From: Ignavibacteria bacterium
GTDB lineage: Bacteria > Bacteroidota > Ignavibacteria > Tepidaquicellales > OLB5
Reading direction: 5' to 3'
NCBI GenBank assembly: GCA_017303675.1
Contig: JAFLBX010000002.1
Span: forward strand, 186,001-250,000
DNA length: 64,000 nucleotides
Below, piece after piece: positions 1 through 64,000 of the stretch (its first letter is position 1; every line of letters begins with the position of its first letter). Under the pieces are notes generated by a model. The model saw nothing but the letters and a program-made list of their open reading frames with translations, did no database searches and was not told the origin of the DNA. A program made the translations under genes and the position numbers.

Positions 1-248
1 ATTAGAGTTGAAATCCTAACTTCTTTAACATCGTTTTCAATTTTTGAAATATATGATTTTGTTGTTCCTATTTTATCGGCAAGCTCGCCCTGGGTCAAAC
101 CTTTTTTAAGTCTTGCTTGCTGCAGTATAATTCCAAGCCGAAAGGATTCATAACTCTTCTCAAATTTGTCACGTTTTGCTGTCCCTCTTTTGCCGTATTG
201 TTCTTCTATATGCTGGTCCAGTGATTTTAGTTTATTTTTCTGTTTCAT
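1..248 (-). CDS. HigA-like XRE-family antitoxin (partial, runs off the window start)
   Basis: Translating the minus strand from the ATG at 248 gives 82 residues with no stop before the window edge. The later part reads LQQARLKKGLTQGELADKIG followed by TTKSYISKIEND, a typical XRE/Cro-type helix-turn-helix. The start overlaps the end of the upstream toxin gene by 17 bases, the usual toxin-first layout of HigBA-type systems. By family knowledge it should neutralise the toxin and repress the operon by binding DNA. The C-terminus is not visible. It could be a generic XRE regulator, but the coupling to a RelE/HigB-like gene makes antitoxin the best reading. Confidence 0.85.
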   Translation of the reverse strand, partial: MKQKNKLKSLDQHIEEQYGKRGTAKRDKFEKSYESFRLGIILQQARLKKGLTQGELADKIGTTKSYISKIENDVKEVRISTL

Positions 249-573
249 ATTCTTTTTTTATCTTTAATGCTTTTTCAATTTCTGATTTCGGAGTTTTTTG
301 CGTTTTCTTCTGAAAACCGCTTGTTACAATAATTAAGTTACCTTTGTCAAAAAAACAAAATATGCGGTATATGTTGCTGCTTTGCTTTACTCTAATTTCA
401 TACAATCCATCAGTATTTGTAAGGTGCTTAAAATATTCTTCCGGAATAGATCTTTGTGATTCAATTAGCTTAAGTGTCCAAATTATCTTATCTTTTACTT
501 TATTGCTTTGTTTACTTAAAAAATCAGTAAAATAGCTCTTATAAAAATAAATAGTTCTGATCTTATCATTCAT
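232..573 (-). CDS. HigB/RelE-like toxin (phage Gp49-like family)
   Basis: A small basic protein of 113 residues. It has the features of the HigB/Gp49-like branch of the RelE/ParE superfamily: an N-terminal helix-rich part (VKDKIIWTLKLIESQ), then the strand block GLYEIRVKQSSNIYRIFCFF, and a late FQKKTQKTPKSEIEKA segment. Proteins of this group are usually ribosome-dependent mRNA interferases. I chose the ATG at 573; an in-frame TTG lies one codon upstream at 576. There is no clear ribosome-binding site. It is followed, with overlap, by the XRE antitoxin gene and preceded by a perfect palindrome at 594-611. It may belong to a plain chromosomal addiction or stress module. Confidence 0.85.
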   Translation of the reverse strand: MNDKIRTIYFYKSYFTDFLSKQSNKVKDKIIWTLKLIESQRSIPEEYFKHLTNTDGLYEIRVKQSSNIYRIFCFFDKGNLIIVTSGFQKKTQKTPKSEIEKALKIKKEYETEK

Positions 574-593
574 CAATTGTAAATATAATCAAA

Positions 594-611
594 GTTGCAC
601 TATAGTGCAAC
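594..611. promoter_or_regulatory. Palindromic operator of the toxin-antitoxin operon
   Basis: GTTGCACTATAGTGCAAC is a perfect 18-bp inverted repeat located 20 bases upstream of the toxin start. Its position matches that of operators bound by HigA-type antitoxins for autorepression. The regulator assignment is inferred from position. Confidence 0.6.
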
Positions 612-643
612 TCAAAAATTATCGATAAAATGAACCCAAAATG

Positions 644-1048
644 CTAATCAAATCTCCAGCCTTTCAGAATATTGATAACTACACTATCTTTATTGTAATA
701 TACTTCAGAATAGTACCAAGCCAGATCTGTTGGAATCCAAAAACTATTTGATTTAAATAACAGCTTTCCGTCACTTGTATAGTTATGTTTTGTTGATAAA
801 GTATATGTATCATATTCGTCAGACAAGGGTTTACCAATAATTCTTTGTACTTCTGTCATATGCATTCCTTGCTTAACCGAGTCAAATTTATCGGGTGAAT
901 ACTCAGTAGCCATTTTAGTATCAGCGTAAGGTGCAAAAATATTATATCCTTCACCAAGCATTAGCCTTGTAATAAATACAACAATATAAATTAAAAATAA
1001 AAATGTAGGAATTGATATTATTTTATAAATAAAGGAGTTTTTGTCCAT
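644..1048 (-). CDS. Membrane-anchored protein with a BamE/SmpA-like motif
   Basis: A 134-residue protein with one N-terminal hydrophobic segment (about residues 9-30) and an exported-looking remainder. Around residues 57-75 it reads FDSVKQGMHMTEVQRIIGKP, which resembles the 'GM(S/T)xxEVxxxLGxP' helix-turn of BamE/SmpA/OmlA-fold proteins. There is no lipobox, so it is probably anchored by the N-terminal helix. It follows the next gene upstream with only one base between them, so the two are probably co-transcribed. BamE membership is tentative because only this motif supports it. Confidence 0.55.
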   Translation of the reverse strand: MDKNSFIYKIISIPTFLFLIYIVVFITRLMLGEGYNIFAPYADTKMATEYSPDKFDSVKQGMHMTEVQRIIGKPLSDEYDTYTLSTKHNYTSDGKLLFKSNSFWIPTDLAWYYSEVYYNKDSVVINILKGWRFD

Positions 1049-1049
1049 C

Positions 1050-1340
1050 TTAGTTTAGTAGTAAATTTGATAGTGCAAAAAAAGAATAACTTAAAGAATG
1101 AATTGAGAATAAAATTATAACAGCAATTTTAAAGTATTTGTAGGGATATTGTTTGTAGATGTTTTGTAAATAGGGATAAATAGTTATACAAATTAATACG
1201 AATAATACTGAAAAGAATAATAATGTTACATAATAAGTATAACAAATAACGGAAAAAGAAATTGTGTCAGGTTTCCTGGATAAAATAAAAACAGTTGTAG
1301 AATAAGTGGCTAAAACGTATAACAGGATATTTGATAACAT
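1050..1340 (-). CDS. Small hypothetical membrane protein
   Basis: A 96-residue protein, largely hydrophobic, with three probable membrane segments at about residues 3-20, 29-54 and 70-93. I recognise no family motif. The ATG at 1340 lies in front of a gene one base downstream (644-1048), which suggests a two-gene transcript. AT-rich codon use resembles the neighbouring toxin-antitoxin pair more than the operon to the right. Function unknown. Confidence 0.6.
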   Translation of the reverse strand: MLSNILLYVLATYSTTVFILSRKPDTISFSVICYTYYVTLLFFSVLFVLICITIYPYLQNIYKQYPYKYFKIAVIILFSIHSLSYSFFALSNLLLN

Positions 1341-1381
1341 TACGGAAAAATTGAATTTTTAAACCGTAGACTATTCTCTCC

Positions 1382-1990
1382 CTAAGCCACCTCAATCCCT
1401 AAAACAGCATCTTTCAGCCTGCCGTTAGGCTGTTTGTAGAACGGTACGCCAAGTACCTGGTAGCTTTTTACGTTAATATCGTAATTGATATTCCTTACTG
1501 TATCGCTTTTCTCTGCTTCTATTGAAAGGAATAGGAACTCCGCTATTTTTTTCGCGTCTTCCTTTGAAAAATTGAAGCCTGTAAGCTTTACATTATACTT
1601 CTGCGGTGAAGGAACCGCGTTCTTTAATGTATAATTTACGCCTATTTCCTTAGCGGATTCTATCGGCATCCAGAATGCGGGTACGTAGAACTTTACGTCG
1701 CCTTCTGTTTTATTTCCGCCGCCGAAAAGGTTCGATATCCATCCGCCGGATGAGTCACGTGAATGTATCTTAACAAATGCGTCAACAAGCCAGAACCCTT
1801 TGTAAACCATTTCGCCATCTCCTTTAACAAGGGGAGCGGCAAAGTTCACTTCTATCGGAACCAGCTCATCATTAATTATTTCCCAGCCGTTTCCGCAGCT
1901 TGAGCAATACACAATGCTGTCATTCATTTCGACGGTTAAACCGCTGTCACATGATTTGCATTTTACAGCTATTAATTTAAAATCTTCCAT
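1382..1990 (-). CDS. Zinc-ribbon protein of the SPFH operon
   Basis: A 202-residue protein starting at the ATG at 1990; an in-frame TTG at 1999 overlaps the likely AGGA ribosome-binding site and is rejected. The N-terminus holds a zinc ribbon (VKCKSCDSGL, then VYCSSCGNGW). The middle contains KFYVPAFWMPIESAKEIG, matching the 'Y-x-P-x-W' element shared with the two larger zinc-ribbon proteins upstream (VYIPYWRVRAD and YYFPVWYFK). No membrane segment is visible. It is the last gene of the 5332-to-1382 operon. By analogy with the YdjG/YdjH proteins of B. subtilis, it may be a partner of the SPFH protein at the membrane; this is inference. Confidence 0.7.
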   Translation of the reverse strand: MEDFKLIAVKCKSCDSGLTVEMNDSIVYCSSCGNGWEIINDELVPIEVNFAAPLVKGDGEMVYKGFWLVDAFVKIHSRDSSGGWISNLFGGGNKTEGDVKFYVPAFWMPIESAKEIGVNYTLKNAVPSPQKYNVKLTGFNFSKEDAKKIAEFLFLSIEAEKSDTVRNINYDINVKSYQVLGVPFYKQPNGRLKDAVLGIEVA

Positions 1991-2169
1991 GATATTCAAT
2001 CCTGAAAAGTGCGCTTGCCTGCCGAAACTTTAGTGTAGGCAAGAAGGATCCCATTCGGAGACCCACAATTATTATTTATTACTATTTAAAATATCGTTTA
2101 AAATTGATAAGACCCTTCGCTAACTTCCTTCGCGTTCGCGAAGTAAGTCATATCGCTCAGGGTTTGAAG

Positions 2170-3255
2170 CTATCTCCTCAAAAAGCTCGAAGCAATGCTT
2201 GCTACATCAACAGCATTAATGCCTGAAGCCATACTTTTTACCGTATTGGTGCTTTTGCTGCCAAAGAAGCCTTTCTTTGGCGGAGCAACAATACCCGTAC
2301 CTTCTTCAATTTCACCGCCATACCTGAACTTCTTATATCCCCACATCATAATAATTATACCGAATATCAGCGAAAATGCGTAAACCACCAGCGCAGCTTC
2401 TGCGCTGTCACTATCACCTACTATCCCGAAAATACCGAAGAAAGTAACAAGGTATGAACCCACTGCTGTTCCGAAAATTCCCGCAACTGCGCGGTATAGA
2501 TTATTGCCCGGCGCTTTACCGTAACAGATCGTGCCGTCTTCACCGTCAACAACTACCTGGTAAGTTCTGCCCTTGAAAATATACCTCACAACCCAAAGAG
2601 GGTAGTATACTATCGAAACATTCGGCCTTACAAGATCGTTATGCTGAAATGTTATCTGGTCAACTTTAACTGAATTCACAGCTTCGCTTACGAACTGTTC
2701 CTTTGCAATATCGGTAACTTCACGTTCTGATGAAATAATATTGAAGAGCATTCCTTCTGACTGAAGCTCCTCAAAATTTATAGGACGCATTTCATCGCCT
2801 GCAAGGTTTACCTTGCGCACGCCAAGCTCAGCAACATCGCATGCCGCAAAAGTCCTGTCAAACGGCTTCTGAATTTTACGCTCAACATCAACGTAATATG
2901 TGGTTGTTCTTCCGTTTACTGTTTGTGTGCGGCGTTCTTTGCCGAATACCCAGCCGATAACATCAGCCCTTACACGCCAGTAGGGAATGTAAACAAGGAA
3001 TGCATCATCAAGCTTAGCCTGGTTCTTTAACCCGCGCGCTTTTGCAAGCCCTTTTCCAAGCCAGTTGAACATATTCTGTATAGCTATATTACGCTGTACT
3101 TTACGGGGAACGTAATATTTTACAACGCCGTCCACTCCTTTTGTTAAAAGCAGTGTGCCGCAATACTTGCAGTTAAAGGTTTTTACCCCTTCTCTCAGAT
3201 CAAGCTCGCCTGCACAGGCGGGACACGTTATTCCTTTTAATACTTTTTCAGCCAA
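2170..3255 (-). CDS. YdjG-like zinc-ribbon membrane protein
   Basis: A 361-residue protein. It begins with a zinc ribbon (ITCPACAGEL and FNCKYCGTLL), continues with a soluble region holding the shared motif LVYIPYWRVRADVIG (about residues 90-105) and PNVSIVYYPLWVVRYIFKGR (about 211-230), and ends with two or three membrane segments (about 254-275, 286-305). The start is a TTG: in-frame stops TAA TAA lie just upstream and no ATG occurs near the zinc ribbon. The architecture resembles B. subtilis YdjG/YdjH, which anchor the SPFH protein YdjI and PspA to the membrane. Here it stands between two other zinc-ribbon genes downstream of an SPFH gene. Confidence 0.7.
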   Translation of the reverse strand: MAEKVLKGITCPACAGELDLREGVKTFNCKYCGTLLLTKGVDGVVKYYVPRKVQRNIAIQNMFNWLGKGLAKARGLKNQAKLDDAFLVYIPYWRVRADVIGWVFGKERRTQTVNGRTTTYYVDVERKIQKPFDRTFAACDVAELGVRKVNLAGDEMRPINFEELQSEGMLFNIISSEREVTDIAKEQFVSEAVNSVKVDQITFQHNDLVRPNVSIVYYPLWVVRYIFKGRTYQVVVDGEDGTICYGKAPGNNLYRAVAGIFGTAVGSYLVTFFGIFGIVGDSDSAEAALVVYAFSLIFGIIIMMWGYKKFRYGGEIEEGTGIVAPPKKGFFGSKSTNTVKSMASGINAVDVASIASSFLRR

Positions 3256-3298
3256 TTTTTATTAATTGAAAATTGTTAATTGCTAATTGTTTATTAGT

Positions 3299-4099
3299 TT
3301 ATACTTTCTTCGCTATCACGTATGCCATTACTATCAATGGTACCGATACAAGCCCGAATGCAAAGATCTTAAAGAATTCTGCAGTAAGTAATGCTTCTTC
3401 CATGCTGTCATTCAGCACAAAACCCAGCACATAACATATAATGCTGGTTATGACAAATGCTGCTATACTTAAGCCGAAGAGTATCCTGAACGGAGCTTCG
3501 CTTTTTGCCGGGTAAATGTTGGAATACACCTGCCCTGAAGAAGCTTCAACAAGCGCCGTATAGCTTTGCCCGCCGAAATTATAATAGAACTGGTAGAATG
3601 GTATATGTACCAGCGCAGCTTCCTTTACTATATCAAGGCTTACGCCTGAACCCTGCAGCCATGCCTGTGCTGAATCATAAAGCACATCAGGCTTAACTAT
3701 TTCATGGGCATTGTGTACGTTTTTATCATAGAACTTCAAAGCACCGGCAGGGATCTGAAGCTTTTTAATTTCAGATACTGATGTGCTTGCAGCAGGCTGA
3801 AGGAAAATCTTATCGCCTGAGCCGTCCTTGGTCTTAAAATACCAGACAGGGAAGTAATAAAACTCGCTTTTAACTATCTGCGCCTTCTGGTCAAGATCTT
3901 TTACGGTATGGTTACCTGACATCCAGCGTTTTAAATTGCCTTCTGCCTCGTTTGGTTTGAAGTTTGAATGGATAAGGTAATGGAAAACTACTTTTCTTTT
4001 ATCTAAGAATAAAGCCGATGCACAAAACGGACATTCTATAAAAGTTTCATCCTGTTGTACAGTAACATCAGCCCCGCATTGTGTACATTTTATTTGCAT
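3299..4099 (-). CDS. Zinc-ribbon membrane protein, paralogue of the downstream gene
   Basis: A 266-residue protein with an N-terminal zinc ribbon (IKCTQCGADV and IECPFCASAL), the operon's shared aromatic motif EFYYFPVWYFKTKDG (about residues 87-101), a second similar element LVHIPFYQFYYNFGGQSY, and two C-terminal membrane helices (about 204-230 and 243-263). It starts at ATG 4099. Sequence layout shows it is a shorter paralogue of the 2170-3255 protein. It lies directly downstream of the SPFH gene, separated by a 225-base gap holding two hairpin repeats. It may act as a membrane tether for the SPFH protein; this is inferred from the YdjGHI locus. Confidence 0.7.
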   Translation of the reverse strand: MQIKCTQCGADVTVQQDETFIECPFCASALFLDKRKVVFHYLIHSNFKPNEAEGNLKRWMSGNHTVKDLDQKAQIVKSEFYYFPVWYFKTKDGSGDKIFLQPAASTSVSEIKKLQIPAGALKFYDKNVHNAHEIVKPDVLYDSAQAWLQGSGVSLDIVKEAALVHIPFYQFYYNFGGQSYTALVEASSGQVYSNIYPAKSEAPFRILFGLSIAAFVITSIICYVLGFVLNDSMEEALLTAEFFKIFAFGLVSVPLIVMAYVIAKKV

Positions 4100-4170
4100 T
4101 TTTCAACTCTGAGTTCAAGCGAAGAGTCTCTTCGCTATTAACTTAAAACATTAATAAAAAATCTTAATTA

Positions 4171-4226
4171 CCACGAACTTCAGGTCGTGGTTAAAAGTAC
4201 CAAAAAATATCCGGGGCTTCAGCCCC
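4171..4226. repeat. Two hairpin repeats inside the SPFH operon
   Basis: CCACGAACTTCAGGTCGTGG (4171-4190) and GGGGCTTCAGCCCC (4213-4226) are separate perfect-stem hairpins in the gap between the SPFH gene and the first zinc-ribbon gene. They resemble the short palindromes found in many other gaps of this window. They could reduce read-through or alter mRNA stability within the operon. Confidence 0.65.
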
Positions 4227-4324
4227 TAAGTGAAAGCACTAATTCAGAATAGATGATTTTCAATGCTATGAGATCCTTCGCCCCGCCTCAAACTTCGTTT
4301 TCAGCGGGACTCAGAATTCATATT

Positions 4325-5332
4325 TTATAATTTTGAAAGCAGGTCTTTTTTCTTAGCGTCAAATTCTTCCTGTGTCAGTGCACCTGCATCCTTCAGCTTT
4401 GCAAGCTTTTCTATGGTTGCAAGCACGTCATCCTGTGACTGCTGAACAGGTGGATTGTTCTGCTGCTGCTGCTGGTTTTGCGGCTGCTGCTGATTCATAG
4501 AACCCATCATCATATTAGCCATTGTCATACCGGCGCCAAGACCTACACCAATGCCTGCTGCTCCGCCTGAACCTTCATTCTCAGCAGCTTTTTCCATAGC
4601 CATAGCTGTTTTGAACTTCATATAGTTGTCCAGGTTTCCGATCGCGCCCATTGAGCTTCTTTCGTTGATCTTTTCCTGTACTTCATCCGGCGGAACTATT
4701 CCGACTATAATAAGATCGGTAAGCTCTATACCCATTGAATTGAAGAAATCTGTAACTTCAGCTTTTATGCCTGTTTCTATCTGCGGGTAGTACTGCCCAA
4801 GGTCAAATACTGTTTTCAGGTTCTTGCCAAGTACAGTGTTCAGCCTTGATACAATTGAATCCCTTAAGTAGTCTTCAATTTCATTGGTGGTATATTTACC
4901 CTGTGTACCAACTATTTCGTTAATAAAAAGCTGGGGATCTTTAACTCTCATAGAGAATTTACCCGAAGCCCTTAACTGTACGAATGATAATTCAGTATCA
5001 CGGAAGTTAATAGGTGATTTGGTTCCCCATTTAAGATCAATGAACTTCTTCATTGATACATAATACACCTGTGCCTGGAACGGTGAGTTAAACCCGAAAG
5101 GCAGTGAAAGCAGCTTTGTTAAGAACGGGATATTTGCCGTTGTTAATGTGTGGCGGCCTGCGCCGAAAACATCAAGCGCTTTTCCGTCTTTGTAAAATAC
5201 CGCTGTCTGGGAATCCTGCACAATAAGCTGCGCACCCATTTTAATATCTGTTGAACCTGCTTGCGGTTCACGGTGAACAAGCTCTTTGCCTGATTCATCA
5301 AAAAACTGGATTATTTCTAATGCATTACCCAT
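4325..5332 (-). CDS. SPFH-domain protein with C-terminal SHOCT domain (YdjI-like)
   Basis: A 335-residue SPFH/Band-7 protein. Residues 1-230 show the COG4260-type SPFH fold ([17 protein letters not shown], then [17 protein letters not shown] and [18 protein letters not shown]). Then follow a Gly/Met-rich stretch, a Gln/Asn-rich linker (about 277-300), and a C-terminal SHOCT motif ([19 protein letters not shown]). B. subtilis YdjI has a zinc ribbon where this protein has SHOCT; here zinc ribbons sit on three separate downstream proteins. ATG 5332 is preceded by a strong AGAAGGA ribosome-binding site. It is the first gene of the operon and probably forms a membrane-associated scaffold. No PspA gene is adjacent. 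Confidence 0.85.
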
Positions 5333-5388
5333 TTTGTTGTTTCCTTCTATATTGTTTAATTTATTCTTTTTCTATTAATTTATTTTTG

Positions 5389-5419
5389 TAAAATTAATCA
5401 TTTGCTTATTTAAATACAA
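5389..5419 (-). promoter_or_regulatory. Probable promoter of the SPFH operon
   Basis: On the minus strand a TTG (5417-5419) is followed by 20 bases and TAATTTTA (5389-5396), one base off the Bacteroidota TAnnTTTG box. It lies about 57 bases upstream of the SPFH start. Confidence 0.4.
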
Positions 5420-5596
5420 TTATCCAACCGCCGATTTTACAATTTGTTTCAGGAAAAATTTAGCCTTTTGTTTCAGGTTTATACAGCCATTCGATCAGAA
5501 ATTGCAAATTATTACTTAATTCTTTGTGGGAATATATCAAAATTGCTATTAAAATTAAACATTTGTATTTTGCAGGGTTAAAATAATTGCACTAAA

Positions 5597-7018
5597 ATGG
5601 AACAAAAGCATTCTTTAGTCAGAAAACTCGGCTTGTTTACTGCCGTTACTATCGTAATTGGCTCTATGATCGGCTCGGGAATTTTCAAGAAATCCGCATC
5701 GATGTCCGGGGAGCTGGGCGCGCCGGGAATTATTCTGGCAATTTGGCTGATCGCAGGTATTATCAGTCTCATCGGGGCCTTAACCAACGCTGAAGTTGCA
5801 GGCATCCTGCCGCGAGCCGGGGGACAGTATGTGTACTTCCGTGAAATGTACGGTAACTTTACCGCCTATCTTTATGGCTGGGCAATATTTGCAGTAATAC
5901 AGACCGGCTCTATAGCCTCAATTGCATATGTATTCAGCGGATATTTTGAATACTTTTTCCCAACACCCCACCTCTCCCCGGAATGGGAAGCATGGGGATT
6001 CTCACTCAAATGGGGTGAGCAGGTAATACTTGATCTTTACCCGCTTAAGGATATTGGATTAAAGATGCTTACCATCGCTCTTATAATGTTCCTTTCAACT
6101 GTGAATTTCTTCGGTGTTGCCTTCGGCGGCATTGTGCAGAATGTTTTTACTGTACTGAAAAATGTTGCCATAGCATTCATTGTTGTGCTGGCATTAACGG
6201 CAGGCGCGGGTTCAGTTGCGAACTTTTCGCCCTTTGTAAATTCAGCCTTCCAGTTTCCATCAGGCAGTCTGCTTGGGGGTATCGTTCTCGCACTCAGCGG
6301 AGCTTTTTGGGCTTATGACGGGTGGAATAACATCACATACCTTGGAGGTGAAGTAAAAGACGCTCAGCGCAACATTCCCAAAGCTATGATATTCGGTATG
6401 TCTTTTGTAATTCTTGTTTACCTGCTTGTAAATCTGGCGTATTTCTACGTTCTGCCGGCTGATGTGATGAAGGATTCATCCTTCCTTGCCGCTGATGTTA
6501 TGAAACGCTCAGTGGGGGAGTGGGGCGGCGCGTTTGTGGCAATTGCCGTTCTGATTTCTACATTTGGTACCACAAACGGCACAATACTGGTAAGTGCCAG
6601 AGTATATTACGCAATGGCTAAAGATGGCCTGTTCTTTAAGAAGCTTGAAGACGTGCATCATAAATATAAAACCCCGGGTACTTCAATAATTATACAGGGA
6701 ATTTGGGCCAGCTTGATCACTATGACGGGTACATTCGACCAGTTGACCGATATGCTTATATTTGTTTCATGGATATTCTACGGAATGGGCGCATACGGCG
6801 TGTTTGTGCTGCGCAAAAAGATGCCAAATGCGGAGCGTCCTTACAAAGCTTTCGGTTACCCGGTACTGCCGGCTTTCTTTGTGCTATTTTCAGCGTTCTT
6901 TGTCGGATTCAGCATCTGGTACAATGTCCGCAATGCTGTGTTCGGCATGCTGCTTGTTGCAATAGGTATACCACTGTATTATTATTTCAGAAAGCAGAAA
7001 AGCGAGGGAAAAGAATAG
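5597..7018 (+). CDS. APC-family amino acid permease
   Basis: A 473-residue integral membrane transporter with about 12 membrane segments. The first helix carries IVIGSMIGSGIFKKSASM, the broken-helix GSGIF substrate-binding motif of the amino acid-polyamine-organocation superfamily. A second conserved block is GAFWAYDGWNNITYLGGEVKD-like around residues 237-256, typical of LAT/YfnA/SteT-like permeases. The C-terminal KMPNAERPYKAFGYP is also typical. It likely imports or exchanges neutral amino acids across the cytoplasmic membrane; the substrate cannot be read from sequence. It is monocistronic, with divergent transcription from the SPFH operon. A repeat element begins directly after its stop. 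Confidence 0.92.
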   Translation: MEQKHSLVRKLGLFTAVTIVIGSMIGSGIFKKSASMSGELGAPGIILAIWLIAGIISLIGALTNAEVAGILPRAGGQYVYFREMYGNFTAYLYGWAIFAVIQTGSIASIAYVFSGYFEYFFPTPHLSPEWEAWGFSLKWGEQVILDLYPLKDIGLKMLTIALIMFLSTVNFFGVAFGGIVQNVFTVLKNVAIAFIVVLALTAGAGSVANFSPFVNSAFQFPSGSLLGGIVLALSGAFWAYDGWNNITYLGGEVKDAQRNIPKAMIFGMSFVILVYLLVNLAYFYVLPADVMKDSSFLAADVMKRSVGEWGGAFVAIAVLISTFGTTNGTILVSARVYYAMAKDGLFFKKLEDVHHKYKTPGTSIIIQGIWASLITMTGTFDQLTDMLIFVSWIFYGMGAYGVFVLRKKMPNAERPYKAFGYPVLPAFFVLFSAFFVGFSIWYNVRNAVFGMLLVAIGIPLYYYFRKQKSEGKE

Positions 7019-7042
7019 ACGTCGAATTGAATCATTACTTCA

Positions 7043-7221
7043 CCGCTTGTCATACCCGCGAATGCGGGTATCCAGAGGTAGATTTTTGTAAACTGCCAGT
7101 AGTTATGAAACAAAATAATCTTGTAGAAAGAAATGCTTCAGCTACATATAGGTTTTTTTCATTTCCCGGATCTATTATTCTTCATAATTTATCGTCTGGA
7201 TGCCCGCCTGCGCAGGCATGA
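7043..7221. repeat. 170-bp repeat with terminal inverted repeats, copy 1
   Basis: The left end TCATACCCGCGAATGCGGGT (from 7050) continues into ATCCAGA; the right end, read in reverse complement, is an imperfect copy over about 27 bases (TCATGCCTGCGCAGGCGGGC then ATCCAGA). Each end can also fold into its own hairpin. The interior (e.g. CTTGTAGAAAGAAATGCTTC) is shared with the copy at 7628-7802. The element resembles a non-autonomous, MITE-like unit and ends 18 bases before a GIY-YIG gene. Confidence 0.8.
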
Positions 7222-7238
7222 TAGGATTACATTAATAT

Positions 7239-7601
7239 TTGGTGCAAAAAACCTATTACATATATATCATTACCAATAAAAGAAACGGGACTTTGTATAC
7301 CGGAATGACCAATGATCTGCTGTTAAGGATATATATTCATAAGCATAAATTCAACAAGGGTTTTTCTCATATATATGATCTTAACAAACTGGTTTATTTT
7401 GAAACTACGGATGATGCATATACAGCAATAAATAGAGAAAAACAAATAAAAAAATGGAATCGTGACTGGAAGTTACAATTGATTGAAAAATCGAATCCAG
7501 GTTGGAAAGATTTATATTTTGAAATAGGCGGGAAAGAATTTAGTGATTCTGCTGACTTTGATCTTTTGAAAGAGATTTACAGTAAAAAACTGAATAAGTG
7601 A
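7239..7601 (+). CDS. GIY-YIG endonuclease-domain protein (UPF0213/YhbQ-like)
   Basis: A 120-residue single-domain nuclease. The catalytic motif appears as YYIYIITNKRNGTLYTGMTN (GIY-to-YxG form), followed by the conserved RIYIHKHKF, KLVYFETTDDAYTAINREKQ and KKWNRDWKLQLI blocks, with Arg and Glu positions expected of the family. It starts at TTG 7239 or GTG 7242; the ribosome-binding site is weak. It sits precisely between two copies of a 170-bp repeat with terminal inverted repeats, which suggests that the gene and the repeats travel together. Family members are common, often near repeats, and their in vivo role is poorly defined. Confidence 0.9.
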   Translation: MVQKTYYIYIITNKRNGTLYTGMTNDLLLRIYIHKHKFNKGFSHIYDLNKLVYFETTDDAYTAINREKQIKKWNRDWKLQLIEKSNPGWKDLYFEIGGKEFSDSADFDLLKEIYSKKLNK

Positions 7602-7627
7602 CAGCAGCTTCTGGTTTTTATTGTGTC

Positions 7628-7802
7628 CCGCTCGTCATACCCGCGAATGCGGGTATCCAGAGTTAGATTTAAGTATATTGCCAGTAGCTATGAAACAGAA
7701 TTATCTTGTAGAAAGAAATGCTTCATCTACTTATGGGATTTTTTCATTTCCAGGATCTATTTTTTTTATTTATCGTCTGGATGTCCGCATGCGCGGGCAT
7801 GA
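7628..7802. repeat. 170-bp repeat with terminal inverted repeats, copy 2
   Basis: A direct repeat of 7043-7221, in the same orientation, with the same left terminus CCGCTCGTCATACCCGCG and the same interior (AATTATCTTGTAGAAAGAAA) at roughly 80-85% identity by eye. The right end GTCTGGATGTCCGCATGCGC mirrors the left end. The two copies bracket the GIY-YIG gene. Confidence 0.8.
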
Positions 7803-7904
7803 CAAATGCGAAGAAACAGAAAATGAGATCGCTTGATTTATCAGTTTAAATCCGTGCAGATCCGCTTCATCAGTGTCGTCCGTGTTCCAATTTATTAACT
7901 AATT

Positions 7905-8312
7905 ATGAATTCATCTAATCGCCTGAATTTATTACGAAAAATCCTCATCTACCTCCAGATACCGGTCTATATACTGGCGTTAAAGTTTGTGCTTTCGTTC
8001 TTTATCAAAATTGAAGGAGTATCAGAAAACATTGACAGTTTTTTTGACAGCTTTCTGTGGGTGTTCGTTATTTCATTTATGGCATCGGGAATAATTGCAG
8101 TGCTAATTTTGGTATTAGCTTACGCTAAAAAGAATATTCTGCTCTACGCTGTGTTATCAATAATTGCTCTTGCAGTTTTGTTCACATATTTATTTAAATT
8201 CGCGGGACACTGGATGTTCATTTCTATTCCGTTTATCGTGGTTTTGTACCACGCAGTTATATTTACTGTAAACAGCAGACCTGACGCTCCAAAAGATGTA
8301 AAAACCGCTTAA
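7905..8312 (+). CDS. Hypothetical four-helix membrane protein
   Basis: A 135-residue protein with four hydrophobic segments at about residues 14-32, 46-70, 76-94 and 98-120, and a short polar C-terminus. I recognise no family. It starts at ATG 7905; no clear ribosome-binding site is visible. The upstream sequence ATCCGTGCAGATCCGCTTCA (7852-7871) looks like repeat debris, so transcription may begin within or beyond it. It stands between the GIY-YIG repeat unit and a pair of envelope-protein genes. Function unknown. Confidence 0.6.
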   Translation: MNSSNRLNLLRKILIYLQIPVYILALKFVLSFFIKIEGVSENIDSFFDSFLWVFVISFMASGIIAVLILVLAYAKKNILLYAVLSIIALAVLFTYLFKFAGHWMFISIPFIVVLYHAVIFTVNSRPDAPKDVKTA

Positions 8313-8440
8313 ATTCGATAATTCCTTACTAATAATGTATATTTAGCGGAACTATTATTTTCACCGCTTATTGAGTAACCGCTTAACAATTAATTTTTCA
8401 CAAGATACCCTTTCCCGTTTATTTCACAATAAATACAAGT

Positions 8441-8448
8441 TATATTTG
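8441..8448 (+). promoter_or_regulatory. Probable -7 promoter box for the 8484-10082 pair
   Basis: TATATTTG matches the Bacteroidota -7 consensus TAnnTTTG, 35 bases upstream of the 8484 ATG. No TTG is seen at the -33 position. Confidence 0.45.
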
Positions 8449-8483
8449 GGTAACCTAATATCAGGTAAATTAATACTCATTTT

Positions 8484-9338
8484 ATGAATATAAATAATTT
8501 ATCTTCCATCCTCCTTGCAGCACTTTTTATCTTAAGTACCGCTTTCACATCCGTATCTTTCTCACAGGAAGAAGTTGTAATGGATTCAATTATCACAGGC
8601 GGCAAATACCGCATAACACTGTATACCGATAAAGAAATCATCGGTAAGGTAACAAAACAGGATTCCGTTTACGTTTACATGTCAACCGATGAAGGCACTG
8701 TCCGCATCCGTCATGAAGATATCTTCAGTGTATCAAAAAGCACAGTGCCAAGGCTAATGGCTGCAATGTTCACCCTGGGCGGAGGTATTCTATTGCGCGG
8801 TGGCGGTAATTATTACAACAGCTACAACGATGAAAATAAGCCGGGGTATTCGTTCCAGGTAACCGGATTATATCCTTTCAGTGAAAATAAAGCTATTCGC
8901 ATTGATATCAGCTACAGCCGCTTCAACAGAACTATGTATGACTATTATTACTATTATACCTCACCGCCGGAAAATTCTAAACAGGATATTGATTTTTATA
9001 ACGCCTATGCCCAAATAATTTTTGGAGATTTTAATACCCGCACTAATTTCAGTGTTTATGGAATTGCTGGTGTAGGGTTAATGCATATTAATGAGGGTGA
9101 TTATAAATATACCTATTATAACTATTATGATTCAACCTACACAACACAGACCCGGAACGGCTACAATTATACCAATTTCAGCATGACAATAGGCGGTGGG
9201 CTTAGATTCAAGATTAATAACAGGCTCGGCATATTTACAGAAATTCAGTATAACATGACAGCATACGAGGGCTTTTTCTGGTTCTTCGGAGGCGGCAACT
9301 TCCCCATAAGAGGCGGTTTAACTTACACTTTCTTTTAA
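8484..9338 (+). CDS. Outer-membrane beta-barrel-like protein with N-terminal Sm/SH3-like domain
   Basis: A 284-residue protein. A signal peptide (residues 1-27, ending VSFS|QEE) is followed by a small beta-rich domain about 37-86 (YRITLYTDKEIIGKVTKQDS, then RIRHEDIFSVSKS). The same domain type recurs in the next gene. From about residue 95 the sequence is rich in Tyr, Asn and Gly with alternating hydrophobic pattern and ends in LTYTFF, a C-terminal aromatic typical of outer-membrane barrels. It is probably an outer-membrane protein of unknown role. The next gene starts 12 bases after its stop and its ribosome-binding site overlaps the stop, so the two form an operon. Confidence 0.65.
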   Translation: MNINNLSSILLAALFILSTAFTSVSFSQEEVVMDSIITGGKYRITLYTDKEIIGKVTKQDSVYVYMSTDEGTVRIRHEDIFSVSKSTVPRLMAAMFTLGGGILLRGGGNYYNSYNDENKPGYSFQVTGLYPFSENKAIRIDISYSRFNRTMYDYYYYYTSPPENSKQDIDFYNAYAQIIFGDFNTRTNFSVYGIAGVGLMHINEGDYKYTYYNYYDSTYTTQTRNGYNYTNFSMTIGGGLRFKINNRLGIFTEIQYNMTAYEGFFWFFGGGNFPIRGGLTYTFF

Positions 9339-9350
9339 AGGAGCTGCCAT

Positions 9351-10082
9351 ATGAAAAATGCTGTTATTTTTACGGTGCTGTTCCTGCTGATGCCGGTAAT
9401 TATTCAAGCTCAAACTTCCGATACACTTCGTGAAGGAAGAAATTGCAAAGTAGTTTTATATAACGGCTACCAGGCAGAAGGAACAATTACTGAGCGGGGA
9501 AGCGATACTGTAAAATTCAAAACAGATGTAATAATTCTTTCAATTCCGGTAAAGGATATTAAGTTCGTCATGAACCCGGAGTTTGAGCTCTCAGATATTG
9601 AAGAAATTGATACCCTTGATCATAACCGCATACCTGTTGTTGAAGAAAAGATTGATACAACTGCTGAATGTATTTTATATTTCCATAATAAGAAAGTATA
9701 CAATAATGTACAGCTTATTGTTGATACTGATTCAACACTTAAGGTCATCAAAGGTGATCAATCAAAGATAATAAATATTGCCGGAATTCGGAAGATCGTT
9801 TTTAAACCACCGGCTCCATTTGGAAGAGGTTATCTGATCGGCTCGGGTATTGGTTTTTTGAGTGTGTTTATTCCTCTGGCATTATTTATTGACAAAGGGA
9901 CAGAAAATTATAGCGGTATAGGTGCAGGTATTATATTCGGATTAGTATGTTCTGTTCCTGCCGGATTAATAGGAGGGATTGTAGGCGTCTTAAGTGCTTA
10001 CGATGATGTTTACCTTTTTGATAACGGGATTTACCCGCAAAAGATCAAACGCATCAAACACGCAATGTCCAAACATTATTGA
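9351..10082 (+). CDS. Envelope protein with two Sm/SH3-like repeats and a membrane hairpin
   Basis: A 243-residue protein with a signal peptide (residues 1-20, ending IIQA|QTS). It then carries two related small beta domains: about 31-70 (CKVVLYNGYQAEGTITERGS) and about 103-143 (CILYFHNKKVYNNVQLIVDT). Two Gly-rich membrane segments follow (about 155-175 and 185-215). The beta domain matches that of the protein encoded just upstream. A strong AAAGGAG site precedes ATG 9351. Function unknown. The two proteins may act together in the envelope. Confidence 0.6.
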   Translation: MKNAVIFTVLFLLMPVIIQAQTSDTLREGRNCKVVLYNGYQAEGTITERGSDTVKFKTDVIILSIPVKDIKFVMNPEFELSDIEEIDTLDHNRIPVVEEKIDTTAECILYFHNKKVYNNVQLIVDTDSTLKVIKGDQSKIINIAGIRKIVFKPPAPFGRGYLIGSGIGFLSVFIPLALFIDKGTENYSGIGAGIIFGLVCSVPAGLIGGIVGVLSAYDDVYLFDNGIYPQKIKRIKHAMSKHY

Positions 10083-10407
10083 ACGAATTCTAAATTGCTT
10101 TTGTAGAGACGTCCCGCCGGGACGTCTAAATAAATAATTCGATGTTGCCGAGCCCTTTCAGGGCTCGTGATAAATCGTTAAATTTCAAACGAAGCCTGAA
10201 AGGCTTCGACTACGAAGTTAAAAATCCCAAAGTATATTTGTAGTCGAGCCCTTTCAGGGCTCGTGGTTAAATTGTATATCTCCAAACAAAGCTGAAATGG
10301 CATCAACTTCAAGATATTTGTCGCGCTGAGCGAAGTCGAAGCGTGTAAGTGTATCAATTACTTTACATCACCTCCAGAGCAAATAATTCTGGAGTAAAAA
10401 TAACCAC
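10083..10407. repeat. Gene-free stretch with palindromic repeats
   Basis: Contains GACGTCCCGCCGGGACGTC (10107-10125), a perfect hairpin; two copies of the GAGCCCTTTCAGGGCTCG palindrome (about 10149 and 10244); GAAGCCTGAAAGGCTTC (about 10193); and the sequence GCGCTGAGCGAAGTCGAAGC (about 10322). The same families recur near 17884-18130 and 36085-36340. No open reading frame is convincing here. Confidence 0.7.
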
Positions 10408-10410
10408 AAC

Positions 10411-10433
10411 AAAAAAAGGGGGCAACAGCCCCC
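10411..10433 (-). terminator. Rho-independent terminator of the cbpA-like gene
   Basis: Reading the minus strand, GGGGGC-TGTT-GCCCCC is followed by seven T residues, 19 bases after the stop of the 10452-11411 gene. Confidence 0.8.
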
Positions 10434-10451
10434 TTAAATTAACAATTGATC

Positions 10452-11411
10452 CTATTTCTTCCTCAAATCCCTTAATTGCTCAAACAATTTCTTTTCTTCC
10501 TGTGTCAGGTCTTTCGGGGTCTGCAGGTCTATCTTAACAAACAGGTCGCCATGCTGTGAATCTTTGCCGTACTTTGGCATACCCAAACCGCCCAGCCTCA
10601 GAGTTTTACCATTTGATGTTTCAGGGGGAATAGTAATTTTTATCTTACCTTTTAGTGTAGTTACATCAAGCTTGCCGCCTAACACTGCGGTATAAATATC
10701 TACCGGCAGGTCCATATACAGGTCATCATCTATCCGGTTATATAACGCATGTTTTTCAAGTTTTAATGTAAGCAGCAGGTCACCGTTCGGACCGTTATTA
10801 TGGCCGGGGTATCCTTTGCCTGCAAGCTTGAGCGTTTGGCCGTCATACGCGCCTTTTTTTATCTTCAGCTTTATTGTCTGGCCGCCAAGCTCAAACAATT
10901 TTTCTGCACCGTTGTAAGCATCTTCAAGTGTAATGGGCAGCTCAGCCTGCATATCTTCGCCCTTAAGCTGCTGCTTTCTTCCGCCGCGCTGCTTAGAGCC
11001 GGTAAACCCGGAGCCTGCTCCGCCAAAAAATGCCTCGAAGAAATCACTGAAACCGCCACCTCCGCCGCCAAAAGCACTTGAAAAATCACCGAAATTCGTG
11101 CTGTAAGTCTGGCCGCCATTGCCTCCGTATTGCTGCTGGTATTTACCCCAGTCAAAACCGCCGCCACCGCCGCCGCCCTGCTGGTATGCTTTCCAGTTTG
11201 AGCCAAGCTCATCGTATTTTTTACGTTTTTCAGGATCGCCAATCACCTCATTCGCTTCGTTGACTTCTTTGAATTTTGCCTCAGCGGCTTTATCGCCCGG
11301 ATTTTTATCAGGGTGATATTTCATTGCAAGCTTGCGGAACGCTTTTTTTATCTCATCCTGTGAAGCTGATTTTGAAACTCCTAATACTTTATAATAATCT
11401 TTATAATCCAT
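10452..11411 (-). CDS. cbpA: DnaJ-family cochaperone, CbpA type
   Basis: A 319-residue J-protein. The J domain occupies residues 1-70 ([20 protein letters not shown]) with the essential HPD motif in [11 protein letters not shown] Gly/Gln/Phe-rich linker spans about 75-140. There is no CxxCxGxG zinc-finger region, so this is a class B protein like CbpA. The C-terminal substrate-binding region (about 155-310) carries [17 protein letters not shown] and [12 protein letters not shown]. It would stimulate DnaK ATPase and deliver unfolded clients in the cytoplasm. No dnaK or grpE is adjacent. On the minus strand TAAATTTG ends two bases before the ATG, raising the possibility of a leaderless transcript. 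Confidence 0.9.
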
Positions 11412-11464
11412 ACCAAATTTATAATTCTAATTTTAATCTGTATAGTTCCTTAAATTTCAGCTTT

Positions 11465-11917
11465 TCAGATTTTATCTGAGCGCCAGTAAAAATAACTGTG
11501 CATATCATCTATGAACCAGCCTGTTTTTTTATATAATGCTTTTGCAGGATGGTTTTCATTCTGTGTTTCAAGCGCCATACCCGTTGCCCCGGTTTCACGG
11601 ACAAGCTCCTTGCTTTTTTCTATAAGCTTTTCAGCTACGCCTTTTTTCCTGTGTATAATATCTACATATAGATCGTTCAGCAGCCACATTCTTTTCATAC
11701 CCACCGATGTGAAAAGAGGGTAGAGCTGAACAAATCCCATTGCTTCATTATTTTCATCAAGCGCCAGGTAAATTACGGACTCGTTATTTTTCATTCTATC
11801 ATTTATGAACTTCAGCGCGCCGTCAATATCCGGTTCCTGGTCGTAAAATACGCGGTAGTCATTAAATAGTTTTGCCGCCTGTTCAAGTTCTGCAAGTGTA
11901 GCCTGTATTATCTTCAT
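11465..11917 (-). CDS. GNAT-family N-acetyltransferase
   Basis: A 150-residue GNAT protein. The acetyl-CoA binding region is visible as LLNDLYVDIIHRKKGVAEKL (about residues 79-98), the family's motif A with R/Q-x-x-G-x-A form, followed by ALETQNENHPAKALYKKTGW (about 118-138), the motif B acceptor-side pattern. Substrate cannot be deduced. ATG 11917. It is encoded on the same strand as the gene upstream (pta) but 128 bases separate them, including a palindromic repeat. It may be transcribed on its own. Confidence 0.85.
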   Translation of the reverse strand: MKIIQATLAELEQAAKLFNDYRVFYDQEPDIDGALKFINDRMKNNESVIYLALDENNEAMGFVQLYPLFTSVGMKRMWLLNDLYVDIIHRKKGVAEKLIEKSKELVRETGATGMALETQNENHPAKALYKKTGWFIDDMHSYFYWRSDKI

Positions 11918-11932
11918 TTGATTTTTTCAGTA

Positions 11933-11952
11933 ATACCCGCGAAAGCGGGTAT
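11933..11952. repeat. Palindromic repeat related to the ends of the 170-bp element
   Basis: ATACCCGCGAAAGCGGGTAT is a perfect hairpin matching the terminal palindrome of the repeat copies at 7043 and 7628. It is an isolated end, upstream of the acetyltransferase gene. Confidence 0.75.
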
Positions 11953-12045
11953 CTATTATTGAAATTAATTTTATATTATTAAACTTTGATTTGTTAAAAT
12001 ATAACAGAAAAAATATTTTTTTTTGAAAATCTGAATTTGCTGCAT

Positions 12046-13011
12046 TCAGTTCATTGCAGCTATTATACACATATTAACAATATCCGCTGCGCTGCAGCCA
12101 CGGCTTAGATCCATTACAGGTTTTGCCAGACCCTGAACTATCGGTCCCGTCGCAATTGCACCGCCGATTCGTTCGGTTATTTTATACGCAATATTCCCAG
12201 CATTCAGGTCAGGGAATATAAATACATTGGCAGCTCCCTTTAATTTACCCTTCGGGTCTTTTCTTTTTGCTACTTCCGGCAAGAATGCAGTATCGAACTG
12301 CATTTCACCATCACAAATTAATCCCGGCATTTTTTTTCGGGTGATGTGCAATGCTTTTAATACTTTTTCCGTTGATGAATCCTTTGCACTGCCTTTTGTC
12401 GAAAAGCTCAGAAATGCTGTCCTTGGCTTAATTCCGGTCAGCTTCTTAAAATTCATGGAAGTTTGAATCGCAATATCACTCAGCTGCTCCGCTGTTGGAT
12501 TGGGGAGAACCCCGCAATCGCCGTAAGCTAAAGCTTTGCCGTAAAACCTGCTGCTTTTCGGAAAGTTCATTAAGAAAAATGATGAAACAGTTTTATTACC
12601 TTTGCTTAATCCAATTGTCTGAATAGCGCTTCTTAACACATTGCCTGTAGAGTAAACACTCCCGGCTACAACTGAATCTGCGTAATTGTTCTTTAGCAGC
12701 ATACAGGCAAATGTCAGCGGATCTGTCATTGAAACCCGCGCTGTATCCGTTTTGAATCCGGGGTCTTTTTTCCTCCGCATGGCTGCATATTCATCAATAA
12801 ATTGTTCAGAAAATCCAAGATCGATAATATCAAGCCCGTCCTGCTCTGGCAGCTTAATATTTTTACCTGTATAAATAAAAATTATCTTCGCAAGCTTTTT
12901 CTTCAGGATCACTTTAGCCGCCTCTATCACCCTGGGATCATATGATTCAGGCAGAATAATAGTTTTCTTCTTGCGCTTCGCCGTTGCTTCTAATTTTTTG
13001 AATATATCCAA
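12046..13011 (-). CDS. pta: Phosphate acetyltransferase
   Basis: A 321-residue protein matching the catalytic PTA/PTB domain: KKTIILPESYDPRVIEAAKV at the N-terminus, SVVAGSVYSTGNVLRSAIQT in the middle, and ANVFIFPDLNAGNIAYKITE then GGAIATGPIVQGLAKPVMDL near the C-terminus. It interconverts acetyl-CoA and acetyl phosphate in the cytoplasm. The length matches single-domain Pta enzymes, without the N-terminal regulatory domain of E. coli Pta. The start is TTG 13011; no ATG, GTG or earlier candidate occurs in frame. It lies 30 bases downstream of mnmA on the same strand. No acetate kinase gene is adjacent. Confidence 0.92.
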   Translation of the reverse strand: MDIFKKLEATAKRKKKTIILPESYDPRVIEAAKVILKKKLAKIIFIYTGKNIKLPEQDGLDIIDLGFSEQFIDEYAAMRRKKDPGFKTDTARVSMTDPLTFACMLLKNNYADSVVAGSVYSTGNVLRSAIQTIGLSKGNKTVSSFFLMNFPKSSRFYGKALAYGDCGVLPNPTAEQLSDIAIQTSMNFKKLTGIKPRTAFLSFSTKGSAKDSSTEKVLKALHITRKKMPGLICDGEMQFDTAFLPEVAKRKDPKGKLKGAANVFIFPDLNAGNIAYKITERIGGAIATGPIVQGLAKPVMDLSRGCSAADIVNMCIIAAMN

Positions 13012-13041
13012 TATAAATTCGTAATTGCTAATTGTTCATTG

Positions 13042-14142
13042 TTAATTGCAAATTGTCTGTATGATCCCGCCGCCAATCAGGTCATCGCCGTCATAAAATA
13101 CCGCTGACTGGCCAGGTGTAATTGCTTTTTTAGGCTCATCAAATATAACTTTAATTTCATTATCATTTAACTGCTCAATTACTGCCGCAGAGCCTTTATC
13201 TTTATACCTTATCTTTACAACCGCTTTAATTGGATTGTTCAGCGCAGCATACTTCTGCAGGTTAATATCACTGCAAATAAATACCCTGTTGTATATACCT
13301 GCTTCATCATCAACATAAATTACATTATTATCAGCATCAATTTTAGAAACATAAACCGGCTTGCCCAGTGATACTTCAAGTCCGCGCCTCTGGCCGATAG
13401 TATAGTTAATATAGCCCTTATGCTTGCCAATTTTTTTATTGTGATAAATAATATCACCGCCTTCGATTGCATGTTTCAGCTCAGGCTTTCTTATCTGTAT
13501 CAGCTGCCTGTAGTCATCGTTGGGTACAAAGCATATTTCCTGTGAGTCGGGAATATCCGCTGATTTCATCCCAAGCTCTTTTGCAATTTCGCGTATCTTT
13601 GTTTTTTGATATCCCCCAAGCGGAAACAGTGTTCTGCCAAGTGCGTATTGTGAAACCTGCCATAAGGCGTAGGACTGGTCTTTGCTCATATCAGCGGACC
13701 TGCTAATAAAATACCTGCCGGTTTCATTACTTTTCCCAAGCTGTGCGTAGTGACCCGTAGCGATATAATCCGCTCCAAGCTCAACTGCTTTTTCAAGCAG
13801 CGCGCCCCATTTAATTTCTTTATTGCATAACACACATGGGTTGGGGGTATGACCCTTTAAATACTCATCAATGAAATTAGAAATTACTACATCATTGAAC
13901 CTGCCTGTAAAATCCATGGTGTAATGCGGAAAACCAAGCTGGTTAGCAACGTTGCGTGCGCTGTAAATTGTCTCAAGCGAGCAGCAGCCTGAATCCTTCT
14001 CCGGGATATCATCAAATCCCCAGGTTTTCATGGTTACCCCTATTAATTTATAGCCCTCTTCTTTAAGCAGCCAGGCTGCAACGGATGAATCAACCCCGCC
14101 GCTCATTGCCACAAGTACCGTTTTTTGTGAATTTTCAGTCAT
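13042..14142 (-). CDS. mnmA: tRNA-specific 2-thiouridylase MnmA
   Basis: A 366-residue protein with the PP-loop ATP-binding motif VAMSGGVDSSVAAWLLKEEG at the N-terminus. Both catalytic cysteine motifs are present: TPNPCVLCNKEIKW (about residues 95-108) and DSQEICFVPNDDY (about 194-206). NYTIGQRRGLEVS and the C-terminal barrel follow. It thiolates uridine 34 of tRNAs for Lys, Glu and Gln. The ATG at 14142 is upstream of pta, with 30 bases between them, so the two may share a transcript. It diverges from the Lys-rich protein gene. Confidence 0.97.
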   Translation of the reverse strand: MTENSQKTVLVAMSGGVDSSVAAWLLKEEGYKLIGVTMKTWGFDDIPEKDSGCCSLETIYSARNVANQLGFPHYTMDFTGRFNDVVISNFIDEYLKGHTPNPCVLCNKEIKWGALLEKAVELGADYIATGHYAQLGKSNETGRYFISRSADMSKDQSYALWQVSQYALGRTLFPLGGYQKTKIREIAKELGMKSADIPDSQEICFVPNDDYRQLIQIRKPELKHAIEGGDIIYHNKKIGKHKGYINYTIGQRRGLEVSLGKPVYVSKIDADNNVIYVDDEAGIYNRVFICSDINLQKYAALNNPIKAVVKIRYKDKGSAAVIEQLNDNEIKVIFDEPKKAITPGQSAVFYDGDDLIGGGIIQTICN

Positions 14143-14191
14143 TTATGCAAAATACCTATAATTTACTAACTATAAAAGATGAAAAATTGGG

Positions 14192-14221
14192 TTGTTATTG
14201 GTTTAAAATCCTTTATATTTG
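14192..14221 (+). promoter_or_regulatory. Bacteroidota-type promoter of the Lys-rich protein gene
   Basis: TTG (14192-14194), exactly 19 bases, then TATATTTG (14214-14221) is a full match to the TTG-N19-TAnnTTTG promoter of Bacteroidota housekeeping sigma factor. It is 43 bases upstream of the ATG, with AGGGGGG as ribosome-binding site. Confidence 0.75.
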
Positions 14222-14263
14222 CATTGATTTACTAATTTAAATTACTCGAAAGGGGGGTAATAA

Positions 14264-14737
14264 ATGACCAAAAGATCATTTCTCGTATGGGCAATGGTAT
14301 TCATATTTGGTATCGCCAGCCTGCCTGTTGTTGGTTTTTCTGCAGAAAGCAAGCAAACTGCTAATACCGAATTAACAAAGAAGAAAAAGCCCAAAAAGAA
14401 ATTTTCCAAAAAGAAAAAATCTTTAAAGAAAAAGAAAGGCTCAAAAAAGAAGTATTCCGGAGGAAAAAAGAAGTACTCTAAGAAGAAAAAGTACACCGGA
14501 AAAAAGAAGTATTCTAAGAAGAAAAAATATAATAAAAAGAAAAAATATTCTTCAAAGAAGAAAAAAAGCTACAAAAGAAAATATACCGCTCCTAAGACCA
14601 ACAGCAGCAATGTTGAGTACAGGAACTACAAAAGATCAAATGATCCTGAAAACAGCGGTAACAACGAAGTGAATATCGAAAAGATAGCTCCTTCAAAAGA
14701 GATCAGGAAAGAACCTAAAAAAGAAGGCGAAAACTAA
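14264..14737 (+). CDS. Secreted lysine-rich low-complexity protein
   Basis: A 157-residue protein with a signal peptide (about residues 1-27, ending VVGFSA|ESK). Residues about 38-113 consist almost entirely of Lys with Tyr, Ser and Gly in repeats of the type KKKYSKKKKYTGKKKYS. A mixed polar tail rich in Asn, Glu and Lys follows. The composition resembles histone-H1-like or polycation proteins, but the signal peptide puts it outside the cytoplasm, where it could bind lipopolysaccharide, extracellular DNA or peptidoglycan; that is inference. It has its own perfect promoter, strong ribosome-binding site and terminator, so it is probably well expressed. Confidence 0.8.
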   Translation: MTKRSFLVWAMVFIFGIASLPVVGFSAESKQTANTELTKKKKPKKKFSKKKKSLKKKKGSKKKYSGGKKKYSKKKKYTGKKKYSKKKKYNKKKKYSSKKKKSYKRKYTAPKTNSSNVEYRNYKRSNDPENSGNNEVNIEKIAPSKEIRKEPKKEGEN

Positions 14738-14761
14738 GATCTTTTATCAATTGAAAGATAT

Positions 14762-14796
14762 AAAGCCCCGTAAGTTAACACTTGCGGGGCTTTTTG
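14762..14796 (+). terminator. Rho-independent terminator after the Lys-rich gene
   Basis: AAAGCCCCG and CGGGGCTTTTT form a stem with a T tail, 25 bases after the stop. Confidence 0.9.
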
Positions 14797-14887
14797 TTTG
14801 TGTTAATTGACAAGTCAATTTTGCATTTAATTTTAATTTAATAATTCGGATAATTGCTTATTCTACTCATAAAAACGGAGCGTAAAA

Positions 14888-17866
14888 ATGAAACTCAAAT
14901 TTTCATATTTCGTCATACTCTTGATATTTTTCTCTGCAGGAATCTCTTCGCAAACACTGGTTTCAACATATAATTTTGCCGGTACAACTGTTTATAACGG
15001 CTTCTGGGGTATTACACAGATCAACGATACTTTAAGAATAGGCTCAAGCAGCAACGGTAAAATTTATACAATTTCCAAAACCGGTATTATAAGGGATAGC
15101 TTAACAACTCCCTTCAGCTTCAATAACGGACTTGCCTACGATGGCTCGGGTTACTGGATAGCGCGTAATGCATCCGGAACAAACTCAAGGATAATCAAAG
15201 TTAATTCAGCCGGCAGTCCGGTTGATACCATTCGTATAACTTCGTTATACGGTAATACTACTATTGGTATTGGCGGTATCGCAATGGATGGTCCTAATCA
15301 TTTATGGGCTGCAATTTATTATCCTGATTTTGCTTCATACCCGTTCGCATATGCTTATAAGTTCGATCTCGGTACAAAAACTATTGTTGATTCAATTCCG
15401 CTTCGCGGTAAACAGGTACAGGGTATTACGGTAAAAGGTGATACTATACTTTATGTTACTGATAATTTCCAAAGCGATGCTGAGCGTATTTACGCTTACC
15501 GCAAAGCTGTTGGTGATACAATTTTTTCATTTGCAGCACCTGATCCGGATGGTGACTGTGACCCGCGCGGCTTGTTTTGGGATGGCTCAAACCTGTGGCT
15601 GATGGCATACAGGGTTGGCAACAATGTTTCTCAGTACCGCACACTTTATAAATACCTTTTGAACGGCCAGGGCAGTCCTTCAATTTCAACCAATGTAACC
15701 TCGGTTAACTTCGGTAACGTGCTTGTTGGCTCAACCGGAAACCAGCCGCTGACTATTTTGAATACAGGTACTGGCAAGCTGATAATAAGCGCATTCAATT
15801 TCACAAATCCAAGATTTTCAATTTCACCAAATATTGTGCCTGATACTATTCAACCGGGCAGTTCTAAGAATTATTCACTCGGGTTTACCCCGCTTGTTTA
15901 CGATACCCTAAGCGGTGTACTTAATATCCAAAGCAATGATCTTGCAAATCCTACCAAATCAGTAAACCTCTTTGGTAAAGGAGTTTTTAACGGCGCATAC
16001 ATTGGTATTTCTTCATCAAATTTTAATTTTAACTCTAAGCGTGTTAATTCTCTCACCGGATTTACATTCAACATTACAAACCAGGGCTCAGCCCCGCTTA
16101 CAATTACAGGGTGCAATTTTTCAACGTCACGCTACAGGTTTGATACAACCAATGCAAGGTTTCCTATTACAATTGATACACAAAGAACAAAAACGTTCAG
16201 GATTTGGTTCAATCCGAATGCTCCCGGTTCTTTCAGTGATTCGGCAATATTCCAGACAAATGCTGTGAATAATTCTTCGGCAAAAATAATTCTTGCCGGA
16301 ACCGGTATAGACGTTCCCCCGGTACTTGGTGATATTGTTTGGGAAAGCGTGATACCTGATAACCCGCTAACAACCGCTGATGATGTACAGCCAAAATCAC
16401 TGAAGCAGATACCTGATGTGAACGGTGATGGCGTTGCTGATATGATATGCGCAACAGAAAACTACTGGACTATCTGCTACAACGGAAATTCCTACGGAAC
16501 TGCCGATACTTTATGGAAATTCAATTCATGCTTCGGCACAAATAATACCGGTTCAGTTGACTGGGAAGACGCTATGCAGATAATGGATGACTTGAACGGA
16601 GATGGCATCAAAGAAGTTGTTATTGGCTGCGGCGGCGGTAATGAGGAAGTTTATGTGCTGAGCGGCGGAACGGGAAGGGTTATTTGGGAATATGCAGGAC
16701 CAAATACGAATTATGATGGCGATATAATGGGACTAAGAATTGACCGTGATTTTAACGGCGACGGCAGAAAAGATATTTTAATTTCTGCAAGCGGTGAAGG
16801 CTCAACTAACCCGGGCAGACACTCCGCAATTTGCCTGAATGCGCTTAACGGCCAGGTTTTATGGACTAATATTGTAAACTCTGAGTTCACATATGATGTT
16901 GTAACAACAACTATCGGCGGCGCTATTGCATTTACAAATAACGGGGGACCCTATGGAATTATCGGGCTTAACAGCACAGGCGGCAATGCGTGGAACTATC
17001 CGATACCCGGTTCGCTGAATGCTGTATGGAGCATGAGGGAAGTTGCTGATATTAATGCAGACGGTAACAGTGATATAGTCAGCCTGTACGGCTTTAACGG
17101 AACAGTAGTTGCTTTATCAGGCAGTTCAGGTTCAGAGCTGTGGACAGTTAACATGGGCTCAGGCAATAACGGTACTGTTGAATTGCTTGATGACCTGGAC
17201 CTCAACGGTTTTAAAGATATCACCTGCTCCGGTCCGCAGACTGCGTTCCGTATCGATTCCAAAACAGGGCAGCAGATGTGGACACAGTCGTTCGGCGCAT
17301 CGTATATCAGGGATGCCGGCATCCTTGGTGATATTACAAGCGATACAGTTGCTGAAGTACTGTATTCAACCCAGGCTCCCGGAAAAGTATTTGTGCTCAA
17401 TGGTAAAACCGGTTCTATACTTTTCAGCTATGAGTTCGGTTCATCGCTCACCTACAGGGCTGATAGGGTCGCAGCGCTTAACAGCGTTGATGGCAACCAG
17501 TGGAATGAATTTGTTTCAGTCTGCCGCGATGGCAGGATAAAATGTTTCAACGGCGGACCCGGTGAAGTTATCGGCATAACTAATCTGAACACCAACATTC
17601 CTGAAAAATTTGCGTTATACCAGAACTATCCGAATCCGTTTAACCCTGAAACGAACATTAAGTTCGAAGTTCCAAGGACAGCTAATATTAAAATAGCAGT
17701 ATATGATATGCTTGGCAGGGAAGTTGATATACTTGTGAATGGCAAAATGGATGCGGGAACTTATAATGCATCGTGGAATGCAATGCCTTACTCCAGCGGT
17801 GTCTATTTCTACCGCCTCACATCAGATGATTTTGTAAGTGTGAAGAAGATGATAGTGATAAAGTAA
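14888..17866 (+). CDS. T9SS cargo protein with choice-of-anchor and FG-GAP/VCBS-like repeats
   Basis: A 992-residue secreted protein. It has a signal peptide (about 1-22), a propeller-like N-terminal region (about 25-255), two choice-of-anchor-D-type Ig domains (about 258-365 and 370-475; VNFGNVLVGSTGNQPLTILN), and a propeller with Ca-binding-style repeats (IPDVNGDGVADM, MDDLNGDGIKEV, DRDFNGDGRKDI, VADINADGNSDI). It ends in a T9SS type A sorting domain (about 910-992; YQNYPNPFNPETNIKFEVP to VSVKKMIVIK). The tail directs export through the type IX secretion system and cell-surface attachment or release. It has ribosome-binding site GGAG before ATG 14888 and a terminator at 17927. Ligand or enzymatic activity is not evident. 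Confidence 0.9.
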   Translation: MKLKFSYFVILLIFFSAGISSQTLVSTYNFAGTTVYNGFWGITQINDTLRIGSSSNGKIYTISKTGIIRDSLTTPFSFNNGLAYDGSGYWIARNASGTNSRIIKVNSAGSPVDTIRITSLYGNTTIGIGGIAMDGPNHLWAAIYYPDFASYPFAYAYKFDLGTKTIVDSIPLRGKQVQGITVKGDTILYVTDNFQSDAERIYAYRKAVGDTIFSFAAPDPDGDCDPRGLFWDGSNLWLMAYRVGNNVSQYRTLYKYLLNGQGSPSISTNVTSVNFGNVLVGSTGNQPLTILNTGTGKLIISAFNFTNPRFSISPNIVPDTIQPGSSKNYSLGFTPLVYDTLSGVLNIQSNDLANPTKSVNLFGKGVFNGAYIGISSSNFNFNSKRVNSLTGFTFNITNQGSAPLTITGCNFSTSRYRFDTTNARFPITIDTQRTKTFRIWFNPNAPGSFSDSAIFQTNAVNNSSAKIILAGTGIDVPPVLGDIVWESVIPDNPLTTADDVQPKSLKQIPDVNGDGVADMICATENYWTICYNGNSYGTADTLWKFNSCFGTNNTGSVDWEDAMQIMDDLNGDGIKEVVIGCGGGNEEVYVLSGGTGRVIWEYAGPNTNYDGDIMGLRIDRDFNGDGRKDILISASGEGSTNPGRHSAICLNALNGQVLWTNIVNSEFTYDVVTTTIGGAIAFTNNGGPYGIIGLNSTGGNAWNYPIPGSLNAVWSMREVADINADGNSDIVSLYGFNGTVVALSGSSGSELWTVNMGSGNNGTVELLDDLDLNGFKDITCSGPQTAFRIDSKTGQQMWTQSFGASYIRDAGILGDITSDTVAEVLYSTQAPGKVFVLNGKTGSILFSYEFGSSLTYRADRVAALNSVDGNQWNEFVSVCRDGRIKCFNGGPGEVIGITNLNTNIPEKFALYQNYPNPFNPETNIKFEVPRTANIKIAVYDMLGREVDILVNGKMDAGTYNASWNAMPYSSGVYFYRLTSDDFVSVKKMIVIK

Positions 17867-17883
17867 AGGTAGTGATCAAATAT

Positions 17884-18280
17884 TGTCGTGCTGAGCGGAG
17901 TCGAAGCTCAGTTATAGTATGATTTTAAAAGACGTCCTTCGGGGCGTCTTTTTTTATGACAATCTATAACACCTTTCAGTCCTTAAATTTGCTGCAGCTA
18001 TTTTCGTAGTCGAGCCCTTTCAGGGCTCGTTTAAGATTTAACGTAAATTAAAATAAAACCGTGAAAGCCGCTGGACTGGCTTTGATAGTATTTTGGATAC
18101 AAGGTATTTGTCACGCTGAGCGGAGTCTAAGCGCTTTTGAAAAGCCCTCGTTGGTGCTGGACTTGTTTTTATCATTATCGCTAATGAAAATAGATTTTCG
18201 ATATACATTCACTTTTACATAGTAATTATCAGCTGATGCGCTCTTCGACTCCGATCAGTGCGACATAATTTTAAAGTTAT
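17884..18280. repeat. Repeat-rich intergenic region
   Basis: The 540-base gap between 17866 and 18409 holds no convincing gene. It contains TCGTGCTGAGCGGAGTCGAA (from about 17885), its relative CACGCTGAGCGGAGTCTAAG (from about 18112), a GAGCCCTTTCAGGGCTCG palindrome (from about 18012), and GAAAGCCGCTGGACTGGCTT (from about 18063). The last is the reverse complement of the loop insert seen in copies at 36163 and 36296. The final 130 bases before 18409 show nothing recognisable. Confidence 0.7.
17927..17954 (+). terminator. Rho-independent terminator
   Basis: AAAAGACGTCC-TTCG-GGGCGTC followed by seven T residues, about 60 bases after the T9SS gene stop. Confidence 0.85.
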
Positions 18281-18408
18281 TATTTATCATTTACAGTATC
18301 CCTAAGCCCATCTCCGTATCACCTTAAACCTGTATTGCTAAATCTTATATATGAAAATATATTGTTGAACTTAACTTCACAAATATTAAATAATTTCAGG
18401 GGGAAAAT

Positions 18409-19674
18409 ATGAAATTATTACTTACATCAATCATTTCAATTTTTATATTTGCAATAACTATCAATTCACAGCCAATCAGCTGGGTTGAACAAAACAGCGG
18501 CGTTACAACACAGTTAACTTCAGTATCAATTGTAAATGATAATCATGCCTGGGTATGCGGCTACGCCGGCAGGGTGCTTCGCACCACAAACGGCGGCGCT
18601 AACTGGGTCAGCGTAAACGCTGCGCCTATCCCGGGTACACTGGATCTCCACACAATTTATGCTATTGATTCCGTTACTGCTATAGTCGGCGGCTCCGGCA
18701 GCTCCTCATTTCTTTTCCGCACAACAAACGGTGGAACCAATTGGACACAGGTATTTACCGAAACAGGCGGATTTATAAATTCCGTGCAATTTGGCAACAG
18801 CTTCGCCGGGTATATGGTTGGTGATCCTGTTGGCGGAAGGTGGTCTATGTGGGGTACTACAACCGGCGGTGTTACATGGGATTCAGCTACATTCTACCTG
18901 CCGCAGGCAGGCAGTGAAGCAGGGTGGAATAACTCATTTTTCTTCGATGTTACAGCAGGGCTATGGTTCGGTACAAATAATACCAGGGTTTATAAAACTT
19001 TGACTTTAACAAGCTGGCAAACTCAGTCAACTACAACCCAGCTTAATTCATATGCAATTTGGTTCAATAATGCATTATTCGGTATGACAGGCGGAACAGC
19101 GGTTCTGATAACAACCAATGGCGGTACTAACTGGGTTTCACCGCCTGCTGCATTGCCCGGAACAGCTAATCTTTCCGGTATTACAGGGTTCGGACTCCAA
19201 TGGGTCGTAACAAGGCAGGCTGCTGAAATTTATATGACTACCAATAACGGGTTATCATGGACAACAAGCTATACAGCGCCGGCTGGCACTTACAGGCATA
19301 TTGGCAAAAACAGGGTTAACAATTTGATCTATTATGGCGTAAGATCTAACGGTGGAATTTCAAAAGGCACTTTAGTTACAGGCATAGAACCTGTTTCTAA
19401 TACTATCCCGGCTGAATTTGAGCTTAAACAGAATTATCCTAACCCGTTTAACCCTAATACTGTAATTGAATTTTCAATTCCCAAAAATGCATTTGTAAAG
19501 CTTGCAGTTTACGATGCCCTTGGCAGGGAAGTTAATTCATTACTCAACGATAATCTCAAAGCAGGTGAATATAAAATCAGCTTCAGTGCAGCCGATATGG
19601 CAAGCGGTACATATTACTATAAGCTAATTTCAGGTGATGTAGTTGAAACAAAGAAAATGATTTTAGTGAAGTGA
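18409..19674 (+). CDS. T9SS cargo protein with Ycf48/BNR-like propeller
   Basis: A 421-residue protein with a signal peptide (about residues 1-20, ending TINS|QPI). The body is a beta-propeller of Ycf48/BNR type with recurring LRTTNGGANW, FRTTNGGTNW, LITTNGGTNW and YMTTNNGLSW motifs. A canonical T9SS type A sorting domain closes it (about 340-421; KQNYPNPFNPNTVIEFSIP to VETKKMILVK). It is predicted to be exported by the type IX system. AGGGGGA precedes ATG 18409. The nested palindrome at 19681 and a terminator at 19762 follow. Confidence 0.9.
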   Translation: MKLLLTSIISIFIFAITINSQPISWVEQNSGVTTQLTSVSIVNDNHAWVCGYAGRVLRTTNGGANWVSVNAAPIPGTLDLHTIYAIDSVTAIVGGSGSSSFLFRTTNGGTNWTQVFTETGGFINSVQFGNSFAGYMVGDPVGGRWSMWGTTTGGVTWDSATFYLPQAGSEAGWNNSFFFDVTAGLWFGTNNTRVYKTLTLTSWQTQSTTTQLNSYAIWFNNALFGMTGGTAVLITTNGGTNWVSPPAALPGTANLSGITGFGLQWVVTRQAAEIYMTTNNGLSWTTSYTAPAGTYRHIGKNRVNNLIYYGVRSNGGISKGTLVTGIEPVSNTIPAEFELKQNYPNPFNPNTVIEFSIPKNAFVKLAVYDALGREVNSLLNDNLKAGEYKISFSAADMASGTYYYKLISGDVVETKKMILVK

Positions 19675-19680
19675 TTTTCC

Positions 19681-19732
19681 TGGAGTGCATCAACTATGTT
19701 GATGCATGCATTGACTCAGTCAATGCACTCCA
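19681..19732. repeat. Nested palindrome (cruciform-like element)
   Basis: The outer arms TGGAGTGCAT and ATGCACTCCA are perfect inverted repeats. Between them lie two further hairpins, GCATCAACTATGTTGATGC and GCATTGACTCAGTCAATGC. Together they can form a three-way junction. It lies just after the T9SS gene stop. Confidence 0.75.
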
Positions 19733-19761
19733 AAGAAAAGCAATTTATTAGGGTAATGTTC

Positions 19762-19796
19762 AAAAAGGCATCTTAAAATTAAGATGCCTTTTTTGT
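19762..19796 (+). terminator. Rho-independent terminator
   Basis: AAAAAGGCATCTTAA and TTAAGATGCCTTTTTT form a stem of about 12 bp with T tail. Confidence 0.9.
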
Positions 19797-19819
19797 TTTT
19801 CATTTATTTATCTTTGTAA

Positions 19820-20293
19820 ATGGAAAATGGAAATAAAGTAAAAAAAGAGATCAATACCCGTACGCTTGGCGGATGGCTGATAGCCATCCAGGTATTCATT
19901 ATAGTTAATGCTATCAGCTGGGTTGGCAACCTGCAGATGTATTACAAGCTGCTTGGTGAAAAAGACCAGCTCATAAAACAAAAACCTGCAGAAGATGCTT
20001 CACTGCTTAATATTTTTATTTATTTTGAGCTTGCTGCGAGTTTGGTTTTCGCGTTTTTATGTTTTGTAGTTTTCTATTTCTTCTATAAAAGAAATAACAG
20101 GTTTCCGCTTATACTTACAATTTATCTTATTGCCGAAGTGATAATTGAAGCCATATCCTACATTATATTCGGACACCTGTCAAATAATCCGGCACTGATG
20201 CTGCAGAAGCTTGGATTCAGTGTGGTTATTGCAGTGGCAATTATTGTGTATCTGAAACGTTCTGAAAGGGTTAAGCAAACGTTTATATTTTAA
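19820..20293 (+). CDS. Four-helix membrane protein, DUF2569-like
   Basis: A 157-residue protein with four membrane segments at about residues 17-37, 60-84, 93-117 and 127-145. The start RTLGGWLIAIQVFIIVNAIS resembles the GLGGWLxxxxxxL opening of DUF2569 proteins, a poorly characterised membrane family. TATCTTTG (19809-19816) ends only three bases before ATG 19820, which would make a leaderless transcript if it is a real -7 box; no TTG occurs at the right distance upstream. A terminator follows at 20304. Confidence 0.65.
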   Translation: MENGNKVKKEINTRTLGGWLIAIQVFIIVNAISWVGNLQMYYKLLGEKDQLIKQKPAEDASLLNIFIYFELAASLVFAFLCFVVFYFFYKRNNRFPLILTIYLIAEVIIEAISYIIFGHLSNNPALMLQKLGFSVVIAVAIIVYLKRSERVKQTFIF

Positions 20294-20303
20294 TTTTGTT
20301 AAT

Positions 20304-20340
20304 ACTCATCGGTTGAATTAAAATCATCCGATGAGTTTTG
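20304..20340 (+). terminator. Rho-independent terminator
   Basis: ACTCATCGG and CCGATGAGT form a 9-bp stem followed by TTTTG, 11 bases after the 19820-20293 gene. Confidence 0.75.
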
Positions 20341-20389
20341 CCCGCAAAACCGCACGAATTCATTCCTTTATACTTAAATCGCTGTTAAT

Positions 20390-20397
20390 TATATTTG
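20390..20397 (+). promoter_or_regulatory. Probable -7 box of the pheT transcript
   Basis: TATATTTG matches TAnnTTTG, 29 bases upstream of the pheT ATG. An AAAAAGGAG ribosome-binding site (20401-20409) follows. Confidence 0.5.
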
Positions 20398-20426
20398 TTT
20401 AAAAAGGAGCCCTTTAAGGGCAAATT

Positions 20427-22490
20427 ATGAAAATTTCACTGAATTGGTTACGAAATTATATTGATATTTCTCTTTCAGTCGATGATCTGGTTAAAGGATT
20501 AACCGATCTGGGAATTGAAGTAGAAAGTGTTGAAGATCAGCAGAAAAAGCTTGATAAATTTGTCATTGGAAAGGTTTTAGAACGTTCCAAGCATCCAAAT
20601 GCAGATAAATTAAGTGTTTGTAAAGTAGATGCCGGCACTGGAGAGATTCTGAATATTGTATGCGGCGCGCCGAACGTAGATGCAGGGCAGACTGTATGCG
20701 TTGCACTGGTTGGGGCTATTGTTCCAGCCGGCGGTTTTGAAATTAAAAAAGCGAAGCTGCGCGGTGAAGTATCAGAAGGAATGATATGTTCAGCTAAAGA
20801 GCTTGAGCTTGGCGATGATCATTCCGGAATTATGGTCCTAGATACAAATTTACCGGTAGGCACACCATTTGCAGAGTATCTGAAACAAAACGATGTTGTT
20901 CTTGAAATAGGTATAACTCCCAACAGGGGAGACCTGCTTTCACACATTGGGATAGCAAGAGAGCTTGGCGCTTTGACCGGCAATAAGCTGAAGGAACCCG
21001 TGCTGAAAAATGATTTTGAGGGCAGCGAAATAAATAATAAAATTTCAGTTAATATTGAAAATACCAAAGGCTGCTTAAGATACTGCGGTGCAATGGTTGA
21101 AGGTATTTCTGTAAAGGAATCACCTGACTGGCTAAAAAATGCGTTAACTGCTGTTGGGCTCAGACCCATTAACAATATTGTAGATATTACAAATTATGTA
21201 ATGATGGAATGCGGGCAGCCGCTGCACGCTTTTGATTATAATACGATCGCAGGCAGCAAAATTACTGTTCGTTCAGCGGGCAGCGATAAAAAATTTAAAA
21301 CGCTTGACAGCAAAGAACGTCGTTTGCGTGAAGATGTACTTATGATTTGTGACGGTGAAAAACCCGTTGCCCTTGCAGGTATTATGGGAGGCGAAAATTC
21401 AGAAATAAATAATTCCACAACAAATGTATTTATTGAAAGCGCATATTTTGATCCTGTATTAACTCGCCTGTCATCCAAATTCCTGGGTTTGCAGTCTGAT
21501 TCATCTTACAGGTTTGAGCGTGGTGTAGATATTGAACGCACCGAATGGGCATGCAAACGCGCTGCTGAATTAATTGCTGAAATCGCAGGCGGAAAAATAG
21601 TCAGCGGTTTTATTGATAACTACCCAAATAAGCTTGAAAAACTTAAAGTTCCTTTAAGGCTTTCACATCTGAACCGAATTGCCGGGACTGAATATTCACC
21701 CGAAAGAACAATTGAGCTGCTGGGAAGTATCGGTATATCAAATTTAACCGGTAAAAATAGCGGTTATGAATTTGAAATACCTCAATCTAGAAGAGAAGAT
21801 CTAACCCGCGAAATTGATCTTATAGAAGAGGTTATAAGACTTGATGGCTATGATAAAATTGAGATCTCTGATCATTCATCCTTATATTATGATACCCGTG
21901 AATTTTCGGGGAAAGAATATGATATGCTTCGTGAAGTCAGAAAATATATTATCGGCAGGGGATTTAAGGAAATAATTTCAAATACACTGGTTGAAGAAAA
22001 TTTTCAGAAGCTATTAAGTGAGAATTATGTTAAGCTGATGAATCCTTCAAGCGATAAAATGAATGTATTGCGTAGCGAATTATATTCAGGTTTATTTGAA
22101 GTTATAAAGCTTAACTTTGAAAATTCAAATAATTCACTCAAATTGTTCGAAACCGGAAATTCATTCAGCTTGAATGAAAAAGGGGAAATTAAAGAAACAA
22201 AGAATATTTTGCTTGTTATGGCAGGGGAATATGACTTTAAGACATTTGACCAAAAACAGCGAAATTTCAGCATTTTGGATATGGTGAATGAGGCTGAAGG
22301 ATTGTTTGAAAAATTAAGCGTTGAAAATATCAAAAAATATGATTATAATGCCCAAAATGCTTTGATGGATTATTCCATAGAATACAAAAGCCGGAACAAT
22401 GTTGTTTGTAAGATCATTAGCTTCTCCGGTAAATTCTTAAATTCAATTGGAATAGAAAGACCTGTGATAATATGTCAGATACCATATTAA
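20427..22490 (+). CDS. pheT: Phenylalanine-tRNA ligase beta subunit, N-terminal 687 residues (split gene)
   Basis: The reading frame holds the usual PheT order: a tRNA-binding OB domain (about residues 40-150; GKVLERSKHPNADKLSVCKV), the B3/B4 editing domain (about 205-375; GGENSEINNSTTNVFIESAY), the B5 domain (about 400-470) and the catalytic-like core (about 480-680). It stops at 22490 without the C-terminal FDX-ACB (anticodon-binding) domain, which continues in another frame from 22472. Together the two segments would span about 798 residues, the normal PheT length. Cause: a one-base deletion, sequencing error, programmed -1 shift or true two-chain subunit. PheS is not nearby. Confidence 0.93.
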   Translation: MKISLNWLRNYIDISLSVDDLVKGLTDLGIEVESVEDQQKKLDKFVIGKVLERSKHPNADKLSVCKVDAGTGEILNIVCGAPNVDAGQTVCVALVGAIVPAGGFEIKKAKLRGEVSEGMICSAKELELGDDHSGIMVLDTNLPVGTPFAEYLKQNDVVLEIGITPNRGDLLSHIGIARELGALTGNKLKEPVLKNDFEGSEINNKISVNIENTKGCLRYCGAMVEGISVKESPDWLKNALTAVGLRPINNIVDITNYVMMECGQPLHAFDYNTIAGSKITVRSAGSDKKFKTLDSKERRLREDVLMICDGEKPVALAGIMGGENSEINNSTTNVFIESAYFDPVLTRLSSKFLGLQSDSSYRFERGVDIERTEWACKRAAELIAEIAGGKIVSGFIDNYPNKLEKLKVPLRLSHLNRIAGTEYSPERTIELLGSIGISNLTGKNSGYEFEIPQSRREDLTREIDLIEEVIRLDGYDKIEISDHSSLYYDTREFSGKEYDMLREVRKYIIGRGFKEIISNTLVEENFQKLLSENYVKLMNPSSDKMNVLRSELYSGLFEVIKLNFENSNNSLKLFETGNSFSLNEKGEIKETKNILLVMAGEYDFKTFDQKQRNFSILDMVNEAEGLFEKLSVENIKKYDYNAQNALMDYSIEYKSRNNVVCKIISFSGKFLNSIGIERPVIICQIPY

Positions 22491-22822
22491 GTTTAAGCAA
22501 AACTTTAAATCATAAAACTGTTTTTGAACCGTTCTCTAATTTTCCGCCTGTTTTGCGTGACCTGTGCATACTTGCAGATAGCAGTATAAAACAGGGTGAT
22601 ATAATGGATACAATACTTTCGGTAAATACAGGTAAGTTATTAAAGAATGTATCATTATATGATATCTATGAACCTAAAAATGAGGGTTCAAAAAAGAGTT
22701 ATACGTACAGCCTTGAATACAGGGCAGGCGACAGAACTTTGACAAACGAAGAGGTCAATAAGCTTCAGGATAAAATTGTTGCTGAGCTTGCCAAAAAGAT
22801 CAAGGCAGAATTAAGAAAATAA
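22472..22822 (+). CDS. pheT: PheT C-terminal FDX-ACB domain as a separate reading frame
   Basis: A 116-residue frame, shifted -1 relative to the preceding one and overlapping it by 19 bases. VFEPFSNFPPVLRDLCILAD and YDIYEPKNEGSKKSYTYSLE, then RTLTNEEVNKLQDKIVAELA, are hallmarks of the FDX-ACB anticodon-binding domain at the end of PheT. An ATG opens it at 22472, but upstream there is no good ribosome-binding site. The shifted frame is open only from 22433, so any frameshift must occur between 22433 and 22490. Sequence conservation up to its end argues against long-standing decay. Confidence 0.88.
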   Translation: MSDTILSLSKTLNHKTVFEPFSNFPPVLRDLCILADSSIKQGDIMDTILSVNTGKLLKNVSLYDIYEPKNEGSKKSYTYSLEYRAGDRTLTNEEVNKLQDKIVAELAKKIKAELRK

Positions 22823-22863
22823 GAATTTAGGGGATTAGCCCGAAAGTTAAATAATATCCGATT

Positions 22864-23223
22864 ATGGATAATTCAATACTAAAAGTAAACGATTCCGGTT
22901 TAAAAAATGAGCTTGAGAAAATGTTCTCAAAAGTGAAAGTATTGGTTGAAAAATTCAATATTTCAAAAGATGAGAACAAATTACTCAAAGAAAAGGTTAA
23001 AGAACTTGAGCATGCATTAAGCGATGCAGAGATTGAGGTTTCTAACAGGAATAGTGAGCTTTTAGCTAAAGATAAGGAAATTACAGATTTAAAGAATAAA
23101 ATTCTGGAAGAAAGAAAAAATAAAGTTTCAGGTGAAGATAAAGCTCAGTTAAAATCAAGGATTCGTGAACTTATGGTCAGGCTAGATACTCATCTCGAAC
23201 AGAAAACAAATAATAACTTTTAG
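22864..23223 (+). CDS. Coiled-coil protein upstream of zapA
   Basis: A 119-residue hydrophilic protein. Nearly the entire length from residue 12 to 110 shows heptad patterning (KVLVEKFNISKDENKLLKEK, VKELEHALSDAEIEVSNRNS), with no signal or membrane segment. Its location between pheT and zapA and its coiled-coil make-up suggest a cytoplasmic cell-division helper of ZapB-like type, but no family signature was recognised. ATG 22864, with AGGGGAT further upstream as a poor ribosome-binding site. Confidence 0.65.
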   Translation: MDNSILKVNDSGLKNELEKMFSKVKVLVEKFNISKDENKLLKEKVKELEHALSDAEIEVSNRNSELLAKDKEITDLKNKILEERKNKVSGEDKAQLKSRIRELMVRLDTHLEQKTNNNF

Positions 23224-23340
23224 CTTAATTTATTTAAAAGAGCAGCCATTTTTTGTTTAAACAGGTTAAAATTTATTAGTTGTTTTGTATCACAAGGTCG
23301 GGATTTACAAAAGGTAAAACAATAAACTTCAATAAATCGT

Positions 23341-23640
23341 ATGGACTCAAAGGATATCAGGATCAAAATATTCAACAATCATTACACACTTAAGGGTGAT
23401 GATGTTGAGCTGCTCGAAAAAAGTGCGCAGTATGTAGATACATTAATGCATAAAGTACAAAATGATATTCCAAACCAGTCTGATTTTACAGTGGCTATAG
23501 TTTCTGCATTAAATATAGCAGAAAATTATTACAGGGAAAAGAACTCAAGCTTTGTTCTTGACCAGAATTATAAATCATTGATCGGAAATCTGAACTCTCA
23601 GGTTAAAGAAATAAATGATTATATAGACAGCAACACCTGA
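23341..23640 (+). CDS. zapA: Cell division protein ZapA
   Basis: A 99-residue protein. The N-terminal globular part, KDIRIKIFNNHYTLKGDDVE, then LLEKSAQYVDTLMHKVQND, matches ZapA. The coiled-coil tail includes TVAIVSALNIAENYYREKNS, the conserved 'AlniaeE' helix. ZapA binds and cross-links FtsZ filaments at the division ring. It precedes a structured RNA region that looks like 6S RNA, and rny, a gene order known from many bacteria (zapA next to ssrS). Confidence 0.85.
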   Translation: MDSKDIRIKIFNNHYTLKGDDVELLEKSAQYVDTLMHKVQNDIPNQSDFTVAIVSALNIAENYYREKNSSFVLDQNYKSLIGNLNSQVKEINDYIDSNT

Positions 23641-23718
23641 TATATAGCAGCTATAAAATAGATTTATTCAGGATTTACCGTTCTTTAAATACAGGATAAG
23701 GAAGTTTAATATAAAATT

Positions 23719-23962
23719 ACCGCACCGACCGGCCGTAGCCAAAAATTAAATAGATCCAACACTATTTAATTGGGGAGAACGCTCGATTACAATGTCAATT
23801 ACAGGCCTCACTCAGAGTTTACTTTGAGATCGCAGGAACTCTTGTAAGAGTTCAGTTTTAAGTGATCAGTGGAAGTTAAAAGACATTTCGGCACTCACCC
23901 ACTGTGTTGAAAGAGGGATCTATAACTCTTTCGCTATGGTTTTAGTTCGCGTGCGGTTTTTT
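23719..23962 (+). ncRNA. ssrS: Probable 6S RNA
   Basis: The 400-base gap between zapA and rny contains no gene. Its 5' part ACCGCAC (23719-23725) pairs with GTGCGGT (23951-23957), extended by CGA with TCG. A second helix pairs CCGTAGC (23733-23739) with GCTATGG (23933-23939). Inside lie a hairpin with AATTAAATAG and CTATTTAATT arms, GAACTCTTGTAAGAGTTC, and an AAAGAG/CTCTTT hairpin on the 3' side. The closing stem ends in a T run, serving as terminator. A rod-like RNA with paired ends next to zapA is typical of 6S RNA, which binds the RNA polymerase holoenzyme. The length of about 240 nt is somewhat long. tmRNA and RNase P RNA signatures are absent. Confidence 0.6.
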
Positions 23963-24042
23963 ATTTATAAAAAAGTACTCAATTAACTGTTTTAAATCGT
24001 TTCAACCCAAAATCATATGTTAGAATTACGGAGAAATAAAAT

Positions 24043-25611
24043 ATGCTTCAGGAAATTTATGTATTAGTGCCATTGATCGTCATACTCTGTGCGGCGACAT
24101 TTTATCTTGGATGGTTCATGCAGAACAAGGTAACAAAAGGCAAGATAAACAGCGCAGAGGAACAGTCAAAACGTATTATCGCCGATGGCGAAAAGGCAGC
24201 TTTAAATATCAAAAAAGAAAAGCTGCTGGAAGTAAGGGACGAATGGTACAAAAAGAAACAGGAATTTGATGCTGACTACCAGTCCAAAAAGAACAAGCTT
24301 AAATCATTCGAAAAACAGCTTCAGGATAAAGAAGAAGTTATCAGCAAAAGGATCGATGAATATGCCAAAAAGGAAAAATCGATAAATAAGCTCGAAAATG
24401 ACTTCAATAACAAGATCAATTCCTTAAATGATAAAGAAACAAAGCTTGAAAGCCTGATACAGGAACAGAACAACAGGCTTGAGAATATTTCTGGTCTTAC
24501 CGCTGAAGAAGCCAAGACCATTTTGATGAATAATCTCATCGAAGAAACTAAAATGCAGACTGCAACCAGGCTGAAAGAGATCCGCGATGAAATGAAGCTC
24601 GAAGCCAAAAAGCTTGCGCGTAACCTGATTGTACAGGCTATTCAGCGGAGCGCTGCTGATCATTCAGTTGAAACCACGGTAAGTGTGCTGAATATCCAGA
24701 GCGATGAGCTCAAAGGAAGGATCATCGGCAAGGAAGGCAGAAATGTCCGTGCATTTGAAGCGGCTACGGGCGTGGATATTATTGTTGATGATACACCGGA
24801 AGCAATAACAATTTCAGGCTTCGATCCGTTCAGGCGTGAAGTTGCCAAGATCTCCATGGAGCGTTTGATTGCTGACGGCCGTATTCATCCTACAAGGATT
24901 GAGGAAGTAGTTGAAAAGGTCCGTAAAGAGCTTGAAGAGGAAATTATCCGTGTCGGCGAGAATTCCATAATTGAATGCGGCTTACACGGTCTGCATCCTG
25001 AAATGATAAGGTATGTAGGCAGAATGAAATACCGCACAAGCTACGGTCAGAACCTGCTGCAGCACAGCATTGAAGTAGCGCATTTATGCGGCATTATGGC
25101 TGTTGAGCTTGGCTTAGACCCGGTAATGGCTAAACGCGCGGGATTGCTGCATGATATCGGCAAAGTGATTGACCGCGAAGTTGAAGGACCGCACGCCATA
25201 CTTGGATATGAGCTTGCCAAGAAGTATAAAGAGCACCCGGTTGTATGTAATGCTATTGGCGCTCATCATGAAGATATGGAAATGGAAACACCGATAGCAG
25301 TTATTGTTCAGGCATGCGATGCCATCAGCGGGGCACGCCCCGGCGCAAGGCGCGAATCGGTTGAAGGGTATGTAAAACGCCTGCAGAAGCTGGAAGAAGT
25401 CGCAAAATCTTTTGAAGGTGTTGGCAGAACCTACGCTATCCAGGCCGGCAGGGAAGTAAGGGTAATAGTTGAGCACGATAAGGTAAGCGATGCTCTGGCA
25501 GACCAGCTTTCAGTTGATATTGCTACAAGGATACAGGAAGAAATGGAATACCCCGGACAGATCAAAGTAACTGTGATCCGTGAACGGCGTTCCGTTGCGT
25601 ACGCAAAATAA
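24043..25611 (+). CDS. rny: Ribonuclease Y
   Basis: A 522-residue endoribonuclease in the expected order: an N-terminal membrane anchor (about residues 6-26), a long coiled coil (about 30-165), a KH RNA-binding domain (about 212-270; [20 protein letters not shown]) and an HD domain (about 335-430; [20 protein letters not shown] and [17 protein letters not shown]). It initiates mRNA decay at the cytoplasmic membrane. ATG 24043 has a GGAG site 12 bases upstream. The next gene, coaE, begins 5 bases after its stop. Confidence 0.97.
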
Positions 25612-25616
25612 AAAGT

Positions 25617-26219
25617 ATGCCCCAAAAGAGCAGGCTAAAGATAGGTATCACAGGCGGTATAGGTTCAGGCAAAAGCCTTGCCTGCAGGTACCTTGAAGAA
25701 CTAGGTTATAAAGTAATTTATGCTGATAAAATAGCTAAAGAGCTTTATGCATCAAATAAAGCTCTCTTGAAAAAACTTGCCGGAGAATTCGGGAAAAGTA
25801 TCCTTAACAGTGATGGTACATTAAACCGTATAAACGCCAGGAAAGCAATTTTTTCAAATAAGAAAAATATTAAAAGGGTGAACTCTATAGTTCACCCTTT
25901 TGTATTCCGGGAAATGGACAGGATAGTTGCCGCTATAAAGGACAGGATCATTTTTTTTGAAGCTGCAATTATGTTTGAATCAGGCAGCTATAAAAGGATG
26001 AATTATGTCGTTCTTATCTATGCTGATAAAGAAACAAGGATCAAACGTATCATCAACCGGGACGACGTAAAACGCCGTGATGTGCTGAAGCTGATGAAGC
26101 TGCAGCTTGATGAACGCGAAAAGCTTAAAAGGGCAGATTTTGTGATCAAGAATAACTCCACCGCAGCAGAGCTGAAGAAAAAAATAAAAGCATTTAACAG
26201 GATAATAAAGTTACTGTAA
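25617..26219 (+). CDS. coaE: Dephospho-CoA kinase
   Basis: A 200-residue P-loop kinase: IGITGGIGSGKSLACRYLEE holds Walker A, followed by YADKIAKELYAS and NSIVHPFVFREM, both CoaE landmarks. It phosphorylates the 3'-hydroxyl of dephospho-CoA in the last step of CoA synthesis. It lies 5 bases downstream of rny and 10 bases upstream of the aminotransferase gene, so the three are likely co-transcribed. Confidence 0.95.
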   Translation: MPQKSRLKIGITGGIGSGKSLACRYLEELGYKVIYADKIAKELYASNKALLKKLAGEFGKSILNSDGTLNRINARKAIFSNKKNIKRVNSIVHPFVFREMDRIVAAIKDRIIFFEAAIMFESGSYKRMNYVVLIYADKETRIKRIINRDDVKRRDVLKLMKLQLDEREKLKRADFVIKNNSTAAELKKKIKAFNRIIKLL

Positions 26220-26229
26220 TTATTTAAAT

Positions 26230-27411
26230 ATGAATATCAACGACCTGAGCAAACAGGAAGAAAAAGATTTTTTCCATACCTATAAGCGGCTTGGCATTGT
26301 TATTGAAAGGGGAGAAGGGTGTTACCTTTACTCTTCTTCCGGTGAAAAGATACTGGATATGTTCGGCGGCCTTGCCGTGAATGTGTTGGGCTACGGCCAT
26401 AAAAAAATGAACAATGCTATTAAAGAACAGGTCGATAAATATATTCATATTTCAAACTTATTTTACCAGGAAAAACAAATAGCGCTTGCAGAGAAGATAA
26501 AACAACTCTCAGGTGCCGAAAAAGTATTCTTCTGCAACAGCGGCACCGAGGCAGCGGAAGCTGCCATAAAACTTGTGCGCAAGTATTTCCTGGGCCAAGA
26601 TAAAACCACGCTGGTTTCATTCACCGGCTCATTCCACGGCAGAACAATGGGAGCGCTTTCGCTAACCGCCCGCAAAAAATACCGCGAGCAATTCCTGCCG
26701 CTGCTGCCGGGTGTAAAGCATCTTGAGTATAATTCGGTATCTGAGCTTGAGAGCGGAATTGATGAGAATACGGCGGCAGTATTCATTGAATGCCTGCAGG
26801 GCGAAGGCGGTGTAAATCCCGCACAACCGGAATTCATAAATAAGCTGAATGAGCTTAAGGAAAGATACAGGTTCCTCATTGCCGCCGATGAGATACAATC
26901 AGGTGTTGGCAGAACCGGTACATTTAACGCCTTCACACAATTCGGGCTTGATGCAGATATTATAATAATGGCAAAAGGCATCGGCGGCGGGCTGCCGCTT
27001 GGCGCAATTGCAGGAAACAGGCGAGTAGCAGAAGTATTTACATACGGTGAACACGGCTCAACATTTGGCGGCAACCCTGTTGCTGCAGCATCCGGACTCG
27101 TGGTAATGGAAGAGCTTGAGGGCGGATTAATGCAGAGCAATAAAACCATGGGTGAGCTTCTTTTGAATAAGCTGAATACAATAAAAAATAAATATCCCGG
27201 TAAGATTAAAGATATCCGCGGTATGGGATTAATGACAGGCGCGGAATTGTACTTCCCCGGTGAAAAGGTTGTTAATGAATTAATGAAACATAACGTGCTT
27301 GTGAACTGTACGAATGAAAATGTCATAAGGCTGCTCCCTCCATACATAATAGGTGAAATAGAAATTGATCTGTTCTGTGATAATTTTGAAAAGGTTCTGA
27401 AAGATTTTTAA
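26230..27411 (+). CDS. Class III aminotransferase, acetylornithine-aminotransferase-like
   Basis: A 393-residue PLP enzyme of fold type I. NSGTEAAEAAIKLVRKYF, FTGSFHGRTMGALSLTARKK, AVFIECLQGEGGVNPAQPEF, and ADEIQSGVGRTGTFNAFTQF are class III signatures; the PLP lysine lies in IIMAKGIGGGLPLGAIAG. Its length and motifs match the ArgD/acetylornithine or GABA-type branch. Without other arginine genes nearby the substrate is uncertain. It is the third gene after rny-coaE and is followed by a terminator shared with the convergent ferredoxin gene. Confidence 0.9.
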   Translation: MNINDLSKQEEKDFFHTYKRLGIVIERGEGCYLYSSSGEKILDMFGGLAVNVLGYGHKKMNNAIKEQVDKYIHISNLFYQEKQIALAEKIKQLSGAEKVFFCNSGTEAAEAAIKLVRKYFLGQDKTTLVSFTGSFHGRTMGALSLTARKKYREQFLPLLPGVKHLEYNSVSELESGIDENTAAVFIECLQGEGGVNPAQPEFINKLNELKERYRFLIAADEIQSGVGRTGTFNAFTQFGLDADIIIMAKGIGGGLPLGAIAGNRRVAEVFTYGEHGSTFGGNPVAAASGLVVMEELEGGLMQSNKTMGELLLNKLNTIKNKYPGKIKDIRGMGLMTGAELYFPGEKVVNELMKHNVLVNCTNENVIRLLPPYIIGEIEIDLFCDNFEKVLKDF

Positions 27412-27426
27412 GTATTCTGAAAAATT

Positions 27427-27460
27427 AAAAGCCGCCTGCTCAAACAGGCGGCTTTTTTTG
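27427..27460. terminator. Bidirectional terminator
   Basis: AAAAGCCGCCTG and CAGGCGGCTTTTTTT form a strong stem flanked by A and T runs, between the convergent aminotransferase and ferredoxin genes. Confidence 0.9.
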
Positions 27461-27477
27461 TTATTACATTCCCAAAT

Positions 27478-27834
27478 TTATGCGAAACCCCATTTAGCTT
27501 TATTCTGAGCAATATCTTCAGGTGTCGGATTCTTCCTGATGGGTGTTGGTTCAGTTGTAAAGTCATCCGGAGGATGAACTTCAAATACCTTTGCGTTAAG
27601 CTCAATATCATCTTTGAATAAAGCGGGAACCTGTGAGTCTTCATAAATAGCCTGCCAGGGACAAGCGGGTTCGCATGCAGCGCAATCGATACATTCGGCA
27701 GGGTGAATGTAAAGCATGTTCTTTGAAAAGTTATCGTCATCAGCCTGCAGCTCATAAATACAATCTACCGGGCAGACTTCTGCACATTCTGTATCTTTGC
27801 AGTCAAGACATAATTTTGTAATTACCCAAGGCAT
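27478..27834 (-). CDS. 7Fe/8Fe-type ferredoxin
   Basis: A 118-residue protein. Two cluster motifs are visible in the N-terminal half: LCLDCKDTECAEVCPVDCIY (about residues 8-27) and AECIDCAACEPACPWQAIYE (about 46-65). The longer spacing in the first resembles 7Fe ferredoxins of the FdxA type. A Pro-rich acidic tail of about 50 residues follows. It is a soluble electron carrier; its partners are not evident here. AAGGAG (27845-27850) precedes ATG 27834 and a TATATTTG box lies at 27871. Confidence 0.92.
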   Translation of the reverse strand: MPWVITKLCLDCKDTECAEVCPVDCIYELQADDDNFSKNMLYIHPAECIDCAACEPACPWQAIYEDSQVPALFKDDIELNAKVFEVHPPDDFTTEPTPIRKNPTPEDIAQNKAKWGFA

Positions 27835-27870
27835 AGTTTATTATCTCCTTAAATTAAAAAACTTCTTACA

Positions 27871-27878
27871 CAAATATA
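27871..27878 (-). promoter_or_regulatory. -7 promoter box of the ferredoxin gene
   Basis: TATATTTG on the minus strand, 37 bases upstream of the ATG, with TTT rather than TTG 19 bases further upstream. Confidence 0.55.
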
Positions 27879-27998
27879 AAAAGAATCGTTAAATTAAAAA
27901 GTGGACTTTTATGGTATATGATATTTATCCACATGAATTTATGACTTAAATCAATAAATCATACTTAAAAATATAACCCGTATCATATTCCCGGAAAA

Positions 27999-30098
27999 TC
28001 AGGGAATATTATTTCTTTTTCTAAGAACCCATTCGATTGAAAAGAGCAGGATAACAAGTATGAGGTAATATTTATTTCCCCACAGGTCAAACCGGAGATA
28101 TTTTCCGGCGGCAGTTTCATAGTTGCTGCGCGGCTGCTCTTTGTATTGTTTCAGCAGATCGCTGTACCCGCTTAAATTCCCGGGCTCAAGCAAACTGCCG
28201 CCTGTTAGGGAGGCAAGCTCCCGCAGCAGCTCAGGGTTGCTTTTTGTATCGATGTATTCAGTATTTACCGTATCGCTTGTAAAACGGTTCACATCCCTTG
28301 CGAGGTAGCTGCCGCTGTATTCGGCGTCACCTTCGATGGTATAATTACCGTAAGGCAGCGCAGGCACAACCGCTGAAAATTTATTTTCCTCCTGTGTGAA
28401 CTTAAGCTCACCTGCATTTGAACCGTCTTCGCGGAGGATTCTTCCTGTTACCTTTGCGTTGCGGGTTAATATATAATTTTCATCATACACTTCAGCAAAT
28501 ATTTTTACATGTTCAGTGTAATCAAAAATATCTTTTGAAGGATATATTTTAAACCTTGTTCTTTTTTCCTTATCCAAAGTAATATTTATCAGCTCAAGCA
28601 GCATTGCCTCAAGGGTTTTTTCTGCATTCGAAGATGGGTTCAGCTTCCAGCGCCAAAGCCCGTAACCTAAGAACGCTGTTGAGCGCGTGTTGCCGTTTAT
28701 CCTGTTAATTATTACCGGTTCACCTGATGCCTTATCGGTTGCAAGCGTGACTGAACCGGGCTTTGGCATTATGCCGCCCGTATTTTTAAATATCTCGGGG
28801 GTTGAGCCAAGAGAAGGAATTTTTGTGAGATTATTTTCTGCTGATGAAACAGGCAAAAGCCTGAATAAGCTTTCGCCCTGGTTAACACGGGTGAGCGAAA
28901 ACGGGATCTGCTCATCAAGCGCACTCAGCTTCTGGTAATCGGTGTTTTTGCCCGCAAAGAAAACAACGGGTATGTTATACTGCTTAACAGCAGATGATAT
29001 ATCACTCACCAGCGCAGGGCTTGTTACACTTACCGGGAAATTCAGCAGGAACAAGGCTGAGAGTTCGCCGAATGAACGCGGGTCAACCGGACCCTCGTAA
29101 AACTCACCTGCAGATTTTTGTGTCTTATAAGTGATATTATAGTTGCCGATACGTTTTAAAACCGAGCCAGTGAATTCATTATCATAACCGGGTCCCCCTG
29201 ATAATACCAGTATGTTAACCTTGTTATCCAAAAACGTTATGTAAAAATCTGAACGGTTATTCTTATAGGTCAGCTCATCGGGTATATTTTCTGCGGCAAC
29301 TGAATATTTTATCTTGCCGGCTGCGCTTTCTGTGATATCAAATTCAAGCTCATAGCTGCTTCGTGCAGCGTCATAGTTAAGCATTTGTGACCTTACTTCA
29401 CTGCCTTCGCGGAGCAGCTTCACAACCGTGCTGCCTGTACCTGCCTTATTAACTGCAATGTAAACCCTTATCTTAACGGCAGTGCCTGTAAAGGCTTTTT
29501 CATTGCGTACAACACTTTTTACTGTAATATCTTTTTTGGTTACGGTATCTCCCACCGGTATTGTTATGAACGGTGCTGAGAACTTTCTGGCTTCATAAAG
29601 CGGACCGGAGCCTTCATTAAATATCCCGTCTGAAATTATTGTGACGGAATTATAAGAACCGTCGGGGAAGCTTTCTTCTATAGCTCTAAGGGATGCACTG
29701 AGATCTGTGCTATACCCGCTGAAATGAACTGAATCGGGATCCTTCACTTCTTTGATGCCGTTACTGAATGTAAATACACTGCTTCCGCCGCTGAAGATAC
29801 CGGTTTCCTTTAAGATATTTATCACCTGCTGATCTTTGCCGGAATAATCATTGCTTCTTGTAGCATCTATCAGCACGATATCCTTCCTGTTATTAACATT
29901 CCCTGTTAAATAAGAAAGCACGGGCTCTATAAAGAGCGCAAGTAAAATAAATATTGCAGTACTTTTAAGTATTATCAAAAGGGTCTTTTTGTTTTTTTCT
30001 AAAGCGGTGTTACGGTAAAAGTAATATGAAACTGCCAGGGCAATCACAGCAAAGAGGACTAGGAACAGGGGAGAGTAACTTGAAGTGAATCCCGGCAT
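27999..30098 (-). CDS. Large VWA-like membrane protein (BatA-like architecture)
   Basis: A 699-residue membrane protein. Two N-terminal helices (about residues 9-27 and 40-62) are followed by a von Willebrand A-like domain (about 72-185; KDIVLIDATRSNDYSG, SLRAIEESFPDGSYNSVTII, SDGIFNEG). Then come Ig-like segments, a glutamine-amidotransferase-like region (about 290-400; VNILVLSGGPGYDNEFTGSV) and a final membrane helix (about 672-690). The metal-binding DxSxS motif is degenerate (DATRS). This arrangement is widespread in Bacteroidota and Planctomycetes, without a firm function; an envelope role is likely. It lies downstream of the two peptidyl-prolyl isomerase genes. Confidence 0.75.
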   Translation of the reverse strand: MPGFTSSYSPLFLVLFAVIALAVSYYFYRNTALEKNKKTLLIILKSTAIFILLALFIEPVLSYLTGNVNNRKDIVLIDATRSNDYSGKDQQVINILKETGIFSGGSSVFTFSNGIKEVKDPDSVHFSGYSTDLSASLRAIEESFPDGSYNSVTIISDGIFNEGSGPLYEARKFSAPFITIPVGDTVTKKDITVKSVVRNEKAFTGTAVKIRVYIAVNKAGTGSTVVKLLREGSEVRSQMLNYDAARSSYELEFDITESAAGKIKYSVAAENIPDELTYKNNRSDFYITFLDNKVNILVLSGGPGYDNEFTGSVLKRIGNYNITYKTQKSAGEFYEGPVDPRSFGELSALFLLNFPVSVTSPALVSDISSAVKQYNIPVVFFAGKNTDYQKLSALDEQIPFSLTRVNQGESLFRLLPVSSAENNLTKIPSLGSTPEIFKNTGGIMPKPGSVTLATDKASGEPVIINRINGNTRSTAFLGYGLWRWKLNPSSNAEKTLEAMLLELINITLDKEKRTRFKIYPSKDIFDYTEHVKIFAEVYDENYILTRNAKVTGRILREDGSNAGELKFTQEENKFSAVVPALPYGNYTIEGDAEYSGSYLARDVNRFTSDTVNTEYIDTKSNPELLRELASLTGGSLLEPGNLSGYSDLLKQYKEQPRSNYETAAGKYLRFDLWGNKYYLILVILLFSIEWVLRKRNNIP

Positions 30099-30133
30099 TT
30101 AGTGTTAAGTAAGTTAAGCAGTTAAGTAAATTA

Positions 30134-30161
30134 AGCGGCAGCATTTTAAAAAATACTGCCG
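30134..30161 (-). terminator. Possible terminator after the SurA-like gene
   Basis: GCGGCAG and CTGCCGC arms form a hairpin directly after the stop at 30170 on the minus strand. The T tail is weak (TTAATTT). Confidence 0.5.
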
Positions 30162-30169
30162 CATTAAAA

Positions 30170-31450
30170 TCACAGTTTTATTTCGAGGTAAATCGTTTTC
30201 TTGAGCTCCTCAAGCCACTCGCCAAGCAGCTTCTGCTCTTTGTACTTCTGGGCATACTGCTCAAGCAGCATGTAGTCGCTTTCAAGCGTAGCGGCATGCT
30301 CGGGGAACTTGTTCATAACCTTATACATATAATAGCCGTAATATCTTTCATCACCAACTTTTACAGGATCAGATATTTCCCCGATAGCAAGCGGTGTAAG
30401 CGCAGCAACTTCAAGCTGGTCTAAATTATTCACGCTAAGCTTGCCTATATAACCGCTGTCTGTAGTTACTTTGGGATCCTGTGAATATTCAGCGGCGGCT
30501 TTGGTAAACGTAATCTGCCCGGAGTTTATCTTATCGCGCAGGTCTTTTAAGAAATTTATTTCTGTGAAATCAGCCGCTTCCAGCCTGGGGAATTTTACCA
30601 GTATATGCTGCGCGGTGATGAAATCACCTGATTTATCATTCAGCTTTATGATATGATATCCGAACTCAGTTTCAACTATGCCTGATGTTTCACCGGGCTT
30701 TAACAGGAATGCGGCATCTTCGAACTCTTTTACGAACGAGCCTTTTTTGGATTTACCCAAAGCTCCGCCCTGAAGCGCGGAAAGCGAATCATCAGAATAT
30801 TTTTTTGCAAGCTCAGAAAAATCCATTCCCAGCTTAACGCTGTCTAAGAGCTTTTCTATCTTTTCCTTTGCCATGAACTTGGCATCTTCGGTTACCTTGG
30901 GTATCCTTATTATCTGCGCAAGCTCATAAGTTTCGGGTACCATTGGCAGGGAGTCTTTGTAATCATTGTAGAACTTGGTGACCTCAGGCTTTGTGACCGT
31001 TATGCCGTAGCCGAACTTTGCCTGCTTAACGCGGGTCAATTTCATGTTCTTTTCTGTCTGGTCCTTAAGCAGGTTCTTTATCTTAGGGATAGTAAGCCCG
31101 TAAGCATCTTCCACGTTCTTTTCAGAGCCGAACTGTGTGACCATATCCCTTATTCTGCCTTCAACCTGCTTGTTCACTTCATCGGCTGAAACAAATATGC
31201 TATCCTGCTCAGCCTTTGCTAGCATCAGCTTTTCTGATACCAGGTTCTGGAAAACCTGCTGAACAAGCTCGTTTGATATCTGCTGAATATTGTTCTGCTG
31301 CATATAGCTGTAAAGCGAAAAGTTAAGATCACTCTGCAGAACAACATCATTGCCTACAATTGCAATGATCTTATCGCCTTCACCCTGTGAAAAGGTGTTG
31401 AACGATAACATAAGGAAGAGAGCTGCCAGTATTATTTTTATTTTATTCAA
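30170..31450 (-). CDS. SurA-like periplasmic peptidyl-prolyl isomerase
   Basis: A 426-residue protein. A signal peptide (about residues 1-22, ending TFSQ|GEG) is followed by a SurA N-terminal chaperone domain (about 25-165) and two parvulin domains (about 170-275, ELAQIIRIPKVTEDAK, GGALGKSKKGSFVKEFEDAA, GYHIIKLNDK; and about 278-385, TAQHILVKFP). It probably assists outer-membrane-protein folding. The start is TTG 31450; the next ATG would cut into the signal peptide. It follows another parvulin gene 107 bases upstream, with a 7-bp tandem repeat in the gap. Confidence 0.9.
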   Translation of the reverse strand: MNKIKIILAALFLMLSFNTFSQGEGDKIIAIVGNDVVLQSDLNFSLYSYMQQNNIQQISNELVQQVFQNLVSEKLMLAKAEQDSIFVSADEVNKQVEGRIRDMVTQFGSEKNVEDAYGLTIPKIKNLLKDQTEKNMKLTRVKQAKFGYGITVTKPEVTKFYNDYKDSLPMVPETYELAQIIRIPKVTEDAKFMAKEKIEKLLDSVKLGMDFSELAKKYSDDSLSALQGGALGKSKKGSFVKEFEDAAFLLKPGETSGIVETEFGYHIIKLNDKSGDFITAQHILVKFPRLEAADFTEINFLKDLRDKINSGQITFTKAAAEYSQDPKVTTDSGYIGKLSVNNLDQLEVAALTPLAIGEISDPVKVGDERYYGYYMYKVMNKFPEHAATLESDYMLLEQYAQKYKEQKLLGEWLEELKKTIYLEIKL

Positions 31451-31488
31451 TATTTAGTTTTAAGTCTTTAATAATTAATTTAAACTTT

Positions 31489-31555
31489 AACCTGCAACCT
31501 GCAACCTGTTACCTGTTACCTGTAACCTGCAACTTGAAACCTGCAACCTGCAACC
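31489..31555. repeat. Heptamer tandem repeat (AACCTGC type)
   Basis: About nine and a half consecutive 7-bp units of AACCTGC and variants (AACCTGT, TACCTGT, AACTTGA) occupy 67 of the 107 bases between the two parvulin genes. On the gene strand the unit reads GCAGGTT. Confidence 0.9.
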
Positions 31556-31556
31556 A

Positions 31557-33314
31557 TTAATCTTTGTATGCTTCTGCAAGTATATCATCATGAATTGTTA
31601 CCGGGTATTTCTGCCTCAGGGCATCCAGGTAAGCTTTTTCTGAATCCTTATACTTTAACTGCTGAAGCTCGTTAGAAATTTCAGGTTTAGCTTCTTCAAT
31701 TGATTTTGGCACCTGTTTGCCGGTTGAATCTGTTTTTACATACTTTGTCTTATTGGTTTCATAGAATGTTGTGATATCGCCGTCGTTTATCTTAACCTTG
31801 CTCCACAGCTCATCCTGGTCAACCCTGAAAACGAGCAGTCCGTTCTCATAATCTGTAATGTTGGCTATGAACTCATCATCTTTTTCTATGTTTGAGTCCT
31901 TAGCTTTTTTGTTAAGCAGCGGACTCTCGCTGGCTGAATTTATCATTGCCTGCAGTGTCTGGTCATTCAGCGGCATTCTTGCGAAATCACGGTTTACGTT
32001 CAGGTGGTTTATCAGGTCTATGATCTTTACCTGTCCGCCGTCATATGAAGCAATTACCATTTCCTTATCGCCTGCAGTGAAGAGGCTATCCATGTTATAG
32101 TCTGATACGCTTTTAACGGAATCAAACTTCGATTTCAGGAAGTTCAGGCCACCCGCTTCTATTTTATAACTGAATTTTCCCTTTAATGTTTCAACAAATT
32201 TTGCGTATTCATCTTTATAAGCTTTGGATTTTTTGAATTCGTTCTTAATTGTCTCAAATTCCTTTTCAAGCGAGCCGACTTTTTTCTCTGCGAATTTTTT
32301 AACAATATGCCATCCGTATGGTGTTCTTATCGGACCCGCAACATCGTTAACTGACATTGTAAATGCTGTTGAATCAAGCGGCTGCGCAAGCCTTCTTCTT
32401 TCAACATTGCCAAGATCACCGTTCTGCACTTTTGAGCCTGCATCTTCTGAGAACTGCTGCACCAGTGATTCAAAGCTCTCGCCGCCTTTAGCTTTGTTGT
32501 AAACATCAAGCGCTCTCTGGTAAGTGCCAACTGAATCAATAACATTACCAATGCTGTCGCGTTTATCCTGGATAAGTATGTGTGATATCTTAACTGATTC
32601 AATTCTCGGCTTGCGGTCAGTCAGCTTTATAATATGCAGCCCGAACATTGTTCTTACCGGTTTTTTGGATATATCACCGACCTTTAAGGCGTAAACAGCG
32701 TCTTCAAATTCAGGTACTGTCATACCGGCGGTGAAGTAATAAAGATCGCCGCGGTTTGATTTAACAGTGCGGTCCATCGAGTACATTTCTGCAACTGTTC
32801 CGAAATCTTCGCCTTTTTCAAGCCTTGCTATAACAGAATCAGCTCTCTGGTATGCCATAATTGAATCCTGCGGTGAGGCGTTTTCAGGCAGGTTGATGAG
32901 GATATGCGAAGCCCTTACTTCATCTTTCCTTTTTTCGTACAGGTCTTCAACTTTTTCTTTAACTATTTCCTTATCCACAAGGTATGTAGGGGCAAAGTTC
33001 CTTTTATATTCTTCTACATCCTTCTGAATATCGGGGTTGTTAAGCAATCCGCGTTCGCGGGCATCTTTTACCTTCAGGCGGAAGTTTATGTAAAGATTAA
33101 GGAACTGCTTTTTTTCATCGATCGATTTGTTCCTGGCAGTATCGATATTCCCGACAGTTTTGAGGTATTGTTTTTCGAACTCACCCAGTGTTATTTTATC
33201 ATCGCCTATATCAACAAGGGTTTTGTTGGCTTTATTGCAGTTAGAAGCTGAAAAAGCCAGCATGGCAATTACTAATAGAATTCCGTACATTTTGAATTTA
33301 TTCATTTTATTCAT
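31557..33314 (-). CDS. Periplasmic parvulin-type peptidyl-prolyl isomerase with two PpiC domains
   Basis: A 585-residue protein. The N-terminal export signal (about residues 1-27) ends in FSASNC, a poor lipobox because of Asn before Cys. Two parvulin domains follow: about 132-232 (VRASHILINLPENASPQDSI to FGLHIIKLTDRKP) and about 238-345 (VKISHILIQDKRDSIGNVID to YGWHIVKKFAEKKVG). A long helical and mixed C-terminus completes it. It resembles PpiD/PrsA-like foldases. ATG 33314, with a second in-frame ATG three codons later. It is the first of a run of three minus-strand envelope genes and may supply folding help for exported proteins. Confidence 0.87.
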   Translation of the reverse strand: MNKMNKFKMYGILLVIAMLAFSASNCNKANKTLVDIGDDKITLGEFEKQYLKTVGNIDTARNKSIDEKKQFLNLYINFRLKVKDARERGLLNNPDIQKDVEEYKRNFAPTYLVDKEIVKEKVEDLYEKRKDEVRASHILINLPENASPQDSIMAYQRADSVIARLEKGEDFGTVAEMYSMDRTVKSNRGDLYYFTAGMTVPEFEDAVYALKVGDISKKPVRTMFGLHIIKLTDRKPRIESVKISHILIQDKRDSIGNVIDSVGTYQRALDVYNKAKGGESFESLVQQFSEDAGSKVQNGDLGNVERRRLAQPLDSTAFTMSVNDVAGPIRTPYGWHIVKKFAEKKVGSLEKEFETIKNEFKKSKAYKDEYAKFVETLKGKFSYKIEAGGLNFLKSKFDSVKSVSDYNMDSLFTAGDKEMVIASYDGGQVKIIDLINHLNVNRDFARMPLNDQTLQAMINSASESPLLNKKAKDSNIEKDDEFIANITDYENGLLVFRVDQDELWSKVKINDGDITTFYETNKTKYVKTDSTGKQVPKSIEEAKPEISNELQQLKYKDSEKAYLDALRQKYPVTIHDDILAEAYKD

Positions 33315-34459
33315 TAAATATGATATATTTTTTATTGATTTTCGTTAGATTTAATCTCAATTTTAGCTATTATTAACAAGAGTTTCAAGGCAGTTTATGT
33401 TAGTTTACAGCTGATAATTTATAGTTTATAGTTTGTTTGATTAAATGGTAATTCTATGGAATTATTGGATGGTTAAATAGTTAAACAGTTAATTTTTATA
33501 ATGGTTTCTGAATTTGAATTTTCTCACAATGAAAAAATAAAATTTTTTTTTACGGGTTTTGGGAGCAGTTTTGGCGAAAACAGCTTATTATTTGAAAGTG
33601 AAACTTTCTCAAAATGAATTTATTCATTTTGAAACAAGTTTCATTATGAATATTCATTTTGCAACTGTGTTGAAATTTCAAGGCTTTAGATTTTCTCATT
33701 ATGAATAATTCATTTTGGGAATAATTTGTTTTGAAAACTGTTGTTGAATTTGTTTATTTACCATAGCTTGTTATGTAATTTTAAACATTTCGCTCCTACG
33801 GAGCTCATCATTGGGGTTTATTCCATTCTACAAACATATCGCTCCTACGGAGCTCAACAATCGGGTTTTACCAATCTACAAACATATCGCTCCTACGGAG
33901 CTCAACAATCGGGTTTTACCAATCTACAAACATTTCGCTCCTACGGAGCTTGGTGTTAGGGCTATTAATCATTCCAGGTTAGCCTTTCTGCATTAAGAAA
34001 ATTGAACGATTAGAATTCCAGAAATTGGATAAAAATGAATGATTGACCGATTAGAATGCCAAATCCGTAACGGATTTGGCGTTATTCCAGCCGATGGGGT
34101 ATTTATATCTATTCGCTGGAAAGTTAGAATGCTTCGGTTCTGTGTAATTTTTAGGGTTTCTAATAATTCGGTTTACCGGTAGATTTTCTCTGCCTAAGGA
34201 TGCGCAATTATTTAAGTATTTCATGATTAAAGGGATTGGTTCATTATATGCAAAATGCATATATTGTAATATAATATATGCGTATGGCAAATGCAAGGGT
34301 AATGGTAATTTTTAGTTCGGATCAAATCAATTTTACGCTTGAATAATGCGATATTATATATTAATTTAAATCAGATAATTGTTAATAAAACCCGAATCCT
34401 TTGAGCTTACAGTGCAAAAATGAAACCGGCCAAACTGATACAAATCGATTTTTAGTATA
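33315..34459. other. 1.1-kb gene-free region with several repeat families
   Basis: No credible gene on either strand. From 33520 to 33720 there are AT-rich palindromes built on TCATTATGAATATTCATTTTG-like units. 33791-33951 holds a 48-bp tandem array. TGCCAAATCCG-TAA-CGGATTTGGCG (from about 34059) is a perfect hairpin. 34240-34300 contains AT-rich alternating sequence around TATATGC. The last 130 bases before 34460 show nothing recognisable. Confidence 0.7.
33791..33951. repeat. 48-bp tandem repeat array with GCTCC-TACG-GAGC hairpin
   Basis: CGCTCCTACGGAGCT recurs at 33791, 33840, 33888 and 33936, spacing 49, 48 and 48. The sequence between copies (AACAATCGGGTTTTACCAAT then CTACAAACATATCG) is also nearly identical, so the whole unit is repeated. 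Each unit contains the hairpin GCTCC-TAC-GGAGC. Confidence 0.85.
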
Positions 34460-35956
34460 ATGAACAATAAAACTGAAAAACGAACTATATTATTAAAGCC
34501 AAAAGCAATTAGCTTAGCTGTGGTGTTAATCTTTTTTAGCCAAATTGTGTTAGGTCAAGAAGTAGTTTGGCAGAAGACTGATCTCTATTCTAATTGGACA
34601 ACAGGAAATTCCATTAAACAAACGAGTGATGGAAATTACGTAATTGCCGGGAGAAGAGGGGGAAGCGGGTACTGGGGTTTCGTGGCAAAATTAAATAATA
34701 CAGGTGATACTCTGTGGGTAAGATATTTACCTGCAACTATAGGGATGACTTCTGTAATTGAAACTTCAACTGGTGATTTTGTTGCAGTGGGAGACAACCG
34801 ATTGGTTGTAAAATTGAGGCCAGATGGCAGCATAATCTGGATGAAGAATATACCAGAAACCGGATATAGCTTGTATTTCTATCACTTGATTGAAACGAAT
34901 GATATGAAAATCATTGCAGTTGGTAAATGTGAAACCGGCAGCCCCACTGTAAGATCAGGATATATGGTAAAAATTGATACTAATGGAAATAAATTGTGGT
35001 CAAAAATAATTAGACCGGGAAATACTCAAAGTACAATTTATCATCTAAAACAAGTTGCCGATGGAGGTTTCATACTAGCAGGTGGAATTACGATAATCAA
35101 TAATGTACAGCAACTATTGGTTAGAACAAACATTAATGGAGATACTTTATGGTCTAAATCATATGGAAGTACATTTAATGATCACAGTAATTCCGTTTTT
35201 CAAACGCCGGATTATGGTTTCTTAATAATTGGCACAATTTGGTACAACAATCAGTACATTAAGTTGTATTACACAAAAACAGATAGTTCCGGAAATTTAC
35301 AATGGTCAAAAATTTATGGCGATACAAATACATATTTTAATTTGAGGTCATCGGATTGTGCTGTTAGGGTAGAATATAATAACACTTATGTCATTACAGG
35401 AGTTAAATCCACTGAAGCGTTTTTATTGGCAATAGACCCTTTAGGCAATAAAGTTTGGGAAAAAACCTACCCGCTAGATACACTTGAAATTTCAGGATCA
35501 TCTGTAGACTTATGCAATGATAGTTCCTATATTGTCAGTGGAGACGCTTTTAATTTCCCGCCACTTGAACTGGATGCGCAATTTCTTTATGTTTTAAAGA
35601 CTACCAAAGCAGATCCTATTGGAATACAGCATACTGGAACTGAAATCCCCAAAAAGTTTCAACTTCACCAAAACTATCCAAATCCTTTCAATCCTACTAC
35701 AACTATACGTTATGATATTCCCCTCTGGAGAGGGGTGTCCGAAGGACGGGGTGTGTTTATATCAATAAAGATATATGATCTGCTTTGCAGAGAGGTATTC
35801 AGTGTTAGCGAATACAAACAAGCCGGAAGTTATGAGATGATGTTTGACGGAAGTAATTTGGCGAGCGGGCTTTATTTTTATAGCCTTGAAGCAAGTCCTT
35901 CGACAGGCTCAGGACGAGGATACTTTGAAACCAAGAAGATGGTTTTGATAAAATGA
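34460..35956 (+). CDS. T9SS cargo protein with two repeat-derived insertions in its sorting domain
   Basis: A 498-residue protein with a signal peptide (about residues 12-34, ending IVLGQ) and a propeller-like body of outer-membrane PQQ/delta-60-type repeats (KQTSDGNYVIAGRRGGSGYW, VADGGFILAGGI, TPDYGFLIIGTI). The C-terminal T9SS domain (from about 398; LHQNYPNPFNPTTTIRYDIP) ends FETKKMVLIK. Two stretches in that domain, LWRGVSEGRGVF and SPSTGSGRGY, have no counterpart in the window's other tails. They are encoded by DNA (35720-35756, 35896-35919) matching intergenic repeats at 54575 and 48669. The frame is kept in both. The codon use is more AT-rich than that of the neighbours. Confidence 0.88.
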   Translation: MNNKTEKRTILLKPKAISLAVVLIFFSQIVLGQEVVWQKTDLYSNWTTGNSIKQTSDGNYVIAGRRGGSGYWGFVAKLNNTGDTLWVRYLPATIGMTSVIETSTGDFVAVGDNRLVVKLRPDGSIIWMKNIPETGYSLYFYHLIETNDMKIIAVGKCETGSPTVRSGYMVKIDTNGNKLWSKIIRPGNTQSTIYHLKQVADGGFILAGGITIINNVQQLLVRTNINGDTLWSKSYGSTFNDHSNSVFQTPDYGFLIIGTIWYNNQYIKLYYTKTDSSGNLQWSKIYGDTNTYFNLRSSDCAVRVEYNNTYVITGVKSTEAFLLAIDPLGNKVWEKTYPLDTLEISGSSVDLCNDSSYIVSGDAFNFPPLELDAQFLYVLKTTKADPIGIQHTGTEIPKKFQLHQNYPNPFNPTTTIRYDIPLWRGVSEGRGVFISIKIYDLLCREVFSVSEYKQAGSYEMMFDGSNLASGLYFYSLEASPSTGSGRGYFETKKMVLIK

Positions 35957-36480
35957 TCCCGCCAGGGCGGATCTGCGAAATTGCCAAAAGCATTTTCCTG
36001 AAAATGAAGTTTAGAATCGTTTATAACCCTGCAGGCTCTTGGAGACCCGGCAGGTTTTGCTTTTGTGGCACTACTCTCTTTCCCAAAATCTTGTCGTGCT
36101 GAGCGGAGTCGAAGCACATGGATTTCAGCCCTTCGACTCCTCTAAGGCGACATCTATTTTTTATAGTCGAGCCACTATCAAAGCCAGTCCATAGGCTTTC
36201 AGGGCTCGTTATTAATTTTATGTTAATCATAATTACAAACCCTAAAAGGGTTCGGCTACGGTTTATTTTGAAGACCTGGCAGGTTTTGCTTTTTGTAGTC
36301 GAGCCACTGTCTAAGCCAGTCCATAGGCTTTCAGGGCTTGAATCAATTTAATCCTTTCCGTGCCTCGCACATTATGGCAGGCGTGAAAATAATGAAATTC
36401 GTGAAATTCGCTAAATTCGCGAAATTAGTGGTTAGGCTTTTGCGTTTAAATCATTCTTTGATCAAAAATTACATATTAGC
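35957..36480. repeat. Repeat-rich intergenic region
   Basis: A gene-free region with GATCCCGCCAGGGCGGATC (35957-35975), TCGTGCTGAGCGGAGTCGAA (from about 36094), and two copies of a longer palindrome: TAGTCGAGCCACTATCAAAG... ending GGCTTTCAGGGCTCG (36163-36208), and the close copy at 36296-36340. Both are versions of the simple GAGCCCTTTCAGGGCTCG hairpin with about 22 bases inserted in its loop. GAAATTCGTGAAATTCGCTA (about 36391) is a short tandem repeat. Confidence 0.7.
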
Positions 36481-36510
36481 GCTTATATAGATTTTAAATT
36501 TTAAAATTGT

Positions 36511-36518
36511 TATATTTG
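36511..36518 (+). promoter_or_regulatory. -7 promoter box of rpsU
   Basis: TATATTTG, 36 bases upstream of the rpsU start, matches TAnnTTTG. The -33 element is unclear. Confidence 0.5.
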
Positions 36519-36553
36519 TAAGCTAAAATCCATAATAAAGGGGTGAAAAAAAT

Positions 36554-36754
36554 TTGATCAAAGTAACACTTCAGGAAAACGAATCTATAGATAAAGTCTT
36601 AAAAAGATTCAAAAAGAAGTATGAAAAAGCCGGCGTTTTAAAAGAAGTACGTAAAAGAGGCTTTTTTGTAAAGCCTTCAATAAAAAAACGCATGAAAAAG
36701 GCTAAAGCAATAAGAAGAAATAAAAGAACTCTGGCGGAAGAAACTGCGGCTTAA
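36554..36754 (+). CDS. rpsU: 30S ribosomal protein S21
   Basis: A 66-residue basic protein: IKVTLQENESIDKVLKRFKK, YEKAGVLKEVRKRGFFVKPS, and a Lys/Arg-rich tail, matching S21. It binds the small ribosomal subunit near the anti-Shine-Dalgarno region. The start codon is TTG 36554, with AAAGGGGTG 10-17 bases upstream; no ATG is available. It is monocistronic with a terminator. Confidence 0.95.
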   Translation: MIKVTLQENESIDKVLKRFKKKYEKAGVLKEVRKRGFFVKPSIKKRMKKAKAIRRNKRTLAEETAA

Positions 36755-36780
36755 TACCGGTTTTAAAGCTAATAGATTTT

Positions 36781-36816
36781 CCCATCCATAACAGCAATAA
36801 AGGATGGGTTTTTTAT
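36781..36816 (+). terminator. Rho-independent terminator of rpsU
   Basis: CCCATCC and GGATGGG arms followed by TTTTTT, 27 bases after the stop. Confidence 0.9.
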
Positions 36817-36845
36817 TATAGTTTTAGGTTATCCGGCTGAAAATT

Positions 36846-36869
36846 GTTGTTGGTGAAAACACCAACAAC
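36846..36869. repeat. Perfect inverted repeat upstream of hpt
   Basis: GTTGTTGGTG and CACCAACAAC are separated by AAAA: a 10-bp stem with a four-base loop and no T tail, 87 bases before the hpt start. It could be an operator or an mRNA hairpin. Confidence 0.6.
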
Positions 36870-36955
36870 TGCTATCATGAAAGATAACAGCAAAAAGACG
36901 GGTTTTTATTATCTTCACTTTTGAAACTGCTAATCATTAATTGTTGTTCTAACAT

Positions 36956-37549
36956 TTGAAATTACAGCAAAAAAGTACAGGGGAGGCAAACAGTTCACAA
37001 AACAATTCCCAAACTTCAGAAAGTACATCAGCAGGCAATTTAAAGCCGTTCATTTCGTCTGAAGAGATACAGAAGCGTTTAAAAGAGCTTGCCGGAAAAA
37101 TAAGCAGTGATTATCAAGGCAGGATCCCTGTGTTCATTGGTGTGCTTAACGGTTCTTTTATTTTTATCAGCGATCTTGTAAGGGAAGTAACACTTGATGT
37201 TGAAATTGACTTCCTGAAGCTTTCAAGCTACGGCGACAGCAAAATATCTTCAGGTGAAGTTAAGCTGCTTAAAGACCTTAACTGCCAGATAGAAGGAAGG
37301 GATATAATAATCGTTGAAGATATCATTGATTCGGGACTTTCGATAAAATATATTCGCGACCTTGTGCTTTCGCACAACCCGAATTCACTCGAGTTCTGCG
37401 CCCTGCTGATAAAAAAAGGCCTGAGCAACTTATCATTTGAAATAAAATACACGGGATTTGAAATTGAAAATAAATTTGTAGTTGGCTACGGACTCGATTA
37501 CGCGCAGAAGTACAGGAATTTGAAAGAGATATGTATATTAGATTCATAA
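36956..37549 (+). CDS. hpt: Hypoxanthine phosphoribosyltransferase
   Basis: A 197-residue type I PRTase. IPVFIGVLNGSFIFISDLVR, the PRPP-binding loop RDIIIVEDIIDSGLSIKYIR and FVVGYGLDYAQKYRNLKEIC are diagnostic of hypoxanthine-guanine PRTases. It salvages purine bases using PRPP. The first roughly 30 residues (Ser/Gln/Asn-rich) extend beyond the usual N-terminus. The only start codon in the open frame is TTG 36956, immediately after an in-frame stop. A strong ribosome-binding-like AGGGGAGG lies downstream (36978-36985) inside this extension, with no start codon after it. An 18-bp tandem repeat begins at its stop codon. Confidence 0.92.
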   Translation: MKLQQKSTGEANSSQNNSQTSESTSAGNLKPFISSEEIQKRLKELAGKISSDYQGRIPVFIGVLNGSFIFISDLVREVTLDVEIDFLKLSSYGDSKISSGEVKLLKDLNCQIEGRDIIIVEDIIDSGLSIKYIRDLVLSHNPNSLEFCALLIKKGLSNLSFEIKYTGFEIENKFVVGYGLDYAQKYRNLKEICILDS

Positions 37550-37599
37550 CCTTGATTACCATGATAACCTTGATTACCATGATAACCTTGATTACCATG
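37546..37599. repeat. 18-bp tandem repeat, three copies
   Basis: ATAACCTTGATTACCATG occurs at 37546, 37564 and 37582 with no change. The first copy includes the hpt stop codon. It lies between hpt and ftsH. Confidence 0.95.
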
Positions 37600-37674
37600 A
37601 TTAAAGGATTAGCTTGATTTAAGATTAACAGATCAACAGATTAACAAAAATTTAGTTTAAAGAAAAAATAATAG

Positions 37675-39723
37675 ATGTCAGAAGATTTTTCAAATAACGG
37701 TTCAAACCAGAAGCCTCCTAAAAAAAGGCGGAACGAAGAGTTCAACTGGAACAGGGTATTTAAAGTGGTTCTTGGGTGGAGCGCGATACTTTTCGGCTTT
37801 TTCCTGATTATGATATGGTCAAAATCAGGTGATGGCGGAGAAGTAGAAATAGGCTTTGACCAGTACCAGAAGCTCCTTGCCGAAGACAAGATAAAAGAAG
37901 CTGTCGTAAAAAAGCTTGATAACACATTCACATTTCACGGCGTATTAAAACAGGCTGAGCCTTTGAATGTTGGCAGCCGCCAGGTATCAGCAGATAAGTT
38001 CACAGTGCTTTTGCCATACACCAATATTGATGACGCAGTTATCAAAACATGGAACGATAAGCAGATAGCATTCCGCATAGAAAAGGAAGATACAAGCTGG
38101 ATAGGTCCATTGATAGGCGCATTGCCGTGGATACTTATTATCGTATTCTGGATTATTATAATGCGCAGGATGCAGGGGCAGGGCGGCGGAACCAAGGGAA
38201 TATTCTCCTTCGGTAAATCCAAAGCCAAGATGCTAACCGAAAATCAGCTTCGCGTTACATTTAAAGATGTTGCCGGCGCTGATGAAGCAAAGTATGAGCT
38301 TGAAGAAATTATTGAGTTTTTAAGAGAGCCTTCAAAGTTCCAGAGGCTTGGCGGCAAGATTCCAAGAGGCGTTTTACTGCTTGGACCTCCGGGAACAGGC
38401 AAGACACTCCTTGCAAGAGCAGTTGCAGGCGAAGCCGGCGTGCCGTTTTTCAGTATTTCAGGAGCTGATTTTGTTGAGATGTTCGTTGGTGTTGGGGCAT
38501 CAAGAGTACGTGACCTTTTTGAAAAAGGCAAGAAGAACGCGCCGTGTATAATTTTTATTGATGAAATTGATGCTGTCGGCAGGCACCGCGGTGCGGGTCT
38601 CGGCGGCGGACATGATGAACGTGAGCAGACCTTGAACCAGTTACTTGTTGAAATGGATGGCTTTGAACAGAATGCGGGTGTAATAATTATAGCCGCAACA
38701 AACAGGCCTGATGTACTTGACCCGGCTCTTTTAAGGCCCGGCAGGTTTGACAGACAGGTTGTTGTTGACAGACCCGATGTAAAAGGCCGTGAAGGAATAT
38801 TTAAAGTTCACGCAAGAAATATTCCTCTTGATAAAGGTGTTAAGCTGGATATTCTTGCAAGAGGCACACCTGGGCTATCCGGAGCGGATATAGCAAATCT
38901 AGTAAATGAAGCTGCACTACTTGCTGCACGCAAGAACCAGAATGTTGTGACCATGGCTGATTTTGAAGAAGCCAAAGATAAAGTTCTGATGGGGCTTGAA
39001 AGAAAAAGCATGCTGATATCTGAAGATGAGAAAAAGACTACGGCTTATCATGAGATAGGACATGTACTTGTAGCTAAAATGATCCCCGGAACCGACCCAA
39101 TACATAAAGTAACAATTATTCCGAGAGGAAGAGCTTTGGGTGTTACAGCATATCTTCCTATTGATGAAAAGCATACTCATTCAAGAGAGTATATTGAAGG
39201 CAGAATCGCTATGATGTTCGGCGGCAGGGCAGCCGAAAAGATAATTTTTAATCAGCTTACTACAGGCGCGAGTAACGATATTGAACGAGCCAGTAAGTTA
39301 GCCAGAATGATGGTTTGTGACTGGGGAATGAGTGATAAGTTAGGACCGGTAAACTATGGTAAAAAGGAAGAGGAAATATTTTTAGGTAGAGAAATTGCGC
39401 AGCACAGGGATTATAGTGAACATACCGCAATTACTATTGATGAAGAAGTTATGAAGATCATTAAGACGCAAATGGAAAGAGCTGAAAAAATTCTGAGTGA
39501 TAATGTTGATATGCTGCATAAACTTTCCTTGGCATTATTGGAGCGTGAAATACTTGATAATGAGGAAATTGATAAGATCATGCGCGGTGAAGCGCTGCCG
39601 CCGTATGAGAAGATAAAGGTGAACGGCGATACGGCCGCACTGAACGGTGTGAACGGTAAAACTGAAAATACCGGATCTGAGATCAAAGCTGATGATGATA
39701 AATCAACAGATAAAAAAGATTAA
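37675..39723 (+). CDS. ftsH: ATP-dependent zinc metalloprotease FtsH
   Basis: A 682-residue membrane protease. There are two membrane helices (about residues 32-50 and 142-161) around a periplasmic segment. The AAA domain has Walker A GPPGTGKT (about 238-245), Walker [12 protein letters not shown] (about 298-308) and the second region of homology ([20 protein letters not shown]). The protease domain has zinc motif HEIGH (about 459-463; most FtsH have HEAGH). It degrades misfolded membrane and regulatory proteins. ATG 37675; the ribosome-binding site is weak. A terminator follows at 39752. The C-terminal tail is acidic and low-complexity. Confidence 0.97.
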
Positions 39724-39751
39724 AATTACAATTAAATAATTTTTACAAAAT

Positions 39752-39790
39752 GCCTGCCTGGCAATTTAATTACAGGCAGGCTTTATTTTT
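39752..39790 (+). terminator. Rho-independent terminator of ftsH
   Basis: GCCTGCCTG and CAGGCAGGC arms followed by TTTATTTTT. Confidence 0.85.
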
Positions 39791-39848
39791 GGGATTGAGA
39801 GATTCACATGCAAATAGTGTACTAGTTTAAATCGGGAATTCATAAATG

Positions 39849-39889
39849 ACCCTCACCCCCTAACCCCTCTCCCAAAGGGAGAGGGGAGA
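39849..39889. repeat. CCCTCTCCC-AAA-GGGAGAGGG palindromic repeat
   Basis: CCCTCACCCCCTAACCCCTC followed by TCCCAAAGGGAGAGGGGAG: a hairpin of 9 bp (CCCTCTCCC/GGGAGAGGG), upstream of the dolichol-kinase-like gene. Confidence 0.7.
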
Positions 39890-39968
39890 GAACATTTTAG
39901 AATTTGGCTTAACTTTCAACCGTAATAAAATATGAAAAATTAACGGCACTAATGTTTAATTTTATAGA

Positions 39969-40625
39969 TTGCAGAAAGAATACATAAATACAAATTCCAC
40001 AACGCCGTTTCACGGCGAAATATACCGCAAGCTGATACATTACTCTTCAGCATCGATATCTATTGGCTATTTGTTCATTGAAAAAGAGATCGTGCTGCTG
40101 GTGCTTGCTATACTGCTTGTGTTAATGTTTATTGTTGAGCTGGTAAAATATAAAAGCAATTTTATTTATGACCTTTACCTGAAGAATTTTAAACATATGC
40201 TCCGCGAGCATGAGTATGACAGGAACCGCTTCCGCATAAACGGCGCATCGTGGGTGATATTTGCCGCGATATTCTGCATAATACTATTCCCGAAGCTGAT
40301 TGCTGTAACGGGTCTGCTGATGCTTTCATTCGCTGACAGCACCTCTGCTCTGGCAGGCAGGCTTTTCGGGAAGAAACAGTATGCACCTAACAGGTCATAC
40401 GTTGGTACAATTACATTTTTTGTTGTTGGGCTGTTTATAATGTTCCTTGCGCCGAAATATTTTTATACGGTTACTGAATATACAATTGTACTTATTGCAG
40501 TAATTGTAACAACAGTGGCAGACGGTCTTAGCCTGCCGGTTGATGATAATTTTACAATCCCCGTGACATGCTGCAGTGTAATGTACCTGCTGTATGTTAT
40601 TTTTTATCCGGGGATAGTGTTTTAA
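39969..40625 (+). CDS. Dolichol/polyprenol kinase-like membrane protein
   Basis: A 218-residue protein with about six or seven membrane segments. RKLIHYSSASISIGYLFIEK near the N-terminus and FADSTSALAGRLFGKKQYAP then SYVGTITFFVVGLFIM and TTVADGLSLPVDDNFTIPVT resemble the SEC59/phytol-kinase/CDP-archaeol-synthase-like family, whose conserved D-x-x-A-x-x-x-G-x-x-x-G motif is visible. It likely phosphorylates an isoprenoid or related lipid alcohol in the membrane using a nucleotide. The start is TTG 39969. It is probably monocistronic, bordered by repeats on both sides. Confidence 0.8.
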   Translation: MQKEYINTNSTTPFHGEIYRKLIHYSSASISIGYLFIEKEIVLLVLAILLVLMFIVELVKYKSNFIYDLYLKNFKHMLREHEYDRNRFRINGASWVIFAAIFCIILFPKLIAVTGLLMLSFADSTSALAGRLFGKKQYAPNRSYVGTITFFVVGLFIMFLAPKYFYTVTEYTIVLIAVIVTTVADGLSLPVDDNFTIPVTCCSVMYLLYVIFYPGIVF

Positions 40626-40649
40626 TTTACAAAATAGATTTTCAATTTT

Positions 40650-40813
40650 AAACCGTTAAAACGGTTTTTGAAAAAGATCAATATCTTTAACCCACGGATA
40701 AATCCGTGGGCTATGTTGGATTAATTTTTGTTGAAACAAAGATTTCATTTAGCCCACGACTTTAGTCGTGGGACAAATTGATTCAAGTTATTTTGAAACC
40801 GTTTTAACGGTTT
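40650..40813. repeat. Nested palindromic element of four hairpins
   Basis: The outer pair AAACCGTTAAAACGGTTT (40650-40667) and AAACCGTTTTAACGGTTT (40796-40813) are each palindromes. The inner pair CCCACGGATAAATCCGTGGG (40691-40710) and CCCACGACTTTAGTCGTGGG (40753-40772) are each hairpins. It fills the gap between the dolichol-kinase-like gene and ychF. Confidence 0.8.
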
Positions 40814-40849
40814 CCACCAAGTATAAAAGAAACCAAATAAAGGAAACTA

Positions 40850-41962
40850 ATGGGCTTAAAATGCGGTATCGTAGGATTACCGAACGTAGGTAAATCAACC
40901 CTGTTCAATTGCTTAACTTCATCCCAGCAGGCAGAAGCTGCCAATTATCCGTTCTGCACAATAGAACCTAACATCGGTGTTGTAACCGTACCTGATAAGC
41001 GTGTTGATGAGCTGGTAAAGCTGTACAACTCCAAAAAAATTGTAAAAACGGTAATTGAGTTCGTTGATATAGCGGGACTCGTTGCAGGCGCATCAAAAGG
41101 CGAGGGGCTTGGCAACAAATTCCTTTCGCACATCCGTGAAGTTGACGCAATTGTTCACATTGTGCGCTGCTTCGAAAATGAAAATGTCATTCACGTTAAC
41201 AACAAGGTTGACCCTAAGGCTGATATTGAGATAATAGAGACAGAGCTTATCTTAAAGGATATTGAAACAATTGAGGCAAAGATACAGAAGACTGAAAAAG
41301 GGCTTAAGACCGGCGATAAGAAGATAAAGGATGAATATGCAAGCTACATTGAGCTGAAAAAACATCTTGAATCAGGCAGGCTTGCAAAGTATTACATCAA
41401 TGAATACAAAAAAACGCATTCGCCTGATGACTACAAACATCTGCATGAGCTGAACCTGTTAACCGATAAACATGTGCTGTATGTTGCCAACGTTGATGAT
41501 AAAAATATAGGAGGCAATGAGTACTCTAAGATAGTACAGGAAATAGCGCAAAAGGAAGGTGAAGAAGCTATAGTTCTTTCGGTAGGTATTGAATCTGAAA
41601 TATCACAGCTTGAGCCTGATGAGAAGACTGAGTTCTTAAAAGAGCTTGGTATTGAAGAAGCAGGACTTGATAAGCTGATACATACAGCATATCATTTACT
41701 GGGACTTAAAACATTTTTCACAGCAGGCGAAAAGGAAGTACATGCATGGACCTTTGTGCAGGGCACAAAGGCGCCGCAGGCGGCGGGTATTATTCACACA
41801 GATTTTGAGCACGGTTTCATACGCGCTGAAATTATGAGCTATGACGACCTTGTAAAGCTTGGCAGCGAGCATGCAGTTAAGGAAAAAGGTCTTATGCGTG
41901 TTGAAGGCAAGGAATACGAAGTGAAAGATGGTGACGTTGTGTACTTCAGGTTTAATGTGTAA
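40850..41962 (+). CDS. ychF: YchF/Ola1-type P-loop NTPase
   Basis: A 370-residue OBG-family NTPase. The G1 motif is GIVGLPNVGKSTLFNCLTSS, the G3 region is FVDIAGLVAGASKGEGLG, and HIREVDAIVHIVRCFENENV follows. The G4 region is LYVANVDDKN instead of NKxD, as expected for ATP-preferring YchF. A coiled-coil insert (about 130-195) and the C-terminal TGS-like domain (about 285-368; TFFTAGEKEVHAWTFVQGTK) are present. It associates with ribosomes and affects stress responses. AAAGGAAA before ATG 40850; terminator at 41981. Confidence 0.97.
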   Translation: MGLKCGIVGLPNVGKSTLFNCLTSSQQAEAANYPFCTIEPNIGVVTVPDKRVDELVKLYNSKKIVKTVIEFVDIAGLVAGASKGEGLGNKFLSHIREVDAIVHIVRCFENENVIHVNNKVDPKADIEIIETELILKDIETIEAKIQKTEKGLKTGDKKIKDEYASYIELKKHLESGRLAKYYINEYKKTHSPDDYKHLHELNLLTDKHVLYVANVDDKNIGGNEYSKIVQEIAQKEGEEAIVLSVGIESEISQLEPDEKTEFLKELGIEEAGLDKLIHTAYHLLGLKTFFTAGEKEVHAWTFVQGTKAPQAAGIIHTDFEHGFIRAEIMSYDDLVKLGSEHAVKEKGLMRVEGKEYEVKDGDVVYFRFNV

Positions 41963-41980
41963 TGCTTAAAGGAGTTAATA

Positions 41981-42009
41981 AAAGGGCGCATTTTTATGCG
42001 CCTTTTTTG
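41981..42009 (+). terminator. Rho-independent terminator of ychF
   Basis: AAAGGGCGCAT-TTTT-ATGCGCC followed by TTTTTT, 18 bases after the stop. Confidence 0.9.
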
Positions 42010-42171
42010 TTGTCACAGCTTGTGTTTAAAATAGTCAAACTAACAGAACCCGCAAAACGGAAATTTTGTTTGTAATGTTAGAATTAATAATTTCCGGTTT
42101 TTCATTTGAATTTTCACTTTAATTATATTAATTTAAGAAAAATTCAAAAAATCTCATAAAATCATACCAAA

Positions 42172-43464
42172 ATGAGAATATTATATACTATAATACTGCA
42201 GATAGCCCTCTTTCTCAGTTTATTCATAAGTCCTGCAGCTTCACAGGAATTTCATCCGAAGCCTGAGCTGTTTAACCTGGATATACTGAATTTTTATTCC
42301 ACCGAAGGTACGCGTTCACGCGTGGATATATACGTTGAAATTCCGCTTAAGAACATGGAATTCAAAAAATCCAAAACAATCAAGAATACATATATTTCGA
42401 AGTTTGACCTGAATATAGATGTTAAAGATAAAGCCGGTAATGTTATTTACAACAATGTTTCCAAAGAAGAAGTAAGCACACAGGAAACAGGACAGGAGTA
42501 CCTTTCACAAAATGCGCAGATATTAACCCGCAATATGTTCCTTCCGCCGGGTGATTATGAAGTGTTCGTTTCTGTTTATGAGCAGAGCACAAAGAACAAG
42601 ACCGAAAAAAAGCGGGAAGTTACGGTTGAAGATTATTCAACACCGCCGCTTAGCATTAGTGATGTTATGATAGTATCCAGGCTTTCTTCAAATGACGGTA
42701 AAAAGATAATAACACCTGATGTCGGCAGAAACGTTGCCGCAATTGATACATTTTACCTGTTCTATTATGTTTATAAAAATAACGATGATGAAAAAATAGA
42801 ACTGAACTGCAGGATACTTGACCCGGAAAAGAAGGAAGTTTACAATAAAAAGGAAGTGCTTGATGTAACCAGCGGAATATCTTTCCAGAACCAGGTATTT
42901 ATGGCTGTGCCAACAGCGGAATTCGGTTACGGGAAATATACAATTGAAATAACCGCAGCCAGCAATAATTACAACTCTACAACTGATTCATGGTTTGAGA
43001 ACCTGAGCCTTGACTTTCCGCTGCCGATGAAGGATATAGATATACTTGTTGAGCAGCTTCAGTATATTGCAAAAGGCGATGAAATGGATTTTATCCGCGA
43101 CGGCAAAACAGATGTTGAAAAGCAAAAAAGATTCCTTGATTTCTGGAAGAAGAAGGATCCCAGCCCCAACACCAAGCGTAATGAAGTAATGCAGGAATAC
43201 TACAGAAGGATAACGGCTGCAAATAAATTCTTCGGGAATGTTTATACGCAGGGGTGGAGAACTGATATGGGAATGGTTTATGTGATATTCGGTGAGCCTA
43301 ATAATATAGAAAGACATCCGTATGATATGGATTCCAAACCGTACGAGATATGGGAATACTACCAGGATAACAAGCAGTTTGTATTTGTGGATAATACGGG
43401 GTTTGGTGACTACAGGCTGGTCTCGCCGATTTGGGATACTTTCAGGTATGAAAATTACAGGTAA
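42172..43464 (+). CDS. GWxTD-domain exported protein
   Basis: A 430-residue protein with a signal peptide (about residues 1-24, ending SPAAS|QEF), beta-rich domains in the middle and a C-terminal GWxTD domain. There the name-giving GWRTDMGMVYVIFGEPNNIE (about 361-380) is followed by PYEIWEYYQDNKQFVFVDNT. This domain is typical of Bacteroidota, Ignavibacteria and Acidobacteriota secreted or periplasmic proteins of unknown biochemical role. It is monocistronic between terminators at 41981 and 43489. Confidence 0.9.
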   Translation: MRILYTIILQIALFLSLFISPAASQEFHPKPELFNLDILNFYSTEGTRSRVDIYVEIPLKNMEFKKSKTIKNTYISKFDLNIDVKDKAGNVIYNNVSKEEVSTQETGQEYLSQNAQILTRNMFLPPGDYEVFVSVYEQSTKNKTEKKREVTVEDYSTPPLSISDVMIVSRLSSNDGKKIITPDVGRNVAAIDTFYLFYYVYKNNDDEKIELNCRILDPEKKEVYNKKEVLDVTSGISFQNQVFMAVPTAEFGYGKYTIEITAASNNYNSTTDSWFENLSLDFPLPMKDIDILVEQLQYIAKGDEMDFIRDGKTDVEKQKRFLDFWKKKDPSPNTKRNEVMQEYYRRITAANKFFGNVYTQGWRTDMGMVYVIFGEPNNIERHPYDMDSKPYEIWEYYQDNKQFVFVDNTGFGDYRLVSPIWDTFRYENYR

Positions 43465-43488
43465 CTAAAAAATTATTTATATAAAATT

Positions 43489-43515
43489 AAAAGCCGCATT
43501 TAATGCGGCTTTTTG
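43489..43515 (+). terminator. Rho-independent terminator (left copy of an identical pair)
   Basis: AAAAGCCGCAT-TTA-ATGCGGCTTTTT after the GWxTD gene. The same sequence occurs again at 48589 after the next operon. Confidence 0.9.
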
Positions 43516-43677
43516 TTTGTTAATTTACATTTGATTTCACATATTTGTAAGTTACTGTTTACTACTGCAGTATTGTCGAAACGTCACAAAGTACATAATA
43601 ATTTGGAAACCATGATTAATAATTATACTTAAATTATAAAATATTTCTGATTTTTTAATGCAAACTATTCTTAACTA

Positions 43678-43708
43678 TTGACAAAACAAAAATACTATGT
43701 TATCTTTG
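43678..43708 (+). promoter_or_regulatory. Bacteroidota-type promoter of the phospholipase-like operon
   Basis: TTG (43678-43680), 20 bases, then TATCTTTG (43701-43708). This fits TTG-N19/20-TAnnTTTG and lies 38 bases upstream of the first gene. Confidence 0.7.
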
Positions 43709-43746
43709 TTTAAATTACCTAAACGTTATGAAAACTTTATAGAAAC

Positions 43747-44343
43747 TTGAACCTTAAAACCCTAAATTATTTTGCTGTTATATTACTAACCATTTCTACC
43801 TTAAATGCAGTAGAAACCTTTTGCCAAGTAACTAATAATATTAATACCCTTACAAATAATAAATCAAGTATTGTATTAAAACTTAAATCACATTATACAA
43901 ATTCAGAGAACAACCTACGGAATTTTCCGTTTGGATTTGGGATTGCTTTTGCTCTGAACTATGATCTGAAACAGAAAATTATGACATCAGGAGTGATCGG
44001 GAACTTCAGTATTAATTTATCATTGAAGAAGCTATTTTTATTGATAGAGTACGGCCAGTTCTTTGAAAGTAAATTAAAAACTAATACTTCTTATTCTTCA
44101 GCAGGTTTGAGATATAAATTCTTGAAGACAAAGCATAGCAGTTTAGCATTACATTCAGCAGTATTTGGCGTGTGGAATTCGTCCGGTTCCGGCGGTATTG
44201 GAGGGGGTTTATCCGGCTTCGTTGCATTGAACTACATGTATTCAACAACTGAATATTTTGGAATATCGTTCAGTTTACGATATCCGTTTGGCGGCTTTCG
44301 CAATACTTTGATAACAGCAGGTTTTCAATTTTTAACAAATTAA
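43747..44343 (+). CDS. Small exported beta-rich protein (outer-membrane barrel-like)
   Basis: A 198-residue protein with a signal peptide (about residues 1-27, ending ETFC|QVT) and alternating-polarity strands ending AGFQFLTN, suggestive of an eight-stranded outer-membrane barrel. I recognise no family. The start is TTG 43747; an ATG at 43728 is in another frame and soon stops. It opens an operon with the phospholipase-like protein 11 bases downstream, under the promoter at 43678. Confidence 0.6.
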   Translation: MNLKTLNYFAVILLTISTLNAVETFCQVTNNINTLTNNKSSIVLKLKSHYTNSENNLRNFPFGFGIAFALNYDLKQKIMTSGVIGNFSINLSLKKLFLLIEYGQFFESKLKTNTSYSSAGLRYKFLKTKHSSLALHSAVFGVWNSSGSGGIGGGLSGFVALNYMYSTTEYFGISFSLRYPFGGFRNTLITAGFQFLTN

Positions 44344-44354
44344 AAGGAGGAATA

Positions 44355-47213
44355 ATGAATCTCTTAAAAACTTTACTTATTACTTTCATTTTAACTTACA
44401 CCCCAAATTTATTTACACAGTTTGATCATGTCCAAGATGCACACAAACATGTTGTTAAGGAAGCATGGAATTTATTAAAAGTGAGTTACCCAGTAATTGA
44501 TTATTTTGAAATGAAAACATGGATGATTGATAATGGAAATAATGGACCTTGGTATATGTATGATAAAGGGCGAATTCTAGCAGGTGCTTACAGAGAAGAT
44601 GATGAAGACCTAATTTATAATTATACTTGTTGGAATGTAGCGTCTAGTACACATTTTTGGAAAGTACGTACTCCAGACAATCCAAATGAATTCGGCACCT
44701 TCTCTTTAGATGAATGTTTGATTGCTCATTGTAATGTCCCCGCTAGTGCTTGGAATAGGTTAGAACTATATAAAAATGGTGGGTGGATTTTTAAAAAACA
44801 ATATACTTTGCCAAATGGTGATCCAATAACATCAGTTACTTTTAATTTGTGGGAAGGGGGCACTTATGAAGTTGTTAGCTTTGGTCCTATTGGCATGCGT
44901 TATCAAGGTTTGATTACAGGACCAAATAATTTGTACGAAACTGGTTATATGGAAATTACGGGACGTTATGTTGATTATAATGGTACTTGGGAAAATTATA
45001 ATCCGCCTCTGAGAGTTAGATTAGGCGATTCAAGAAAATATTTTGTCTATGAAATTTTTGGAAGGATGACACATTGCTTAGTTGACCAAAGTGTTCCTGC
45101 ACACACACATTTAGATGCTCACCCTGACGGTTTTCCTTGTTACAGGGGTGATTCTTATGAGACAAGAATGGACGGGCAGTATCAAAATTACACTGCTGCT
45201 AATACTGGAGGACAATTTGTAAATCCGTACGGTTACGGTGTTGACCCGGTTTTCTATTTGGCTTTTACAATGAACCAAATAGCCAGCAGGTTTCCTAGTA
45301 ATGATGCAGATGGAGAATCTGAATACAACCAACCACCATTATTTACAAGCCAATTTTTAAATGGAGCGCCATTTTGGGATAGGAATATTTTTTCTCAACA
45401 TGGTGAAAATGGAATTTCACAATCAAATTTTGAAACAATAGCCCATTACTGTATGAAAAATGCGATTAGGTTAACAGCAGGATTATTGTATTGGTTCACA
45501 GTTGAAACAGGCCAAACAGCAAATTCACCTCCTAACATTACTAACGTTTTAAAAGACAAACCTGATTACAATGTTTTTTGGAATGAAAAGATCCGTCTTA
45601 CTAGCCAATTTACAGGCACGCAACCAATGAATTTTGCATGGGAATATAGAAGGTGCGGTAGCTTTAACGGCGGATGTCAAAATCAGTCCCCCTTACCAAA
45701 TGGACTTCAATTATCTGCAGGTACTTCAAATTCGTATTTCGAAATTGCAAACAGCTTTGGAGTTAGTTGTCCTAATCTCTATAATTGTTATCAAAATACA
45801 AATTGCACGGTTGTTGGTCAATATCCTAATTGTGAAAATGGCATCCTGAACTATTCAATAAAATTAACAGCCGTGAATGATTGGGGTTCTTCGCAATTTC
45901 AATTTTCCAATCCAATATATCCGCGTGCAACTTTTCGACCCCCACCCTCAGGCGGTGGTGGCTGCCCATTTGTATATGTTTGGAACAGTGATTCAACATT
46001 GTATATGACTGACAACAATCTGTTACACCGTTCAGAATTCGATAATTTTGCGAATGTTGATATAACTGACAAATATAAACTTCAAATTCAACCAAACATA
46101 ATAAACGGAAAATTCTCAATTCAAATTGCTGAACATGAAAACGACCATGATTATATTGATATGGTTAAACTTTATGCTGTTGACCATCCGCTTGGCACAA
46201 AAATTGCGGTAACAGAACACAATGATATCGTTATGTATGATACTACTATCGTGCAAGGGCCAGATGACGCAAATAGAAACGGGACGAATATAACTGCTAA
46301 TATACAATATTATTACCAAGGCAAATTGATCGTATCGGGGAATTCCGGAGATAATATTTACGCACATTATGATTCATCAGCGCAATCAAATGCCGCAGGT
46401 AGGTTCAAAAAGAAATATAAAAACATACTAAACAGTATTATTCCTGACAGCATGGCTTTATTAGGAAATCTTGATAGAGAACCCATTGGCCCCAAAGGCA
46501 TAGGCGGTGTTGCTTATATTTTTATTGACCCAAATAATCATATTGATAGACAATTTGCGATGAGAGAAAATATGTCAGAAGTTGTGATTCCTTTTTCAAA
46601 TTTAAATGATGCAGTAGATCATGTAGAAATTAACTGGCAAAACGATTATTCAGTTTCTTATTTCGCAGTAGTTCCTATTGCGTACAGCGGCTTTACATTA
46701 ACAGAGTTATCAATGAATGCAGCTATTCATTCAATAAACAACGAGAATGTTACAGAGCTCCTCACCATAAAAGATTTAAACTATGCTGAAATGGATAGTT
46801 CAGATTATATTACTATGATGTTTGATTCAATACCTGAACCTGAAAATGGCTGGGTTAGAGATTTTATAATTGAAACCAACGGAAGATATACAGTAGGAAA
46901 TAGCTATTCAAAAGTTTTAAATTTGAGAAATAACAATATCACTTCAAATTACAGTTTTACGCTTCATAACAATTACCCAAATCCTTTTAATCCTAAAACT
47001 GTGATTAACTATGATATAGGCACAAATTCATTTGTTAAAGTTAGCATTTACAATCTTTTAGGGCAATTGATACAGGTATTGGTAAATGAAAGTAAGGTGG
47101 CCGGACAATATTCTGTAGAATTTGACGGATCAAATTTACCCAGTGGTTTATACATTTACAAAATTGAGGCAGGTGATTATATTGAGTCTAAGAAAATGTT
47201 ACTTATAAAATGA
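44355..47213 (+). CDS. T9SS cargo protein with zinc-dependent phospholipase C/P1-nuclease-like domain
   Basis: A 952-residue protein with a signal peptide (about residues 1-21). The N-terminal domain (about 25-395) shows the Zn-dependent PLC/S1-P1 pattern in order: HKHVVKEAWNLL, ASSTHFWKV, GRMTHCLVDQSVPAHTHLDA (the HxxxDxxxPxH core), GDSYETRMDG and AIRLTAGLLYWFTVETGQ. A Cys-containing Ig-like region and further beta domains follow. The T9SS tail (about 870-952; HNNYPNPFNPKTVINYDIG to IESKKMLLIK) is canonical. It may hydrolyse phospholipids or nucleic acids at the cell surface. AAAGGAGGA precedes ATG 44355. Its stop overlaps the next start. Confidence 0.75.
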   Translation: MNLLKTLLITFILTYTPNLFTQFDHVQDAHKHVVKEAWNLLKVSYPVIDYFEMKTWMIDNGNNGPWYMYDKGRILAGAYREDDEDLIYNYTCWNVASSTHFWKVRTPDNPNEFGTFSLDECLIAHCNVPASAWNRLELYKNGGWIFKKQYTLPNGDPITSVTFNLWEGGTYEVVSFGPIGMRYQGLITGPNNLYETGYMEITGRYVDYNGTWENYNPPLRVRLGDSRKYFVYEIFGRMTHCLVDQSVPAHTHLDAHPDGFPCYRGDSYETRMDGQYQNYTAANTGGQFVNPYGYGVDPVFYLAFTMNQIASRFPSNDADGESEYNQPPLFTSQFLNGAPFWDRNIFSQHGENGISQSNFETIAHYCMKNAIRLTAGLLYWFTVETGQTANSPPNITNVLKDKPDYNVFWNEKIRLTSQFTGTQPMNFAWEYRRCGSFNGGCQNQSPLPNGLQLSAGTSNSYFEIANSFGVSCPNLYNCYQNTNCTVVGQYPNCENGILNYSIKLTAVNDWGSSQFQFSNPIYPRATFRPPPSGGGGCPFVYVWNSDSTLYMTDNNLLHRSEFDNFANVDITDKYKLQIQPNIINGKFSIQIAEHENDHDYIDMVKLYAVDHPLGTKIAVTEHNDIVMYDTTIVQGPDDANRNGTNITANIQYYYQGKLIVSGNSGDNIYAHYDSSAQSNAAGRFKKKYKNILNSIIPDSMALLGNLDREPIGPKGIGGVAYIFIDPNNHIDRQFAMRENMSEVVIPFSNLNDAVDHVEINWQNDYSVSYFAVVPIAYSGFTLTELSMNAAIHSINNENVTELLTIKDLNYAEMDSSDYITMMFDSIPEPENGWVRDFIIETNGRYTVGNSYSKVLNLRNNNITSNYSFTLHNNYPNPFNPKTVINYDIGTNSFVKVSIYNLLGQLIQVLVNESKVAGQYSVEFDGSNLPSGLYIYKIEAGDYIESKKMLLIK

Positions 47214-48565
47214 AGAGAATATTAATTTATGTATTTATATTATTGATATCAAAACCCACTGCAGCGCAGTGGGTTTTGGATTATCAGTTTGCCAACAGCA
47301 CAACAGGTGTTACGTCAATATCTGTTATAGATTCTAATTACGTGTGGTTCGTAGCAATTGATTCAATAAACAATCGGCAAATTTACAAGAAAGAAAATCA
47401 GGCTTTAAGTACAGTTAATTCTTCCGGTATATACAGACCTAATAAATTGATCGCTGTAAACAAAGACACCGCCTATATGAATGCCGTTAACGGGAGATTA
47501 TACAGAACAAACAATTCTGGTAATAATTGGCTAATTATACGTGATTCAGTTTTATTCGGTTATACTTATAGTATTGACGTCCGATATCCTGATCACGTTG
47601 TTGCCGGTCAGTTTGAAAATGATTCAAGCATAAGTGTCCTATTCACTACTTCTAACGGAGGTATGAACTGGCTGCGGCAAGGTATTCCATTTACAACAGA
47701 ATATACCATTTTTGATGTAAGTATTAAAGACCCGGCTCATATATATGCAGGAATGAATTGTCCGGGTATTAATTGCGGTAGTCTGCGTTATTGGTACACT
47801 TCAAACGGAGGAGATAACTGGTTGATAAAAGATATTTCATTGGTCTCAAATAATATGTGGATCTTAGCCCCGGTATTCAATATAAATAATACAACCGGAT
47901 TTTTGTTTGCCCCGGGTTTTAATGTGTACAGATTTAAATCAATAAATGCAGGAATAAATTGGAGTTCCCCTGAGTACTTTTCGAGCGGTAATACTGAGGG
48001 CTTTGTCGGAATAAAAAATATTGACAGCACTCAAACTTGGTTTTCCGCTTCAGGGTTGAAAATATATAAAACTACTAATGATGGTGTTAACTGGAATGAA
48101 ATGAATATTCCTATAGCAGCCGGGGAAAATATTTTCACATTTGATTTCATCAGGGTTGGAAACAAATATTATGGTTATTTAAGTACGGATAAAGGCAAGA
48201 TTTACAGGCTTGTTGAATCTATTTTTCCAATCGGCATAACCCCCATTTCCACAGTAATTCCAAAATCATATTCACTGAATCAGAATTACCCAAACCCGTT
48301 TAATCCGGTTACAAAGATAAGGTTTAATTTGCCGCACTCTGGTTATGTGAAGTTGAGCATTTACGACGCATTAGGTAAAGAGGTAAGTTTACTTGTGAAC
48401 GAAAATCTCCAGGCGGGTGTATACGAAACTGACTTTGATGCATCAAACATTCCAAGCGGTGTGTATTTTTACAGGCTTGAGGCTGTTGACCCATTGACTC
48501 CCAACCCTCATGAGGGCAAGACGCTCATCGTGACAGAAACAAAGAAAATGGTGTTAATTAAATAG
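47210..48565 (+). CDS. T9SS cargo protein with Ycf48-like repeats and a tail insertion
   Basis: A 451-residue protein whose ATG overlaps the preceding stop (ATGA), so it is translationally coupled. It has a signal peptide (about residues 1-19, ending TAAQ|WVL). Ycf48/BNR-like repeats include LYRTNNSGNNWLI, LFTTSNGGMNWLR, WYTSNGGDNWLI and IYKTTNDGVNWNE. The T9SS tail begins LNQNYPNPFNPVTKIRFNLP and ends TETKKMVLIK. Between RLEA and TETKKM lies a 16-residue insertion (VDPLTPNPHEGKTLIV) encoded around the palindrome CCCTCATGAGGG (48504-48515), at the same loop where the 34460 protein has a repeat insertion. Confidence 0.88.
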   Translation: MKRILIYVFILLISKPTAAQWVLDYQFANSTTGVTSISVIDSNYVWFVAIDSINNRQIYKKENQALSTVNSSGIYRPNKLIAVNKDTAYMNAVNGRLYRTNNSGNNWLIIRDSVLFGYTYSIDVRYPDHVVAGQFENDSSISVLFTTSNGGMNWLRQGIPFTTEYTIFDVSIKDPAHIYAGMNCPGINCGSLRYWYTSNGGDNWLIKDISLVSNNMWILAPVFNINNTTGFLFAPGFNVYRFKSINAGINWSSPEYFSSGNTEGFVGIKNIDSTQTWFSASGLKIYKTTNDGVNWNEMNIPIAAGENIFTFDFIRVGNKYYGYLSTDKGKIYRLVESIFPIGITPISTVIPKSYSLNQNYPNPFNPVTKIRFNLPHSGYVKLSIYDALGKEVSLLVNENLQAGVYETDFDASNIPSGVYFYRLEAVDPLTPNPHEGKTLIVTETKKMVLIK

Positions 48566-48588
48566 TTCAGAAACTAATTTGTTTTTTT

Positions 48589-48617
48589 AAAAGCCGCATT
48601 TAATGCGGCTTTTTTTA
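48589..48617 (+). terminator. Rho-independent terminator (right copy of an identical pair)
   Basis: AAAAGCCGCAT-TTA-ATGCGGCTTTTTTT, 24 bases after the operon's last stop. It is identical over about 28 bases to the terminator at 43489. Confidence 0.9.
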
Positions 48618-48668
48618 TTTCCCTCCAATAGGCTGTTGTGGTATTAAGTTCAGGTTGATATTACAACT

Positions 48669-48693
48669 GTCCTTCGACTCCGCTCAGGACGAC
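48669..48693. repeat. GTCCTTCGAC...GCTCAGGAC palindromic repeat
   Basis: GTCCTTCGACTCCGCTCAGG then ACGAC. This is the reverse-complement relation of TCGTGCTGAGCGGAGTCGAA copies at 17885 and 36094. It is close to the DNA inserted in frame at 35896. Confidence 0.8.
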
Positions 48694-48742
48694 AAATAAA
48701 TCCTTCCTCGCAAAACAGGAAAATTTTAGATTGAAATTGACT

Positions 48743-49213
48743 TTAATATACTTCTTTATTCGTGATCTCGGCGGCAATGCCTTCCAAAAGATTTTTCATA
48801 GAAGCGGAATTTTTTATCTTGTAATCATTATCAGTTTTAACCGTCTCAATTTTGAATTCCGGGCCTGAATTCATAACAATTTTAATTACCTCGCCATTTG
48901 CCGGATCAACGCTTATAGTATAATCTTTTTTTACTTTTTTGAATTTGGTTATCCTGGCAATTTCATTTTCCAGCGCGCCTCTGCCTGATTTACGCATTTT
49001 TTCACCCAGCGAGTTATAGTGTGCCTGCAGCTCGGGACTCAGAATATTCCACGCTTTTGTCATATCACGCTGTTCTGCAGCTATTATAAATGCCACAACT
49101 GCGCCATCGGGTGTTTCGTGAATATTCTTGCAGCCGTTTAATGTGAACATCACTGTAATAAGCACGAATACCTTTAAAACTAACGGGAATTTAATATTTT
49201 TCATTGTTTTCAT
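48743..49213 (-). CDS. Small lipoprotein, DUF4878-like
   Basis: A 156-residue lipoprotein with lipobox TLNGC at about residue 28. The mature part starts DGAVVAFIIAAEQRDMTKAW NILSPE-like, then beta strands (KDYTISVDPANGEVIKIVMN, FKIETVKTDNDYKI), resembling the NTF2-like/DUF4878 group of small envelope proteins. It would be anchored in a membrane leaflet facing the periplasm. ATG 49213; it diverges from the lamin-tail-domain gene, and a TATATTTG box lies 36 bases upstream. Confidence 0.7.
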   Translation of the reverse strand: MKTMKNIKFPLVLKVFVLITVMFTLNGCKNIHETPDGAVVAFIIAAEQRDMTKAWNILSPELQAHYNSLGEKMRKSGRGALENEIARITKFKKVKKDYTISVDPANGEVIKIVMNSGPEFKIETVKTDNDYKIKNSASMKNLLEGIAAEITNKEVY

Positions 49214-49248
49214 TTTCGTTGTAATACATCATTTATTTCTGTAAATTT

Positions 49249-49256
49249 ACAAATAT
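49249..49256 (-). promoter_or_regulatory. Possible -7 box for the lipoprotein gene
   Basis: TATATTTG on the minus strand upstream of the 49213 start. A TTG lies only 15 bases further upstream, so the -33 spacing is short. Confidence 0.35.
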
Positions 49257-49279
49257 ATTTTATCATTTTTAGCAATAAT

Positions 49280-52200
49280 ATGAAAATTAAATTCCTGAAG
49301 GCAGCAGGCTTACTATTGATTTTATGTAACTTAACCTTTTCACAGAATCCGGGTGATGTTGCATTAAATGAAATTATGTACGCGCCAACACCTGCAGCCA
49401 ATGAATGGTTTGAGCTTTATAATAATACATCAGCGCCTTTCAACATGGCTAACTGGAAATGGAAGGACGCAACAGCTACAATAAGAACAATTACCACACA
49501 GAATATAGATCTGCCTGCAAGCGGTTACGCTGTTATTTGCCAGGATACTTCAGCTTTCAGAACAGCTTATCCGGGATTTACAGGTTTGCTCATTCAATCA
49601 ACCGGATGGAGCTCATTAAATAATACAGGCACAGAAAACCTGATAATATTCAATGCATCAAATGTTGTTGTTGATTCAATTCAGTTCACAAATACATGGG
49701 GCGGAGGAACAGGCAGCCGCTCACTTGAAAGAATAAGCCCGACGGCTCCGACAAATCAGCAGAGCAACTGGGGTACATCTATTGCATCAGCGGGGGCAAC
49801 ACCCGGTTTGCGTAACAGCCTTTCACCGCTTGCCAATGACCTGGTGCTGAATATACTTTCATTCAGTAATAATAATCCCGTAATAGGTAATAACCTGCAG
49901 ATAACTGCAAATGTTAAGAACCGTGGAACAGTAACTGCCAACACTTACAGCGTATCGTTTTATGATGATTACAATAAAGACGGAAATCCAACCCCGAATG
50001 AATTAATTAATACCGTTAATTCATCTTCACCGTTAAATTCGGGTGACTCTATTAACTACAATACTTCTAAAGTAATGGACTCACTTGGACTAAGGCAATT
50101 TATTACCGTGGTCACTTACGCACCTGATGAAGATACATCAAATAATAAACGCACGGGAACTGTAACAGTAATACCAGGCGGCGGCGGATTTGATTCACTG
50201 GTAATAAATGAAATTATGTACGCCCCCACAACCGGAACAGGAAAGGAATGGTTTGAAATTTACAACAAGTCATCAAATCCCGTTAACCTTGCCAACTGGA
50301 AATGGAAGGACGCAACTTCAACACAGCATACAATTACAACACAGGCTGTAAATATTCCCGCAAACGGATTTGCCGTGGTGTGTGAAGATTCAGCCGCAGT
50401 GAAGCTGTTCTATCCCAATAATCCGGGTATTTACCTGCAATCAACAGGATGGAGCGCATTGAATAACACAGGTGATAACCTTGTGCTGTTCAATTCAACC
50501 GGTACAATTATTGATAGTATCACATTCACCTCGTCATGGGGCGGAAGCGCAAATAATAAGTCACTGGAAAGAGTATCATACACAGCGCCAACAAATCAGC
50601 AGAGCAACTGGGGAACGTGTGTATCAACTATTGGAGCTACTCCGAACAAAGTTAACAGCTTAACCCCAAAGCCAAACGATCTTGCGCTGAACAAAATAAC
50701 ATTCAGCCGCACTTTGCCTGCACTTGGTGATACGCTTGGGATCATAGCGCAGGTTAAAAACAGGGGACTCAATTCCGCGCCATCTTACTCTGTATCATTT
50801 TATGATGATTACAATAAGGATAGTATTGCAACTCCTAATGAGCTTAAATCCACTGTGAATTCAACCGGTGTGTTGAATGCAGGTGATTCCGTAAACATAA
50901 CATACTCGCAGATACTCGATAGTGCAGGCTTGCGCCAATACATTGCAGTTGTGAATTACGGCGCTGATGAAGATACAAGCAATAACAAATATGTAGCTTC
51001 AATTGAAGTTGCAGGTGGCTCAACTGCAGGCAGAGTTATAATAAATGAAATTATGTATGACTTCCCGGCGGGTGAGTGTGAATGGGTGGAAATATTCAAT
51101 AACTCAGATTCTGTTGTAAACTTAAAGAACTGGAAAGTTTCAGATAACAGCTTAACACAGGTTAATATTACAGCAAATGATTACTTCCTTAACCCGCAAA
51201 GTTATGCCGTTATTTCGCAAAGCGGCGCAATATTTACAAACCATCCTTCAATAGATTCCGCAAAAGTAATTATCAATTCATCATTCCCATCGCTTAATAA
51301 CACCGGCGACGCGGTTATTATTTACAAAATTAACGGCGCTGTTTCTGACAGAGTTGATTTCCTGCCGGAATGGGGCGGTGATAATTCATCGCTAGAGCGT
51401 ATAGATATTAACGGTGTATCAAATGATTCAAGCAACTGGGCAAGCTCAATAGCATGTGAAAGGTCAACACCGACTTTAATAAATTCAATTTCAGCAGCGG
51501 TACATTACCATAGAAATGATCTTATAATTAATGAAATAATGGCAGCTCCGCTTACGGGACAGCCTGAGTATATTGAGCTTTACAATCCTACTGCCAATAA
51601 TATTAATATAGTTGGCTGGCTGCTTTCTGAATCAAGCGGATCAAAAGGAATTACTGATACATGTTCGGCTATCATAAAACCGGGAATGTATGCAGTTATT
51701 GCAGCTGATACAAATATCTATAACGCCTTCCCGTACTTAAGAACACCTGACAGCACTCAGAAAGTATTTATACCGGGATCCTTAAACTTAAGCAATGAAG
51801 GTGACCTTGTTAAAATTGCCGATGTGTTCAGAACAATGATAGACAGTGTGTATTATTCCGATAACTGGTATAATCCAAACCTGCCGGGTTCAGGCAGATC
51901 GCTAGAAAAGATAAATCCCGCACTTAACGGCAATGACGGTAAGAACTGGAGCAGCTGTACTTTCCCCAATGGCGGTTCCCCCGGATTGAAGAACAGTATC
52001 TATACAAATACCAATTTTGCAACGGGAGAAATTTCTGTTTCACCGAACCCGTTCTCACCCGATGGCGATGGTTACGAGGATTTTACAATTATCAGCTACA
52101 AGCTTAAAAATTCAGTTTCACAGGTAAGAATGAAAATATATGACGTAAAGGGGAGGCTGGTAAAAACCATCATGAATAACCAGGCATCGGGTCCGGAAGG

Positions 52201-52342
52201 TCAGGTTGTATTTAACGGAATTGATGATGAGAACCGCAAGCTGAGGCTTGGCATTTATGTGATATTCCTGGAAGCTTTAAATGACCAGAACGGTGTAGTT
52301 GAAACAATAAAATCAACCCTTGTTGTAGGCGCAAAATTATAA
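49280..52342 (+). CDS. Secreted protein with four lamin-tail domains and FlgD-like C-terminus
   Basis: A 1020-residue protein with a signal peptide (about residues 1-21). Four lamin-tail domains are visible (about 25-150, 305-430, 585-700, 745-870), opening with the motif NEIMYAP or NEIMAAP (ALNEIMYAPTPAANEWFELY; VINEIMYAPTTGTGKEWFEI). CARDB-like domains lie between the first three (about 183-290 and 465-570; VSFYDDYNKDGNPTPNELIN). The C-terminus (about 905-1020; SPNPFSPDGDGYEDFTIISY) is a FlgD/CHU_C-like sorting domain variant rather than the NYPNPFNP type. The first two LTD-CARDB units are an exact 840-bp tandem spacing apart. It is probably surface-exposed or secreted, and is followed 17 bases later by the TMTC-like gene. 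Confidence 0.87.
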   Translation: MKIKFLKAAGLLLILCNLTFSQNPGDVALNEIMYAPTPAANEWFELYNNTSAPFNMANWKWKDATATIRTITTQNIDLPASGYAVICQDTSAFRTAYPGFTGLLIQSTGWSSLNNTGTENLIIFNASNVVVDSIQFTNTWGGGTGSRSLERISPTAPTNQQSNWGTSIASAGATPGLRNSLSPLANDLVLNILSFSNNNPVIGNNLQITANVKNRGTVTANTYSVSFYDDYNKDGNPTPNELINTVNSSSPLNSGDSINYNTSKVMDSLGLRQFITVVTYAPDEDTSNNKRTGTVTVIPGGGGFDSLVINEIMYAPTTGTGKEWFEIYNKSSNPVNLANWKWKDATSTQHTITTQAVNIPANGFAVVCEDSAAVKLFYPNNPGIYLQSTGWSALNNTGDNLVLFNSTGTIIDSITFTSSWGGSANNKSLERVSYTAPTNQQSNWGTCVSTIGATPNKVNSLTPKPNDLALNKITFSRTLPALGDTLGIIAQVKNRGLNSAPSYSVSFYDDYNKDSIATPNELKSTVNSTGVLNAGDSVNITYSQILDSAGLRQYIAVVNYGADEDTSNNKYVASIEVAGGSTAGRVIINEIMYDFPAGECEWVEIFNNSDSVVNLKNWKVSDNSLTQVNITANDYFLNPQSYAVISQSGAIFTNHPSIDSAKVIINSSFPSLNNTGDAVIIYKINGAVSDRVDFLPEWGGDNSSLERIDINGVSNDSSNWASSIACERSTPTLINSISAAVHYHRNDLIINEIMAAPLTGQPEYIELYNPTANNINIVGWLLSESSGSKGITDTCSAIIKPGMYAVIAADTNIYNAFPYLRTPDSTQKVFIPGSLNLSNEGDLVKIADVFRTMIDSVYYSDNWYNPNLPGSGRSLEKINPALNGNDGKNWSSCTFPNGGSPGLKNSIYTNTNFATGEISVSPNPFSPDGDGYEDFTIISYKLKNSVSQVRMKIYDVKGRLVKTIMNNQASGPEGQVVFNGIDDENRKLRLGIYVIFLEALNDQNGVVETIKSTLVVGAKL

Positions 52343-52359
52343 GAAAGAAAAACCCATTA

Positions 52360-54435
52360 ATGGCTAAGAATCAAACAGCGAAAAAAACACAATCAATAGA
52401 TAAGCAGGTAAAAAAAGAGCAGACACCCGTACAGATCAATAAAATTGTTCTCTATATAATACTCGCAGTGATTTCCTTTGCGGTATATGCAAATTCACTG
52501 CAGAATGAATTTGTTTTTGATGATGAATCAGTTGTTGAAGGCGACCCAACTATAACAGAGCTTTCCAATATCCCGAAGTTCTTTACAGGTGAAATGGGAT
52601 TTCACAAGGTAATTGGCGCTTATTACAGACCGGTTGTTTCAGCTTCATATACTATAGATCATGCTATATGGGGCTTGCAGCCCTTCGGTTTCCATTTAAC
52701 AAATGTTATAATGCACATTATAAATGTGCTGCTGTTTTTTGCGCTGCTGCGGCTGATGTTTGAAAAGTCACAATCACCTTATAAAGATTATATCATCCTG
52801 ATCGCCGCACTTATATTTGCTGTTCATCCAATACATACAGAAGTTGTAGCATGGGTCAGCGGGCGCACGGACGGGCTTTCATGCACATTCTTTTTTGCCG
52901 CATTTATTTTTTATCTGAAATACAGCAAAGAGCCGTCAAATAAAAATCTTGCGCTTACACTATTAATGTATGCTCTTTCGCTGTTTTCCAAGGAAATGGC
53001 TATCACTTTTCCTGCAGTTGTTATACTGTATGATATGATTATCAACAGGGGAGAGTTTAAAGAGCTGCTCAAAAAACGTTATATTGTTTACGGTTCTTTA
53101 ATAGTGTTATCGGGTCTTTTTATGCTGTTAAGATGGTATGCATTAAGAACAGCGGTTCCAAGACCTACATATTTTTATTTTTATGAGATGGATACACTCA
53201 CAGCGATTTTAACAATGCTGCAGACATTGCCACTATATTTCAGGTTATCAATTGCGCCGTATGGTATGCTTTACCATTATAGCGGATACATGCCGGATAT
53301 TTCAAGCTTAACAGATATAAGAGCACTGTTTGCCGTATTTTTTATATTGATACTTGGCGGAGCTTCGGTTTATTTCATTAAACGCGCGCCGTATGTTTCT
53401 TACGCAATAATAATATTTTTTGTCACACTGCTGCCGGTTTTAAATATAGTGCCTACTATGAACTTTATGGCAGACAGGTTTTTGTATATTCCTTCAATGT
53501 TCGTAAGTATTATTGCTGCGGCTGCTCTATTCAGGTATTTTACTAAAAAGAACTATAACCTTGTTATGGGAATTTCAGCGGCAGTGCTTATATTATTTTC
53601 ATACATGACATATGCCAGGAATGCAGAATGGAGAACCAATGATATATTGTTCCTAAGCGCTGAAGGCAGGCCGGGGACTGTGACTTATGTTAATATAGGC
53701 AATATATATGCAAACAAAGGAAATTTTGATGTTGCAGAGGTTTATTACAGGAAGGCGATTGACCTGCGCAAGGAAACGCTGATAGCGCATAATAATGTTG
53801 GCAAGGTGTTTATGGTAAAGGGTAATTATGATTCAGCTTACTACTATATTAATAAAGCATTCCTGCTGGATACCCTTTCACCAGAGCCGCAGTTCACGTT
53901 TGCGCAGATGTATCAGCGAAAAGGCGATATTCCGATGGCGATCCAGTGGCTTGAAAAGCTGTGTTCACACTCACCAAGGTATTACAATGCATCGGATATG
54001 CTTGCAGAGCTGAAAGCGCTGCCGCCGCCGCAAAATACAGGCGATAATCAGATTGTGCCGCCCGTGTTAAAGGATGAAAAAATGGAAAAGGTGAGAGTAC
54101 TCGAAGAATCATCCTATAAAAATTACCAGGCTAAGAATTTTGATAAGGCTATTGATGAGCTGAACCAGCTTATCAAGTTAATGCCTGATAAATCCGCGGG
54201 ATATTATAATAACATAGGTATGTGTTATATGGACCAGGAAAAGTACACCGAAGCAATAGAAAATTTTACAGTTGCGGCAACAAAAGATTCTAAATTTTCG
54301 TCTGCTTATAATAATATTGGTACCTGTTATGAAAGGATGAATGAAATTCCAAAAGCGAGGGAAAGCTACAAAAAAGCATTGCAGGTTGATCCCAATAATG
54401 AGCTTGCAAAACAGAATCTTGAGAAATTGAAATAA
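52360..54435 (+). CDS. TMTC-like GT-C membrane protein with C-terminal TPRs
   Basis: A 691-residue protein. A Lys/Gln-rich cytoplasmic start is followed by about 10 membrane segments. The first loop FVFDDESVVEGDP, the sequence YYRPVVSASYTIDHAIWGLQ, and VHPIHTEVVAWVSGRTDGLS are the hallmarks of TMTC/DUF1736-type GT-C glycosyltransferases. At least five TPR motifs (about 440-690; TYVNIGNIYANKGNFDVAEV, YYNNIGMCYMDQEKYTEAIE) close it. It may transfer sugar from a polyprenyl carrier to exported proteins; that is family inference. It is close behind the lamin-tail gene, hinting at co-expression with a secreted substrate. Terminator at 54475. Confidence 0.85.
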   Translation: MAKNQTAKKTQSIDKQVKKEQTPVQINKIVLYIILAVISFAVYANSLQNEFVFDDESVVEGDPTITELSNIPKFFTGEMGFHKVIGAYYRPVVSASYTIDHAIWGLQPFGFHLTNVIMHIINVLLFFALLRLMFEKSQSPYKDYIILIAALIFAVHPIHTEVVAWVSGRTDGLSCTFFFAAFIFYLKYSKEPSNKNLALTLLMYALSLFSKEMAITFPAVVILYDMIINRGEFKELLKKRYIVYGSLIVLSGLFMLLRWYALRTAVPRPTYFYFYEMDTLTAILTMLQTLPLYFRLSIAPYGMLYHYSGYMPDISSLTDIRALFAVFFILILGGASVYFIKRAPYVSYAIIIFFVTLLPVLNIVPTMNFMADRFLYIPSMFVSIIAAAALFRYFTKKNYNLVMGISAAVLILFSYMTYARNAEWRTNDILFLSAEGRPGTVTYVNIGNIYANKGNFDVAEVYYRKAIDLRKETLIAHNNVGKVFMVKGNYDSAYYYINKAFLLDTLSPEPQFTFAQMYQRKGDIPMAIQWLEKLCSHSPRYYNASDMLAELKALPPPQNTGDNQIVPPVLKDEKMEKVRVLEESSYKNYQAKNFDKAIDELNQLIKLMPDKSAGYYNNIGMCYMDQEKYTEAIENFTVAATKDSKFSSAYNNIGTCYERMNEIPKARESYKKALQVDPNNELAKQNLEKLK

Positions 54436-54474
54436 GAGTTTTATTACAGAGTATAAATTCAGAATTTAAAATTA

Positions 54475-54504
54475 ACCCGCGGAATATTCTGCGGGTTTTT
54501 TTAT
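54475..54504 (+). terminator. Rho-independent terminator
   Basis: ACCCGCGGAATATTCTGCGGGT stem followed by TTTTTT, 40 bases after the TMTC-like gene. Confidence 0.88.
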
Positions 54505-54538
54505 TAACTGAAATTCAGCTTTAACATTTCGCTCCATA

Positions 54539-54752
54539 GGAAAATAATTAGATGCTCAAAGAAGAAACACACCCTCCCGCCAGGGCGGGACAAGCTTCTC
54601 AAGAGGGGAATATGATTAGCCATGCCCTTCAGGGCGTGGGTTAAGTGCACCCACAAAAAAAGGGCTTTAGCCCTCATTAGAAAATAATTAGATGCTAAAA
54701 AGAAGAAACACACCCTCCCGCCAGGGCGGGACAAGCTTCTCAAGAGGGGAAT
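54539..54752. repeat. Two direct copies of a 73-bp repeat around other palindromes
   Basis: GAAAATAATTAGATGCT followed by AAGAAGAAACACACCCTCCC, GCCAGGGCGGGACAAGCTTC and TCAAGAGGGGAAT occurs at about 54539-54612 and 54681-54752. Between them lie GCCCTTCAGGGC and GGGCTTTAGCCC hairpins. In reverse complement the unit (ATTCCCCTCTTGAGAAGCTT...) is related to the DNA inserted in the T9SS gene at 35718. No gene is seen in this 327-base gap. Confidence 0.85.
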
Positions 54753-54762
54753 TATAAATTAT

Positions 54763-56106
54763 CTACAATAAATTACTTGCGAGCTCGGCAAGCTCTGAAC
54801 GCTCGCCTTTGATGAGATTTACATGAGCGTAAAGATCCTGACCCTTAAAATGCTCAATAAGATATGTTAAACCGTTTGATTGCGAATCAAGATACGGATG
54901 GTCAATCTGGTAAACATCACCTGTGAAAACGATCTTAGCGCCTTCACCAACCCTGGTTATAATTGTTTTTACTTCATGGGGTGTCAGATTCTGCGCTTCA
55001 TCAACAATGAAAAATATACGCTGCAGACTTCTGCCCCTAATATAGCTTAACGGTTCAATTACCAGCTTCTGGTCTTTCACCATTTGTGTTATCTGCTGAT
55101 GCTGCTTTTCGGTTTCGCTGTACTGGTCCTGTATAACCTTAAGATTATCCCATAGCGGCTGCATGTAGGGCGCGAGCTTTGATTCCACATCACCGGGAAG
55201 GTAGCCAATATCTTTATTGCTCAGCGGAACGACGGGTCTTGCGATATATATCTGCCTGTAGTTCTTTTTAACATTCAATGCAGATGCAAGCGCAAGCAGG
55301 GTTTTGCCTGTGCCGGCTTTTCCTGTAATTGTAACAAGCGGAAGGTTGTGGTTTGTTAAGGCATCAATTGCGAATGTTTGTTCAGCGTTGCGGGGTTTAA
55401 TTCCGTAAACAGGGTTTTTATCAACCTTACGCAGTATCTGGTTCTTATTATCAATTGCAGCAAGTACTGAGTGGCTTGCATTGCGAAGCACGAGATATTT
55501 GTTCGGAACCTGTTCGGTTTTTGATTTTTTTAATGTAGTTTTTATGGGAACTTCAAATGGCGGCTGGTAGAGCTTTTCTATCAGATCATGGCTGAAATTC
55601 TCTATGGTTTCTTTCCCGCTGTATAGTTCTTCAACATTTGTGATCTTATCGGTTGTATAATCTTCAGCCTGAACGCCGACTGCCTTGGCTTTCATCCTCA
55701 AATTTACATCTTTACTTACAAGTATTACACTGTGCCCGGTTTTACGCTGTTTAATTTCAAATGCTGCGCTGAGTATGCGGTGATCAGGTGTATCTTCTTT
55801 GAATACATCGCGTATCTCATCATTTAATCCTTTGCTAAGGGCAATGGAGACCTTGCCCTTGCCTTTGCCCAGCGGCACGCCGCCGTTGAAGAGGGCTGAG
55901 CCTGTAAGGCTATCGAGCTTTCGGGCAAATTCACGCGCATTCAGGTTTATAACCTGGCTGCCACGCTTAAAGTGATCAAGCTCTTCGATCACAGTTATGG
56001 GAATGGCGATATCATGCTCTTTAAACTGGTTTATGCAGGTAGAATCATGCAATATCACATTTGTATCTAAAACAAAGGTTTTCTTAGGAGCCTTGCTGCT
56101 TTTCAT
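54763..56106 (-). CDS. PhoH-family ATPase with N-terminal PIN domain
   Basis: A 447-residue PhoH2-type protein. The PIN domain (about residues 9-140) has KTFVLDTNVILHDSTCINQF and PITVIEELDHFKRGSQ with the acidic residues in place. The PhoH domain (about 240-440) carries Walker [40 protein letters not shown] (Walker B) and GEGAKIVFTGDVYQID. Related proteins unwind and cleave RNA. ATG 56106, no nearby partner on the strand. Its gene converges on the TMTC-like gene across the repeat region. Confidence 0.93.
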   Translation of the reverse strand: MKSSKAPKKTFVLDTNVILHDSTCINQFKEHDIAIPITVIEELDHFKRGSQVINLNAREFARKLDSLTGSALFNGGVPLGKGKGKVSIALSKGLNDEIRDVFKEDTPDHRILSAAFEIKQRKTGHSVILVSKDVNLRMKAKAVGVQAEDYTTDKITNVEELYSGKETIENFSHDLIEKLYQPPFEVPIKTTLKKSKTEQVPNKYLVLRNASHSVLAAIDNKNQILRKVDKNPVYGIKPRNAEQTFAIDALTNHNLPLVTITGKAGTGKTLLALASALNVKKNYRQIYIARPVVPLSNKDIGYLPGDVESKLAPYMQPLWDNLKVIQDQYSETEKQHQQITQMVKDQKLVIEPLSYIRGRSLQRIFFIVDEAQNLTPHEVKTIITRVGEGAKIVFTGDVYQIDHPYLDSQSNGLTYLIEHFKGQDLYAHVNLIKGERSELAELASNLL

Positions 56107-56174
56107 TAAGTATAGTTAAATTTTGAGATGGTGAAAATAATAATTAAAATAAATATAATGAAACAAAAATCCTG

Positions 56175-56555
56175 TTAAGCTTTTACGACCTGTCCGCCAT
56201 CAAAAACCATGCCTGATGCCATTTCATTATAAGTAATAAATATATTTGATTCTTCAATTTCCAGTTCAGCCGCTAATGTTCCGGCAACGGTTTTCATTAT
56301 GGTTTCAATCTGTTCATTTGATTTACCCTCAAAACCTGTAATTTCAATAATAGGTGAATGAGTCTTTGCCTGCATTGCAGCCGCAGTAGTATCGCCAACA
56401 GCATATTGGTGCCGCTCAATGAACTGCCAATATGACCAGATATGCCCGGGCTCAATTCCTGCTGCATCAGAAATTTGCAGGTTTAATCTTTTTAAAATCT
56501 CATTAATTTTTAATGGTCTGCTTAAGGGTAGTGTTTTTATACAGATTACAGGCAT
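56175..56555 (-). CDS. Tautomerase-superfamily-like protein
   Basis: A 126-residue protein beginning MPVICIKTLPLSRPLKINEI, so Pro becomes the N-terminal residue as in 4-oxalocrotonate tautomerase and CHMI proteins. The second half, SPIIEITGFEGKSNEQIETI and ESNIFITYNEMASGMVFDGG, repeats the beta-alpha-beta pattern. It might catalyse keto-enol tautomerisation; the substrate is unknown. It is 69 bases upstream of phoH on the same strand. A TATATTTG box lies at 56599. Confidence 0.7.
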   Translation of the reverse strand: MPVICIKTLPLSRPLKINEILKRLNLQISDAAGIEPGHIWSYWQFIERHQYAVGDTTAAAMQAKTHSPIIEITGFEGKSNEQIETIMKTVAGTLAAELEIEESNIFITYNEMASGMVFDGGQVVKA

Positions 56556-56598
56556 TATATAATATTGGAGTTAACAATTACAATTTGATGTCACTGCA

Positions 56599-56606
56599 CA
56601 AATATA
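56599..56606 (-). promoter_or_regulatory. Possible -7 promoter box
   Basis: TATATTTG on the minus strand, 43 bases upstream of the tautomerase-like ATG. There is no TTG at the expected -33 distance. Confidence 0.4.
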
Positions 56607-56843
56607 AGAAATATTTCAAAGAAAATCTAAATAAACCAGAAAACAGCAAAAAAGTAATCCTAACGGAAAATTAACAGCTCTTTATAAAATATTTTATATA
56701 ATGACTCTTATCAATATAATAACAAAAATGAGGATTGAAATAAGTATTATTATTTTCTGCTCTGTTGGGGACATAATGATAATATAATATCTCGTTTTAT
56801 CAATAAAAATTTATTAATTTGGTTCAACCTAAATTATATAACC

Positions 56844-57860
56844 ATGAAAAACCTTTTAATAATATCCCTGCTTATCCTTTTAGCCTCAATATATTCATGC
56901 AATGATGATACTATAAATAATAATGTGGGCAATCCAACAGCTGATTTTGATATGTACATTATCAAATCAAAGGATACAGCATTCAATTTTGCAACATACA
57001 CTTATAAGAATGGTGAGAATGGGCTTAAATTATTCAATGACTCGCTTTTAGTATTCTCAAAATCCAAAAACGGGATAATTCTGCTTGCGCGGATAAATTC
57101 GTTGCACAACATTACAGCATTTTATTATTCTGATGAAAACGGAAACGGAATTTTACAAATTCCTTTTCAAAACCTGCCAGATTATATTGAAATTTCTCCG
57201 GATGCATCAAAGGTCTTATTTGCTGAAGAAAATAATGCTGCTCTTTATATATCAAACATCGATGGAACCCAAAAGTTACTTCTTTCGGGCAGCATTTTTG
57301 GCGCATTTACTTTCCCAAAATTTTCACCGAATGGTAACAGAATTGCATTTCTGGAAAAGCCGGCATCAGGAGTGCATGGGCTGTATCTGATAAATATTGA
57401 CGGAACGAATAAGAAGTTATTAAAGGATAGCCTGAGTGTAATGGAATTTCATTCACTCGATTTTTCACCTGATGGCAGCGGAATTGTATACCAAACCGCA
57501 ATACAGCCGGGAAATGAAACAAATGTTTGTATCATTGATACTTCAGGAAATAATTATAGAGTGTTGACAGACGGTATAAATCCATTTTGGTCACCAAACG
57601 GGGATAAAATTTGCTTTTTGAAAAGTATAGGGCAGGGAATTTATGAAATCCATTTGATAAATTCCGATGGAAGCGGTTTAACAAATATATCCGTTAATCA
57701 TTATGACTATGATTCACCAGGAAAGTGGTCAGCAGATGGTACAAAGATAATCTACAATGGCCAGGCGCATCCGAATTTGCCGACTTTATATAAGTATGAC
57801 CTGAATACCGGTTTAACAAATGTCGTCTCAGATTCTGTATTTGGCTATATGTGGAAATAA
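56844..57860 (+). CDS. TolB-like beta-propeller lipoprotein
   Basis: A 338-residue lipoprotein: lipobox SIYSC at residues 15-19, then a six- or seven-bladed propeller with TolB/WD40-like motifs (LYISNIDGTQKLLLSG, FPKFSPNGNRIAFLEKP, LYLINIDGTNKKLLKD, LDFSPDGSGIVYQTA, FWSPNGDKICFLKS, KWSADGTKIIYNGQ). It likely serves as a surface or periplasmic binding scaffold. ATG 56844. The next gene begins right after its stop, with its alternative GTG start inside this gene's end, so the following small lipoprotein may be coupled. Confidence 0.85.
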   Translation: MKNLLIISLLILLASIYSCNDDTINNNVGNPTADFDMYIIKSKDTAFNFATYTYKNGENGLKLFNDSLLVFSKSKNGIILLARINSLHNITAFYYSDENGNGILQIPFQNLPDYIEISPDASKVLFAEENNAALYISNIDGTQKLLLSGSIFGAFTFPKFSPNGNRIAFLEKPASGVHGLYLINIDGTNKKLLKDSLSVMEFHSLDFSPDGSGIVYQTAIQPGNETNVCIIDTSGNNYRVLTDGINPFWSPNGDKICFLKSIGQGIYEIHLINSDGSGLTNISVNHYDYDSPGKWSADGTKIIYNGQAHPNLPTLYKYDLNTGLTNVVSDSVFGYMWK

Positions 57861-57862
57861 TA

Positions 57863-58273
57863 ATGGTAATTTTTAATAAAAATACTCTTTTTAAAACATT
57901 AGTAGTTTTGGTTATGATCTCTTTCACAGGCTGTGTTACCAGCAAAATTGAGTATGTTGAAAGCAGAGAGTTTCCAAAAGGGAAGACCTACAGGATATTT
58001 GAGGTATTTATGAAGGATGGCAGTGTAATAAACCTTAAAGATAAAGAGCCCGAATTCAAGCTGAATTATATAGGCAATGAAAATGTGATTATATATTTTG
58101 AAGATGTAAATATTGAAAAAAAGATACTGCTTAAGGATATATCACTGCTGAAGATAGAAGTTTTGGAAAGCAATACTGTTTTAAATGTAATTATCATAAT
58201 CGGTTCTGTTATCCTGTTCTTTCTATTATTGTTAATGATTGTCAGTCCTTTCGAAGGTATGAAAATGGGGTAA
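57863..58273 (+). CDS. Small lipoprotein with C-terminal membrane segment, paralogue 1
   Basis: A 136-residue protein starting at ATG 57863 (a GTG at 57851 is in frame, but the signal peptide is best with the ATG). Lipobox SFTGC is followed by VTSKIEYVESREFPKGKTYR, a beta-rich body and a hydrophobic C-terminal helix (about 105-127). It shares its layout and much sequence with the next gene (58320), indicating tandem duplication. Function unknown. Confidence 0.7.
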   Translation: MVIFNKNTLFKTLVVLVMISFTGCVTSKIEYVESREFPKGKTYRIFEVFMKDGSVINLKDKEPEFKLNYIGNENVIIYFEDVNIEKKILLKDISLLKIEVLESNTVLNVIIIIGSVILFFLLLLMIVSPFEGMKMG

Positions 58274-58319
58274 GTATTATGCAATTTAAGCTATTTATTA
58301 AAAATCTTAATTTTAATTT

Positions 58320-58724
58320 ATGATAAAGAATGCTGTAGTATTGAGTGTTATTGTATTTATTGTTATTCTGAGCTTTTCAGGCTGTGTTACCAGCAAAATT
58401 GAATATGTTGAAAGCAGCAAGGTACCGGTTGAAAAAACATACAGGATATCTCAGATTTATCTAAACGACGGAACAATAATAGATGTAAAAGAAAAAGAAG
58501 CTAAGTTAAGACCTAAATATAAAGGTGTGAGCAATGTAATTGTGTATTATGAAGATGTGAATATTGAAAGATCTGTGCCATTACAAAATGTAGCCAGTTT
58601 GAAGATAGAGGTTATAGAAAGTAATGTATTGCTGACAGTAGCAGTAATAGCCGGCTCATTGGCAGTTGCATATCTGCTGGCAATATGGATAGCAATTGCA
58701 TCCGGCGGATATACAATGCATTAG
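58320..58724 (+). CDS. Small lipoprotein with C-terminal membrane segment, paralogue 2
   Basis: A 134-residue protein with lipobox SFSGC, then VTSKIEYVESSKVPVEKTYR, and a matching YYEDVNIE segment (paralogue 1 has YFEDVNIE). A hydrophobic helix sits at about residues 104-127. It begins 46 bases after paralogue 1 with no clear ribosome-binding site. Function unknown; the two probably arose by recent duplication and may form a mixed complex. Confidence 0.7.
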   Translation: MIKNAVVLSVIVFIVILSFSGCVTSKIEYVESSKVPVEKTYRISQIYLNDGTIIDVKEKEAKLRPKYKGVSNVIVYYEDVNIERSVPLQNVASLKIEVIESNVLLTVAVIAGSLAVAYLLAIWIAIASGGYTMH

Positions 58725-58787
58725 TTATTGAAACAAATTAAACTGTGAATTTGTTAGTATATAGGAATCCAAAAAAATCAGAAAAAA

Positions 58788-59309
58788 ATGAGTATATTGG
58801 CATTAATAATTTCGCTTGTAATGCTGACAGGGTGCGCTGAAAAGCCCGGCAGAACAGCGATGCATGAGCAGCAATTAACAAAACAAACTGATTCCACAAA
58901 CATTTGCGGAGAATTTAAACCGGTCATGAGTAAAGACGAATTAAAAGAAAAGCTCACAGATGAGCAGTATAAAGTTACACAGGAAAAGGGGACTGAGCGT
59001 CCTTTCAGTAATAAGTATTGGGATAACCACGATGAAGGCAAGTATGCCTGCATAGTATGCGGCCAGGAGCTCTTCAGCAGTGACACCAAATTCGAATCAG
59101 GAACAGGCTGGCCAAGTTTTTTTAAGCCAATTAAGGATGAAAATGTTAAGGAAGAAACCGATAATACACTGGGTATGAAAAGAACTGAAGTAGTATGTTC
59201 AAACTGCGGCGCACATTTGGGGCATGTATTTGATGACGGTCCCGCCCCCACACGGCTTAGATATTGTATGAACTCCGCCGCGCTTGATTTTAAGAAGAAA
59301 GATGAGTAG
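58788..59309 (+). CDS. msrB: Peptide-methionine (R)-S-oxide reductase, exported lipoprotein
   Basis: A 173-residue protein with lipobox MLTGC (residues 12-16), so the enzyme is exported and lipid-anchored. The MsrB domain (about 45-165) includes [60 protein letters not shown] (two CxxC zinc pairs) and [11 protein letters not shown] with the catalytic Cys. It repairs oxidised methionines of envelope proteins. ATG 58788. It is followed by a short tandem repeat. Confidence 0.95.
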
Positions 59310-59362
59310 GTGAGTTGTTGAGTAGGTACGTAGGTAAGTAGATGAGTAGGTGAGTAGGATAA
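59308..59362. repeat. GAGTAGGT-type short tandem repeat
   Basis: Eight-base units around GAGTAGGT with variants (GTACGTAGGTAAGTAGAT, GAGTAGGTGAGTAGGAT) run for about 55 bases immediately after msrB. Confidence 0.8.
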
Positions 59363-59424
59363 TGGGTGGAAATATTCAATAAAACTGAATCTTACTAACT
59401 CTATTTCACCAATTTATTATTTCA

Positions 59425-59715
59425 CTATTTCGCTCTTATCAGGCTTACGCGGTAAGGATACAGTTCCGGTGATACTATACCTGATTTTACTGCCGGGTCG
59501 TTCATCATAATGTTACTGGCTTCATCTTCTGATTCCGCTTCAATAACTGCAATCCCGAATTTACCTGTTGTTTCAGGTCCGGCAAGAATCAGTTTACCTT
59601 TATCCAGCAGATCCTTTAAGTATTCAAAATGTACTCCCATAATATTCCCTTCTTCCTCTGTCATAGTTTCCGCAAAATTCTCTTTATGGGGTCTGATAAA
59701 ATATATAAATTGCAT
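59425..59715 (-). CDS. YciI-like protein
   Basis: A 96-residue protein of the YCII/dimeric alpha-beta barrel family: FIYFIRPHKENFAETMTEEE, HFEYLKDLLDKGKLILAGPE, IAVIEAESEDEASNIMMNDP and AVKSGIVSPELYPYRVSLIR fit its beta-alpha-beta layout. The family's function is largely unknown, with some members acting in ring-cleavage pathways. ATG 59715. It is the last of a minus-strand set with the protease and the 34-residue membrane protein. Confidence 0.85.
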   Translation of the reverse strand: MQFIYFIRPHKENFAETMTEEEGNIMGVHFEYLKDLLDKGKLILAGPETTGKFGIAVIEAESEDEASNIMMNDPAVKSGIVSPELYPYRVSLIRAK

Positions 59716-59782
59716 AGCCGGATAATATTTAATTGTTAAATTATGGAAAGGGCTTACCGTGTTTATGAATTACTGCTGAAAT

Positions 59783-59887
59783 TTACTTCAGGAAACCGAT
59801 ATAGAGTCCGACAATAATAACAGTAAGTATCAGTATGCCGAATAAAATGTAAAACTGGTTTGAGCTTCTTAGTTTATTAGGGAACAT
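59783..59887 (-). CDS. 34-residue single-helix membrane protein
   Basis: On the minus strand, ATG 59887 opens MFPNKLRSSNQFYILFGILI, followed by LTVIIVGLYIGFLK and a stop at 59783. It has one membrane helix (about residues 12-31) with a positively charged start. It begins 13 bases after the protease gene stop, so it could be translated from the same mRNA. There is no clear ribosome-binding site. The clean hydrophobic composition and tight spacing support a real small protein; proof needs expression data. Confidence 0.5.
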   Translation of the reverse strand: MFPNKLRSSNQFYILFGILILTVIIVGLYIGFLK

Positions 59888-59900
59888 TGCTTATAATACA

Positions 59901-61043
59901 TTATTTTTTAAATTTACTGTTACTGTTTTGTTCATCCTGCGCTATTTTGATCTTAACATCAAGCTCTGAGCTGTAATCAGGATTCAGCAGAACAGCCTTT
60001 TGCCAGTCACTTACAGCTTCGCTGTAGTTTTTCAAACGGAAATTAGCGTAACCACGGTTATAATATATATCGTAATTATCAGGTTCCTGCTCAAGCGCTT
60101 TGGTATAATCAGCAAGCGCGTTTTTGTAATCTTTAAGTGAGTAATAACAGTTGCCGCGGTAAAAAAATGATTCTGATGTTTCGCTTTTTTCAAGCACCGC
60201 TGAAAAATCACTGATAGCCTTTTTATACTCTTTTAACTTGAACCTTGCATACCCGCGGTTATAATAAGCGTTAGCATCACCTGAGAATTTTTCCAGGTAT
60301 TTGGAAAAATATACCTCGGCATCTTTATAGTTTTTGCTTTCATTAGCCTGTGTGCCTATTTCGTAATATTTAACCGGATCAGAAACTTCCGTGTATTGCG
60401 GTTCGATCCCGATCATCGCGTAAATATCATTTACAGGTATTGCGAAGTATAATGCGCCTTCATGCTGACCGCTTACGCTGAGACCGATAAGCTCACCCTT
60501 TGAATTCAGCACCGCTCCGCCAGATGAACCGTCAGTTATAGGGCAGGTCATTTGTATAAGTTTAACATTATTTTCATCAGTTCTGAACCCGCTTACAATT
60601 CCTTCTGAAATAGAATTTTCGTAGCCTTCGGGTGAACCTACTGCGTAAATCCTTTGACCTGTTTTTAAGCTGCTGCTTGTGCCATAGGGAATTGGTGTTA
60701 AAGTTCTGTCATCGGTTTTCAGGAAAAGGATATCTTTAACTTCATCATATTTGAAAACGGAAACATTTTTGATTTCTTTATTATAGTGTTTGATCTCGAT
60801 GCGGCTTGCATCCTTGCATACGTGGTGATTGGTGACGATGAGCCCTTCGTTATTTATAACTACACCGGAGCCCTGGAACATATTGCCAAGATTATCGTAC
60901 GCAAGTACAACAACAATGGAATTATCGACCTTTTCGTAAATTTTATCGGGGGTCAGCTCATCTGAAGAAACCTGCTGGGTAAGCGTCCTGACGCAAACCA
61001 GAATGAAAAAAAGGGGAAGTATGTATAGATGCTTTAATAACAT
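59901..61043 (-). CDS. Exported trypsin-like serine protease with TPR repeats
   Basis: A 380-residue protein with a signal peptide (about residues 1-23). A trypsin-like domain (about 35-215) has the catalytic triad in context: TNHHVCKDAS (His), YDEVKDILFLKT (Asp) and CPITDGSSGGAVLNSKG (Ser). No PDZ domain follows; instead about four TPR motifs occupy 235-365 (YNRGYARFKLKEYKKAISDF, YYNRGYANFRLKNYSEAVSD). It resembles DegP-like proteases without PDZ and may bind substrates through the TPRs. GGAGG precedes ATG 61043, and a promoter lies at 61066-61094. Confidence 0.92.
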   Translation of the reverse strand: MLLKHLYILPLFFILVCVRTLTQQVSSDELTPDKIYEKVDNSIVVVLAYDNLGNMFQGSGVVINNEGLIVTNHHVCKDASRIEIKHYNKEIKNVSVFKYDEVKDILFLKTDDRTLTPIPYGTSSSLKTGQRIYAVGSPEGYENSISEGIVSGFRTDENNVKLIQMTCPITDGSSGGAVLNSKGELIGLSVSGQHEGALYFAIPVNDIYAMIGIEPQYTEVSDPVKYYEIGTQANESKNYKDAEVYFSKYLEKFSGDANAYYNRGYARFKLKEYKKAISDFSAVLEKSETSESFFYRGNCYYSLKDYKNALADYTKALEQEPDNYDIYYNRGYANFRLKNYSEAVSDWQKAVLLNPDYSSELDVKIKIAQDEQNSNSKFKK

Positions 61044-61065
61044 TTGCCTCCGCTAACTGTTAAAG

Positions 61066-61094
61066 CAAATATAATGAAAATTGTTGATTTACAA
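61066..61094 (-). promoter_or_regulatory. Promoter of the protease gene
   Basis: On the minus strand TTG (61092-61094), 18 bases and TATATTTG (61066-61073): a near-consensus Bacteroidota promoter 22 bases before the ATG. Confidence 0.6.
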
Positions 61095-61300
61095 AATAAT
61101 TTTTATTTCATCATTTAAAAATGACAAATTGGGTATTATATTTATAAAACTGAATAATGCAATCCTTAGAATATATATCGATAGCCGCCAATCCATCACA
61201 TCTCTACTGTGAACCAGTTATATTTTGTAAACATTGCTGTAAAGCAGAATGTTCTGTAATGATTGATAAATTCTATTCCTTAACTATAGACTAAAATAAA

Positions 61301-61777
61301 ATGAAAATCTTGAAATCAATTTTCCTCCCTGCAGTTTTGATAATTATTTTCTTTATTTCCTGTACAGATGACAAAACAGTCACCACTGGAAACGGCGGCA
61401 TGCTAATAATTGACCCCACGATTACAATCACAGACCGGTTCGGAAATGAGCTTGGCGGCGATACTACTGATTGGTGTGTTAGAAATAACAGCCTATTCAG
61501 GTTTAATGCTGCTTATCCAAATCCCGCAAATGATACTGTGAACTTCAGGTTCCAGCTTCCGGAACAGGATACGATCAGCCTGATGTATCTCAAAACAAAC
61601 GGGGATACAGCGGTATTTATCAGAGATCAGGTGCTGAACGCCGGGGTTTATGAAGTACAATTTAATGCGCGTGAACATTTGATATTCAGCGGTGTTTTCA
61701 GATTTATTATCCGTTCAAAACGGTTTCCTTCTGGCAGCGAATTCTGCCGTTATTACGGTGACGTTCAGTTTTATTGA
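61301..61777 (+). CDS. Lipoprotein with a T9SS-tail-like fold
   Basis: A 158-residue lipoprotein: lipobox FFISC (about residues 17-21), a short linker, then AYPNPANDTVNFRFQLPEQD, DTAVFIRDQVLNAGVYEVQF and IFSGVFRFIIRS. These match strand by strand the NYPNPFNP ... AGxYxVxF ... SGVYFYRL layout of the T9SS sorting domain. A tail of 16 residues without the usual KKM end follows. It may be a lipoprotein that kept the fold while losing the export function. No other domain is seen. Confidence 0.65.
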   Translation: MKILKSIFLPAVLIIIFFISCTDDKTVTTGNGGMLIIDPTITITDRFGNELGGDTTDWCVRNNSLFRFNAAYPNPANDTVNFRFQLPEQDTISLMYLKTNGDTAVFIRDQVLNAGVYEVQFNAREHLIFSGVFRFIIRSKRFPSGSEFCRYYGDVQFY

Positions 61778-61904
61778 AGTATTAAGTAAAATTTGATGAT
61801 TACACTAATTTTATTCAAAAAACCTTGAATTTTATGAATAAATTGAATAGTTTTACGAACTCCATTGGTAAGTTGTATTATTATAAAGCTCATCAATCCC
61901 TAAC

Positions 61905-61935
61905 TTGACTATTTCGTAAAAAATCGCTAATTTTG
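61905..61935 (+). promoter_or_regulatory. Promoter of the str operon
   Basis: TTG (61905-61907), 20 bases, then TAATTTTG (61928-61935), a match to the Bacteroidota promoter. It lies about 107 bases upstream of rpsL. Confidence 0.7.
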
Positions 61936-61954
61936 TAGTTTCTAATAATAATGC

Positions 61955-61999
61955 CGCTCATCCAAAGTCAATGGCTGCCAAGCCGGGGACAAATGAGCG
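61955..61999 (+). promoter_or_regulatory. Structured mRNA leader of rpsL
   Basis: CGCTCAT (61955-61961) pairs with ATGAGCG (61993-61999). Inside, GTC pairs with GAC and GGCT-GCCA-AGCC forms a hairpin. The long leader and compact stem suggest autogenous control by a ribosomal protein, but no known motif is recognised. Confidence 0.45.
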
Positions 62000-62042
62000 C
62001 AGAAATTTATTTAGTAAATTAAGACTAAGGTAGGAATATTAC

Positions 62043-62426
62043 GTGCCAACAATCAATCAGCTCGTCCGCAAAGGAAGAAAAGTTTTAAAGTTCAAAAGCA
62101 AATCACCGGCTCTTGAATCATCACCTCAGAAAAGAGGAGTTTGTACAAGAGTATATACAACAACACCCAAGAAGCCTAATTCAGCTTTAAGAAAAGTTGC
62201 AAGGGTACGCTTAAGCAACGGTATGGAAGTAACTGCGTATATCCCGGGTGAAGGACATAACCTTCAGGAACACTCAATAGTTCTTATCCGCGGCGGCAGG
62301 GTTAAAGATCTTCCGGGTGTTCGTTATCACATCGTAAGAGGCGCTGTGGATTCAAGCGGTGTTGCTGACAGGAAACAGGCCCGTTCAAAATACGGCGCTA
62401 AGAAAGCAAAGACCGGCGGAAAATAA
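62043..62426 (+). CDS. rpsL: 30S ribosomal protein S12
   Basis: A 127-residue protein: [20 protein letters not shown], the universally conserved [40 protein letters not shown] and [20 protein letters not shown], all matching S12. The start is GTG 62043 with AAGGTAGGA upstream. The lysines modified or mutated in streptomycin resistance (KPNSA and GRVKDLPG regions) are unchanged. It is the first gene of the str operon and is preceded by a structured leader. Confidence 0.98.
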
Positions 62427-62482
62427 TATTGCCGCTGATCCATTTAATCAGGAATAAAAAAAATAATTATATATAAAGAGAT

Positions 62483-62950
62483 TTGAGAAAGAAAACAGCA
62501 AATAAAAGACGCAGAGGTACAGACAGAATTTATTCAGATGTACTCGTTAACAGGTTCATAAACTGCATTATGTATGACGGATTGAAGCAGAAAGCTGAAA
62601 GAGTAGTTTATGATGCATTTGATATCATAAAAGAAAAGCTTAACGCAGAGCCTGTTGAGATATTCAAAAAGGCTATTCATAATGTAGAGCCTTCACTTGA
62701 AGTTCGCTCAAGAAGAGTTGGCGGATCAAACTACCAGGTGCCAACAGAAGTAAGACCGGAACGCAGAAAAGCGCTCGCAATAAAATGGATACTTACTTAC
62801 GCAAGGGCTAAAGCCGGAAAGTCAATGGCTGAAAAACTCGCAGGTGAGCTTATGTCTGCTGCGAACAACGAAGGCAGCGCTGTAAAGAAAAAAGAAGACG
62901 TTCACAGAATGGCTGAAGCCAACAAGGCTTTTGCTCATTTCAGGTGGTAA
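62483..62950 (+). CDS. rpsG: 30S ribosomal protein S7
   Basis: A 155-residue protein: RKKTANKRRRGTDRIYSDVL, VNRFINCIMYDGLKQKAERV, and VEPSLEVRSRRVGGSNYQVP fit S7. It organises the 3' domain of 16S rRNA. The start is TTG 62483 with AAAGAG upstream; no ATG fits. It lies 56 bases after rpsL. Confidence 0.98.
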   Translation: MRKKTANKRRRGTDRIYSDVLVNRFINCIMYDGLKQKAERVVYDAFDIIKEKLNAEPVEIFKKAIHNVEPSLEVRSRRVGGSNYQVPTEVRPERRKALAIKWILTYARAKAGKSMAEKLAGELMSAANNEGSAVKKKEDVHRMAEANKAFAHFRW

Positions 62951-63046
62951 AAAATACCGGGCTGCAGTCTGTAAATAGATCAAGCCGTATGGTATTCGCA
63001 GCATCTTCACAACAAAGTAAAAAATAATAGAAAGCATATAGTTTTA

Positions 63047-64000
63047 ATGGCAAGAAAAGTAACATTAGAAAAGACAAGAAATATCGGTATCATGGCTCAC
63101 ATTGATGCCGGAAAGACCACGACTACTGAAAGAATTCTGTATTACACCGGACGTTTGCACAGAATGGGTGAAGTACATGAAGGCGCAGCAACTATGGACT
63201 GGATGGAGCAGGAAAAAGAGCGCGGTATAACAATTACCAGCGCTGCTACAACATGTTTCTGGAAAGATCACAGGATCAATATTATTGATACACCGGGTCA
63301 CGTTGATTTTACCGCCGAAGTTGAGCGTTCATTAAGAGTGCTTGACGGAGCTGTTGCTCTGTTTTGCGCGGTTGGCGGAGTTGAACCTCAGTCTGAAACC
63401 GTATGGAGACAGGCTGATAAATACGGCGTACCGAGGCTTGCATTTGTAAACAAGATGGACAGAACAGGCGCTGATTTTTATCACGTGCTTGATATGATGA
63501 AAGAAAGATTAAAAGCCAACGTAGTTCCTCTGCAGCTTCCGATAGGGCAGGGCGATATTTTCGTTGGACAGATCGATCTTATCAGGATGAAGGCGCTTAT
63601 CTATAATGCTGATACACTTGGCCAGACCTGGGAAGAACAGGAAATACCGGCTTCGTTGGTTGAAAAAGCCAATGAATACCGTTTAAAGCTTCTTGAATCA
63701 GTCAGTGAAGTTGACGATACTCTTCTTAATAAGTTTTTAGACGGCCAGGAAATTTCCGAGGCTGAAATTAAAAAAGTTTTAAGGGAAGCTACTTTAAAAG
63801 TAAAGATAATTCCCGTATTATGCGGTTCATCATTCAAGAACAAAGGTGTACAGACCCTTCTTGATTCAGTTATTGATTACCTCCCGTGTCCGAAGGATAT
63901 AGGAGAAGTTTGGGGACACCATGTACACAGCGATGACCACATTACTAGGAATGTTGCAGATAATGAAAAGTTCTCATCACTTGCTTTCAAGATAATGACA
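63047..64000 (+). CDS. fusA: Elongation factor G (partial, runs off the window end)
   Basis: A 318-residue N-terminal part of EF-G from ATG 63047: [20 protein letters not shown] (G1), [16 protein letters not shown] (G2), [20 protein letters not shown] (G3), and [15 protein letters not shown] (G4, NKMD). It catalyses ribosomal translocation by GTP hydrolysis. It lies 96 bases downstream of rpsG in the standard rpsL-rpsG-fusA order. The sequence runs open to the window edge. Confidence 0.97.

What the first reader, a model, noticed from the sequence alone, without database searches (positions are those of the whole stretch)
22433..22490. pheT split into two frames before its FDX-ACB domain
The first frame ends at 22490 and a -1 frame carrying the intact anticodon-binding domain begins at ATG 22472. 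The shifted frame is open only from 22433. The combined length equals a normal PheT. The gene is essential, so either the assembly has a one-base error, or the organism uses frameshifting or a two-chain beta subunit.
Basis: partly seen in the sequence, partly recalled or inferred. Interest (0 to 1): 0.6.

Follow-up and report, generated by a model that had tools for sequence, protein, structure and literature searches.

The report
Two-piece bacterial phenylalanyl-tRNA synthetase beta gene
A whole family of uncultured Ignavibacteria appears to make the large subunit of an essential protein-synthesis enzyme as two separate proteins, with the part that reads the tRNA anticodon starting at its own conserved start codon inside the end of the first gene, rather than as the single chain found in nearly all the relatives checked.

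Summary
ORF1 (20427-22490, 687 aa) holds PheT domains B1-B7. ORF2 (22472-22822, 116 aa, -1 frame) holds the whole FDX-ACB/B8 anticodon-binding domain. The same split occurs in 13 of 13 readable genomes of this family (3 genera, many independent projects). Sister-family, class and phylum genomes have one ~800-aa pheT; exceptions looked into were contig ends, an N gap or drafts broken elsewhere. The split clade has one origin (support 100/100). The genome holds one pheT, one pheS and one FDX-ACB domain.

Best explanation: gene fission. A net ~10-nt deletion put B8 in the frame of an out-of-frame ATG; ribosomes start (or restart) there, and the beta subunit works as two non-covalently assembled chains. 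Key evidence: of 143 rapidly changing ORF1 codon columns, only one has an invariant third base, and it supplies the A of ORF2's ATG. No conserved slippery site or RNA structure supports programmed frameshifting. ORF2 is under strong purifying selection.

Split PheT is known from Altiarchaeales (another site, non-adjacent loci) and was engineered in Mycoplasma. This site, arrangement and clade were not found reported. Two-chain synthesis is inferred; no protein data exist here.

The parts
20427..22490 (+). ORF1, pheT N-terminal chain (beta1): tRNA_bind/B2, B3/4 editing domain, B5 and the catalytic-like module B6-B7; 687 aa, ends in TAA 22488-22490
   Evidence: TIGR00472 positions 1-686, 690.7 bits; Pfam tRNA_bind, B3_4, B5, tRNA_synthFbeta; no FDX-ACB
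22472..22822 (+). ORF2, pheT C-terminal chain (beta2): FDX-ACB / B8 anticodon-binding domain with a short N-terminal linker; 116 aa, -1 frame relative to ORF1
   Evidence: PF03147 1-94 of 94, 84 bits; TIGR00472 691-798. AlphaFold pLDDT about 90 over most of the domain, best PDB matches are bacterial PheT chains; low dN/dS
22472..22474 (+). Conserved ATG start codon of ORF2, written across the ORF1 codons NNA TGY
   Evidence: ATG in 13/13 family genomes; the only one of 143 fast-changing codon columns with an invariant third base
22472..22490 (+). ORF1/ORF2 overlap (19 nt here; 16, 19 or 25 nt in relatives), suited to termination-reinitiation coupling
22430..22432 (+). Last upstream stop (TAA) in the -1 frame; limits where any -1 frameshift could occur to 22433-22487

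Best explanation
In the ancestor of this family of Ignavibacteria, pheT underwent gene fission in place. A small deletion (net about 10 nt relative to the sister family) at the junction between the catalytic-like module (B6-B7) and the anticodon-binding domain (B8) shifted B8 into the -1 frame, in register with an out-of-frame ATG. The gene now makes two proteins: a 687-aa chain carrying B1-B7 and a 111-116-aa chain carrying B8. The second chain starts at the conserved ATG that overlaps the end of ORF1, most likely by translational coupling (termination at the ORF1 stop, then reinitiation 13-22 nt upstream). The two chains and PheS would assemble non-covalently into a functional PheRS of the kind (alpha, beta-1, beta-2)2. 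Shown here by sequence: family-wide conservation, single origin, selection on the ATG, purifying selection on ORF2, intact B8 fold (predicted), no other copy in the genome. Inferred: the deletion scenario, production of two chains, coupling, and assembly with PheS.
For: Split in 13/13 readable family genomes of 3 genera; one origin, 100/100; single-chain pheT in the sister family and in the class and phylum samples. One pheT, one pheS and one FDX-ACB in the own genome, so ORF2 is the only anticodon-binding domain. ATG in 13/13, while the codon supplying its A varies among ATA, GTA, TTA, GCA and CTA. Of 143 codon columns with at least 4 different first-two-base pairs, only this one has an invariant third base; background frequency of A before other Cys codons is 42/121. 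ORF2 dN/dS is low and like that of ORF1 (about 0.02-0.13 where dS could be estimated). The ORF2 model folds with confidence and matches bacterial PheT in the PDB. The genome makes little use of Shine-Dalgarno sequences (8/44 ORFs against 3/44 control), and A/T-rich starts like that of ORF2 are usual. A full-length sister gene carries TTA TGC GAA at the homologous place, that is, the out-of-frame ATG. Precedent: PheT split into two polypeptides keeps Mycoplasma pneumoniae viable (PMC12494982), and Altiarchaeales have a naturally split pheT (PMC4975002).
Against: No proteomics, ribosome profiling or biochemistry is available; the named relatives are uncultured MAGs. ORF2 has no evident Shine-Dalgarno sequence. 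The first ~15 residues of ORF2 are modelled with low confidence. How the B8 chain is held on the enzyme was not tested.
Confidence: 0.87

Rival explanations
1. Programmed -1 ribosomal frameshifting within 22433-22487 makes a full-length fused PheT, with the 687-aa chain as by-product.
For: The -1 relation of the frames is constant in all members, and the fused length would be near normal.
Against: No heptamer X_XXY_YYZ is shared; classic ones occur in only 2 of 12 genomes, and the permissible window shrinks to 25-28 nt in two genomes without a classic site. No consistent structure around or after the junction (z-scores scatter around 0). It does not explain the invariant ATG. A fused product would lack about three residues at the B7-B8 junction that the two-chain reading keeps.
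Confidence: 0.08
2. Assembly or sequencing error: one base missing in an ordinary pheT.
For: Common cause of such patterns; one relative (G003) does have an extra frame break at a poly-A run upstream, and G205 outside the family has an N gap.
Against: The same arrangement occurs in 13 genomes of 3 genera from many independent projects, with divergent sequence (ORF1 identity down to 52%), and with selection on the ATG.
Confidence: 0.01
3. ORF2 is expressed as a separate protein but is not part of PheRS: the enzyme works without B8, as in archaea and eukaryotes, and ORF2 has another role.
For: Archaeal and eukaryotic PheRS lack B8 (PMC3275996), so a PheRS without it can exist.
Against: ORF2 stays in place directly after ORF1, with the conserved overlap and B8 sequence features, in every member, and is the sole FDX-ACB domain of the genome. 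Selection on it resembles that on ORF1.
Confidence: 0.04

Closest known systems
Split pheT of Altiarchaeales (Front Microbiol 2016, PMC4975002)
   Same: Natural, clade-wide fission of pheT into two genes at a domain boundary, with conserved residues kept
   Different: Archaeal enzyme (which lacks B8), split just before B5, pieces on different contigs; here a bacterial enzyme, split between B7 and B8, with the two reading frames adjacent and overlapping
Engineered split PheT of Mycoplasma pneumoniae (Mol Syst Biol 2025, PMC12494982)
   Same: Bacterial PheT in two polypeptides supports life
   Different: Made by engineering, at the B1/B3 linker, second piece driven by an added promoter; here natural and at the B7/B8 junction
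Standard bacterial PheT (TIGR00472)
   Same: All domains and their order are present
   Different: Two frames with a -1 overlapping junction instead of one ~800-aa chain
Programmed -1 frameshifting genes (dnaX, IS elements; from general knowledge)
   Same: Two overlapping frames in -1 relation
   Different: No conserved slippery site or structure; conserved internal ATG instead

Membership tests
Bacterial PheT (TIGR00472) | Full domain set at curated score | tested here: met
   ORF1 690.7 bits (cut-off 402.65) over positions 1-686; ORF2 covers 691-798
Bacterial PheT (TIGR00472) | Single polypeptide of ~800 aa | tested here: not met
   Two frames in 13/13 family genomes
Split (fissioned) synthetase gene | Split shared by a clade rather than sporadic | tested here: met
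   One clade, 100/100 support
Split (fissioned) synthetase gene | The second piece has its own start codon under selection | tested here: met
   Invariant ATG; 1 of 143 columns
Split (fissioned) synthetase gene | No intact copy elsewhere in the genome | tested here: met
Split (fissioned) synthetase gene | Pieces made as separate proteins that assemble | not testable with these tools
   Needs proteomics or biochemistry
Programmed -1 frameshifting | Conserved slippery heptamer in the overlap | tested here: not met
   Classic site in 2 of 12 genomes only
Programmed -1 frameshifting | Stimulatory downstream structure | tested here: not met
   No consistent z-score in windows around and after the junction; pseudoknots not tested

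The most novel reading that the evidence does not exclude
A naturally evolved three-gene bacterial PheRS in which the anticodon-binding domain is a separate, possibly exchangeable or separately regulated subunit, so that charging of tRNA-Phe depends on non-covalent recruitment of the anticodon reader.
Probability: 0.3. Interest if true: 0.75.

Novelty: new variant of a known kind. Interest (0 to 1): 0.55.

Why it matters
PheRS is essential and nearly universal. A lineage that has kept its beta subunit in two pieces over deep divergence suggests that the anticodon-binding domain need not be covalently attached. The split is a rare shared character for a family of Ignavibacteria and gives a natural system to test how a synthetase couples anticodon reading to catalysis. 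It also warns that annotation pipelines and marker-gene sets may call this gene frameshifted or pseudo.

Tried and rejected
Assembly error: rejected by conservation. Programmed frameshifting: looked for classic and relaxed slippery sites in the permissible window and for structure; none conserved. A second intact pheT or another FDX-ACB in the genome: none. Splits elsewhere in the class: apparent candidates were contig ends, an N gap (G205) or drafts broken in other places. Rfam scan of the window: nothing. Literature: no paper holding both Ignavibacteria and phenylalanyl-tRNA synthetase; pheT fission only in Altiarchaeales.

Full report
Observation. ORF1 runs 20427-22490 (687 aa). The -1 frame is closed by TAA at 22430-22432, opens at 22433, has its first ATG at 22472 and ends at 22822. 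ORF1 matches TIGR00472 over positions 1-686 of 798 and ORF2 over 691-798. Pfam places tRNA_bind, B3_4, B5 and the catalytic-like module in ORF1, and a complete FDX-ACB domain (1-94 of 94) in ORF2. The break therefore lies at the B7/B8 junction.

Not an error. The window lies in a 3.65-Mb, two-contig genome (G000) with a single pheT, a single pheS over the family cut-off, about 45 kb upstream of pheT, and a single FDX-ACB domain. All family relatives whose contigs reach the junction show the same arrangement: 12 read in full (G000 itself included) plus G003, whose junction is intact although it has an additional frame break upstream at a poly-A run. The two remaining family genomes are cut by contig ends before the junction. 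Identity to the window's ORF1 goes down to 52% within the family, so the split is old.

Distribution. In the same order, the sister family f2 has one ~800-aa frame. In a class sample of 245 genomes, the listed pheT genes outside f1 nearly all span the whole model in one frame. The low-scoring ones were opened separately and are mostly contig-end fragments; G205, which looked like a similar split, has Ns at the break. A few class drafts (e.g. G173, G035) are broken at other places and were not followed up. In a phylum sample of 138 genomes, 137 have an FDX-ACB match; it sits in a frame of about 800 aa or more in all of these except G000 (129 aa) and two with ~600-aa frames (G328, G343), which still reach far upstream of B8. 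A tree of ORF1 with full-length relatives puts the split genes in one clade (100/100) with a single change of state.

How the second frame is started. In every member the codon of ORF1 before a Cys codon ends in A, so that NNA TGY writes ATG in the -1 frame, 13-22 nt upstream of the ORF1 stop; the overlap is 16, 19 or 25 nt. The amino acid at that codon varies (Ile, Val, Leu, Ala) but the A does not. Among 143 ORF1 codon columns with at least four different first-two-base pairs, this is the only one with an invariant third base. In ORF1, codons before other Cys codons end in A in 42 of 121 cases. This is what selection for a start codon predicts and what frameshifting does not need. ORF2 outside the overlap evolves with low dN/dS, like ORF1. 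Start sites in this genome rarely carry a Shine-Dalgarno motif (8 of 44, control 3 of 44; mechanically called ORFs) and are A/T-rich, so the lack of one before ORF2 is not unusual. The close overlap suits termination-reinitiation; this step is inferred.

Frameshifting tested. Within the permissible window (25-55 nt) classic slippery heptamers occur in 2 of 12 genomes only, and no relaxed site is shared by all. Folding energies around and after the junction do not differ consistently from shuffled sequence.

Origin. Aligned with the sister family, the junction of f1 lacks a net ~10 nt, while ORF1 and ORF2 termini overlap so that both chains keep residues for the B7 end and the B8 linker. A full-length sister gene (L020) reads GTA TTT TTA TGC GAA GTT GAT: an out-of-frame ATG already at the homologous place. 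A deletion could thus have created both the frame change and a usable start in one step. This is inference from present-day sequences, and the exact size of the deletion depends on the alignment of a variable linker.

Structure. The ORF2 model has pLDDT ~83-94 over residues 20-110 and low confidence over the first ~15. Its best PDB matches are bacterial PheT chains (P. aeruginosa 4p71, M. tuberculosis 7k98 and others). In known bacterial PheRS, B8 binds the anticodon loop; it is absent from archaeal/eukaryotic enzymes (PMC3275996).

Known precedents. Altiarchaeales have pheT split before B5 at non-adjacent loci (PMC4975002). M. pneumoniae lives with PheT cut at the B1/B3 linker (PMC12494982). 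Searches of the library found no report of a natural bacterial split or of this site; papers of subscription journals are mostly not covered.

Verdict. A real, clade-wide split of an essential bacterial gene, best read as gene fission with two-chain synthesis (0.87). Protein-level proof is missing.

Noticed in passing
L007 (G003) about 3405-3415: This relative has an additional frame break in ORF1 at a run of A (AAAAAAATATGA), most likely a sequencing error in that draft, while the ORF1/ORF2 junction itself is as in the others.
   Followed up: partly
G325:C27:6327-6602 (phylum survey): The FDX-ACB domain of this genome lies in an open frame of 1375 aa, much longer than a normal PheT; possibly a fusion or a long upstream open frame.
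   Followed up: no
22864-23223: 119-aa, Lys/Glu-rich protein without Pfam match between pheT-ORF2 and zapA (23341-23640); perhaps a ZapB-like coiled-coil protein. RNase Y follows at 24043.
   Followed up: partly
G035:C281:3758-5665: pheT of this sister-family draft is broken in several frames and holds a TGA; looks like a poor assembly rather than a biological split.
   Followed up: no
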